Source: Candidatus Sulfotelmatobacter sp.
Lineage (GTDB): Bacteria > Acidobacteriota > Terriglobia > Terriglobales > Acidobacteriaceae
Direction of reading: 5' to 3'
Length of the DNA stretch: 38,399 bases
Assembly: GCA_030040965.1 (NCBI GenBank)
Contig: JASHOT010000215.1
Location: 1 to 38,399, forward strand
This document shows positions 1-38,399 of this stretch, piece after piece (positions within the stretch are counted from its first letter, which is position 1; each line of letters opens with the position of its first letter). The notes under the pieces were generated by a model. The model did not search any database and had not been told where the DNA came from. It saw only the letters and a list, made by a program, of their open reading frames with translations. A program made the position numbers and the translations under genes.

Positions 1-84
1 CCTCCTCCTACAAGGTGGCTTCGAAGGGCCCTCCTTCATCTTTCGTACAGCACGACGATTTCTCGTCTTCTTGACACAACCCGC

Positions 85-789
85 TCATCGAACCGGACTG
101 GCAGTTTTCCCGCATCCGGCTCTCGGAAAAGACTCACGCTTTCGTCCACGGAAGGCTCGCAGTACGATGTGGTAACTGCCGGTGTGGCGTTCGAAGATGA
201 GCATGGGGTGATACATATGCTGATCGTAAGCGCCGTTGAAGAAGCTGAGTTGTTGGGCACCGTAGGTGGGGTCATCGGTGGAATCCAAGTCGAGAAGAAT
301 CTCGCCGCGCTGGCGGACTTGGGCCCCGCAGAGGCGAATGAACTGCTGGCAGAAGGTGTCGCTCAAGCGGATCAGATCGCGGGCCGCAGGGGCATTTTCC
401 CAGCGGCTTAACGTAGGCTGGGAGCCGAGAGGAGAGCCCAGTTTCTGATCGGCGACGATCTGCAATAGAGGATCATGCCGTAGGCGATCGGCGTCGTTGG
501 CATCTTCATAACCGGCGACGATCTGGTTCAGACGTTGTCGCAACAGACGGAGACCGTCATGCTCAACGCGATCGTCGTCGCGAGAATCGCTCAGAACTGC
601 AGCCCAGTCGTGGGTCAGATGGTGGCGTTGATCGAAACTGCGCAAGGGCAACAGACCGGCATCGCTCGTAATCTGCCCACCGGAAAAATCGGTGCTAATG
701 GGATGATGGCGGTAGAAGGAGAAGGGCAGCTGTGGTAAAACATTTTGTATCAACTGATGGATGCTCCGAAAGGGGATGCTGGGTGGCAA
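85..789 (-). pseudogene. Truncated IS1380-family transposase
   Basis: The reading frame starts at a TTG (787-789) and encodes about 234 residues. The first roughly 205 resemble the N-terminal half of IS1380-family DDE transposases: an FSGGQITSDAGLLPLR block near residue 35, a long Asp/Arg-rich region, then LDLDSTDDPTYGAQQLSFFNG with acidic residues typical of the catalytic core. Family members are usually around 430-460 residues, so the C-terminal half is absent. The last 25 or so codons read through the intron-like sequence at 90-122 and are not transposase. An in-frame stop lies just upstream (811-813). The copy is almost certainly inactive and probably truncated the recombinase fragment to its right. 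Confidence 0.75.
90..122 (-). mobile_element. Group II intron domain V-like hairpin (intron relic)
   Basis: On the minus strand this 33-nt stretch folds as group II intron domain V. The 8-bp outer helix GAGCCGGA/TCCGGTTC has one G-U pair. An inner GCGG/CTGC helix is capped by an A-rich loop, and there is a short bulge on the 3' side. No intron reverse transcriptase lies on its 5' side; transposase sequence abuts it instead, so almost all of the intron appears to be missing. A GACGA-GAAA-TCGTC hairpin just downstream (about 54-69) could be domain VI. The assignment is by eye; a covariance-model search would confirm or reject it. Confidence 0.55.
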
Positions 790-867
790 GACCCAGTGTT
801 CATCAACCTTTTAGAGCATCTTTTCTTTTTTGGCTAGAGATTTCGTGAATAATCCGGGCTAACGGAC

Positions 868-1335
868 GTGGCTGCATCTGCCCTTGGAAGACTGCGCCGC
901 CGGGCCGAGGGATTCGGCACCGTCGAACCTTCGCACTATGTCTTTGCGGCCTTCACTCCCAAGTTCAAACTCAACGGCAACCGGATGCTCGATGGGGTGA
1001 CTGATTACAAGATCACCGCTTTTGATCCGAACCGACATCTGCATAGCTGGCGGTCGGCCTGGAGGACGTTGACCAAGAAAGCAGGGTTGAAGGGCTTCCG
1101 GTTTCACGATCTTCGGCACTGTGCCATCACGCAGCTTGCGGAGAATGGTGCATCCGACTCAACCATCATGGCGATTGCCGGACACGTCAGCCGTCGCATG
1201 CTGGAACGGTATAGCCACGTCAGGATGGAAGCGAAGCGGACAGCCCTTGACGCGCTCGCCGCAAGCACCAAAACGGCGGGTTATGACACAAAGCATGACA
1301 CAAATCTTGCCAATGCACCCGCCTACCGTGCCTAA
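868..1335 (+). CDS. Tyrosine recombinase (phage-type integrase), C-terminal fragment
   Basis: This is a 155-codon remnant of a site-specific tyrosine recombinase. Visible catalytic residues are H80 and R83 (HDLR), H106 (AGH) and the nucleophile Y115 nine residues later (ERYSH), which is the normal box II spacing. The SAM-like core-binding domain and the first catalytic Arg are missing; full proteins are about 330-400 residues. An in-frame stop at 850-852 precedes the fragment, so the IS1380 debris marks the break. A GTG at 868 could still start a product but it cannot be a working recombinase. Its stop is 14 bp from the 3' end of tRNA-Val, the usual arrangement for an integrase of an element inserted in a tRNA gene. 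The element would extend left, beyond the window. Confidence 0.8.
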   Translation: MAASALGRLRRRAEGFGTVEPSHYVFAAFTPKFKLNGNRMLDGVTDYKITAFDPNRHLHSWRSAWRTLTKKAGLKGFRFHDLRHCAITQLAENGASDSTIMAIAGHVSRRMLERYSHVRMEAKRTALDALAASTKTAGYDTKHDTNLANAPAYRA

Positions 1336-1349
1336 CTTGTTGAAGGTAA

Positions 1350-1427
1350 TGGTAGGCCCGAATGGATTCGAACCATCGACCTCTTCCGTGTCAAGGAAGC
1401 GCTCTGGACCAACTGAGCTACGGGCCT
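1350..1427 (-). tRNA. tRNA-Val (anticodon GAC)
   Basis: The minus strand folds as a full cloverleaf: acceptor AGGCCCG/CGGGCCT, D arm beginning TAGCTC, anticodon stem CTTCC/GGAAG with loop TTGACAC (anticodon GAC, reading GUC), and a T arm with TTCGAAT. The discriminator is A and the CCA end is encoded (plus-strand tgg at 1350-1352). The 3' end faces the recombinase fragment, so the T-arm/acceptor half is the likely attachment core. Confidence 0.95.
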
Positions 1428-1566
1428 ACAGAACAATCGTTGGTCTTCTGATTCTAACGGGCAGGCGCGAATCCGGCAACGGCCGCCGTTAGCATTTCAT
1501 AGCGGCCGGAGTTGCAATGTGCGGCGCGCCCAGAGACAATCTGTACGACGTAATGTTTGCGAAAAG

Positions 1567-1956
1567 ATGTTGAATTCAAGTAATAGCACAGCTACGGAAA
1601 CGCCAGAACCATTTTTCCCCGGCGCGCTGGTGATCGTTACATTGTGCAATCCGCGCGAAAAATTCTGGGGAATGATCCTCACCCTGCGCGGCGAAGGATT
1701 AAGCCTGAGCGGTGCTGAACTCGCTTCCTTTGAAGACCTGACCGTGATGGTCAAGGACGGAGAACCGTTCACGCCAGCGGTGGTTTTCTTCCCCATGCAC
1801 CGCATCGAGCGCGTGGAACTGGACCTGCCGGACGGAAGCCTGCCTTCGCTTTCACAGCGCTTCCTCTCCAAGACCGGACTCGAACCCGGTGCTGCGCTCA
1901 AGCCCGTGAGCGATACTTACGGCCCGCCAGATCGCAATCGCAAGGAGCCGGCGTGA
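1567..1956 (+). CDS. Conserved protein of unknown function, coupled to phosphatidyltransferase
   Basis: A soluble protein of 129 residues with no signal peptide or membrane segment. The core (PGALVIVTLCNPREKFWG, then GEGLSLSGAELASFEDL and AVVFFPMHRIERVELDLPDG) looks like a compact beta-rich domain. I recognise it only as a type seen in acidobacterial genomes, not by function. ATG 1567 is preferred to the longer frame from 1519 because the extra residues are Arg-rich and unlike the rest. Its TGA overlaps the GTG of the next gene by four bases (GTGA at 1953-1956), so the two are probably translationally coupled. Confidence 0.75.
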   Translation: MLNSSNSTATETPEPFFPGALVIVTLCNPREKFWGMILTLRGEGLSLSGAELASFEDLTVMVKDGEPFTPAVVFFPMHRIERVELDLPDGSLPSLSQRFLSKTGLEPGAALKPVSDTYGPPDRNRKEPA

Positions 1957-2543
1957 AGCTTTCGCAAATCTTCACCGCGCCGAATCAGCTCACTCTGCTG
2001 CGAATGATTTTTGTCCCCTTCATCGTGATTCATCTGGTGGATGGTCACTATCTTTGGGCGCTGATGGTCTTTGTGATTGCCGGCTTCAGCGATGGACTCG
2101 ACGGTCTGCTGGCGCGCACGCTTCATCAACAGACTCTGCTCGGGCAATATCTGGATCCGATCGCCGACAAGCTTCTGTTGAGCACGATGTTTCTGGTGCT
2201 TTCGATTCTGCGCAAGATCCCCTGGAAGTTTACCGTCGTGGTTTTCAGTCGCGATATTTCGATTCTCGCAGCCAGCGCGGTTTTGTTCGCTATTGCCGGC
2301 CTCAGGAACTTCCGCCCCAGCATTTTCGGAAAGGCCAATACCTTTTCGCAGATCAGCGCCGTTTTTTTTGTGCTGCTGTTCGAAATCCGGCGGCAGCGCT
2401 GGATCTGGATCGCGCGCACCGTCTTCCTTCGCGCCACGTTCATCTTCACCATTTTGTCGGCATTGCATTATCTGATTCTGGTGCAGCAGCGACTGCGTGA
2501 GACCACCCATGCGCTTCCCGCGGCGCGGAGCCCCGAGGACTGA
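1953..2543 (+). CDS. pgsA: CDP-alcohol phosphatidyltransferase (PgsA-like)
   Basis: An integral membrane enzyme of 196 residues that transfers a phosphatidyl group from CDP-diacylglycerol to an alcohol. The family signature is complete near residues 50-76: D-G-L-D-G-L-L-A-R, then G eight residues on, then D-x3-D (LGQYLDPIAD), which hold the two metal ions. Several hydrophobic helices flank it. Glycerol-3-phosphate (phosphatidylglycerophosphate synthase, PgsA) is the commonest acceptor for this size class, but the sequence alone does not exclude another alcohol. Translation starts at the GTG overlapping the preceding stop, with GGAGCC just upstream. Confidence 0.85.
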   Translation: MKLSQIFTAPNQLTLLRMIFVPFIVIHLVDGHYLWALMVFVIAGFSDGLDGLLARTLHQQTLLGQYLDPIADKLLLSTMFLVLSILRKIPWKFTVVVFSRDISILAASAVLFAIAGLRNFRPSIFGKANTFSQISAVFFVLLFEIRRQRWIWIARTVFLRATFIFTILSALHYLILVQQRLRETTHALPAARSPED

Positions 2544-2633
2544 CCTTCATTTGACCCACTTTCTCGCCGACCCTAGAATCAATGTTCTCCAAATTATGGC
2601 TCTGCGAATCTGATGTTTTTAGAATGGGTGGTT

Positions 2634-2651
2634 CCGCGGCCAAAGCCGCGG
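2634..2651. repeat. Short GC-rich palindrome upstream of cysS
   Basis: CCGCGGC and GCCGCGG form a perfect 7-bp stem around a CAAA loop, in the 151-bp gap between the phosphatidyltransferase and cysS. No T-run follows on the plus strand. It resembles the compact post-gene palindromes elsewhere in the window. Confidence 0.5.
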
Positions 2652-2694
2652 TCTACATCTTTCAGAAAGCGCGTTTTCATCATTCACAATCATT

Positions 2695-4179
2695 ATGGCG
2701 CTGCGTCTTTATAACACTATGTCGGCGCGAATCGAGGAGTTCCACCCGATTCGCGACCATGAAGTCCGCATGTACGCCTGCGGCCCCACGGTTTACGACT
2801 ACGGCCACATCGGCAATTTCCGTACATTCATCGCCGTCGATCTGTTGCGTCGCTTTCTGCGTCAGAGCGGATATAAAGTTCACCACGTCATGAATATCAC
2901 CGACGTGGATGACAGAATCATCCATAACTCTGCGCGCGATGGCTTGACCGTTCAGCAATACACCGCAAAATACGAGAAGGTTTTTCTGGAAGATGCTGCC
3001 ATGATCGGCATTGAGGAGCCGATTCTCGTGCGCGCTACAGAACATATTCCGGAGATGGCAAATTTCGTCGCTAAGCTGGCCGAAAAAGACATCGCCTACC
3101 GCGCCGACGATGGCTCGTATTACTTTCGCATTTCAAAATTTCCTGCATACGGCAGGCTTTCGAAAAAAGATTTCAGCGGAATACTGGATGGCGCGCGCGT
3201 CGACACTGATCAATACGACAAGGACAGTGCGCGCGATTTCGCCCTGTGGAAGGCGCCCAAGCCGGGCGAAACGTCGTGGCAGACGCAAATCGGACCGGGC
3301 CGTCCCGGTTGGCATTTGGAGTGCTCGGTCATGTCGATGGAAGAACTCGGCGAGAGCTTCGACCTGCATGCCGGCGGAGAAGACCTTATTTTTCCCCATC
3401 ATGAAAATGAAATCGCGCAGTCGGAGTCCTACACGGGGAAAACGTTCGCGCGCTTCTGGTTTCACGCGCGCTTCTTGCTGGTCGAGGGCGAAAAGATGTC
3501 GAAGAGCCTGGGAAATTTCTTCACCCTGCGCGATCTCGTGCTGAAGGGGTACAAGCCGTCGTCGATTCGCTACCTGCTGGCGTCGGTGCCGTATCGCAAT
3601 CAACTGAACTTCACGTTTGATGGATTGCAGCAGGCCGCGGTGTCAGTGGAGCGGCTCCGGAATTTTCGGCTGCGCTTGAATGCTGGTGGTTTTGCCTCTG
3701 GGAAGAATCCCGCGATGCAGTCGCTTGCCACCGAAACGATTGAGAAAATGCGCGCGGCGCTCGACGACGATTTAAACACCGCTCAGGCGCAGGCTGCGAT
3801 CTTCGAGATGGTGCGACAAGCCAACACAGCGTTCGATACCGGCGACATCAAGAAAGATGACGTGCCGCCGCTCTTGGCCGCGCTCGAGAAGTTTGATGAG
3901 ATCTTTGCCGTCATCCACGACAATGACACTCCTAAGATGAAGCAGGTTTTCGACTGGGCGATCGCACAGGGCCGCGAAAAGGACATCAGCCCCGAACTGC
4001 GCGAGGCGGCACAATCGGAGCAGATTTCCGACGCGGAGATCGAGACGAAAATTGCTGATATGAAAGCGGCCCGCGCCGCCCGCGACTTCAAGAAATCGGA
4101 CGCGATCCGCGCCGAACTTGCGGAGGCTGGCGTGGTCGTCGAAATCACCAAAGAAGGCATCCGCTGGCGACGGAAGTAA
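2695..4179 (+). CDS. cysS: Cysteinyl-tRNA synthetase
   Basis: A 494-residue class I aminoacyl-tRNA synthetase that charges tRNA-Cys in the cytoplasm. The N-terminal Rossmann domain carries the zinc/cysteine-binding C29 in YACGPTVYDYGHIGN, with the HIGH-type motif at H38. The KMSKS loop is exact at residues 267-271. The conserved GWHLECS and HHENEIAQ zinc-site segments lie between them. The C-terminal half is the helical anticodon-binding region, ending in the usual IRWRRK-type tail. Length fits the family (about 460-500). ATG 2695 gives the standard N-terminus (MALRLYNT), although no strong ribosome-binding site is visible. Confidence 0.97.
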   Translation: MALRLYNTMSARIEEFHPIRDHEVRMYACGPTVYDYGHIGNFRTFIAVDLLRRFLRQSGYKVHHVMNITDVDDRIIHNSARDGLTVQQYTAKYEKVFLEDAAMIGIEEPILVRATEHIPEMANFVAKLAEKDIAYRADDGSYYFRISKFPAYGRLSKKDFSGILDGARVDTDQYDKDSARDFALWKAPKPGETSWQTQIGPGRPGWHLECSVMSMEELGESFDLHAGGEDLIFPHHENEIAQSESYTGKTFARFWFHARFLLVEGEKMSKSLGNFFTLRDLVLKGYKPSSIRYLLASVPYRNQLNFTFDGLQQAAVSVERLRNFRLRLNAGGFASGKNPAMQSLATETIEKMRAALDDDLNTAQAQAAIFEMVRQANTAFDTGDIKKDDVPPLLAALEKFDEIFAVIHDNDTPKMKQVFDWAIAQGREKDISPELREAAQSEQISDAEIETKIADMKAARAARDFKKSDAIRAELAEAGVVVEITKEGIRWRRK

Positions 4180-4212
4180 TAGCCGTACTCCCCGGTTGTG
4201 GCCTCGGTGTTA

Positions 4213-4245
4213 AGCTGATGGCTGAAAGCTGATAGCTGACGGCTG
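4213..4245. repeat. Degenerate tandem word repeat (AGCTGATGGCTGAA type)
   Basis: Four variants of an 8-9 base word (AGCTGATG, GCTGAA, AGCTGATAG, CTGACGGCTG) run back to back in the 71-bp spacer between cysS and the FmdE gene, ending six bases before the GTG start. It is a single-arm example of the word repeats described under the findings. Confidence 0.6.
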
Positions 4246-4250
4246 TTCCT

Positions 4251-4868
4251 GTGAAATCCCTCGACGAATACCTTCGCGATGCTGAGCAGGCTCATGGGCA
4301 TTTGTGTGCCGGACAGGTGCTCGGCGTGCGTATGGCGATGCTCGGGTTGCAAAAGCTGGGCATCGACGATCCACACGGGAAGGACCGCAAGCGCCTGGTG
4401 ACCTTTGTGGAAATCGACCGTTGTGCAACCGATGCAATCGGTGTCGTCACCGGATGTCGGCTGGGCAAGCGCGCCCTGAAATTTCGCGACTGGGGAAAAA
4501 TGGCAGCAACGTTCGTCGATCTGAATGCGAAACTGGGCGCCGAGACGGACCACTCCTATCGCGCGGTGCGCCTCGCCGCGAAAGAATCGTCGAAGGAGCT
4601 GGCGCGCAAACTCCACCCTGAGATCGAGAAAAAAAATCATCAGCAGGTGCTTGCCTATCGCGAACTCTCCGACGATGACCTGTTCACAACGCAGTGGGTG
4701 GAAGTCGAATTGCCCCCAGAAGAATTTCCCGGATACAAAGGCGACCGCATCGTGTGTGCGGAATGCGGCGAAGGCATCAACTTTGGCCGCGAAGTGCGGA
4801 GGGATGGGAAAGTGCTGTGCCGCGGTTGTGCCGGCGAGAGCTACTACGGACCTGTCGATCGACGATAG
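4251..4868 (+). CDS. FmdE-family protein with C-terminal zinc ribbon
   Basis: A soluble protein of 205 residues starting at GTG 4251. Residues 1-140 match the FmdE domain, with an HGHLCAGQVLGVRMA segment and a D-R-C-A-T-D-A-I block containing the usual conserved Cys. The name comes from a subunit of molybdenum formylmethanofuran dehydrogenase operons, but most bacterial members have no proven function. The C-terminus adds a four-Cys ribbon, CAEC near residue 165 and CRGC about 20 residues later, which probably binds zinc. Nothing nearby suggests methanofuran chemistry; a role in handling a metal or a C1/formate enzyme is only a guess. Confidence 0.8.
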   Translation: MKSLDEYLRDAEQAHGHLCAGQVLGVRMAMLGLQKLGIDDPHGKDRKRLVTFVEIDRCATDAIGVVTGCRLGKRALKFRDWGKMAATFVDLNAKLGAETDHSYRAVRLAAKESSKELARKLHPEIEKKNHQQVLAYRELSDDDLFTTQWVEVELPPEEFPGYKGDRIVCAECGEGINFGREVRRDGKVLCRGCAGESYYGPVDRR

Positions 4869-4886
4869 CTGCAAACTCGGTTTCCA

Positions 4887-4920
4887 GAGACTGGCGAACG
4901 ACCAGCGACTAACGACTATC
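4887..4920. repeat. Degenerate word repeat (CGACTAACGACTA type)
   Basis: The convergent gap between the FmdE gene and gatA holds variants of CGACTAA (GAGACTGG, CGAACGACCAG, CGACTAACGACTA). The right end runs into the last codons of gatA. It is a single arm with no clear inverted partner. Confidence 0.45.
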
Positions 4921-6349
4921 GACAAGCCTCGTACGCGTGCGCCAGCCGCAAAATCGTGCTCTCGTCGAAGTGCTTGCCCAGAATCTGTAATCCGATCGGC
5001 AAATTCTCTTTTGTTTTTCCACAGGGAATTGAAATTCCGGGAATGCCGGCCAGATCCGCCGTCACCGTATAAATGTCGGCGAGATACATGGCCAGCGGAT
5101 CATTCGATTTCTCTCCCAGCCGAAACGCCGCTGTCGGACTGGTCGGCGTGACAATGGCATCGACCTTGGCGAACGCTTCGTCGAAATCTCGCGTCAGCAG
5201 CGTGCGCACCTTCTGCGCCTTCAGATAATAAGCGTCGTAATATCCCGCGCTCAGCGCGTAGGTGCCGAGCATGATGCGCCGCTTCACCTCCGCTCCGAAT
5301 CCTTCTTCGCGACTGCGCCGGTACATTTCCGACAATGTCTTTACGCCGCGCGCGCGCAGGCTGCAACGCACGCCGTCGTAGCGCGCGAGATTCGCCGACG
5401 CCTCTGCCGTCGCGATCAGATAATAAGTGGGAATCGCGTAGGCCGTGTGCGGCAGAGATACCGGAACAATTTCGCAGCCGAGATTCTTGAGCTTCTCAAT
5501 CGCTGATTCCACCGCCTGTCGGACTTCGTCATCCAGACCCTCGGCGAAATATTCCTGCGCCACGCCGATTTTCATCCCCCGCACAGGCTTGTCGAGTTCA
5601 GCAACGTAATCCGGCACGGGAACATCGGCCGAAGTGGAGTCCATCGGATCGCGCCCGGCAATCGCACGCAGAACAATGGCCGCGTCCTTCACCGTTTTCG
5701 TGAGCGGACCAATGTGATCGAGCGACGAGGCAAACGCGATCAGGCCATAGCGCGAAACGCGGCCGTAGGTGGGCATCAGGCCCACCACGCCGCAGAAGGA
5801 AGCGGGTTGCCGAATCGATCCTCCGGTATCGGAGCCCAGAGTCGCGACCGCCATATTTGCCGCAACCGCGGCCGCCGATCCGCCCGACGACCCTCCTGGC
5901 ACGCGCGCCAGATCGCGCGGATTGCGCACAGGACGAAACGCGGAATTTTCATTCGACGAGCCCATGGCAAACTCGTCGCAATTCAACTTTCCGAGCACGA
6001 CGGCACCCGCTGCTTCCATGCGTGCGACCGCCGTGCAATCATAGGGCGGAATGTAATGCTCGAGACTTTTCGACCCTGCGGTGGTGCGCACCCCGCGCGT
6101 ACTCATGACATCTTTAATGCCGACGGGAACGCCGCCGAGTGCAGGCAGCGGCTTGCCCTCAGCGGCCATACGGTCGATGCGGTCCGCCTGCTCAAGCGCG
6201 CGCTCTTTTGAAAGCGTGAGATACGCGCCGATCTGCGCGTTTTCTTTCTGAATGTGAGCGTAGTGCGCCTCGGCGAGCGCAAGCGCTGTCGTCTTGCGTT
6301 CCGCAATAGCCGAGCGGGCGGAATCGATGGTGAGGGAGGTCAGGTCCAC
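4916..6349 (-). CDS. gatA: Asp-tRNA(Asn)/Glu-tRNA(Gln) amidotransferase subunit A
   Basis: A 477-residue amidase-signature enzyme. GatA hydrolyses glutamine to supply ammonia to GatB, which converts Glu-tRNA(Gln) and/or Asp-tRNA(Asn). The Ser-cisSer-Lys triad is intact: K79 (GIKD), S154 (GGSSGGS) and S178 (DTGGSIRQP). The start is GTG at 6347-6349, 18 bp after the gatC stop, so the two form one transcription unit with cca and dciA upstream. gatB is not in this window. Confidence 0.96.
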
Positions 6350-6367
6350 GGTCTCTTTTGCAGTGTC

Positions 6368-6706
6368 TTAGCGTTCGATCACTTTCGGCACGCGGAAAAA
6401 ATCTGCATCCGCGTCGGGCGCGTTGGCCAGCGCCTCTTTATGCGGCAGCGACTTGCGCAGCCCCTCGACAATGTCCTCGCGGCTGGCATAGGCGAAGCGT
6501 TCACTTCCCTGCTTCGATTCGTCGACTCCGTGGCGGTCGGAAACCTGTGCCATGGGCGGAACATCGGATGTATCCAGTTCGTTTAGCCGGTCCATATATT
6601 CGAGAATCGAATTCAGATCGCGCAACATGGTCCTTCGTTCTTCACCTGTGAGCTCGAGGTTGGCCAACTCGGCCACGTAAACAACATCTTTATCGGTAAC
6701 TTTCAT
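6368..6706 (-). CDS. gatC: Asp/Glu-tRNA amidotransferase subunit C
   Basis: The 112-residue subunit that stabilises the GatA-GatB complex. The typical N-terminus (MKVTDKDVVYVAELANLELT) sets the start at ATG 6706; the longer frame adds 12 unconserved residues. It has the usual helical region with ERRTMLRDLNSILEYMDRLNELDT and a C-terminal F-x-VPKVIE tail. It lies 18 bp upstream of gatA and 39 bp downstream of dciA. Confidence 0.95.
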   Translation of the reverse strand: MKVTDKDVVYVAELANLELTGEERRTMLRDLNSILEYMDRLNELDTSDVPPMAQVSDRHGVDESKQGSERFAYASREDIVEGLRKSLPHKEALANAPDADADFFRVPKVIER

Positions 6707-6745
6707 GACGGATTTTCGTGAAACTGATGTCCCCGCCGACAACGA

Positions 6746-7066
6746 TCAGTGTCGGTTTAGCGGCGCGGTGCTCTCCGCGGAAATCGATTCGCGTGCGACT
6801 ACAAACTCTATTCTCTCCACGGTCGCAGGCGCGTATCGATTCAGCATGGCCACGTAGCGCGGCGCAAGCGACAGCAGTTCCGTTTTCCATCCCTGGTCGG
6901 CGACCGCAATTTGCAGAATGCCGTCCGAAAAAGTTAGCGCTCGAGTACGTTCGGCAACGGCTGAACCGCAGACCACAGGCCACGCCAGCAAGGGCCGATC
7001 CGCGGCCGGCGCCTGGCGCAAGGATTGCGCAATGATCTTTTCCAGTCCTGCTGCAGCTGGTTGCAT
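6746..7066 (-). CDS. dciA: DciA (DUF721) helicase-loading protein
   Basis: A 106-residue protein with the DUF721/DciA core: a helical N-terminus (LEKIIAQSLRQ), then W-P-V-V-C-G-S-A-V-A-E-R-T, a DGILQIAV strand, QGWKTELLSLAP and a conserved LNRY turn. DciA proteins recruit or load the replicative helicase DnaB in bacteria lacking DnaC/DnaI. ATG 7066 is chosen because upstream in-frame sequence shows no conservation and overlaps cca. It sits between cca and gatC on the same strand. Identification rests on the pattern of conserved Trp and hydrophobic positions. Confidence 0.8.
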   Translation of the reverse strand: MQPAAAGLEKIIAQSLRQAPAADRPLLAWPVVCGSAVAERTRALTFSDGILQIAVADQGWKTELLSLAPRYVAMLNRYAPATVERIEFVVARESISAESTAPLNRH

Positions 7067-7148
7067 GACAAGAGCTCTCAAAAGTGAAAGCGAGAGTCTG
7101 ATTCTAGCATTCTCGTCGTGCGATCCAGCGCCCCGAGGCAAACAGTTT

Positions 7149-8519
7149 TCACACAGGAAATTCACGGCGTACGAATTCGAGTGCAGCGTCGCGCGTGGGC
7201 AATCGGCCTTCGAGTTGCGCGTCTTCCACGGCATTCAGAATCTCGCGGAATTTCGGCCCAGGCGCGTGTCCGGCGGCAATCAGGTCGTCACCCGTAACCA
7301 GCGGTGCGGGACGAATTGTCTCCGCAGGAATTTCGTCGCGCTTCTGTCGCACAAATTCATACGTGCTCAGATTGCCGTGGCTCGCGAGTGCGTCGGCGCG
7401 GTGCAGCGCCAGATGTTGGTCGAACTCAGGCAAGCGCAGGAATCGTTTCAGCGTCGATTGGCTCATGCGCGTGGCTTGGCCAAAGCGCATGTGATTCTTA
7501 ACCAGCGCCAGAATCTGTGCCGTATCGTCATTGGAAAAGCGCAGCCGCGCACAGATTTCCTCTGCCATCTTTACGCCTACTTCCACGTGGTCGTCGAAGC
7601 GAATACGGTCGGGCGCCACGCGAAACGTGGGCGGCTTGCCCACATCATGCAGCAGTGCGCCCCAGGCGAGCGTTGCTGGACAAGGCTGTGGCAGATTTTC
7701 CAGCAGCAGCAGCGTATGCACGAACACGTCCCCCTCGGGATGAAACTCCGGCGGCTGTTCCACGCCTTTCATCACGGAAATCTCCGGAAGAACATGCCGG
7801 AGCAGGCCGCCCTCGTCGAGTAACAGGAACGCCCGCCGCGCGTGTCCCTCGGTCAGCATGCGAGTCAGTTCATCGCGCACACGCTCGCGTGAAACGACTT
7901 CAATTTCCTGCGCCAGCTTCTGCATCGCCGAAAATGTATGTGGATCGATGGCGTACTCAAATCGCGCCGCAAATCGCACCGCGCGCAGCATGCGCAATTT
8001 GTCTTCGGCAAAGCGATGCTCCGGAACGCCGATGGTGCGAATGATGCCCGCCTTCAGGTCGTCGCGCCCGCCGACAAAATCGAGCACTTCGCCAGGTTCC
8101 GGGATAACGATCGGATCGAGCAGCATGCCGTTGATCGTGAAGTCGCGACGCGCCACGTCCTCGCGCGGATCTACACTGAAGCGCACTTCGTCGGGATGGC
8201 GGCCGTCGGAATATCCGATGTCGCTGCGAAAGGTCGCCACCTCAACTGCCGCCGGATGGCTTGAGCCTTGGGTTTCGTCGGCCCGGGCTTTGTCGGGGTC
8301 GCTTTCCGGTAAGGGAACCAGCACCACCCCAAACTGCGCTCCCACGGCATAGGTTTCGGGGAAGATGCGCATGACTTCGTCCGGCTTCGCGTTCGTCGCA
8401 ACGTCGTAGTCGTTCGGCTCGCGTCCGAGCAGGAGGTCGCGCACGCATCCGCCAACCAGATAGGCAACAAACCCACGCTCGCGCAGGGTTTGAACGATCG
8501 ATGTGGCGAAGTCTTTCAC
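7149..8519 (-). CDS. cca: CCA tRNA nucleotidyltransferase / poly(A) polymerase family, with HD domain
   Basis: A 456-residue class II nucleotidyltransferase. The head domain has LVGGCVRDLLLG (about 21-32) and the metal-binding DYD (about 37-39), followed by RRDFTINGM and the EDKLRMLRAVRFAARF nucleotide-recognition helix. An HD domain (LLHDVGK, about residue 290) follows, then a helical tRNA-binding tail. The combination fits a CCA-adding enzyme with phosphohydrolase domain; a poly(A) polymerase (PcnB) or A-adding-only role cannot be excluded. The GTG start has GTGGAG about 8 bp upstream. It is divergent from tsaD with only 55 bp between starts, and is the first gene of the minus-strand block. 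tRNA-Val here already encodes CCA, so repair is a plausible use. Confidence 0.9.
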   Translation of the reverse strand: MKDFATSIVQTLRERGFVAYLVGGCVRDLLLGREPNDYDVATNAKPDEVMRIFPETYAVGAQFGVVLVPLPESDPDKARADETQGSSHPAAVEVATFRSDIGYSDGRHPDEVRFSVDPREDVARRDFTINGMLLDPIVIPEPGEVLDFVGGRDDLKAGIIRTIGVPEHRFAEDKLRMLRAVRFAARFEYAIDPHTFSAMQKLAQEIEVVSRERVRDELTRMLTEGHARRAFLLLDEGGLLRHVLPEISVMKGVEQPPEFHPEGDVFVHTLLLLENLPQPCPATLAWGALLHDVGKPPTFRVAPDRIRFDDHVEVGVKMAEEICARLRFSNDDTAQILALVKNHMRFGQATRMSQSTLKRFLRLPEFDQHLALHRADALASHGNLSTYEFVRQKRDEIPAETIRPAPLVTGDDLIAAGHAPGPKFREILNAVEDAQLEGRLPTRDAALEFVRREFPV

Positions 8520-8574
8520 AAGTACTCCACGACGTGTTTAAGCAAATCCGCCATCCTTCTAATAATATGGGAAC

Positions 8575-9750
8575 ATGCCCGACGCCTACATCCTCGGCAT
8601 TGAGAGTTCCTGCGACGAGACCGCGGCCGCTGTGGTGCGCTCGGGCGAGCAACTCGTCTCGAACGTAGTCGCTTCGCAGATTGCGACGCACCAGCCCTAT
8701 GGCGGAGTTGTGCCGGAACTCGCTTCTCGCGAGCACCTGCGGGCTATTGTCCCGGTCGTGAATCAGGCGCTGGCCGAGGCAAAACATACCTACGACTCGA
8801 TCGACGCCATCGCGGTTACGCAGGGTCCTGGACTTGCCGGCGCTCTGCTGGTGGGCATCAGTTATGCCAAAGCGCTCGCCTTCGCGCTTGATAAGCCACT
8901 GATCGCGGTCAACCATCTCGAAGGTCACATTCACGCCGTTCTTTTGGATCGTTCACAAAATCGGGAGCCACAGATAGGCAACTGCGAACTGCAGTTCCCA
9001 GTGCTCGCACTTGTTGTCTCGGGAGGTCACACCCATCTCTATCTTGCAACCCAGAATCGCGACTCGTGGACCTACGAAAACATCGGCCACACGCGCGACG
9101 ATGCGGCCGGAGAGGCTTTCGACAAAGTGGCCAAGCTGCTCGGCCTCGGTTATCCCGGAGGCCCGGTGATCGACCGGCTCTCGACGCACGGCGACTCCAA
9201 GGCAGTGAAGTTCGCGTCCGCGCAGATCAAACATCCGGATCGTCGTGGGAGAAAAGACGGCCGCCGCGTGTCTGCCGCCAGTGGCCATCCGCGTTTCGAT
9301 TTTTCCTATAGCGGCATCAAGACCGCAATCTTGCGTCACGTTGAAACGCACAACATGCGCAACGCCATCGAGAAGCGTCGCAAAGCTCTGTCGCAGATCG
9401 CCAAGCTGAAGCTGGAGGATTATCTGGCGAACTGCGACGGTCAGACGCTGGACCTGGTGGCGTCGTTCCAGCGCGCCATCGTCGACGATCTCGTAGAAAA
9501 AACTCTGGCCGCGGCCCAGGCCTATGAATCGGCAACCCTGTTTGTCACCGGTGGAGTCGCGGCCAACCAGGAACTGCGCCAGACCTTCGAGCGCGAGGCT
9601 GCACAGCAGGGATTGCCCGTCTTTTTCCCCTCGCGTCCGCTCTCAACCGACAACGCCGCCATGATCGCGGCGGCCGCCTATCCCAAATTCTTGGCAAAGC
9701 ATTTCGCGCCAATGGACTTTTCCGCCGAAGCAGGGATGGTCTTGAAGTGA
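8575..9750 (+). CDS. tsaD: tRNA N6-adenosine threonylcarbamoyltransferase
   Basis: A 391-residue ASKHA-fold enzyme that transfers threonylcarbamoyl to A37 of ANN-decoding tRNAs, working with TsaB and TsaE. The N-terminus ILGIESSCDETAAAVV is typical. The metal-binding HLEGHIHA has H114 and H118, and SGGHTHLY and the late TGGVAANQELR and DNAAM segments are present. It is longer than the E. coli protein (337) mainly through a basic insert around residues 220-240 and a Lys/Arg-rich segment near 260-280. It is convergent with the next gene, only 8 bp between stops. Confidence 0.96.
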   Translation: MPDAYILGIESSCDETAAAVVRSGEQLVSNVVASQIATHQPYGGVVPELASREHLRAIVPVVNQALAEAKHTYDSIDAIAVTQGPGLAGALLVGISYAKALAFALDKPLIAVNHLEGHIHAVLLDRSQNREPQIGNCELQFPVLALVVSGGHTHLYLATQNRDSWTYENIGHTRDDAAGEAFDKVAKLLGLGYPGGPVIDRLSTHGDSKAVKFASAQIKHPDRRGRKDGRRVSAASGHPRFDFSYSGIKTAILRHVETHNMRNAIEKRRKALSQIAKLKLEDYLANCDGQTLDLVASFQRAIVDDLVEKTLAAAQAYESATLFVTGGVAANQELRQTFEREAAQQGLPVFFPSRPLSTDNAAMIAAAAYPKFLAKHFAPMDFSAEAGMVLK

Positions 9751-9758
9751 ATGTTCTG

Positions 9759-10295
9759 CTAGTCCGACTCTTGAGGTTTGCCCGGCCGCTTCAGATAAAG
9801 CCGAACACCCCCGACCGATAGCAGGCTGAAGAGCACGAGCCCCATCGCATGCACGCTCTTTTGTTCGTTTGTAAGCGGGGGATGAAAATGATCTCGCACC
9901 ATGGCATAGAGCGTGATAGCAAAGAGCGCGCCATCCATGATGCATAGCGCCAGCCACATTTCCTGCGGCGTGGGTGGCTTCCGGGCTGTTGTGCCAGTCT
10001 GGCGCGCGTGCTCCTTCTGATCGTCGCTGCCGGAAATGCACGCAGTCACAAAACCGATCAGGAAAAGCGAGACTGCCAGTGTTTGATTGCCACTGAAAAC
10101 CCCGAGGCACCAGCCACTGATCGCTATCGCAAAGGCAAGTTTGCTTTTTTGCGACAGTGGAGCACGACTCGTGCTCCTGCCTTTGCCCCAATACACCTTC
10201 ATTTCAGGACGCAGTACTGTAAGCCAGGAGAACACGAGCATGAAAATGCCCAACACCCTGAGAAAGATAACGGTGTCATGATTGGAAGTTCCCAT
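9759..10295 (-). CDS. Four-helix membrane protein of unknown function
   Basis: 178 residues with four predicted membrane helices at about 9-25, 53-67, 72-87 and 112-170 (the last region holds one clear span near 116-130 and another near 147-162). A short soluble loop rich in Lys/Asp/Glu follows the third. There is no signal peptide or recognised motif. It starts at ATG 10295, 23 bp after the stop of the response-regulator gene on the same strand, so co-transcription is likely. I do not recognise the family. Confidence 0.65.
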   Translation of the reverse strand: MGTSNHDTVIFLRVLGIFMLVFSWLTVLRPEMKVYWGKGRSTSRAPLSQKSKLAFAIAISGWCLGVFSGNQTLAVSLFLIGFVTACISGSDDQKEHARQTGTTARKPPTPQEMWLALCIMDGALFAITLYAMVRDHFHPPLTNEQKSVHAMGLVLFSLLSVGGVRLYLKRPGKPQESD

Positions 10296-10318
10296 AGGTG
10301 AGGAATCGCCGCCGGAAC

Positions 10319-10702
10319 CTAATTGCCGTTGGCTTTTCCTTTTGCCTGCGATCCGAAGAGTTTCTTCAGGGCTTTTTCCAGCTGGTCTTCGATGTCAATA
10401 TCTTTATAGATCGCGAAATTGGCGCGCTTTTCCGACGCATCGAAGCCGCTATTCCTGCCGGCGACAATAATGATGGGAACATCTGCTGTCGTCGGCTCGC
10501 GCTTCAGCGCCGTAATCAATTCGCCGCCCGACATCTTCGGCATCTGCATATCGGTGACAATCAAGTCAGGCTTGACGCGGGCGAGCACAGCGAGCGCTTC
10601 CAGGCCATTCGTGGCAGACTCCACCGAAAAGCCGCGTCCTTCAAGGAAGCGGCAGATCGTATAGCGAATGAGCATGGAATCGTCGACGACCAACGCCAGC
10701 AT
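10319..10702 (-). CDS. Single-domain response regulator (CheY-like)
   Basis: A 127-residue stand-alone receiver domain. The acidic pocket is D7/D8 (VVDDS), the phosphoacceptor is D51 (IVTDMQMP) and the conserved Lys is K100. The Thr/Ser normally following beta-4 is replaced by Val/Ala (IIIVAGRNS), so signal relay may be altered. A basic tail (FGSQAKGKANGN) follows helix 5. There is no output domain and no histidine kinase nearby, so the partner is unknown. Confidence 0.9.
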   Translation of the reverse strand: MLALVVDDSMLIRYTICRFLEGRGFSVESATNGLEALAVLARVKPDLIVTDMQMPKMSGGELITALKREPTTADVPIIIVAGRNSGFDASEKRANFAIYKDIDIEDQLEKALKKLFGSQAKGKANGN

Positions 10703-10830
10703 GCAGTCTGTCTCCGGGCGTGAGTCGGCACACGCCCCGGCTCACACGTTAGCGGAAGCCGTTCGGGCGAAACAATGAGAATTGCGCGCGGCCGATTACG
10801 TCCGTCACAGGCGTGACAAGGAACAAACCG

Positions 10831-11022
10831 TCAGACCTCTTTTTCCCGTGCGCTCTCTTCGATATTCATGTCCTTGAATTCACTGGACTCGAAGATTTCG
10901 CCGCATTCCTTGCATTCGACGAACTCGGAATCCTCATCGCGGCTCACGATTTGAACGCGCGGGTGCTTGCAAGACTGCTTGACATCTGCGCTTTCGCGGG
11001 GAGGAGGCGACTTTGGGGTCAT
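10831..11022 (-). CDS. Small zinc-ribbon-like protein
   Basis: A 63-residue, highly charged protein with one putative metal site: C-K-H-P, then a strand, then C-K-E-C-G, ending in an acidic helix. ATG 11022 is preferred, since the sequence from there is compact and resembles a small conserved type. The same frame stays open to an ATG at 11229, which would add 69 residues with a hydrophobic lead and a Cys that could mimic a lipobox. That version is possible but less convincing. Function unknown. Confidence 0.6.
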   Translation of the reverse strand: MTPKSPPPRESADVKQSCKHPRVQIVSRDEDSEFVECKECGEIFESSEFKDMNIEESAREKEV

Positions 11023-11319
11023 AAATCCGGAATTGCGTCCCTTGGCTTGTTGGGGGAAGGGATATTTCGCCGGAATTTCCGGTATTTTAGAACGGCATTG
11101 CGCCTTGTCAAGTCCCTGCCCGTCAAGATGTTGTGGATATGTCTTGGAACAGTCGCGACATCCGATACAGCCAGTCGCGAATGCTAGGAGTAAAAATCCG
11201 ACCGAAATCGTCGTAGTGCAGTAAGCCATTCAATTCCTTCCACTTACTGTTCAGTCCGAAAATCTGGCCGTTGCCTGAGGGGAGTTGCTGAGATCATCCC
11301 TTTTCACGTAGAATAAAGT

Positions 11320-11336
11320 ACGACTACAAAGGTCGG
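11320..11336 (+). promoter_or_regulatory. Putative IscR/Rrf2 operator upstream of iscR
   Basis: ACGACTACAAAGGTCGG contains CGAC and GTCG half-sites around a short A-rich centre, and resembles the E. coli IscR type 1 site (GACT, AT-rich centre, AGTC). It lies 57 bp before the iscR start. GGTCGG recurs at 11356 and 11376. This is consistent with autoregulation by [2Fe-2S]-IscR, but is based on motif similarity only. Confidence 0.5.
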
Positions 11337-11392
11337 CATTTAAGGCGATCTTATTGGTCGGATTTGAAAGCATCAGGTCGGAAACACAAAAC

Positions 11393-11851
11393 GTGCTGAA
11401 GCTCACCAAAAAGGCAGATTACGCGTTGATGGCGATGAAGCATCTCGCGGAACACGTCGACGACGGTTCGCACAGCGCCAAGGATGTTGCCGATGCTTTC
11501 GGCATTCCACCTGAGGCTCTGGCCAAGATTCTGCAGCGGCTGGCGAAGGCTGGCTTGTTGCATTCGCAGCACGGCATCAATGGCGGTTACACGCTGGCAC
11601 GTGCGGCGCACACCATCTCGGCGTTTGAAGTCATTCAGGCGATCGATGGTCCTTTGTTCATCACTTCCTGCGTGACCGTCCGTGGGGAGTGCGACCAGAG
11701 CGATCGCTGCAATATCCGCGAGCCGCTGCGCAAGGTGAACGAGAGCATTGAAGCGGTGCTGAAGCGAATCAAGATTTCGCACATGCGCGAGGAGCCGGAA
11801 GCGCCGGCCAGCGTGACTTCGAAAGCCGCAGAATTGGTGACGATCAGTTGA
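11393..11851 (+). CDS. iscR: Rrf2-family iron-sulfur regulator IscR
   Basis: A 152-residue winged-helix regulator. The N-terminus (VLKLTKKADYALMAMKHLA) is the standard Rrf2 start, so GTG 11393 is chosen over a TTG at 11354. The HTH spans about residues 28-70. Three cysteines at 93, 100 and 106 occupy the cluster-binding loop, with spacing close to E. coli IscR (one residue longer between the first two). In E. coli the [2Fe-2S] form represses the isc operon. Position as first gene, 53 bp before iscS, and the upstream operator-like dyad support the same role. Confidence 0.9.
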   Translation: MLKLTKKADYALMAMKHLAEHVDDGSHSAKDVADAFGIPPEALAKILQRLAKAGLLHSQHGINGGYTLARAAHTISAFEVIQAIDGPLFITSCVTVRGECDQSDRCNIREPLRKVNESIEAVLKRIKISHMREEPEAPASVTSKAAELVTIS

Positions 11852-11904
11852 ACCCTGATGCGAGAGGCATTCATCAAACTAAGCAATAGCAGGAGAAGCA
11901 ATCG

Positions 11905-13197
11905 ATGAGCACGGAAGTGAAGATCCCCCAGGATTTACAGAGAAACGAACTGCCGCAGACGCAGCCCACGGCTCCTGAAGGCGTGAAGCTGCCCATCTAC
12001 ATGGATAACCACGCGACCACGCCGATGGATCCGCGGGTGCTGGAAGAGATGCTGCCTTACTTCATGGAGAAGTTCGGTAACGCGGCCAGCCGCAATCACT
12101 CGTTCGGCTGGGCCGCCGAAGAGGGCACGGAGACGGCGCGCGAGCGCATCGCAAAGCTGATTGGCGCGACTACAAAAGAGATCATCTTCACCTCCGGCGC
12201 GACTGAGAGCGACAACCTTGCGATCAAGGGCGTCGCCGAAATGTACCGCGAGAAGGGCAACCACATCATCACCGCGGTCACCGAGCACAAGGCGGTGCTC
12301 GATACCTGCAAGCGCCTCGAAAAGTACGGTTATCGCGTGACGTATCTGCCGGTGCAGAAAGACGGCCTGATCGATCTCGACGATCTCAAGCGCGCCATGG
12401 ATGACAAGACGATTCTGGTCACGATCATGTTCGCGAACAACGAGATTGGCGTGCTGCAACCGGTCGCCGAAATCGGCAAGCTCTGCCACGAGAAGGGCGT
12501 AATCTTCCACACCGACGCGACGCAGGCGATTGGCAAAGTCCCGGTCGACGTAATCAAGCAGAACATCGATCTGGCATCGATTTCCGGTCACAAAATGTAC
12601 GGGCCGAAAGGCGTCGGAGCGTTATACGTTCGCCGCAAGAATCCGCGCGTGCAGATTTCCGCCATCATCGACGGCGGCGGCCACGAGCGCGGCATGCGTT
12701 CGGGAACGCTGAACGTTCCTGGCATCGTTGGTCTGGGCAAGGCCTGCGCTCTGGCGCACGAAGAAATGCCGAAAGAGTCGTGCCGTCTGGCTGGCTTGCG
12801 CAACCGCCTGCGCGACCGCATCATGACTCGGCTCGATGAAACTTACATCAACGGCTCGATGGAGCATCGCCTGCCGGGCAACCTGAATATCAGCTTTGCC
12901 TACGTGGAAGGCGAATCGCTGCTGATGGGCATCAACGACATCGCGGTTTCGAGCGGATCGGCGTGCACCTCGGCGACGCTTGAGCCATCTTATGTATTGA
13001 AGGCTCTCGGAGCGGGTGACGATCTGGCGCATAGCTCGATTCGTTTCGGTCTTGGCCGCTTCAATACCGAAGCCGAAGTCGATTACGTGGCGGATCGCGT
13101 GATCGATACCGTCGAGCGGCTGCGCGAACTTTCTCCGCTCTACGAGATGGCGAAAGAAGGCATCAATCTGAAGGATGTGAAGTGGGCGGCGGAATGA
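11905..13197 (+). CDS. iscS: Cysteine desulfurase IscS
   Basis: A 430-residue PLP enzyme that removes sulfur from cysteine and passes it to IscU. The PLP lysine is K230 ([10 protein letters not shown]) and the persulfide cysteine is C354 (SSGSACTSA). [10 protein letters not shown] near the N-terminus and [12 protein letters not shown] near the C-terminus are typical of the IscS (group I) branch. It has about 28 extra N-terminal residues compared with E. coli (404). An AGGAG ribosome-binding site precedes the ATG. Confidence 0.97.
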
Positions 13198-13202
13198 CCC
13201 GA

Positions 13203-13298
13203 GGTTTTCAAGGTTTCAGAGTTTCAACGTGAGAAGCTCTGAACCCTGCACCGCCTCGCAATCTTTGAAACCTTGCAACGTTGAAACTTTGAAACCTG
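13203..13298. repeat. Inverted word repeat, TTTGAAACC type (iscS-iscU spacer)
   Basis: The arm at about 13203-13230 (forward words GGTTTCA, GAGTTTCAA) is the reverse complement of 13278-13298 (ACGTTGAAAC, TTTGAAACC) with two mismatches in 21. The middle contains further TTTGAAACC copies. The right arm ends at the GGAG that probably serves as the iscU ribosome-binding site. Confidence 0.75.
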
Positions 13299-13307
13299 GA
13301 GAAACAA

Positions 13308-13721
13308 ATGTCCTACAGCGATAAAGTGATCGACCATTACAACCATCCCCGCAACGTCGGCTCGATGGATAAAAACAGCACCGACGTCGGAACCGGCCTG
13401 GTCGGCGCGCCGGAATGCGGCGACGTGATGAAGCTGCAGATCAAGGTCAACCCGGCGACCAACGTGATTGAAGACGCCAAGTTCAAGACCTTCGGTTGCG
13501 GCTCGGCCATCGCCTCGTCTTCGCTTGCGACTGAGTGGGTCAAGGGGAAAACCATTGATGAGGCCCTGGCGATCAAGAATACCGAGATCGTGAAGGAGCT
13601 TTCCCTGCCTCCGGTGAAGATCCATTGCTCGGTGCTGGCGGAAGACGCGATCCGCGCCGCGATCGGCGATTGGAAGAAGAAGCAGGATTCGGCCAAGCCA
13701 GCCGCCGTGGAAGCGAAATAA
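13308..13721 (+). CDS. iscU: Iron-sulfur cluster scaffold IscU
   Basis: A 137-residue scaffold on which [2Fe-2S] clusters are built. Ligands C37, D39, C64, H106 and C107 are all present (PECGD, FGCGSAIAS, KIHCS). The HscA-recognition motif LPPVK is exact at 100-104, agreeing with hscA downstream. A short Lys/Ala-rich tail follows residue 125. CTGGAG precedes the ATG within the upstream repeat arm. Confidence 0.97.
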   Translation: MSYSDKVIDHYNHPRNVGSMDKNSTDVGTGLVGAPECGDVMKLQIKVNPATNVIEDAKFKTFGCGSAIASSSLATEWVKGKTIDEALAIKNTEIVKELSLPPVKIHCSVLAEDAIRAAIGDWKKKQDSAKPAAVEAK

Positions 13722-13747
13722 CGACCGCGAAGCGCACGAACGGGAAG

Positions 13748-13767
13748 GGCACGGTTTAAGCCGTGCC
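13748..13767. repeat. Palindrome GGCACGG/CCGTGCC (iscU-iscA spacer)
   Basis: A perfect 7-bp stem with a TTTAAG loop, 14 bp before the iscA ATG. The same GGCACG core recurs at 18117-18141 and 23461-23480. Confidence 0.7.
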
Positions 13768-13780
13768 GCCGTTGGAGCGT

Positions 13781-14152
13781 ATGACGACTGCAACTGAAAA
13801 CCCGACGCCCGCCACCGCCAAGGGAATCACGGTGACGGAAAAGGCCATTGCCAGGATTCGCTCGGCGATGGCGAAGGAAGGCATTTCACCCGAGCAGGGC
13901 GGACTGCGCCTCGGAGTGCAGGGCGGCGGATGTTCGGGCTTGAGCTACAACATTCGTTTCGACACGCAGCCGCGCGAGCGCGACCGCATCTTTCAGTTCG
14001 ACGATGTGCGCGTGTTTGTCGATCCGAAGTCGTTTATTTACCTGCACGGCATGACCCTGGATTATCAGGAGACGCTGATGCAGCAGGGCTTCGTTTTTGT
14101 GAATCCGCAGGCCACCAAGTCGTGCGGATGTGGAACTTCGTTCTCCGCCTGA
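13781..14152 (+). CDS. iscA: Iron-sulfur assembly protein IscA
   Basis: A 123-residue A-type carrier. The three conserved cysteines are C51 (GGGCSGLSY), C115 and C117 (SCGCGTSF). The N-terminus is extended by about 15 residues rich in Thr/Pro/Ala. ATG 13781 is chosen over GTG 13763, which lies inside the palindrome. It acts in cluster transfer or maturation of [4Fe-4S] proteins downstream of IscU. Confidence 0.94.
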   Translation: MTTATENPTPATAKGITVTEKAIARIRSAMAKEGISPEQGGLRLGVQGGGCSGLSYNIRFDTQPRERDRIFQFDDVRVFVDPKSFIYLHGMTLDYQETLMQQGFVFVNPQATKSCGCGTSFSA

Positions 14153-14183
14153 TCTTCCCGGCCTGATCTTGGTCCAGGAGAAG

Positions 14184-14265
14184 TTCACCGCCGAGGACGC
14201 CGAGTGCGCCGAGAAGGACCGGGGTATCCCTTGGCTCTCTGCGTCTCAGCGTGCTCGGCGGTAAA
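14184..14265. repeat. Inverted word repeat, CCGCCGAGGACG type (iscA-hscB spacer)
   Basis: Left words TTCACCGCCGAGGACG, CCGAGTGCG, CCGAGAAGG face right-arm complements CTCTGCGTCTCAGCG, TGCTCGGCGGTAAA. The outer 12 bases of the arms pair with one mismatch. It fills most of the 137-bp spacer. Confidence 0.7.
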
Positions 14266-14289
14266 TTTTGTAGTTGAGAAATCATAGGC

Positions 14290-15039
14290 ATGACGGAATC
14301 GCTTGCCACTATCGGAACCAGGCCTCTGCCGGAGGAGACGCACTCCTGCTGGTCCTGCGGATCGATGCGCGCCGCGCACTTCTGCGAATCGTGCGGCAAG
14401 GTCCAGCCGCCGCAACCCGTCGACTACTTTGCGTTCTTCGGTTTGCCGCCAAAATTGAATTTGGACGTTGCCACGCTGGAAAAAGATTTTTATGAGCTGA
14501 GCCGGCGGCTGCATCCCGATCTCAACGCGCGCGGCGGCAGCCGGGTGCAGGAATGGAGTCTGGAGCAAAGCTCCATGCTCAACGACGCTTACCGCACTCT
14601 GCGCGACCCGATCAAGCGCACGGAATATCTGCTGCACCTTGAAGGCATGGAACTGGAGGAGCAGTCGAAGAGCGCCACCGAACAGGCGCGAGCCACTGGG
14701 GAAGTGAAGAAGCAGATCGTTCCGCCGGATCTGCTGGAAGAAGTCTTCGAATTGAATATGCAGCTTGAAGAATTGCGCACGCAGAAGAAGATGGGCGAAG
14801 ACGATCCCGCGCTGATCGAGGAGATCGGCAAGCAGAAGCTGGCGCTGGAAGAGAAACACGAAGCGCTCCTCGACGAGCTGAAAGCGGGCTGGAAAGCCTG
14901 GGATGCTCTGATCGATCGGGGATCAGCAGCAAACGCGGTGGAACGGGCGCAGATTACGGGCCAGATGGTGGATGTGTTGAACCGCCGCAATTACATTCGC
15001 AATCTGGTGCGGGATGTGAATGAGGCGCTGGAAAGCTGA
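14290..15039 (+). CDS. hscB: Co-chaperone HscB with N-terminal zinc ribbon
   Basis: A 249-residue J-protein that delivers IscU to HscA. The J-domain HPD is at 75-77 (LHPDLN) and the C-terminal three-helix IscU-binding region follows. Before the J-domain is a four-cysteine ribbon, C20/C23 and C32/C35 (CWSCG ... FCESCG), like that of animal mitochondrial HSCB and absent from E. coli HscB (171 residues). There is also extra length between J-domain and C-terminus. No clear Shine-Dalgarno; ATG 14290 is set by the start of the conserved ribbon. Confidence 0.93.
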   Translation: MTESLATIGTRPLPEETHSCWSCGSMRAAHFCESCGKVQPPQPVDYFAFFGLPPKLNLDVATLEKDFYELSRRLHPDLNARGGSRVQEWSLEQSSMLNDAYRTLRDPIKRTEYLLHLEGMELEEQSKSATEQARATGEVKKQIVPPDLLEEVFELNMQLEELRTQKKMGEDDPALIEEIGKQKLALEEKHEALLDELKAGWKAWDALIDRGSAANAVERAQITGQMVDVLNRRNYIRNLVRDVNEALES

Positions 15040-15042
15040 AGG

Positions 15043-15137
15043 GGATTTGTAATTTGGTAATCGGGTAATTTGTGATGTAAAAGCCAGATTGCCATAGCGT
15101 TGAAATTACAAATTGCCCAATAAGAAATTTACAAATG
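15043..15137. repeat. Inverted word repeat, ACAAATTACCC type (hscB-hscA spacer)
   Basis: Left arm ATTTGTAATTTGGTAATC faces right arm AAATTGCCCAATAAGAAATT. The final ACAAATG of the right arm contains the hscA start codon, so the element reaches into the gene. Confidence 0.7.
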
Positions 15138-17036
15138 AGCTCTGATCACATCGTCGGTATCGATCTGGGCACCACGAATTCCCTCGTGGCGTTCATGCAG
15201 GGGGAGACGCCTGTCGTGATTCCCGGCGAGGACGGGTCGAATCTTGTTCCTTCCGTTGTTGCACTTGACGCCGGCAATCAGCCGGTGATCGGCAATGCTG
15301 CCCGCAATCTTCTGATCGAAACTCCCGAACGCGCCGTATATTCGATCAAACGCCTCATGGGGCGCGGAGTTGAAGACATTCAGGAAGAGTTGAAACTCTT
15401 CCCCTTTCGCGTTGCCGAAGACCTGCAGCCGGGCGAGGTTCTTCGCATCAGACTTGGCGACAAGACGTTTACTCCACCGGAAATCTCTGCGCTGATTCTG
15501 CGCCAGCTCAAACGCAACGCGGAACGCTATTTTGGCGAAGCGGTCACGAAGGCCGTCATCACCGTTCCCGCATATTTCAACGACGCGCAGCGACAGGCCA
15601 CCAAAGACGCCGGCCGAATTGCCGGTCTCGAAGTGTTGCGCCTCGTGAACGAGCCAACCGCGGCATCGCTCGCCTACGGACTCGACAAGAAGCAGAACGG
15701 CATTGTCGCGGTCTACGATCTGGGCGGCGGCACGTTTGACATTTCGATTCTCAAGCTGCACGATGGCATCTTCGAAGTCATTGCGACCAACGGCGACACC
15801 CACCTCGGCGGCGATGATATCGATAATTTGCTGATCACCATTGCGCTCGACGATATTCGCGGCGATCTCGGAATCGATTTACGCCGCAACGCCGAAGCGG
15901 TGCAGGCGATCCGTAAAGCCGTGATCGACGCCAAGATTGCCCTCTCAGCGCAGCCGTCCGTGAAGCTCGATTTCGAACTGCCCGGCGGCAAGCGCTATCA
16001 GCGCGAGATCACACGTGAGCAATTCGAACAACTCATTCAGCCGATCATCGATCGGACCGTCGGCCCATGCAAACAGGCGTTGAAAGATGCAAATCTCAAG
16101 CCCGAACAGATTGATGAAGTCGTACTCGTCGGGGGATCGACGCGTATTCCGAAGGTGCGAGCGCTGGTGAAGGAAATGTTCCGCCGGGAACCGCACACCG
16201 ACTTGAATCCTGACGAAGTCGTCGCATTGGGCGCCGCGGTGCAGGCTGTCATTTTGGGTGGAGGCTCGCAGGCCACGCAGAACATGCTGCTGCTCGATGT
16301 GACGCCGCTTTCGCTCGGCATCGAAGTCGCCGGCGGCGTGACCGACAAGATCATCTTGCGCAATTCGACCATCCCCGCTTCGGCCACGCAGTTTTATACG
16401 ACGCAAATCGATGGCCAGGCCAATGTCGCGATTCATGTATTGCAGGGCGAGCGCGAACTGGCGAAGGATTGCCGCTCGCTGGCCCGATTCGATCTCAAAG
16501 GCATTCCGCCGATGGCTGCTGGAATTCCGCGTGTCGAGGTGAAATTTCTGATTGACGCCAACGGCATTCTGAACGTTTCCGCGCGCGAACAGCGCAGCGG
16601 CAAGCAGGCCGACATTCAGGTGCAACCGAGTTACGGCCTGACCGACGAGCAGGTAGAAGGCATGATTCTCGACTCCTTCGACAATGCCGAAGAAGATTTT
16701 CGCCGCCGCCAGGTAATCGAGGCGCGCAACGAAGCCGCGACAATTCTCGCTGCCCTCGATAAAGGAAAGAAATCGGTTGCCTGGGCCGAGCTAACATCAG
16801 ACGAGAAAAAACAGATCGCCAGGATGGAAAAAGTGCTGGTTGCGGCCAAGGACGAAGACGATTATCAGGCGATTCGCCAAGCCATCGACGCACTGAATCA
16901 GGGCACGATGCGCCTGGCTGAACTGATGATGGACACGGCAGTCTCTTCCGCCCTGAAGGGTAAGAAGATGGACGAGACCGATTTGGGCGAAGGCCCGACT
17001 CCGCCGCATCCGATGGCGCCGCCGGAGTTTCAATGA
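15135..17036 (+). CDS. hscA: Hsp70-type chaperone HscA
   Basis: A 633-residue Hsp70. The ATPase domain has IDLGTTNS (about 9-16), [27 protein letters not shown] and [12 protein letters not shown]; the substrate-binding domain begins near residue 390. Position between hscB and fdx, and the LPPVK motif in IscU, assign it to iron-sulfur assembly rather than general DnaK folding. ATP hydrolysis stimulated by HscB drives cluster release from IscU. The C-terminal lid ends in a Pro-rich tail without the DnaK-type EEV-like end. Confidence 0.93.
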
Positions 17037-17040
17037 TACC

Positions 17041-17120
17041 TCTGTGAAACTCTGTGTCCCTCTGTGGTGATTTCAAAGACTAATCACAGAGGCCACGGAG
17101 GAACACGGAAAAACAGAGAG
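17041..17120. repeat. Inverted word repeat, CACAGAGG type (hscA-fdx spacer)
   Basis: Left words CTCTGTGTCC, CTCTGTGGTGATT face right words AATCACAGAGG, CCACGGAGG, AACACGGA. Arms of about 30 bp are separated by a short TCAAAGAC spacer. It ends just before the GAGAAGAG that serves as fdx ribosome-binding site. Confidence 0.75.
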
Positions 17121-17126
17121 AAGAGT

Positions 17127-17543
17127 ATGGCAGACGAAAAAACACAGGGAGCCGGCACCTTGACCGAAGACCCTCCCGGCGAAAACACAATTCAGGTAAC
17201 CTTCCTGCCCGAAGGCAAGACGGTGACATTTGAGAACGGCAAGCTGCCCTACGAGGACCACGGCAAGGAGCAGTCGCTGCTCGATGTGGCTTTGAACTTC
17301 GGTGTTCCGCTCGATCACGCTTGCGGCGGAAATTGCGCCTGCACGACGTGTCACATCTGGGTCAAGGAAGGCGCTGAGAATCTTTCCGAGATGGACGACG
17401 ATGAAGCCGACCGCCTCGACATGGCTGCCGATCTCCAGCTAAACTCGCGTCTCGGTTGCCAGGCGCAGATCGTAAAGCCGGGCAAAGTTGTGGTAGAGAT
17501 TCCCGCGTGGAATCGCAATTACGTGTCGGAAGAACATCACTAG
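17127..17543 (+). CDS. fdx: Isc-type [2Fe-2S] ferredoxin
   Basis: A 138-residue adrenodoxin-like ferredoxin donating electrons for cluster assembly. Cluster ligands are C66, C72, C75 and C111 in the usual C-x5-C-x2-C plus distal C pattern; C70 is an additional cysteine in the loop. The N-terminus is longer than in E. coli Fdx (111) by an acidic/Pro stretch. ATG 17127 is preceded by GAGAAGAG. Confidence 0.95.
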   Translation: MADEKTQGAGTLTEDPPGENTIQVTFLPEGKTVTFENGKLPYEDHGKEQSLLDVALNFGVPLDHACGGNCACTTCHIWVKEGAENLSEMDDDEADRLDMAADLQLNSRLGCQAQIVKPGKVVVEIPAWNRNYVSEEHH

Positions 17544-17548
17544 GAGGC

Positions 17549-17656
17549 AGGTTTCAAAAGTTTCAAGGTTTCAAAGTTTCAAGGTCGGCCTTGTCCCGAA
17601 GAACTTTCTGTCTGATCCGACCCTGAAACATTGAAGCCTTCGCACCTTGAAACCTT
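17549..17656. repeat. Inverted word repeat, TTTCAAGG type (fdx-iscX spacer)
   Basis: Left arm of four near-copies of GTTTCAAAG/GTTTCAAGG, right arm CCTGAAACATTGAAG and CACCTTGAAACCTTGG in the opposite sense. Its words match those in the iscS-iscU spacer, so these two spacers share a family. It ends about 7 bp before the iscX ATG. Confidence 0.75.
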
Positions 17657-17663
17657 GGACACT

Positions 17664-17885
17664 ATGCCGAAATCACTCACCTGGGACGACGCCGAAGACA
17701 TTGGCATCCTGCTGTCGGAGACTCATCCGGAACTCGACCCGCTGACTGTGCGCTTTACCGACCTGCACCGCTACGTTACTGAACTACCAGACTTTGCCGG
17801 CGATCCGAAGGCTTCGAACGAAGGCAAGCTGGAAGCCATACAGATGGCCTGGCACGAGGAATATCAGGATCGCACGCAAGCATGA
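17664..17885 (+). CDS. iscX: IscX, accessory protein of ISC assembly
   Basis: A 73-residue acidic protein with the family core LTWDDAEDIGILLSETHPELDP and the LHRYVTELPDF / EGKLEAIQMAW pattern. IscX binds IscS and modulates cluster formation, and has been proposed as iron adaptor or sensor. ATG 17664 is the only sensible start. Last gene of the operon. Confidence 0.94.
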   Translation: MPKSLTWDDAEDIGILLSETHPELDPLTVRFTDLHRYVTELPDFAGDPKASNEGKLEAIQMAWHEEYQDRTQA

Positions 17886-18071
17886 TCGGCCTCGAGCGTC
17901 ATTGCACCTAAGAACGTCGGTTTCCTACAAAAAGCTAAAGATCGAGCAGCCCAGGGCCGCCGCATGCGTGTTGCCAGCATTTCGTCCGCTCTTTTCAAAC
18001 GGCTCTCGTTTCCCGGTTTTTACAATTTCGTGACAAATACAAAGCCTGCCGAGACTATTCTCTTTTGTACG

Positions 18072-18099
18072 AGGGCTCAGAATTAGCCCTTTCTCTCTC
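18072..18099 (+). terminator. Weak hairpin with pyrimidine run after iscX
   Basis: AGGGCT/AGCCCT stem with a 7-base loop, followed by TTCTCTCTCT. It could end the isc transcript on the plus strand together with the stronger hairpin at 18117. Confidence 0.4.
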
Positions 18100-18116
18100 T
18101 ACGGCCCAATGGAAAA

Positions 18117-18150
18117 GGGCACGGTTTCTACAACCGTGCCCTGATTTTTT
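18117..18150 (+). terminator. Intrinsic terminator between iscX and galT
   Basis: A perfect 10-bp stem GGGCACGGTT/AACCGTGCCC, five-base loop, then TGATTTTTT. It ends the isc operon; the AAAA preceding the stem makes it partly usable for the convergent galT transcript. Confidence 0.85.
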
Positions 18151-18178
18151 ACCTATCCCTTGTTGATCGGGTCGCCTG

Positions 18179-19222
18179 TCAACTGCCAACCGAAACCGGC
18201 GCGGCCTCTGCGACGTTCGCTTCGCGTAAGAACTTAGCGGCCTCTTCCGGCGGCGTCGGGTTGATATAAAAACCCGTGCCCCATTCGAATCCTGCCGTCT
18301 TGGTCAGCTTGGGCATGAATTCAATGTGCCAGTGGTAGTGGTCATTGGTCGGATCCTGCACCGGTGAGGTGTGGATCACGAGATTGTACGGCGGATTGTC
18401 GAGCACCCGGTCGGCGCGTCCCAGTAAATCCTTCAATGCCCGAGCCAGATTCTCGAACATATGCGACGACGAGTTCTCAAATGCCGACTCATGCGTCTTG
18501 GGCATGATCCAGGTCTCGAACGGGAAACGCGGCGCATACGGCGCCAGCGTAAGAAAGTTTTCGTTTTCCGCCACCACCCGCGTGCCGCTATCCATCTCCT
18601 GCCGGATGATGTCGCAAAAAACGCAGCGCTCCTTGTAAAGGAAATATTGCTTGGCTCCTTCCAGTTCCTGGGTCACGTTGATAGGAAGAATGGGCAGCGC
18701 GATTAATTGCGAGTGGGCGTGTTCCAGAGAAGCTCCCGCTGCCTCGCCATGATTCTTAAAAATCAGGATGTACTTGAATCGCCGGTCTTTCTTGAGGTCG
18801 AGAATGCGGTCGCGGAACGTCCACAAAACATCTTCGATTCTTTTGGGCGGAAGCGTGGCGAGGCTAGCCGAATGATCAGGCGTCTCGATAATAACCTCGT
18901 GCGCCCCGATTCCGTTCATGCGATCGAACATTCCTTCGGCTTGCCGGTTCAGATTTCCTTCAATCCCGAGCGCCGGGAATTTGTTCGGCACCACGCGAAC
19001 GGTCCAGCCGGGAGCGTCCCGCTGCGCGGGCGGTCCACCATTCGGATTCGGACGATACGCCTGAATTTCGGGAGGCGTCTTGCTCTCATTGCCATAGCAG
19101 AAGGGACAGAATCCCCCCTTGATTTTCATATTTTCGCGAACAAAATCGGTTGGGCGCTTCGCGCGGTCCGTCGAAATAATCACCCAACGCCCAACAATCG
19201 GATCTTTTCTAAGTTCCGGCAC
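18179..19222 (-). CDS. galT: Galactose-1-phosphate uridylyltransferase
   Basis: A 347-residue HIT-superfamily enzyme of the Leloir pathway, exchanging UMP between UDP-glucose and galactose-1-phosphate. Zinc cysteines C39/C42 (CPFC) and the active-site HAHSQ (168-172, nucleophile H170) are visible. A second CVFC pair and HYHWHIEFMP lie in the C-terminal half. The start is GTG 19222. It lies 40 bp downstream of yraN on the same strand. No galK or galE is in the window, so a general sugar-nucleotide role (UDP or ADP sugar) cannot be excluded. Confidence 0.93.
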   Translation of the reverse strand: MPELRKDPIVGRWVIISTDRAKRPTDFVRENMKIKGGFCPFCYGNESKTPPEIQAYRPNPNGGPPAQRDAPGWTVRVVPNKFPALGIEGNLNRQAEGMFDRMNGIGAHEVIIETPDHSASLATLPPKRIEDVLWTFRDRILDLKKDRRFKYILIFKNHGEAAGASLEHAHSQLIALPILPINVTQELEGAKQYFLYKERCVFCDIIRQEMDSGTRVVAENENFLTLAPYAPRFPFETWIMPKTHESAFENSSSHMFENLARALKDLLGRADRVLDNPPYNLVIHTSPVQDPTNDHYHWHIEFMPKLTKTAGFEWGTGFYINPTPPEEAAKFLREANVAEAAPVSVGS

Positions 19223-19262
19223 CTACTCAGTCCTTTCCATGGATGTGCGCAAACTTCGTATT

Positions 19263-19718
19263 CTACGCCGCCAAATTGGCATTCTGAAACACTTCGATCT
19301 GCGGGCGGGAAGTACGGCGGTCATAGTATACGCTTACTATATCGAAGCGCCACTGGCACGATGGTGGCAAGCGGCGCAGGTACTCGCGCGCCACTTCCGC
19401 GACTTCCCGGCGTTTGTGCCGGTCCACGGCTGCCTCGGGCGTCTTCACATCCTGCGATGTGCGGGTCTTAACTTCAACGAAGCAAAGAACATCGCCGTCC
19501 CATCCGATCAAATCGATTTCTCCCCGCGAGCGAGCAGTGCGATAGTTGCGGGCGACCATGGCATACCCGAGCTTGCGGAGATGAAAGTACGCTTCCTCTT
19601 CGCCCCGCACTCCAACCTGGTGATTCCGCGGACGCTTATCCGCAGGCAGAACTCTAGTCGCGAGATGATCGAGTGAACGAACAACGGCCCGAGTTAGTCG
19701 CCAAGAGAACACTGCCAA
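19263..19718 (-). CDS. YraN/UPF0102 nuclease-like protein
   Basis: 151 residues with the restriction-endonuclease-like core: GEEEAYFHLRKLGY, RNYRTARSRGEIDLIGWDGDVLCFVEVKTR, with catalytic-type E, D and E-V-K. UPF0102 proteins are widespread and their function is unsettled. It starts at TTG 19718, with an unconserved basic N-terminal 30 residues, so the true start may be later. Probably co-transcribed with galT. Confidence 0.88.
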   Translation of the reverse strand: MAVFSWRLTRAVVRSLDHLATRVLPADKRPRNHQVGVRGEEEAYFHLRKLGYAMVARNYRTARSRGEIDLIGWDGDVLCFVEVKTRTSQDVKTPEAAVDRHKRREVAEVAREYLRRLPPSCQWRFDIVSVYYDRRTSRPQIEVFQNANLAA

Positions 19719-19887
19719 GATCGATTGCCTCTGTGTCGCAGTCTAAGTGAGTGCATAGGCCTGCACTTGTGACCAGACTCACTTTTCGCTGCCAATTTTG
19801 CCCGACGAAGTCTCAATCTGGGACAGTAGCGTTAATGGGGGAATGAGTGGGCCCTTTTTTCCTGGGCCACGGTGGAACCAGCTCTCA

Positions 19888-19920
19888 ATAAAAACAAGCC
19901 TTCGGACTGGCCGAAGGCTT
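19888..19920 (-). terminator. Intrinsic terminator on the minus strand
   Basis: Perfect 10-bp stem AAGCCTTCGG/CCGAAGGCTT, five-base loop, then GTTTTTATT on the minus strand. It points toward yraN but ends 170 bp before it. Confidence 0.8.
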
Positions 19921-20100
19921 GAGTCGCTATCCTCCCCCCAAAGAAGGTAGCAACAAAACCTTATATTTCTTAGACTTGCGGAGCGCACCCTCTCGCGCGC
20001 TCCGCAAGTGCCCCACGGTACTCTTTTGACCGTGAAAGTCGCAGCCGTTCTCGCCTTCCAGGCCCAGCTCAACTTTTTTGCCGACAACCTGAAAACGCGT
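19888..20100 (-). ncRNA. Candidate structured RNA or leader ending in an intrinsic terminator
   Basis: Reading the minus strand from about 20100, a perfect 13-bp stem (20009-19997 with 19986-19974, 10-base loop) is followed by a second imperfect stem (GTTGCTA with TAGCGAC, about 19953-19925). Last comes a 10-bp terminator stem with GTTTTTATT (19920-19888). No Rfam family comes to mind. It may be a free small RNA or the attenuated leader of yraN, 170 bp downstream. The 5' end is a guess. Confidence 0.4.
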
Positions 20101-20339
20101 TCAAAATTCTGGAATAAAGCCCGGTAGCAAATCGCACTACTACGTTGTGCCTACTTTCCAACAGAGAGGCGGTATCGTCAATTCACGCCTCCTGCAAACG
20201 AAGTTCACTCAGTAAATCCTTACCAAGCAGGGGGATGCATCGACCTCTCACCTACGCAAAAGTGTTAGTCAGATGGCACGAAACGGCGATTTTGCGCTTT
20301 CGATCTCTTTGCTAGACTTCGGCCAACGACGGGAAGTGC

Positions 20340-21905
20340 ATGCAACCAGCTCAAAAACCTGATGCAGTGATCCGCTTCGGTGTTTTCGAGGCCGACGTAC
20401 GCTCGGGCGAGCTGCGCAAGAACGGAATTAAGGTCAAGGTTCAGGATCTGCCCTTCCGGGCGCTCAAGCTCTTCCTGGACCACCCTCATGAAATCATCAG
20501 CCGCGATCAGTTCCGCCAGGCTTTGTGGCCGGAGGGAGTCTTTGTTGACTTTGACCATGGCATCAGCAGCGCGATCAACCGGCTGCGCGATGCTCTCGGC
20601 GATTCCGCCGAAAACCCCATCTTTATAGAGACGGTCGAGCGGCGTGGCTACCGCTGGATTGCACCCACCCATACGCCCGGACCAGCAACCGTAGCGACGG
20701 CGGGCCCGATGCTGGTAAGGCCGGATGTGGAAAAGCCGGATGTCATAAAGCCGGGTGTGGAAAAACCTGCCGAAACTGCTGCGCACGCTCCGATGGGCTG
20801 GCTGAGATGGTCGCTCGTATTTCCTGCAGCTGCGCTTCTGCTGATTGGCTGGATGTTGTGGCCAGGGCATCATTCCGCACGGGCCGGCAGTCCGCGGCCA
20901 GCAGTTAATAGCGAAAGCCAGGTTCCGCGGCACGCCGCCAACGCCGAAGCGGAGCAGTTCTATCTGCGCGGGCGTTTTTACTGGCAGGAACGCAATCCGG
21001 AAGGTCTGAACAAGGCCGTCGATGCCTTCACCCAGGCCATTGTTCATGATCCCAACTACGCGCCGGCCTATGTGGGCCTCGCGGACTGTTACAACCTTTT
21101 GCGGGAATACACGGTCATGCCGGCCAGTGAGGCTTATCCGCGCGCTCTGGCGGCGGCGCAGAAGGCGGTCGAACTCGACGATCAATCCTCCGACGCACAC
21201 GCTTCTCTGGCCTTCGCTCTTTTTTATGGCAGCTGGGACGCCGCCGGTGCCGAGCGTGAATTCCGCCGCGCCATCGAACTGAACCACAACAACGCCGTGG
21301 CGCATCACTGGTATGCGACCTTCCTCTCGACGAGCGGCCGCCATGCTGAATCGCTGATCGAGATCGAACGAGCCCAATCGCTCGACCCATCCTCGAAAGC
21401 GATTCTCGCCGACAAAGGCGATCTGCTCTGGCTCGCGGGCAGCCGCGATGAAGGCATTGCGGTGCTCAAGCAACTGGAGACGAGCGAGCCGGCATTCATT
21501 TCGCCTCACCGGTATCTGAAGGTCGCCTATTTCTCCAGCGGCGACTACGCCAGCTATCTGCAAGAGTGGAGAAAAGAAGTTGAACTCATGCAGGACAAGT
21601 CCTCTTTACGGTTGGTCGAAGCGGCCGAAAAAGGCTACTCTGCCGGCGGAGTGGAAGGCATGCTGCAGAACCTGCAGTTGCTGCAGAAAAAACTTTATGA
21701 GCAAGGCGCGTTATCGCCGTATCCGCTGGCGCGTACGTGCTCGCTGCTGGGGGACAAGCGGGAAGCGCTGCGCTATCTCAAAGTCGCCTACGATCAGCAC
21801 GACGATAATCTGGTCGGGATGGCGGACGAACCGGACTTTCAGATTCTTCGCGATGAACCTGCCTATAAGGAATTGGCAGCGCGATTCAACTTTCCCGCCC
21901 ACTGA
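20340..21905 (+). CDS. Winged-helix DNA-binding / TPR membrane protein (CadC-like)
   Basis: 521 residues in three parts. Residues 11-108 are an OmpR/CadC-type winged helix (FGVFEADVRSGELRKNG ... ETVERRGYRWIA). A Pro/Lys/Val linker with near-repeats of KPDV/KPGV (127-143) leads to a single membrane helix at 157-174. Residues 190-520 are tetratricopeptide repeats (AEQFYLRGRFYWQERNPEGLNKA, YAPAYVGLADCYN, AEREFRRAIELNHNNAVAHHWYATFL). DNA-binding is cytoplasmic and the TPR domain probably periplasmic, as in ToxR/CadC sensors. Acidobacteria carry many such genes. Target and signal are unknown. Confidence 0.85.
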   Translation: MQPAQKPDAVIRFGVFEADVRSGELRKNGIKVKVQDLPFRALKLFLDHPHEIISRDQFRQALWPEGVFVDFDHGISSAINRLRDALGDSAENPIFIETVERRGYRWIAPTHTPGPATVATAGPMLVRPDVEKPDVIKPGVEKPAETAAHAPMGWLRWSLVFPAAALLLIGWMLWPGHHSARAGSPRPAVNSESQVPRHAANAEAEQFYLRGRFYWQERNPEGLNKAVDAFTQAIVHDPNYAPAYVGLADCYNLLREYTVMPASEAYPRALAAAQKAVELDDQSSDAHASLAFALFYGSWDAAGAEREFRRAIELNHNNAVAHHWYATFLSTSGRHAESLIEIERAQSLDPSSKAILADKGDLLWLAGSRDEGIAVLKQLETSEPAFISPHRYLKVAYFSSGDYASYLQEWRKEVELMQDKSSLRLVEAAEKGYSAGGVEGMLQNLQLLQKKLYEQGALSPYPLARTCSLLGDKREALRYLKVAYDQHDDNLVGMADEPDFQILRDEPAYKELAARFNFPAH

Positions 21906-21932
21906 GAGCCGGCTAGGTATTTACTGCAAGAA

Positions 21933-21967
21933 GAAGGCGAACCGGTGAGGTTCGCCCCTCCTTCTTT
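21933..21967. terminator. Bidirectional terminator between convergent genes
   Basis: GCGAACC/GGTTCGC core extended by GAAG/CTTC at the base, then CTTTT on the plus strand and a purine-rich AGAAG flank for the minus strand. It separates the winged-helix gene from the convergent aminotransferase. Confidence 0.75.
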
Positions 21968-21994
21968 TGTGTCGATAGGCCGTTCTGTGAAGTA

Positions 21995-23398
21995 CTACGC
22001 GCCTTTCGCCACAGCAGAGATGCACTGTTCGAGCACATCGACTGCGACGTCGGCTTGTTCTTTTGTGACCACCAGCGGTGGACAGATGCGGATGGTGCTC
22101 GGCCCGCATCCCAGGAAAAGAATGCCCTTCTCGAACGCCATTTCGACGATCTTGTCGCGCTCGGCGTTGCCATATTCTTTGGCGACTTTGTCTTTGACGA
22201 TCTCAACGCCGATCATCAGTCCGCGGCCACGCACATCGCCGACCAGCTTCAGTTTCGAAGGCCAATCCGCCATGCGCTCGAGCATGTGATTTCCGACATT
22301 CGCTGAATTTTCGAGCAAATGTTCTTTTTCGATGACGTCGAGAGTCGCCAGTGCCGCCGCGATGCACACCGGATTTCCGCCGAATGTCGAGGCGTGCGAT
22401 CCCGGAACCCAGTCCATGACTTCGGCGCGCGTCATCGTCACGCCGAGCGGCATTCCCGAGGCGATGCCTTTGGCCATGCACACCATGTCGGGCTCGACGC
22501 CGGTGTGCTCGACGGCGAACCATTTCCCGGTGCGAGCTATGCCGCTCTGCACCTCGTCGACCACCAGCATGATGCCGTGCCGATCGCAGATGCGCCGCAA
22601 CTCCTGCATGAAGATGGTGGGCGCGACGACATAGCCGCCTTCGCCCTGCACCGGCTCCACGAAAATCGCGGCGACTTCCTCGGGCGCAAGAGTCGTCTTG
22701 AAAAGCTTCTCTTCGATGAAACGGGCGCAGCCGAGGGCAAAATTATCCGCCTCTTGTCTTCCGCCAACACAGCCGCGATACACATCGGGATAGCGGACGT
22801 GCGTCACTCCCGGCACCAGCGGGGAAAAACGCCGCCGCTGCTGCGGTTTCGACGCCGTCAGCGACAGTGCTCCCATCGTGCGCCCATGAAAGGCGCCGAA
22901 GAATGCGATCACCTGCTGGCGCCTGGTGTGGTAGCGCGCCAGCTTCAGCGCACATTCGATCGCCTCCGCGCCCGAATTGCCATAGTAGATGCGATGCGGA
23001 CCGGACATGGGCGCAATCTTCGAGAGCCGCGCCGCCAGCTCAACCATGTTTTCGTAATAAAAATCCGTGCCTGACATGTGAATCAGTTCCGCCGATTGCT
23101 TCTGAATGGCGGCGACCACATCGGGGTGGCAATGGCCGGTGGAAGTCACGGCGATGCCGGCGGAGAAATCAAAAAACTCATTGCCGTCGACATCGGTTAC
23201 GACGATGCCGCGTCCGCTCTTCGCCACCATTGGATAGGAGCGCGTATAGGACGGCGAAATATATTTCTGGTCGCCTGCGAGCACGCGCTTGGCGTTCGGC
23301 CCGGGCAGGGTGGTTTTGATCTTGGGTCCAACGGTCTGGGGTCCGACATTCTTCGTGGACGTGGTCTTTGGGTTCTGTTCCTGTGTCATAGTCGTCAT
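21995..23398 (-). CDS. Class III PLP aminotransferase (GABA/acetylornithine type)
   Basis: 467 residues, fold type I, class III. Visible: DVDGNEFFDFSAGIAVTSTGHCHP, a GNSGAEAIECALKLAR phosphate-binding segment, AFFGAFHGRTMGALSLT, VDEVQSGIARTGKWFAVEH, and the PLP lysine in CMAKGIASGMPLG. The closest named groups are 4-aminobutyrate aminotransferase and acetylornithine/ornithine aminotransferase; the substrate cannot be told from motifs. The N-terminal 35 residues are Thr/Pro/Lys-rich and unconserved; a second Met at position 4 is an alternative start. Confidence 0.9.
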   Translation of the reverse strand: MTTMTQEQNPKTTSTKNVGPQTVGPKIKTTLPGPNAKRVLAGDQKYISPSYTRSYPMVAKSGRGIVVTDVDGNEFFDFSAGIAVTSTGHCHPDVVAAIQKQSAELIHMSGTDFYYENMVELAARLSKIAPMSGPHRIYYGNSGAEAIECALKLARYHTRRQQVIAFFGAFHGRTMGALSLTASKPQQRRRFSPLVPGVTHVRYPDVYRGCVGGRQEADNFALGCARFIEEKLFKTTLAPEEVAAIFVEPVQGEGGYVVAPTIFMQELRRICDRHGIMLVVDEVQSGIARTGKWFAVEHTGVEPDMVCMAKGIASGMPLGVTMTRAEVMDWVPGSHASTFGGNPVCIAAALATLDVIEKEHLLENSANVGNHMLERMADWPSKLKLVGDVRGRGLMIGVEIVKDKVAKEYGNAERDKIVEMAFEKGILFLGCGPSTIRICPPLVVTKEQADVAVDVLEQCISAVAKGA

Positions 23399-23910
23399 GG
23401 CATCCTCGTTTTAGGAAGCACGATCCTGAGTCGTGCTATGTACTTCCCCGGTTTGGGAAGGGCACGACTTCAGTCGTGCCATCTGCGGCCACTAACGATT
23501 CGGGCTTTCGCCCCTGAGGGAACCCAAATCTGGCCAGTTGATGCGAACCTCGGTTGCAGCTCTGGTTCGAGCATGCGGTCTCTCGACACAAGCCGAGGCC
23601 AATCAATAGAGGATGACGGAATTAATCACTGCCGAACAGACTAGGACGCAGACGTGAAGGAAGATTGGCGCGAAAGCGCCGCGGACACACGAGACCATCC
23701 AGCCAGCACTCCGGCCGGTGCACAGAGATCGCTGGCGAATTGGAGTTGCGGCGCAGCATCGCTTACAGGGACATTACTGATTGATTATAGCGAGAACGGT
23801 CAAGCGGCGTAACCCCCAAAATCGTTACGAAGGGACAGCCGCTCAAAGGTTTTGAATCAATCCCTCTGTTCGCCTCGTCTGTTAAATTGTCTTTTCGCCT
23901 CTTCTTCTCC
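23399..23910. other. 510-bp divergent intergenic region
   Basis: It holds the promoters of the aminotransferase (minus) and the EamA transporter (plus). Two palindromes sit at 23417-23480. The remainder shows no open frame with coding character and no further strong hairpin that I can see. Confidence 0.6.
23417..23480. repeat. Pair of palindromes with GCACGA core
   Basis: AGCACGA/TCGTGCT (23417-23437) and a near-perfect 20-bp palindrome GGCACGACT/AGTCGTGCC (23461-23480). They share the GGCACG core with the elements at 13748 and 18117. They lie in the 5' region of the aminotransferase gene, so they are not terminators of it. Confidence 0.7.
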
Positions 23911-24858
23911 ATGCCCGAGCAGAATCCAAAACGGTGGATGGTCTTCCTCGCCTTCGGCCTCGTCTACCTGTTCTGGGGATCGACCTATCTCGCCATCGAT
24001 ATTGCCGTGCAGACCATCCCTCCGGCGCTGATGTGCGGATTGCGCTTCTCCGTAGCCGGCGTGGTCATGTTATTGGTCTGCGCCGCCACCGGCCGCAGAA
24101 TTTTCTATTCGCCGCTGCAGATCGCCTCTTCCGCGGTAATAGGCCTTTTGCTTCTGATGGGCGGCAACCTTACTCTTTCCTACGCCGAGCTTACCGTATC
24201 CACCGGACTGGCCGCGCTCATCATCGCCATCACGCCGCTATGGTTTCTGGTGCTCGATCAGCTTCTGCTTGGCGATCACCATATTTCGGGCCGAGGCAAG
24301 GCCGGGCTTGCCCTTGGCGTTCTCGGACTATTCGTTCTGTGCTGGCCCGATCTTCAGGCGGGGTCGCTCGGTCGCCGCGAACTCTGGGCATCGCTGAGCC
24401 TGATTGGCGGCTCGTTCAGCTGGGCGCTGGGATCGGTGCTTTCCAAGCGCTGGCAGTCAGGGATGGACATCTTCAGCGCCACCGGCTGGCAAGTTCTCGC
24501 GGCCGGCGTGGGCAATTTCGCGTTTGCACTTCTGAATGGCGATGTTTCGCGCGTTACCTGGACAGCTAGCGGCCTCGGCGCCGTGGCTTATCTGGTTGTC
24601 TGCGGCTCCTGGATCGGCTACACCGCTTACATCTTCCTGCTCAAGCACGTGCCTACATCGAAGGTTTCGACATACGCATACGTCAATCCCGTGGTCGCCG
24701 TCTTTCTCGGATGGCTCATTCTGCACGAGCGCGTCGACCGCTTCATTGTGGCGGGAAGCGTGATCGTGGTGCTGTCGGTGATCCTCGTGACAAGTGCGAA
24801 GGTGAAACAGAGGACAGCGTCGGAAGAACTGCCGGCAGTCGAAGCGACGGGCGACTAA
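23911..24858 (+). CDS. EamA/DMT-superfamily transporter (YedA-like)
   Basis: 315 residues with ten predicted membrane helices in two EamA repeats; the first starts at VFLAFGLVYLFWGSTYLAIDIAVQTIPP, the second near residue 150 (LWASLSLIGGSFSWALGSVLSKRW). This is the drug/metabolite exporter type; the substrate is unknown. ATG 23911 is chosen over a TTG at 23887, whose extra residues precede the typical N-terminus. Confidence 0.9.
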   Translation: MPEQNPKRWMVFLAFGLVYLFWGSTYLAIDIAVQTIPPALMCGLRFSVAGVVMLLVCAATGRRIFYSPLQIASSAVIGLLLLMGGNLTLSYAELTVSTGLAALIIAITPLWFLVLDQLLLGDHHISGRGKAGLALGVLGLFVLCWPDLQAGSLGRRELWASLSLIGGSFSWALGSVLSKRWQSGMDIFSATGWQVLAAGVGNFAFALLNGDVSRVTWTASGLGAVAYLVVCGSWIGYTAYIFLLKHVPTSKVSTYAYVNPVVAVFLGWLILHERVDRFIVAGSVIVVLSVILVTSAKVKQRTASEELPAVEATGD

Positions 24859-24861
24859 AGA

Positions 24862-24952
24862 TTTCAGATTTTTCGATTTCAGATCGCGGATTGCTTTGGA
24901 CGCTCACTCTTGGGTCTGCAATCTGAAATCAAAAATCTACAATCTGAAATCT
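24862..24952. repeat. Inverted word repeat, AATCTGAAATC type
   Basis: Left words GATTTCAGATTTTTCGATTTCAG face right words CAATCTGAAATCAAAAATC, CAATCTGAAATC. Arms of about 28 bp pair with few mismatches around a 30-bp centre, between convergent genes. Confidence 0.75.
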
Positions 24953-24956
24953 GCCT

Positions 24957-25637
24957 TCACTTCGATCCCTCCTCATCCTTCTCCGCGTCATTCACGACGT
25001 CCACCACATGCCCGCGGATGGCAAATGTCTCTTTCGCGTTTCCTGTCGCTTCAAAACTCACGCGCACCGGATTGCGCTGCCACGTTGGCGCCGGGCAGGC
25101 GGAATCTGGGGCAGCATTCTCCGCAATGCCATCCCCGGCAAGCGGCTTTTTCAGGACTGGCTTGCGCCGGCTGATCTGAGCCACGATGGCGTACGTCTTT
25201 TTGCCGTCGTCGGAAACTTCGCAATACGCGGCGTAGTCGCGATACCAGCTGGCGACGGAATAAAAGGAATCGAATTCAGGCAGCGCGAGAGCGGAAACTC
25301 TACCCGTCGTGCGATCAACCAGCAGCCATCCTCCGCGCTGCCATTGCCATCACGGGGCTAAGTCTTCCGGCAGGCCGTCATTCACGCGAAACGCCCGCCG
25401 CACCACGAACAGCCGGTCGGTCACCTCGTGTGGTGTGCCCAGAACGTACTCTTTCACGCGACCATCCACCACCAGCGCGCGAACCTTCATGGTCAGAGGC
25501 TTCTCGTCGCCGGTCTCCGGGAGCCACTCGACTGTTGTCCACTTGGCGAACGAGATGACGTGGACCTTTGCCGCCGTCGCTCCAGACGCCAGCGCGGCCG
25601 CAAGCAGAAAAATGCCGGATCGCCGAGCCAACTTCAT
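24957..25637 (-). pseudogene. Secreted protein gene interrupted by one in-frame TGA
   Basis: From ATG 25637 the frame encodes a signal peptide (basic n-region, hydrophobic LLAAALASGATAA, cleavage before K-V-H-V) and a domain up to ...GLPEDLAP. It then meets TGA at 25350-25352. The same frame continues without another stop to 24957: a WQWQRGGWLLVDR segment, SFYSVASWYRDYAAYCEVSDDGKK and a charged tail, 226 codons in all. A single CGA-to-TGA change would explain it. The product family is unknown to me; it may be an exported acidobacterial protein. Either a recent pseudogene, a sequencing error or readthrough. Confidence 0.7.
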
Positions 25638-25903
25638 GATTCGAGAGTAGGAAATCCATCCCGTCCCGAGCAAGAGTTGCGTCGCTTATTCCACCCATCT
25701 TGTTCCGAAGTGGGAATCGCCCAATACTCAAAGGTTGGCACACTGTGCAGAAAATGTGCAGGAAAAAGACGAAAAAAAGAAAATGGCGGTAGAATCATTT
25801 TGTAAAATGAGTTTTGGAGATCAACCCTCCCCACCTGACTCGCCCTTCGTCGTAATTCCAGGCGCGTACAACTTCATGTGGAGAGGCCGACTCTTACGTT
25901 GAC

Positions 25904-26887
25904 ATGGGAGATCTTCTTCCAAGACGCCGCGCTCCGCGCATTCTGGTGGTTGACGACCAGCCCAGCATTGCCGGCCTGATGAGCCAACTGCTGACGATCC
26001 GCGGCTATGAGGTCATCACGGCAGCCAGCGCGGACCAGGCCGAAGCCGAAATCCGCCGCCAGTCGCCGGATTTGATTCTCTCCGACGTCATGATGCCCGG
26101 CAAATCCGGTTACGAACTCTGCCGCACGTTGAAGGAGAATCCAGCAACCCGCCTGATTCCCTTCGTGCTCATTACCGGACTGAGCGACTCGACCGATAAA
26201 GTGCGCGGCATTGAAGCCGGGGCTGACGACTTTCTCAACAAGCCCGTCCTCGCCGAAGAACTGATCGCGCGCGTCAAATCTCTTCTGCGGCTGAAAGAAT
26301 TTACCGACGAACTCGAAACTGCCGATTCCGTTCTCTGCACGCTCGGGCTGATCGTCGAAGGTCGCGATCCCTATACCGAGGGCCATTGCGAGCGGCTTTC
26401 GGTTCACGCCGCCGATCTTGGCCGTCACCTGGGCATGGACGAAGACTCCATCATTGCCCTCAAGCGCGGCGGATATCTTCACGATCTGGGCAAGATCGCG
26501 GTTCCCGACGAAATTCTGAAAAAGGGTAGCGATCTCACCCCTCCAGAATGGCAGATCATGAAGCTCCATCCCATCACCGGAGAAAATATCTGCCGCCCGT
26601 TGCGCTCGCTGCGGCTGGTGCTACCTATCATTCGCCACCATCACGAGCATACCGATGGTTCGGGCTATCCCGATGGCCTAAGCGGCTCGGAAATTCCCGT
26701 GCTGTCGCGGGTGCTGCAGGTGGTGGATGTCTATGATGCTCTTCGCACTGCTCGCTCCTACAAGCCTGCGCAAAACCACGATCAGGCCGCTCAGACCATG
26801 CGCGACGAGGCCGCTCGCGGATTATGGGATGCCGAACTGGTCAGCGAATATTTCTCCATGCTCAACCAGAAACGCCAAGTTGCGTAA
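25904..26887 (+). CDS. Response regulator with HD-GYP domain
   Basis: 327 residues. The receiver domain (11-125) has D17/D18, phosphoacceptor D61 and K113. The HD-GYP domain (about 145-325) keeps H161, the H193-D194 pair (LHDLGKIAVPDEIL), H222, H246-H247 (HHHEHTDGSGYPDGL) and G254-Y255-P256. This set is that of active cyclic-di-GMP phosphodiesterases (RpfG-like). ATG 25904 follows a 5' region rich in A; the Arg-rich N-terminus LLPRRRAPR precedes the receiver. Partner kinase not visible. Confidence 0.93.
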   Translation: MGDLLPRRRAPRILVVDDQPSIAGLMSQLLTIRGYEVITAASADQAEAEIRRQSPDLILSDVMMPGKSGYELCRTLKENPATRLIPFVLITGLSDSTDKVRGIEAGADDFLNKPVLAEELIARVKSLLRLKEFTDELETADSVLCTLGLIVEGRDPYTEGHCERLSVHAADLGRHLGMDEDSIIALKRGGYLHDLGKIAVPDEILKKGSDLTPPEWQIMKLHPITGENICRPLRSLRLVLPIIRHHHEHTDGSGYPDGLSGSEIPVLSRVLQVVDVYDALRTARSYKPAQNHDQAAQTMRDEAARGLWDAELVSEYFSMLNQKRQVA

Positions 26888-26906
26888 TGCAGCAATGCTA
26901 TAGGGT

Positions 26907-27216
26907 GGTGTCTCAGTGTGAAATCTCAAACGAGCCGGCGTCGTCTCGAAGTCCAGCGATTTTCACCAGCGGGACGAGAGATCTCCCGCACACCGCTTTC
27001 TGCCTGGGGAGATCCCTCTCTCCGCCTGAAAAACGGCTCCGATCGGGATGACGCCTTCAGGATTCGGGCCGGTTCAGGTCGCGGTATTACCGCCGAAAAC
27101 ATGTTTTGCAAACCGAGTTTTGCAATCTGATCCTGCAAAAGTACAATCACAGAGTCTGCGGCAGCATCCAAATCAGATGTTCCCGCATCTTCTTCTCAAC
27201 TGAGAACTGAGACACC
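26907..27216. mobile_element. Possible miniature inverted-repeat element
   Basis: A 310-bp gap between the HD-GYP gene and a glycosyltransferase, with no convincing open frame. It is bounded by GGTGTCTCAGT (26907-26917) and its exact reverse complement (27206-27216). Inside, GATCTCCC (26980-26987) pairs with GGGAGATC (27007-27014), and a TTTTGCAAA-like word occurs three times near 27103-27140. The right terminus abuts the start of the next gene. No target-site duplication could be made out. Confidence 0.45.
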
Positions 27217-27996
27217 TTGTCCCCGACCTACAGCATCGTGATCCCGGCCTACAACGAGAGCACGCGCCTCGGCGCGACTCTGGAAAAAGTACTGGCCTAC
27301 GTTCACGCGCAAGCGTGGGACGCGGAAGTTCTCGTGGTCAATGACGGCTCGCGCGACAACACGGCAGAAATCATCCGCGGCTTTGCCGCCAAAGATCCCG
27401 TCGTGCATCTGATCGAAAACCCCGGCAACCGCGGCAAGGGATACAGCGTCCGCAACGGCATGCTGCACGCACAGGGGAAGGTCGCCCTATTCAGCGACGC
27501 GGATCTTTCTTCTCCGATTGAAGAGGCGCCCAAACTCATTCACGCGCTCGAGAGCGGCGCCGACATCGCCATCGGATCGCGCTGGCTGCGCGCCGAAACC
27601 CAGACCCAGCGGCAGCCGCTGCATCGTCAGCTCTTCGGGCGCGTTTTCAATCTTCTGCTTCGCCTCACTCTGGGTCTCCAATTCGCCGACACGCAATGCG
27701 GCTTCAAGGCATTCCAACGTTCTGCCGTCGACACCATCTTTCCTTTGCAGAAAATTGAGCGCTGGGGCTTCGATCCGGAGATTCTTTTTCTCGCCCGCAA
27801 ACTCGGATTCAAAGTGGCGGAAATCCCCGTCGCCTGGGGTCACAGCGGCGAAACCCGCATTCACCCGCTGCTCGACGGCTCCCGCATGTTTCAGGAGATG
27901 CTGCGCGTTCGCTGGAATGACCTGGCGGGAAAATACGATGGCCCATCGTCAGGAATCACTCCCGCGGAAGCAACAAGAATCAAGAGAATTCCGTAA
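27217..27996 (+). CDS. Family 2 glycosyltransferase, Alg5-like
   Basis: 259 residues, GT-A fold. SIVIPAYNESTRLGATL opens the nucleotide-binding site and the metal-binding FSDADLSSP contains the DxD. GNRGKGYSVRNGM and CGFKAFQRSAVDTIFP resemble dolichyl/undecaprenyl-phosphate glucosyl- or mannosyltransferases. It has no membrane segment, so it would act at the cytoplasmic face. The start is TTG 27217 (after the repeat boundary); a better start is not seen. Confidence 0.85.
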   Translation: MSPTYSIVIPAYNESTRLGATLEKVLAYVHAQAWDAEVLVVNDGSRDNTAEIIRGFAAKDPVVHLIENPGNRGKGYSVRNGMLHAQGKVALFSDADLSSPIEEAPKLIHALESGADIAIGSRWLRAETQTQRQPLHRQLFGRVFNLLLRLTLGLQFADTQCGFKAFQRSAVDTIFPLQKIERWGFDPEILFLARKLGFKVAEIPVAWGHSGETRIHPLLDGSRMFQEMLRVRWNDLAGKYDGPSSGITPAEATRIKRIP

Positions 27997-28021
27997 AGGT
28001 GGGTGCCCGTACCTACTGAGG

Positions 28022-28062
28022 GTGCCCCATCCTAAGCGCGCCTTTTGCGCTTAAGGTAGGAT
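28022..28062. repeat. Post-gene palindrome, GTGCCCCATCC type
   Basis: GTGCCCCAT, then CCTAAGCGC against GCGCTTAAGG with a GCCTTTT loop, then TAGGAT. It lies 25 bp after the glycosyltransferase stop. The leading GTGCCCCAT is shared with 35184 and 38291. Confidence 0.7.
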
Positions 28063-28080
28063 TCCACTCAGCATAAATCT

Positions 28081-29160
28081 CTACAATCTTTCTTTTACGG
28101 CCTGCACAACCCGCCGTCCCATCTCCGCAGTCGAGATCGCCTTGTGCGCCTTGCCTGCCAGATCGGCCGTCCGTGCGCCCCGCGCAAGCACTGCGGAAAT
28201 CGCGCTCTCGATCGCCACAGCTTCGCGCTCCAGCGCAAATGAATGCCGCAGCAGCATGGCCGCCGACAAGATGGCGCCCAGTGGATTGGCGATTCCTTTG
28301 CCCGCAATATCCGGCGCCGATCCGTGCACTGGCTCATACAATCCGACCTTGCCTCCGATGCTCGCCGACGCCAACAGACCGAGCGAGCCCACCACGCCGC
28401 CGGCCTGATCCGACAAAATATCTCCAAACATATTTTCCGTGAGCACGACGTCGAAGTCCGTCGGCCTCTGGACTAAGAGCATTGCCGCCGAATCCACATA
28501 CTGATGCCCCAGCTTCACCTCGGGATATTCCTTTCCCATCCGCGTGACAACCTCGCGCCAGAGTCTCGAGCACTCGAGCACATTAGCCTTATCTACGGAG
28601 AGAACTTTCTTCTTCCGCTTCATTGCCAGATCAAACGCCACGCGCGCAATGCGCTCGATCTCGTCTTCCCCATAGCGCATGGTGTTGATCGCGACCCGCG
28701 CCCCGGCGGCGCCTGCAATCGATCGTGGCTGCCCGAAATATGCCCCGCCCAATAACTCACGCACGATCATGATGTCGGTGCTGCGCACAACTTCGCCGCG
28801 CAGTGGAGAACAGTCTTCCAGTGCGGGGAAAAATACTGCCGGACGCAGATTGGCATATGCGCCCAGTTCGCGCCGCAGCCGCAGCAATCCCGCCTCGGGA
28901 CGCAGGTGACTTGGATTCTGATCGAACGCCGGATTTCCCACAGCTCCGAGCAGGACTGCTCCAGAAGATAGGCATGCCTCGACCGTGTCGGGAGGCAGCG
29001 GATCGTTCGCGGCAGTCAGCGCGGCTCCGCCAATCGGTTTGTGTTGAAGTTGCAGCTGATGGCCGAACAAATCCGCGATAGTCTGCAGAACGGCAACGGC
29101 CTGCTCAGTAACTTCGGGACCAATGCCGTCGCCGCCAAGAATGGTAAGATTCAGGAGCAT
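28081..29160 (-). CDS. leuB: 3-isopropylmalate dehydrogenase
   Basis: A 359-residue beta-decarboxylating dehydrogenase of leucine biosynthesis, oxidising 3-isopropylmalate with NAD. Visible: GGDGIGPEVTEQAV, the substrate-binding LRPA segment, DIMIVREL(L)GGAYFG, DKANVLECSRLWR, and the metal-binding VDSAAM and NMFGDILSDQAGG Asp residues. ATG 29160 starts the conserved sequence; the frame upstream is repeat DNA. It lies downstream of leuA on the same strand; leuC and leuD are not in the window. Confidence 0.96.
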   Translation of the reverse strand: MLLNLTILGGDGIGPEVTEQAVAVLQTIADLFGHQLQLQHKPIGGAALTAANDPLPPDTVEACLSSGAVLLGAVGNPAFDQNPSHLRPEAGLLRLRRELGAYANLRPAVFFPALEDCSPLRGEVVRSTDIMIVRELLGGAYFGQPRSIAGAAGARVAINTMRYGEDEIERIARVAFDLAMKRKKKVLSVDKANVLECSRLWREVVTRMGKEYPEVKLGHQYVDSAAMLLVQRPTDFDVVLTENMFGDILSDQAGGVVGSLGLLASASIGGKVGLYEPVHGSAPDIAGKGIANPLGAILSAAMLLRHSFALEREAVAIESAISAVLARGARTADLAGKAHKAISTAEMGRRVVQAVKERL

Positions 29161-29162
29161 TG

Positions 29163-29320
29163 AGTGATTGAGAGATTGAGTAATTGGGAAATTTGAAAAC
29201 CGAAGCAATTCTAGCGTGAACACGAGGAAAAAGGGGAAAGGGAAAAGGCCAAGTCGGATCAGGATCTTTCCAATCACCCAATGACCAAATGACTAAATCA
29301 CTCAATGACCCAATTTCCTA
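29163..29320. repeat. Inverted word repeat, GATTGAGTAATTG type (leuA-leuB spacer)
   Basis: Left words TGAGTGATTGAGAGATTGAG and TAATTGGGAAATTTG face right words CCAATCACCCAATGACC, AAATGACTAAATCACTCAATG. The middle (29200-29270) is an A/G-rich stretch. It covers most of the leuB-leuA gap. Confidence 0.75.
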
Positions 29321-30694
29321 AACTCCCCACAGATAGTCTTCCTGCTGCGTCTGCTCGTGATGAGATTCTGCGGCGACCGGCAACGGCACGCCGAACGCAT
29401 TCGTCGTCGGAGGAACGTGCGCCGAAGGAATTGGGAAAGGCTTTCCCGGCTCGACCGCGGGTACGGGCAGATTCGCTACCGCGGCCGCTGGGGTAGAAAT
29501 CGGCTCGATCAATGGCGTCGCCGAAGTGGATGGCTTGTGCGTGTCGCGAATCAATTCGAGCAAATGATGATCTTCCACGTGCTTGATCTTGTCGGCCAAC
29601 CGCACAAAGCGCCGATAGATGTCATCCAGCGCCCGGCGGTCGAACTGATATCCCAACTGTTCGCAGCGCATGCCCAATGCATGTCGTCCGGAGTGCTTGC
29701 CCAGCACCAGTTTTGAATCCGGCACGCCCACCGACTTCGGCGTCATGATTTCATAGGTCAGCGGATTCTTCAGCACGCCATCCTGGTGGATGCCGGCCTC
29801 ATGGGCAAACGCGTTGCGTCCGGTGATGGCTTTATTCGGCTGCACCGGCACGCCGGTAATGTCGCTCAACATCTGGCTGGCGGCAAAAATCTGCTCGCTC
29901 GCCACTCCCGTATCATACGGATACCGGTCGGGCCGCACCCGCAGCGCCATCACGATCTCTTCGAGCGATGCGTTGCCTGCGCGCTCGCCAATGCCGTTGA
30001 TGGTGCACTCCACCTGCCGCGCTCCCGCGCCGACCGCAGCCAGCGCATTCGCCACCGCCATCCCGAGATCGTTATGGCAGTGCGCCGAGATGGTGACATT
30101 CTCGATTCCCTTCACCTGCTGGCGGATCGTCGTGATCAGCGCGGCAAACTCCGTTGGCACCGTGTAGCCGACGGTATCCGGAATATTCAGCGTGGTCGCG
30201 CCCGCTTCAACAACCGCCTCCAGTACGCGGCACAGAAACTCGGGATCGGTGCGGGTCGCATCTTCTGGCGAAAATTCCACGTCACCGCACAGCGATTTCG
30301 CATACGCAACCGCTTCCCGCGCCTGGTGAACGCACTGATCGCGCGTGATGCGCAGCTTGTATTGCAAGTGAATGTCGGAGGTCGCCAGAAACACATGAAT
30401 TCGCGGCCGCGCCGCATGCTGCAACGCTTCCCACGCGCGCTCGATATCAGGACGGCAGGCGCGGCACAGGCCCGCAATCACCGGCCGGCGGACGGTCATG
30501 GCAATCGCCTTCACCGACTCGAAGTCGCCGTCGGAAGCGATGGGGAATCCCGCTTCGATCACGTCCACCCCGAGCCGGTCGAGTTGCTGCGCCAGCCGGA
30601 GTTTTTCCTGCTGATTCATGCTGCAACCCGGCGACTGCTCGCCGTCGCGAAGAGTCGTGTCAAATACCGTAACGCGCGCCCGCTCTGCGGTCAT
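29318..30694 (-). CDS. leuA: 2-isopropylmalate synthase without regulatory domain
   Basis: 458 residues from ATG 30694. The TIM barrel has [12 protein letters not shown] (12-23) and the metal-binding HCHND near residue 205; [14 protein letters not shown] and [14 protein letters not shown] are typical of LeuA. The linker helices end near [11 protein letters not shown]. Where the C-terminal leucine-binding dimer domain (about 120 residues in E. coli) should be, there is a 73-residue Pro/Ala/Thr tail (386-458) ending in EDYLWGV. It is expected to catalyse condensation of 2-oxoisovalerate and acetyl-CoA, but probably not to be inhibited by leucine. Confidence 0.93.
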
Positions 30695-30775
30695 GATCCC
30701 TCTCAAAGACAAACCTTGCCCGGAAATGGAACCAACGCTCTATCGTACGGTCGCCGCAGATAGAAGCAAAACTTA

Positions 30776-30824
30776 TAATTCTTCAGTGATCATAAGAATT
30801 AATTGTATAATTAGATTTGCTAAT
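30776..30824. promoter_or_regulatory. Two dyads between leuA and lysR, likely LysR-type sites
   Basis: TAATTCTT (30776-30783) faces AAGAATTA (30794-30801) across a 10-base spacer. A second dyad ATTAG/CTAAT lies at 30810-30824. The region is far more A+T-rich than its surroundings. Position between a LysR gene and a divergent leuA fits the usual LysR regulatory arrangement. Confidence 0.55.
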
Positions 30825-30863
30825 GACATCTTAAGCATCCATAAACCATGGCAGAGGAAACAG

Positions 30864-31781
30864 ATGGAGCTCTCCCAACTCGAAGTCTTCCTTGCGGTGG
30901 CCCGCGAGCGCCGCTTCTCCCGCGCCGCCGAAAAGCTTTATCGGACGCAGTCGGCGGTCAGCCAGACCATCCGCAAGCTCGAAGATGAACTCGGCGAGGC
31001 GCTCTTCGATCGCTCTTCGCGCGAGGGCGTTCTCACCGACGCCGGCAAAGTACTGTTCGACTACGCCGAAAAATTGATCAATCTGCGCAGCGAAGCCGCC
31101 GAATCTCTTGCCGAATTGCGCGAGCTGCAAAAGGGCAAGCTGGTCATTGCGGCCAACGAATTCACCGTGCTCTACCTGCTGCCGATCCTGGCGGTCTTTC
31201 GCCGCCTTCATCCCATGATTAAGATCAGCGTGGAACGCGCGCTGGGCAGCCACATCCCCGACGACGTTCTTCTCTACCGCGCCGAATTCGGCGTGCTCTC
31301 CTACGAACCGCAGGAGCCGACACTACACTCCATCGTCGTTTATCTCGACGAACTGGTCTTTGTCGCTCCTCCCAGCCATCCTCTGGCCAGCGCAGCAGAA
31401 GTCAGTATCCGACAGCTCGGCGCCGAATCATTCGTAGCGCATATCGTCTCGTCGCCCTATCGCGAGAAGGTTCTTCAACTTTTCAAGACCCACAAAACTC
31501 CCTTGCATATGGATCTCGAGCTGCCCACGCTGCAGGCCATCAAGCAATTTGTTGCCATGGGCAGCGGAGTCGCACTCATCCCCGAAATCAGCGTGGAAAC
31601 GGAACTTGCTCGCAGAGAGCTGGTGCGCATCCCGGTACACGAGCTGCAAATCAAACGCAAGCTGCGACTGATCTATCGCAAAGACGCAAATCTATCGCAT
31701 GCTGCGCGGGCATTTCTGAAGGTCGCAGAAGCGGTCGCTGTGGAGCGCAAAGGACGCTATCGCTTCCAGCGCGAAAAGTAG
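30864..31781 (+). CDS. LysR-family transcriptional regulator
   Basis: 305 residues. The N-terminal winged helix (MELSQLEVFLAVARERRFSRAAEKLYRTQSAVSQTIRKLEDELG, the recognition helix around residues 30-45) is followed by a two-lobed effector domain (from residue 90). ATG 30864 is preceded by AGAGGAAAC. It is divergent from leuA and shares its regulatory region, so leuA is the likely target. The effector is unknown. Confidence 0.88.
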   Translation: MELSQLEVFLAVARERRFSRAAEKLYRTQSAVSQTIRKLEDELGEALFDRSSREGVLTDAGKVLFDYAEKLINLRSEAAESLAELRELQKGKLVIAANEFTVLYLLPILAVFRRLHPMIKISVERALGSHIPDDVLLYRAEFGVLSYEPQEPTLHSIVVYLDELVFVAPPSHPLASAAEVSIRQLGAESFVAHIVSSPYREKVLQLFKTHKTPLHMDLELPTLQAIKQFVAMGSGVALIPEISVETELARRELVRIPVHELQIKRKLRLIYRKDANLSHAARAFLKVAEAVAVERKGRYRFQREK

Positions 31782-31825
31782 GAATCCAGTACTTGAGCCG
31801 ATCGGGCAGGTTGCAGAGGAAAGCA

Positions 31826-31853
31826 AAAGAGCAATGCTCGCGCGTTGCTCTTT
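31826..31853 (-). terminator. Terminator between convergent lysR and STAS genes
   Basis: A 9-bp stem AAAGAGCAA/TTGCTCTTT around a 10-base loop. On the minus strand it is followed by TTTTGCTTT, so it fits the STAS transcript best. Confidence 0.65.
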
Positions 31854-31897
31854 ACTCCCGCATTCGATCAAAAGGCTGATTCGATAAGAATAGCGGC

Positions 31898-32380
31898 TCA
31901 GCAGTCGGCGCAGACCTGCTCTTCGCGAAATGCATCCAGAGCCGCGGCAATCGAAGGCTGCACATCGAGCACGCGATCGAGATGCGTCAGATCCAGCAAA
32001 GTCAGCACCAGCGAGTTCGCGCCCGCCCACTTCAGATTGACGTTCTTCTCCTGCGCCCAGGTATAGAGCAGCACCAGCTCCCCAATTCCTGCGCTATCGA
32101 TCGATTGCACTCCACTCAGGTCGATCACCAGCTTCTCGGTCGAAGGCAATAGTTCGCCCACCATGCGCGAGAGCGTTCGGGCCTCATCGCGATACACAAT
32201 GCGGCCCTGGCAGTGCACAATCATCACATCGCCCAGATTTCGCTTTTCCAGACTCAGTTTCAACTCCGGCTCCTTGTGCGTTGTAGCGAAGGCGGCCAGT
32301 CCGTCAGGCGGCCGGTCACCGCTGGGCCAATCATCGCTTGGACGACCACTGGTTTGCCAATTTGTGTCGGTCGGTTGCAT
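31898..32380 (-). CDS. STAS-domain protein (anti-sigma factor antagonist type)
   Basis: 160 residues from ATG 32380, with longer in-frame starts up to 32470; none has a clear ribosome-binding site. The first 50 residues are Pro/Asp/Ser-rich and look disordered. The STAS fold follows (LEKRNLGDVMIVHCQGRI, then KLVIDLSGVQSIDSAGIGELVLL). The Ser of DSAG is at the position phosphorylated in SpoIIAA-type antagonists. It ends with Cys-Ala-Asp-Cys. No kinase or sigma gene is adjacent. Confidence 0.85.
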   Translation of the reverse strand: MQPTDTNWQTSGRPSDDWPSGDRPPDGLAAFATTHKEPELKLSLEKRNLGDVMIVHCQGRIVYRDEARTLSRMVGELLPSTEKLVIDLSGVQSIDSAGIGELVLLYTWAQEKNVNLKWAGANSLVLTLLDLTHLDRVLDVQPSIAAALDAFREEQVCADC

Positions 32381-32586
32381 GCTAATAGATAGACGCTTGT
32401 GCATGCCGATTGGCACCATTAAATTTTGACTAAATTTGGCGAAGTTGGCTCCGCTCGGGAACTGTTTCATAGCGAGACAAATTTTGTCAGCCGGGACATC
32501 TTGGCCATCCGGTACACTGCATCTAACGGATTTCGTTGACCAAATCTCATTTGCCAGCCGGCGCGATCGCCGGGGAGGAATAATTC

Positions 32587-33108
32587 GTGTCGAAGACTGC
32601 TGCCGCGGTCCTGGGGTTCATTGTTTTTCTTCTTTTTTCTATTCCGATGTCGGCACAATTCAGCGCCTTGCTTCCCAACGGAAACGTCTACGCCGGAGTC
32701 TCCTACGGTCATCTCACCGATGTGATCAATAAACAGCCATATCACGGCTTTGATGGCTCTCTCGAAGCCTTCCCCTTCGCTCGCCTCCCCCACCTCGGAG
32801 CCGTGCTCGACGGCAGCGGTTTCTACCGCGCCGGCGTCACGCAATACGTTGGCGTCGGCGGCTTTCGTCTCTCCAATAATTACGGCAACTGGCGGCCGTT
32901 CGTGCAGGCCATGGCTGGAATTCGCCATGTGACTTCTTACGGTTTTGTCTACAACCCCCTGGTCCTCGACTTTGGCGGCGGCGCCGACTACAAGCTCCCC
33001 ATCAAGAATTTCTCCTGGCGCCTGCAGGGCGACTACCTTCACGGGCATTACTCCGCCATCTCACAAAACGATTACAAGGTCTCCACCGGCCCGGTGTGGC
33101 GTTTCTGA
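32587..33108 (+). CDS. Small outer-membrane beta-barrel protein
   Basis: 173 residues with a signal peptide (cleavage probably after MSA, near residue 24). The remainder shows alternating hydrophobic strands with aromatic ends and finishes in a Phe (VSTGPVWRF), the usual last-strand signature. GTG 32587 follows GGGGAGG. It shares the overall plan (RLQGDYLHG, VSTGPVWRF) with the three genes downstream but is more divergent and lacks their cysteine-bearing segment. Confidence 0.75.
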   Translation: MSKTAAAVLGFIVFLLFSIPMSAQFSALLPNGNVYAGVSYGHLTDVINKQPYHGFDGSLEAFPFARLPHLGAVLDGSGFYRAGVTQYVGVGGFRLSNNYGNWRPFVQAMAGIRHVTSYGFVYNPLVLDFGGGADYKLPIKNFSWRLQGDYLHGHYSAISQNDYKVSTGPVWRF

Positions 33109-33302
33109 TTCTGTTTCGTCAACCCTGAGCCACAGTCGTTTGCAGCCATTGACGGCCGCTTCGATGCGCTTGGTGTGCCCATAATCGCCCACAGCCCATT
33201 TTGGCCCTCCTTCATCTAACAACTTCCTGCATCGATTCGGGTTAACCCATAGTGCCCCTTCAGTTTTCCTGGAATGTCGATGCGGAAGCAGAAAGGAGCT
33301 TC

Positions 33303-33860
33303 ATGCGAAAGTCGTTATTTGTTGTAATCGTTCTCATCGTATTCGCTTCGTTTGCGGCGGCTCAGGTACCCACGTCCGGCAACGTATTCTTCGGATATTC
33401 CTACTTCAACACCAATGTGCCGGGAGCCAACCGCATCAACACCAATGGTTGGGAGGCTTCGTTCGAAGGCAAAATCGTGCCGTTCCTCGGCATGGTTGCC
33501 GACTTCGACAGCCATTACGGGACTGCAAATTTTCCAGCGGTCGACTGCCCCGGCGTCGGCTGTCCCCTCCCACCCTCTAGCGCGAACGTCTCGGCGCACA
33601 ATTTCCTGTTCGGACCGCGCGTCTCCGTTCCAGCCGGCAAATTTCGTCCTTTCGGGGAATTCCTGATCGGCGCCGGCCATATCAATGCCGGTGCGGCCGG
33701 CTCTGATACTTCTTTCGCCACCGCCATCGGCGGTGGCCTCGACTACCGCATCGTTCGTCCTGTTGCCTGGCGATTCCAGGGCGACTACATCCACACCAAT
33801 CTTTTCGGAACTGGAGAAAACAATGTGCGCCTGTCGACGGGTATCGTTTTTCGTTTTTAA
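33303..33860 (+). CDS. Outer-membrane beta-barrel protein, tandem copy 1
   Basis: 185 residues, signal peptide ending ...FAAA. Conserved blocks: QVPTSGNVFFGYSYFNTN, GWEASFEGKIVPFLGMVADFD, LFGPRVSVPAGKFRPFGEFLIG and the C-terminal WRFQGDYIHTNLFGTGENNV to F. The segment between the second and third blocks carries two cysteines (VDCPGVGCP). ATG 33303 follows AAAGGAG. First of three tandem paralogues; the cluster may be co-transcribed. Confidence 0.8.
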   Translation: MRKSLFVVIVLIVFASFAAAQVPTSGNVFFGYSYFNTNVPGANRINTNGWEASFEGKIVPFLGMVADFDSHYGTANFPAVDCPGVGCPLPPSSANVSAHNFLFGPRVSVPAGKFRPFGEFLIGAGHINAGAAGSDTSFATAIGGGLDYRIVRPVAWRFQGDYIHTNLFGTGENNVRLSTGIVFRF

Positions 33861-33897
33861 AACGGGCCCCGATCCTGCACCGAGAAGAAAGGTCCAC

Positions 33898-34512
33898 GTG
33901 CATCGAACCAATATGCATCGAATTGTCCTGCTGCTCTCGCTGTTGCTGGTGCTTGCCGCGCTGGCCTCCGCTCAGGTTCCGACATCCGGCAATGTCTTTT
34001 TCGGATACTCCTACTACAACACCAATCTGTCCGGCGCGAATGAGTGTTGTGCTCTCCTCAATGATCGCCAGAACACGAACGGCTTCGAGGCTTCGTTCGA
34101 AGGCAAAATCGTGCCGTCTCTCGGCATTGTCGCCGACTTCGATGGCCACTATGGCTCGCAGAGCGTCATTTTTCCCGTGTGTCCGGTGGTGGGTTGCGTT
34201 CCTCAGCCTTGCCCAAACTGCGTAGTTCCTAACGGCGATTTCTCGGAACACAACTTTTTGTTCGGGCCGCGCGTTTCCTTTCCAGCTGGCAGATTTCGGC
34301 CCTTCGGTGAATTCCTGGTCGGCGTAGCCCACGCGAACGCCAACGGCATTGGAACCGACAACTCTTTCGCGACGGCCGTCGGCGGCGGCATCGATTACCG
34401 CATCATTCGTCCCATCGCGTGGCGCCTCCAGGGCGACTACGTTCATACGAGTTTGTTTGGAGGACCGCAGAATAACGTGCGCATCTCCACCGGCATCGTT
34501 CTTCGTTTCTGA
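33898..34512 (+). CDS. Outer-membrane beta-barrel protein, tandem copy 2
   Basis: 204 residues with the same blocks as its neighbours. The start is GTG 33898, with GAAAGG five bases upstream; its N-terminus (VHRTNMHRIVLL) aligns with MHRNNIGRTILL of copy 3, whereas ATG 33913 would remove this match. It has the most cysteines: ECC near residue 47 and four in VCPVVGCVPQPCPNC (about 100-115). The C-terminus is the standard strand ending in LRF. Confidence 0.8.
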   Translation: MHRTNMHRIVLLLSLLLVLAALASAQVPTSGNVFFGYSYYNTNLSGANECCALLNDRQNTNGFEASFEGKIVPSLGIVADFDGHYGSQSVIFPVCPVVGCVPQPCPNCVVPNGDFSEHNFLFGPRVSFPAGRFRPFGEFLVGVAHANANGIGTDNSFATAVGGGIDYRIIRPIAWRLQGDYVHTSLFGGPQNNVRISTGIVLRF

Positions 34513-34546
34513 CTCGTGCTGTTCGTGCATTGATAGGAGCGCAAAC

Positions 34547-35170
34547 ATGCATCGAAACAACATAGGTAGAACGATCCTGCTGGCCTCGCTGTTGCTTGCG
34601 CTGACAGCCACAGGATGGGCGCAGGTGCCCAGTTCCGGAAACGTCTTTTTCGGATACTCGTATTTCAACACCAACCTGTTCGGGAATCGCACCAGCGCGA
34701 ACGGCTGGGAAGCCTCATTCGAAGGCAAGATCGTTCCGTTTCTTGGGATGGTCGCCGACTTTGACGGCCACTACTCCGGAACAGTTAATTTTCCGGAATC
34801 GGACTGTTCCGGAATCGCCTGTCCGGTCGGACCTGCTAACGGCGGGATCCCTCAACCCGGCGGCTATCTCAGCGCCAATATGTTGGAATACGACTTTCTG
34901 TTCGGCCCGCGCGTATCCATTCCGGCCGGCAGATTTCGTCCGTTCGGCGAATTCCTCATCGGCGGCGCCCACATGAATGCCAAAGCCACCGGCACTAATT
35001 CGTCCTTCGGCACCGACAACTCCTTCGCCACAGCCGTCGGCGGCGGCTTCGATTACAGAATCATTCGTCCCATCGCCTGGCGATTGCAGGGCGACTACAT
35101 CCACACCAACCTTTTCGGAACCGGAGAAAATGACGTTCGCATCTCGACCGGCATTGTTCTCCGCTTCTGA
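34547..35170 (+). CDS. Outer-membrane beta-barrel protein, tandem copy 3
   Basis: 207 residues; ATG 34547 follows TAGGAG seven bases upstream, the clearest ribosome-binding site of the set. Signal peptide with cleavage after WA (about residue 25). The variable segment is longest here (SDCSGIACPVGP then a Gly/Pro-rich stretch), with two cysteines. The closing blocks are nearly the same as in copy 2. Confidence 0.8.
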   Translation: MHRNNIGRTILLASLLLALTATGWAQVPSSGNVFFGYSYFNTNLFGNRTSANGWEASFEGKIVPFLGMVADFDGHYSGTVNFPESDCSGIACPVGPANGGIPQPGGYLSANMLEYDFLFGPRVSIPAGRFRPFGEFLIGGAHMNAKATGTNSSFGTDNSFATAVGGGFDYRIIRPIAWRLQGDYIHTNLFGTGENDVRISTGIVLRF

Positions 35171-35181
35171 CGGTGGTTGTC

Positions 35182-35220
35182 AGGTGCCCCATTCAAGCCC
35201 GCGGTTGGCTTGAGTGGGGA
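35182..35220. repeat. Post-gene palindrome, GTGCCCCATTCAAGCC type
   Basis: CCCCATTCAAGCC faces GGCTTGAGTGGGG, a near-perfect 13-bp stem with one wobble, 11 bp after the barrel stop. The same word returns at 38291. Confidence 0.75.
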
Positions 35221-35241
35221 TGTATCGGCGGAAAACAAAAG

Positions 35242-35274
35242 CAGGATTCAGCTGGTTGGCTGAACCCTGTTTTC
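35242..35274 (+). terminator. Probable terminator of the barrel cluster
   Basis: CAGGATTCAGC pairs with GCTGAACCCTG (10 of 11), followed by TTTTCT. The preceding element at 35182 is a separate repeat. Confidence 0.6.
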
Positions 35275-35413
35275 TGTGGCCACAACAAACCTTGTGTCGA
35301 TGAAGTTTGGGAAGGGCTCGGCTTGGTTTCTTGGCCTGCCCTGGGCGAGCACAAGCGAGTCGAAGGGCGCCGATATGCGACAACAAGCTCTATTGCGTTA
35401 GCCGCGGAGGCAG

Positions 35414-36190
35414 CTAGGCACGCCCGGTCCCGTCCGCCTCGTTTGCCCAGTACTTGTGATCGCGCAGGAAATGCTTTTCATTCCAATAATTCAGCGCCGT
35501 CTTCACGAACAGCCATCCCACCGGCAGATGCCCCATGCGCTTGAACCGCCGATTCGTCGTCCACACTCCGCCGCGCACAATCGCGAACCGCTTCCGTTCC
35601 ACCTGCTGGCTAAGCTTGTAATCCTCGGCAAAATGAATCAGCTCGTTGAATCCGCCCAACGCCCAGAATTTTCTGCGATCAAAGAGCATGAACATTCCCG
35701 TCGCAAACGGACGATGCAGGTACGACAGATACTGGCAAAGATCGACTCCAGCCGTATAGAACAGCTTGTCGATCCAGTTGCCATCGCGGCACACAATGTT
35801 CGTCGTCACGCAATGCAGTGAGTCGCGCTGCGCCTGCTCCACGCATCGCCGAACCAGCGACCGGTCGGCCAATTCAATATCCGCATCGATGAACAGAACG
35901 TACGGAGTATCCGCCTGTGCCGCGCCCTGATTGCGTCCCGCCGAAGGCATTCCGCCGCGAATCACACTCACGTTCAGCCGGTCGCGAAAACTCATCACGA
36001 TCGCGGGCGTGCCGTCGGTCGAATTCGCATCAGCGACCAACACTCTCGTACTCGACATCTTCGAGTAGTCCTGAATCGTCAGCGAGGCCAGCAAGCGCGG
36101 AATCAGCTTCGCTTCGTTCTTCGCCGGAATCACGATCGTCAGCTCGTTCCCCGAATTTGTGTTCGTCGCATTCACGCTCGGCATATTCAT
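35414..36190 (-). CDS. Family 2 glycosyltransferase
   Basis: 258 residues from ATG 36190 (GGGGGTG eight bases upstream; in-frame alternatives at 36184 and 36214). ELTIVIPAKNEAKLIPRLLASL opens the GT-A domain and FIDADIEL contains DxD; FAEDYKLSQQ is the catalytic ED region. No N-terminal signal and one possible C-terminal amphipathic segment. It runs on from the metallophosphoesterase on the same strand; the two overlap in different frames by about 160 nt. Confidence 0.88.
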   Translation of the reverse strand: MNMPSVNATNTNSGNELTIVIPAKNEAKLIPRLLASLTIQDYSKMSSTRVLVADANSTDGTPAIVMSFRDRLNVSVIRGGMPSAGRNQGAAQADTPYVLFIDADIELADRSLVRRCVEQAQRDSLHCVTTNIVCRDGNWIDKLFYTAGVDLCQYLSYLHRPFATGMFMLFDRRKFWALGGFNELIHFAEDYKLSQQVERKRFAIVRGGVWTTNRRFKRMGHLPVGWLFVKTALNYWNEKHFLRDHKYWANEADGTGRA

Positions 36191-36869
36191 GGATTTGCAC
36201 CCCCGTTTCATCAATCGTCAGATACGTCAGCCGCGAATCGACCCATCCGCCCGAGTTGTAGTACTCCACTCCATCCCGCCCCACATGAAGCGCCTCATGT
36301 GTGTGCCCGCAAAAAATGCGGTCCGCTCCATGATGCGTCGCATACGCGATCGCGCCCTCCGCCACCTTCGGCGACATCCGCAGCCAGCGCGTGTTCAGCC
36401 GATCGATCATTCGCGCGATCGGCTTGCTCTTGAAATCCAGCTTTTGCAGCAGCAGATACAGCGATGTTCCCAGCCGGCTCACCGTGATCCGGTTCACCTG
36501 GAATCCATCGAACTGGTGCCCGTGAATCGCCACATGGCGCAGCCCGCAATAAATCCACTCGTAATGCTGATACACGCGCACGCCCACCAGGTGCGACATA
36601 ATGTCGGCCAGGCCGTGATCGTGATTGCCTTCCACCCACACCACTTCAATTTTGCGCTTGGGATTCGACAGCTTTCGGATGTAGCCGAGAAATTTCCAGT
36701 GATCTTTCGTGAGGCGGGCAAAATTCAGGTCGGCGAAGATATCGCCCAGCAGAATCAGCCGCTCGAAGCGGTTTTCCTTCAGCACGCGCGTGGCCTCGCG
36801 CGCGCGGCTCATCTCCGCACCCAGGTGCAGATCCGACAGGATCAGCGTGTTGTAGACGTGCAGATCCAT
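36030..36869 (-). CDS. Calcineurin-like metallophosphoesterase (UDP-diacylglucosamine hydrolase-type)
   Basis: 279 residues. Metal ligands are clear: SDLHLG (D13, H15), GDIF, GNHDH, HGHQFDG and GHTH. The arrangement resembles LpxH-like UDP-2,3-diacylglucosamine hydrolases, but the substrate is not fixed by motifs. The conserved domain ends near LTYLTIDETGVQIHEYAE; the last 50 codons (Glu/Asp/Ser-rich) lie over the start of the glycosyltransferase gene and look like readthrough of an extended frame. ATG 36869. Confidence 0.85.
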   Translation of the reverse strand: MDLHVYNTLILSDLHLGAEMSRAREATRVLKENRFERLILLGDIFADLNFARLTKDHWKFLGYIRKLSNPKRKIEVVWVEGNHDHGLADIMSHLVGVRVYQHYEWIYCGLRHVAIHGHQFDGFQVNRITVSRLGTSLYLLLQKLDFKSKPIARMIDRLNTRWLRMSPKVAEGAIAYATHHGADRIFCGHTHEALHVGRDGVEYYNSGGWVDSRLTYLTIDETGVQIHEYAERECDEHKFGERADDRDSGEERSEADSALAGLADDSGLLEDVEYESVGR

Positions 36870-37006
36870 GTTTATAGGATGTCAAGGAATTGTTACGGTG
36901 CGATTACTGGATGGTTAACATTGCATCAAAATTGGTGCATGGGTAACTCGCATGGTAACGCCGTCTCGGAACGTCAGGATGGCCTTTCGTAACGTTGCCC
37001 TCTGAA

Positions 37007-37045
37007 TATAGGAATCCTATACTCCGAACATCGGAATCCTATACT
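37007..37045 (+). promoter_or_regulatory. Duplicated operator upstream of padR
   Basis: TATAGGAATCCTATA (37007-37021) is a perfect 7+1+7 palindrome. GGAATCCTATACT is then repeated exactly 22 bp on (37011-37023 and 37033-37045), about two helical turns. It ends 15 bp before the padR ATG, so binding would block initiation. A PadR autoregulatory site is the natural reading. Confidence 0.65.
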
Positions 37046-37059
37046 GCGAATCCGCAACC

Positions 37060-37401
37060 ATGACCAAACGCATTCGTTCCCAGATCGCCCGCGGCAGCGG
37101 AGAACTTGCCATCCTCTCCCTGCTCAACGAGAAACCGCTTTACGGATTCGAAATCGCCCGCCAGATCGGCGAGCGCACCTCGGGCGCCCTGCAATTCACG
37201 CTCGCCTCGCTCTACCCGCTGCTCTATGAAATGGAAAAACGCGGATGGGTCGAGGGCCATTGGCAACCGAATCACGCCGGCCGCGACCGCCGTTACTACC
37301 GGCTCACCAGCGCCGGCCGCAAACAACTCGCTCCCTTGCGCGAAGAGTGGCGCTCGTTCTTCCACGCGCTCGACGCTCTTGCCGGAGTCAGCCATGCCTG
37401 A
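37060..37401 (+). CDS. PadR-family transcriptional regulator
   Basis: A 113-residue winged-helix protein: GSGELAILSLLNEKPLYGFEIARQI, TLASLYPLLYEMEKRGWVEGHW (recognition and wing), GRDRRYYRLTSAGRKQL, then a C-terminal dimerisation helix. Short (PadR-s) class. Its stop overlaps the start of the next gene by eight bases (37394-37401), so the membrane protein is the probable regulated partner. No effector known. Confidence 0.9.
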   Translation: MTKRIRSQIARGSGELAILSLLNEKPLYGFEIARQIGERTSGALQFTLASLYPLLYEMEKRGWVEGHWQPNHAGRDRRYYRLTSAGRKQLAPLREEWRSFFHALDALAGVSHA

Positions 37402-38284
37402 TTGGAAGCGGATCGTCCGTGAGCGCGTGGGTGCAAACGCGCTCCACCACGATGTCATCGCCGAACTGGCAGCGCATCTCGAAGAAGTCTACGAAGATGC
37501 GCGTGCCCATGGATCGAACGAATGCGGCTCGAATGAAAAAGAAGCGATGCGGCGCACTCTGCAAGAAGTCGAAGACTGGGACGTTCTAGCTGCGCAGATC
37601 GCGCGCGCGAAATGCGAGGAGGACTGTATGAACTATCGCACAAAAACTCTCTGGCTGATCACGCTGGCGAGTCTCACGCTCAATGCCGTGTTGCTGGTTG
37701 TGTTTGACAAGGTTCACGCTCGGCCGCTGATCGTTGGCCTTGGCCATCTCGCCATGATGCTGCAGTTGGCGTGGGTCGCCGTGCTGGTGCTTATACGCCA
37801 AACCGGGCCGGAGGCGTGTATGAACCAGCGAACCAGAAGCATCTGGCTGCCCGGATTCGTCAGCCTCACCGCAGCCAGCCTCTTCCTGTTCGCCGAAGAA
37901 GTCATCCTGGCGTACGATCCTGCTTTTTACTTCACCAATCTCAGCCTGCAGCCCGAACGCCTCATTTCGAGCATGCCGTTCTGGTTCTATTCCATCTGGC
38001 TGGCCGCGCAAATTCTGTGTGGAGCGTTGGGAGCATTTCTCTCTCGTCGTGGCGGTGGAACACCCACGGCTCGAATCCTCGCCGGAGCCTTCCCGGCTAT
38101 CGTCATGTTCGGATTATGCGCGATTGTGATTCCGGTGAGTGCCGTGTTCGAGCACAACGCTTATGTGCTGAGCCATCCCGCCGGCCTAGCCTTAGCAATT
38201 CTGATCTGGGCAGGGGCGCCCGCAATTGCCCTGCTGCTCGGTGCCGCGCCCTTCCTGAAAGAGCCGGAAGGACTTGTCGCCTAG
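37394..38284 (+). CDS. Multi-span membrane protein coupled to PadR
   Basis: 296 residues. Residues 1-78 are a soluble, charged helical prefix (MPDWKRIVRERV ... EELAAHLEEVYEDARAHG ... EVEDWDVLAAQIARA), of a type found in acidobacterial PadR-linked membrane proteins. It is followed by about six membrane helices. Two stretches, MNYRTKTLWLITLASLTLNA (residue 79 on) and MNQRTRSIWLPGFVSLTAAS (about residue 143 on), are clearly related, indicating an internal duplication. Function unknown; it has no ATPase or transporter motif. Confidence 0.75.
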   Translation: MPDWKRIVRERVGANALHHDVIAELAAHLEEVYEDARAHGSNECGSNEKEAMRRTLQEVEDWDVLAAQIARAKCEEDCMNYRTKTLWLITLASLTLNAVLLVVFDKVHARPLIVGLGHLAMMLQLAWVAVLVLIRQTGPEACMNQRTRSIWLPGFVSLTAASLFLFAEEVILAYDPAFYFTNLSLQPERLISSMPFWFYSIWLAAQILCGALGAFLSRRGGGTPTARILAGAFPAIVMFGLCAIVIPVSAVFEHNAYVLSHPAGLALAILIWAGAPAIALLLGAAPFLKEPEGLVA

Positions 38285-38288
38285 CGGC

Positions 38289-38326
38289 AGGTGCCCCATT
38301 CAAGCCCGCCTTGGGCTTGAGTCGGG
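38289..38326. repeat. Post-gene palindrome, GTGCCCCATTCAAGCC type
   Basis: CCCATTCAAGCCC faces GGGCTTGAGTCGGG, five bases after the preceding stop. The opening GTGCCCCATTCAAGCCCGC is identical to the copy at 35184. Confidence 0.75.
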
Positions 38327-38399
38327 AATTTGAACATGGGTCGCCACAACTTACATCCCATCGTTCTCGACGTAGGGTGGGGGAAAAGGTGTACGCAAA

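Follow-up and report, generated by a model that had tools for sequence, protein, structure and literature searches.

What is encoded on the minus strand of the 621-bp gap that separates yraN (start at 19718, minus strand) from a plus-strand regulator gene (start at 20340)? The gap lies in the window, i.e., the whole stretch of 38,399 nucleotides analyzed here, which forms contig 42 in a draft genome of 5.87 Mb from Candidatus Sulfotelmatobacter sp. A preliminary description had pointed to three structures on this strand (a 13-bp stem, a second stem and a terminator), in a gap of about 620 bp and with the terminator 170 bp before yraN. All three structures are present, and the terminator lies 176 bp from the start of yraN, close to the distance first given. 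The terminator itself is borne out, but its stem has 11 pairs and not 10. Likewise, the structures do lie in the interval originally delimited (19888-20100), whereas the predicted start is at about 20146 and the promoter block reaches 20208. The RNA and the gene that follows it comprise these features:

19263-19718, minus strand: yraN (UPF0102), the next gene downstream of the RNA
19890-20146, minus strand: predicted small RNA transcript of about 257 nt, with the 5' end placed from a -10-like element and the 3' end from the terminator
19890-19894, minus strand: terminator U tract (5 U), directly after the terminator stem
19895-19921, minus strand: intrinsic terminator stem-loop of 11 pairs, two of them kept by two-sided changes in relatives
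19923-19954, minus strand: hairpin 2, with one bulged A, directly before the terminator
19955-19958, minus strand: short U-run immediately preceding hairpin 2
19974-20009, minus strand: hairpin 1, 13 Watson-Crick pairs followed by a G-U and a C-G pair, loop GAGAGG
20013-20035, minus strand: small 5' hairpin, with a clear counterpart only in locus L008 (by eye)

Taken as a whole, the locus is likely to be an independent gene for a regulatory RNA, which the neighboring regulator probably switches. That it is a stand-alone small RNA gene is, from its sequence, very likely: this part of the reading is well supported because the locus has a conserved core with structure-preserving changes, a promoter-like block, a terminator, and no conserved ORF. 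Transcription of the minus strand would start near 20146, from a promoter of the form TTGACG-17/18-NARAGT, and would end at the intrinsic terminator (19895-19921), so that hairpin 2 and the terminator would make up the stable 3' module of the RNA.

Distribution of the RNA in the genus and the order

The RNA is carried by 6 of the 45 genomes of the genus, in one copy each, and the six loci compared throughout this work are those of the window, L008, L011, L012, L014, and L017. The search did not detect it in the remaining 39 genomes; many genomes of the genus are incomplete drafts, and absence is uncertain for individual members of the 39. Of the 20 genomes with a completeness of 90% or more and a contamination of no more than 5%, three are carriers; each of the other three carriers (G004, G017, and G058) exceeds 5% contamination. 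All 45 genomes were searched whole with a covariance model, R1, which describes hairpin 2 and the terminator and for which only the five relatives, and not the window, were used. With this model the window obtains 70.8 bits (E = 7.5e-19) and the six carriers 70.8-86.4 bits, the best other place in the genus reaching 30.6 bits (E ≤ 0.5). Some match at E ≤ 0.5 occurs in 27 of the 45 genomes, and all places outside the family score at most 30.6 bits.

The region upstream of yraN gives the same count. We found yraN in 42 of the 45 genomes and fetched 30 loci (12 of the 42 genomes are not among them), of which 29 have upstream DNA. L010 has none and stands outside these 29 regions; L027 has only 469 nt, and the other loci up to 1500 nt. 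A matching terminator on the same strand, 163-252 nt before the yraN match, is present in 6 of the 29. Unrelated terminator-like stems were seen on the strand of the RNA in L027 and L028, and on the opposite strand in L013, L027, and L036.

At the level of the order, we searched 397 genomes, including five of the six carriers, with stricter filters. Matches at E ≤ 0.001 were obtained in 32 of them, namely the 5 carriers and 27 others at 24.8-30.6 bits. The latter are probably generic terminators. A strict pattern search of the GTDB collection, which would miss variants like L008, returned 4 contigs and nothing beyond the known carriers. As far as searched, the RNA thus appears confined to part of one genus. 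Hairpin 1 was also considered as a dispersed REP-like repeat, a possibility that we rejected: it occurs at one place in the genome of the window at up to 3 mismatches.

The carriers do not form one clade in the YraN tree. Their distribution implies 4 changes on the best tree (3-4 in the bootstrap), a count as low being found in 18 of 500 shuffles, and the support is weak. As the carriers are not one clade on this tree, either losses or transfer must be assumed. A single origin of the locus followed by losses may underlie this distribution.

Folding, coding potential, and conservation

The segment 19888-20035 (minus strand) folds at -75.6 kcal/mol, compared with a mean of -46.4 for shuffled sequences (z = -7.6; none of 200 shuffles was as good). 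The predicted transcripts of all six loci also fold better than their shuffles, with z-scores between -2.3 and -4.9; one of 200 shuffles was as good for L014 and none for the other five loci. A simple terminator scan of 18500-21500 reported 2 sites, against 4.0 in shuffled sequences, and a terminator-like site alone is therefore not beyond chance. Of the two sites, the terminator of the RNA has much the longer stem (11 versus 5 pairs), and it is conserved in relatives.

The preliminary description had recognized neither a known riboswitch or 6S/tmRNA consensus nor a convincing protein frame, and had proposed a search against Rfam. In this search no family reaches its gathering score in the gap, and no 6S RNA is found there; over the whole window, Rfam 15 at the gathering threshold gives only a tRNA, outside the gap. 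Matches in the gap at E ≤ 10 are to microRNA, Giardia snoRNA, and lncRNA families, far below the cut-offs, and were discarded as chance. The ORFs of at least 15 codons in the six predicted transcripts share no start, length, or stop, in agreement with the initial impression. Two observations had been named in advance as speaking against an RNA, namely stems that are not conserved in relatives and a conserved protein frame in the interval: hairpin 2 and the terminator are conserved in the six loci, and no frame is conserved across them. The RNA thus looks like a non-coding one that matches no catalogued family and belongs to a kind of RNA gene that is already known.

The covariation analysis proposed at the outset, run on the homologous gaps, revealed structure-preserving changes, within the limited power that six related sequences give to such a test. 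We used two alignments: A3, made with MAFFT from the five relatives, and A4, fitted to the model, with six rows including the window. In A3, 90.4% of 115 cells pair (a value reached by 9 of 500 shuffles), the covariation score is 0.274 (5 of 500), and 6 cells are changed on both sides (3 of 500). In A4, 92.0% of 138 cells pair, and two-sided changes affect 8 cells, compared with a shuffled mean of 2.5 (0 of 500 shuffles). Its covariation score of 0.281 exceeds that of the shuffles (0.197, sd 0.021; 0 of 500), and structures slid along the same alignment give at most 0.130. The number of pairs with two-sided changes in A4 (3; 97 of 500 shuffles) and that of further pair types (12; 435 of 500) are within the range of the shuffles. 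All two-sided changes sit in three base pairs, two in the terminator helix and one in hairpin 2.

Conservation is unevenly spread along the transcript. The 5' half is poorly conserved, and predicted lengths range from 105 to 271 nt among the six loci; the stem of hairpin 1 is near-identical in four of them, while L014 and L017 are predicted to have a different short 5' hairpin. As a reference we used the 4-fold synonymous sites of the regulator gene, which are 36-48% identical between clades (61% and 85% in the close pairs L011/L012 and L014/L017, respectively). Between clades, the RNA core (hairpin 2 and terminator, 72 columns of A4) is 65-84% identical, hairpin 2 (the first 37 columns of A4) 65-97%, and the 33-bp promoter block described below 85-97%. 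Together with the preceding U-run, hairpin 2 of the window is 97% identical to those of L014 and L017 and 74-79% to the other three, the 97% standing against 41-45% at synonymous sites in the comparison of the window with L014 and L017. The excess of identity in the core and the promoter block over synonymous sites indicates, to judge from these alignments, that the sequence of the RNA as well as its structure is under selection.

A promoter-like block beside a divergent regulator gene

Upstream of the RNA, the gap contains a block that is near-invariant across the six loci, followed on the far side by the regulator gene:

20153-20158, minus strand: -10-like element GAAAGT; all six loci have NARAGT, with a spacing of 17 or 18 bp to TTGACG
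20176-20181, minus strand: -35-like element TTGACG, at the end of the 33-bp block
20176-20208, minus strand: near-invariant 33-bp block, candidate operator, containing the direct repeat and the -35 element
20202-20208 and 20180-20186, minus strand: direct repeat GTGAAYT-N15-GTGAAYT, 22-bp period, in all six loci
20313-20318, plus strand: -10-like element TAGACT, assigned to the regulator gene and shared by most of the six loci (alignment, by eye)
20340-21905, plus strand: divergent regulator gene; N-terminal Trans_reg_C winged helix, hydrophobic segment, C-terminal TPR repeats

Across the six loci, the block differs from its version in L014 at 0-3 of 33 positions. TTGACG is followed in every case by 17-18 variable bases and then by GAAAGT, CAAAGT, or GAGAGT. 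The -10-like element shares only 3 of 6 positions with TATAAT; a promoter scan did not list it (1 site found, versus 1.0 in shuffles). The direct repeat abuts the -35 element in all six loci, and its period of 22 bp corresponds to two helical turns. Searched genome-wide, the direct-repeat pattern has 7 matches in the six carriers (one in each of five genomes and two in the sixth), 6 of them at the RNA locus; the reversed control has none.

The product of the divergent gene matches Pfam Trans_reg_C and TPR over the cut-offs and has one hydrophobic segment (residues ~155-176, Kyte-Doolittle mean 1.71). It is probably a one-component, membrane-anchored winged-helix/TPR protein. The order of its parts, with Trans_reg_C at the N-terminus, one hydrophobic segment, and TPR at the C-terminus, resembles that of ToxR/CadC/HilA-type regulators, but over the whole protein its similarity to the HilA/EilA and CadC models is weak, with scores far below the cut-offs. 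Direct repeats beside a -35 element suit winged helices of the PhoB/ToxR type, and control by the divergent regulator is for this reason naturally inferred. We consider such control of the RNA probable. The winged helix would most likely bind the GTGAAYT repeat that touches the -35 element, and the regulator would switch the RNA in response to a cue.

The regulator and the RNA are closely linked. The gene is divergent beside the RNA in all six RNA loci and in none of the 23 other yraN loci with upstream DNA. Its ortholog (66-71% identity) occurs in the same 6 of 45 genomes as the RNA and adjoins it; the best further copy, among the matches listed at E ≤ 1e-80, has 58% identity. In G001, the interval lacks both RNA and regulator, and gabT and yraN are neighbors, with 205 bp between the matches; in G012 and G019, other DNA fills the interval (2.6 and 1.9 kb, respectively), and the regulator is missing there too. 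These three intervals show that, at this locus, regulator and RNA are present or absent together. The word orphan, under which the RNA was first described, is therefore not apt, as a divergent winged-helix/TPR regulator adjoins it in all six carriers.

Beyond the six orthologs, the matches listed at E ≤ 1e-80 comprise 17 rows, from which we examined 7 paralogs; two partial matches (L080 and L082) were fetched and left out of the comparison. In these loci (L077, L078, L079, L081, L089, L090, and L091), paralogous winged-helix/TPR regulators are divergent from secreted-looking repeat proteins. The divergent frames have GloVer repeats in L077 and L079 and FG-GAP repeats in L091 according to profile searches, the rest being judged from translations. 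The pattern TTGAC-17/18-NANAGT, shared by all six RNA loci, is present in the divergent region of four of the seven (it is absent in L081, L090, and L091), the difference being that the partner there is a protein frame and here an RNA. We put forward only tentatively, and with some doubt, that in one lineage, under a comparable promoter layout, the RNA replaces the secreted-looking partner, in which case an envelope signal might be read out directly, perhaps solely, as RNA, with hairpin 2 as the effector.

Relation to yraN and alternative explanations

Between the RNA terminator and yraN lies one further conserved feature:

19768-19783, strand not applicable: CRP-like palindrome with 1 mismatch, in the separate control region of yraN, past the RNA terminator

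A TGTGA-N6-TCACA palindrome with at most one mismatch is found in the 220 nt upstream of yraN in 16 of 29 loci, compared with 1% of shuffles, and it lies between terminator and yraN in all six RNA loci. By eye, a TTCCCGnTTnGGGAA-like repeat precedes it and a -10-like element accompanies it in many yraN loci, with and without the RNA; in G001, which lacks the RNA, the yraN control elements are in place. It is probable that yraN is a transcription unit separate from the RNA. Independently of the RNA, a CRP/FNR-like palindrome in 19718-19850 and in the homologous regions of L008-L036 is surprisingly elaborate control for a gene of the UPF0102 type.

These observations bear on the second reading offered in the preliminary description, a transcription-attenuating leader, in which the RNA would be the 5' part of a yraN-galT transcript and the terminator an attenuator. 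The RNA is indeed on the strand of yraN with its terminator 176 bp upstream, and strong hairpins ahead of a terminator are typical of attenuators. However, yraN has a conserved control region past the terminator, which is seen in relatives without the RNA as well, and in 23 of 29 loci there is no such RNA ahead of yraN, so that a leader is not supported and we consider it improbable, a competing antiterminator having been considered through MFE folding alone. The other reading offered then, a small RNA gene, is the better supported of the two. The terminator could also act in cis as an insulator of yraN against read-through from the side of the regulator and gabT, the hairpins having no other role. 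The fact that gabT, the RNA, and yraN are on one strand fits this view, as does the arrangement in G001, where gabT is followed by a stem with a U-rich tail and then, immediately, by the control region of yraN (by eye). Yet an insulator needs neither a promoter block of its own nor a hairpin 2 kept at 97% identity between the window and L014/L017, which makes this explanation unlikely.

That the transcript encodes a short peptide, as a dual-function RNA or a small-protein gene, seems very improbable. A reading RS(A/V)REGALR across hairpin 1 is common to four loci, and a GGAGG-N6-TTG block can be read as a start site; this block, however, is upstream of the predicted start of transcription. The frames agree in neither start nor stop, and within each of the close pairs L014/L017 and L011/L012 they are displaced by insertions or deletions whose lengths are not divisible by three (by eye). 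Hairpin 1 in its shared form is missing from two loci. Least of all do we expect an RNA that sequesters proteins, either a sponge of CsrA/RsmA or a second 6S RNA. Hairpin 2 does contain a GGA, within GGGGAGGAU, but CsrA was found in none of the six carrier genomes by a search that was positive in 3 of 14 control genomes. As for 6S RNA, which has the shape of a rod, it is encoded elsewhere in all six carriers (RF00013) with no 6S match at the gap, and the folds predicted here are rows of hairpins. One carrier has two 6S matches of equal score (G007:C45 and G007:C67), the second at a contig end and possibly an assembly duplicate.

Mode of action and comparison with known systems

A stand-alone RNA gene would act in trans, most likely by pairing with mRNAs encoded elsewhere, and we lean slightly towards base pairing as its mode of action. 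We found no consistent excess over shuffles, across the six loci, in the pairing between the RNA's 3' part and the start regions of the two neighboring genes: the fraction of 300 shuffles at least as good ranges between 0.04 and 0.96 for the regulator and between 0.22 and 0.82 for yraN, the lowest value (0.04) being that of L014 and the same gene giving 0.96 in L008. Within the RNA, the loop GAGAGG could pair with the CCUYC strand of hairpin 2 (by eye).

Hfq is encoded in all six carriers, with a strong match of about 95 bits. Each carrier also has two weak Hfq-like matches, at 28.0-33.7 bits (cut-off 27). The terminator U runs are 4-5 long in the six loci as scanned, and 6 in L011 and L012 if the last paired U is counted. 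Terminators of Hfq-binding small RNAs have 7 or more T, according to excerpts of a published analysis (PMC5558911). Although Hfq is encoded, the U tails of 4-6 fall short of this length, and the RNA may or may not depend on Hfq.

In OxyR-OxyS and GcvA-GcvB, the gene of a LysR-type regulator is divergent from the small RNA that it controls. The locus studied here has the same arrangement of divergent regulator and small RNA; it differs in the type of regulator and in the lack of an Rfam match. Another parallel is SgrR-SgrS, whose highly conserved intergenic region, according to one study (PMC4021124), holds the promoter of the small RNA; SgrS itself has an intrinsic terminator and an additional stem-loop ahead of it. 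The same study describes SgrS as poorly conserved overall except for a single near-invariant segment close to its 3' end (PMC4021124). Our locus shares with this system a conserved, promoter-like intergenic block, the terminator with a stem-loop just upstream, low conservation overall with a conserved 3' stretch, and the adjacent, divergent regulator, a linkage conserved in all six RNA loci. In contrast, there is no Rfam match and no SgrT-like conserved ORF, the U tail is of 4-6 and not 7 or more, and the regulator is a ToxR/CadC-like winged-helix/TPR protein.

Two structured RNAs of Acidobacteria, Acido-1 and Acido-Lenti-1 (RF01686 and RF01687), figure in the excerpts of Weinberg et al. 2010 (PMC2864571), and the gap matches neither of them, even at E ≤ 10. 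Apart from these motifs (PMC2864571), small RNAs of Acidobacteriota seem little described, and no open-licence paper listed in our searches on Acidobacteria visibly deals with one, whether of this genus or of the phylum. If our reading is right, the phylum would gain a small RNA for which candidates for the promoter, the regulator, and the operator can be named. Transmembrane one-component regulators are somewhat enriched in Acidobacteriae, according to excerpts of a survey (PMC10269533); the locus, if correctly read, suggests that such regulators can have an RNA as their neighboring output.

Other features of the window

Two other regions of the window deserve mention. Near the contig end, at 85-1427, a fragment of a DDE_Tnp_1_4 transposase (the first part of the profile) and a C-terminal fragment of a phage integrase lie beside tRNA-Val(gac), and are probably the remains of an element integrated at the tRNA. 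At 32587-35170, we observed related small proteins in tandem, two without a match and two with sub-threshold matches to outer-membrane beta-barrels, which probably form a local duplication array.
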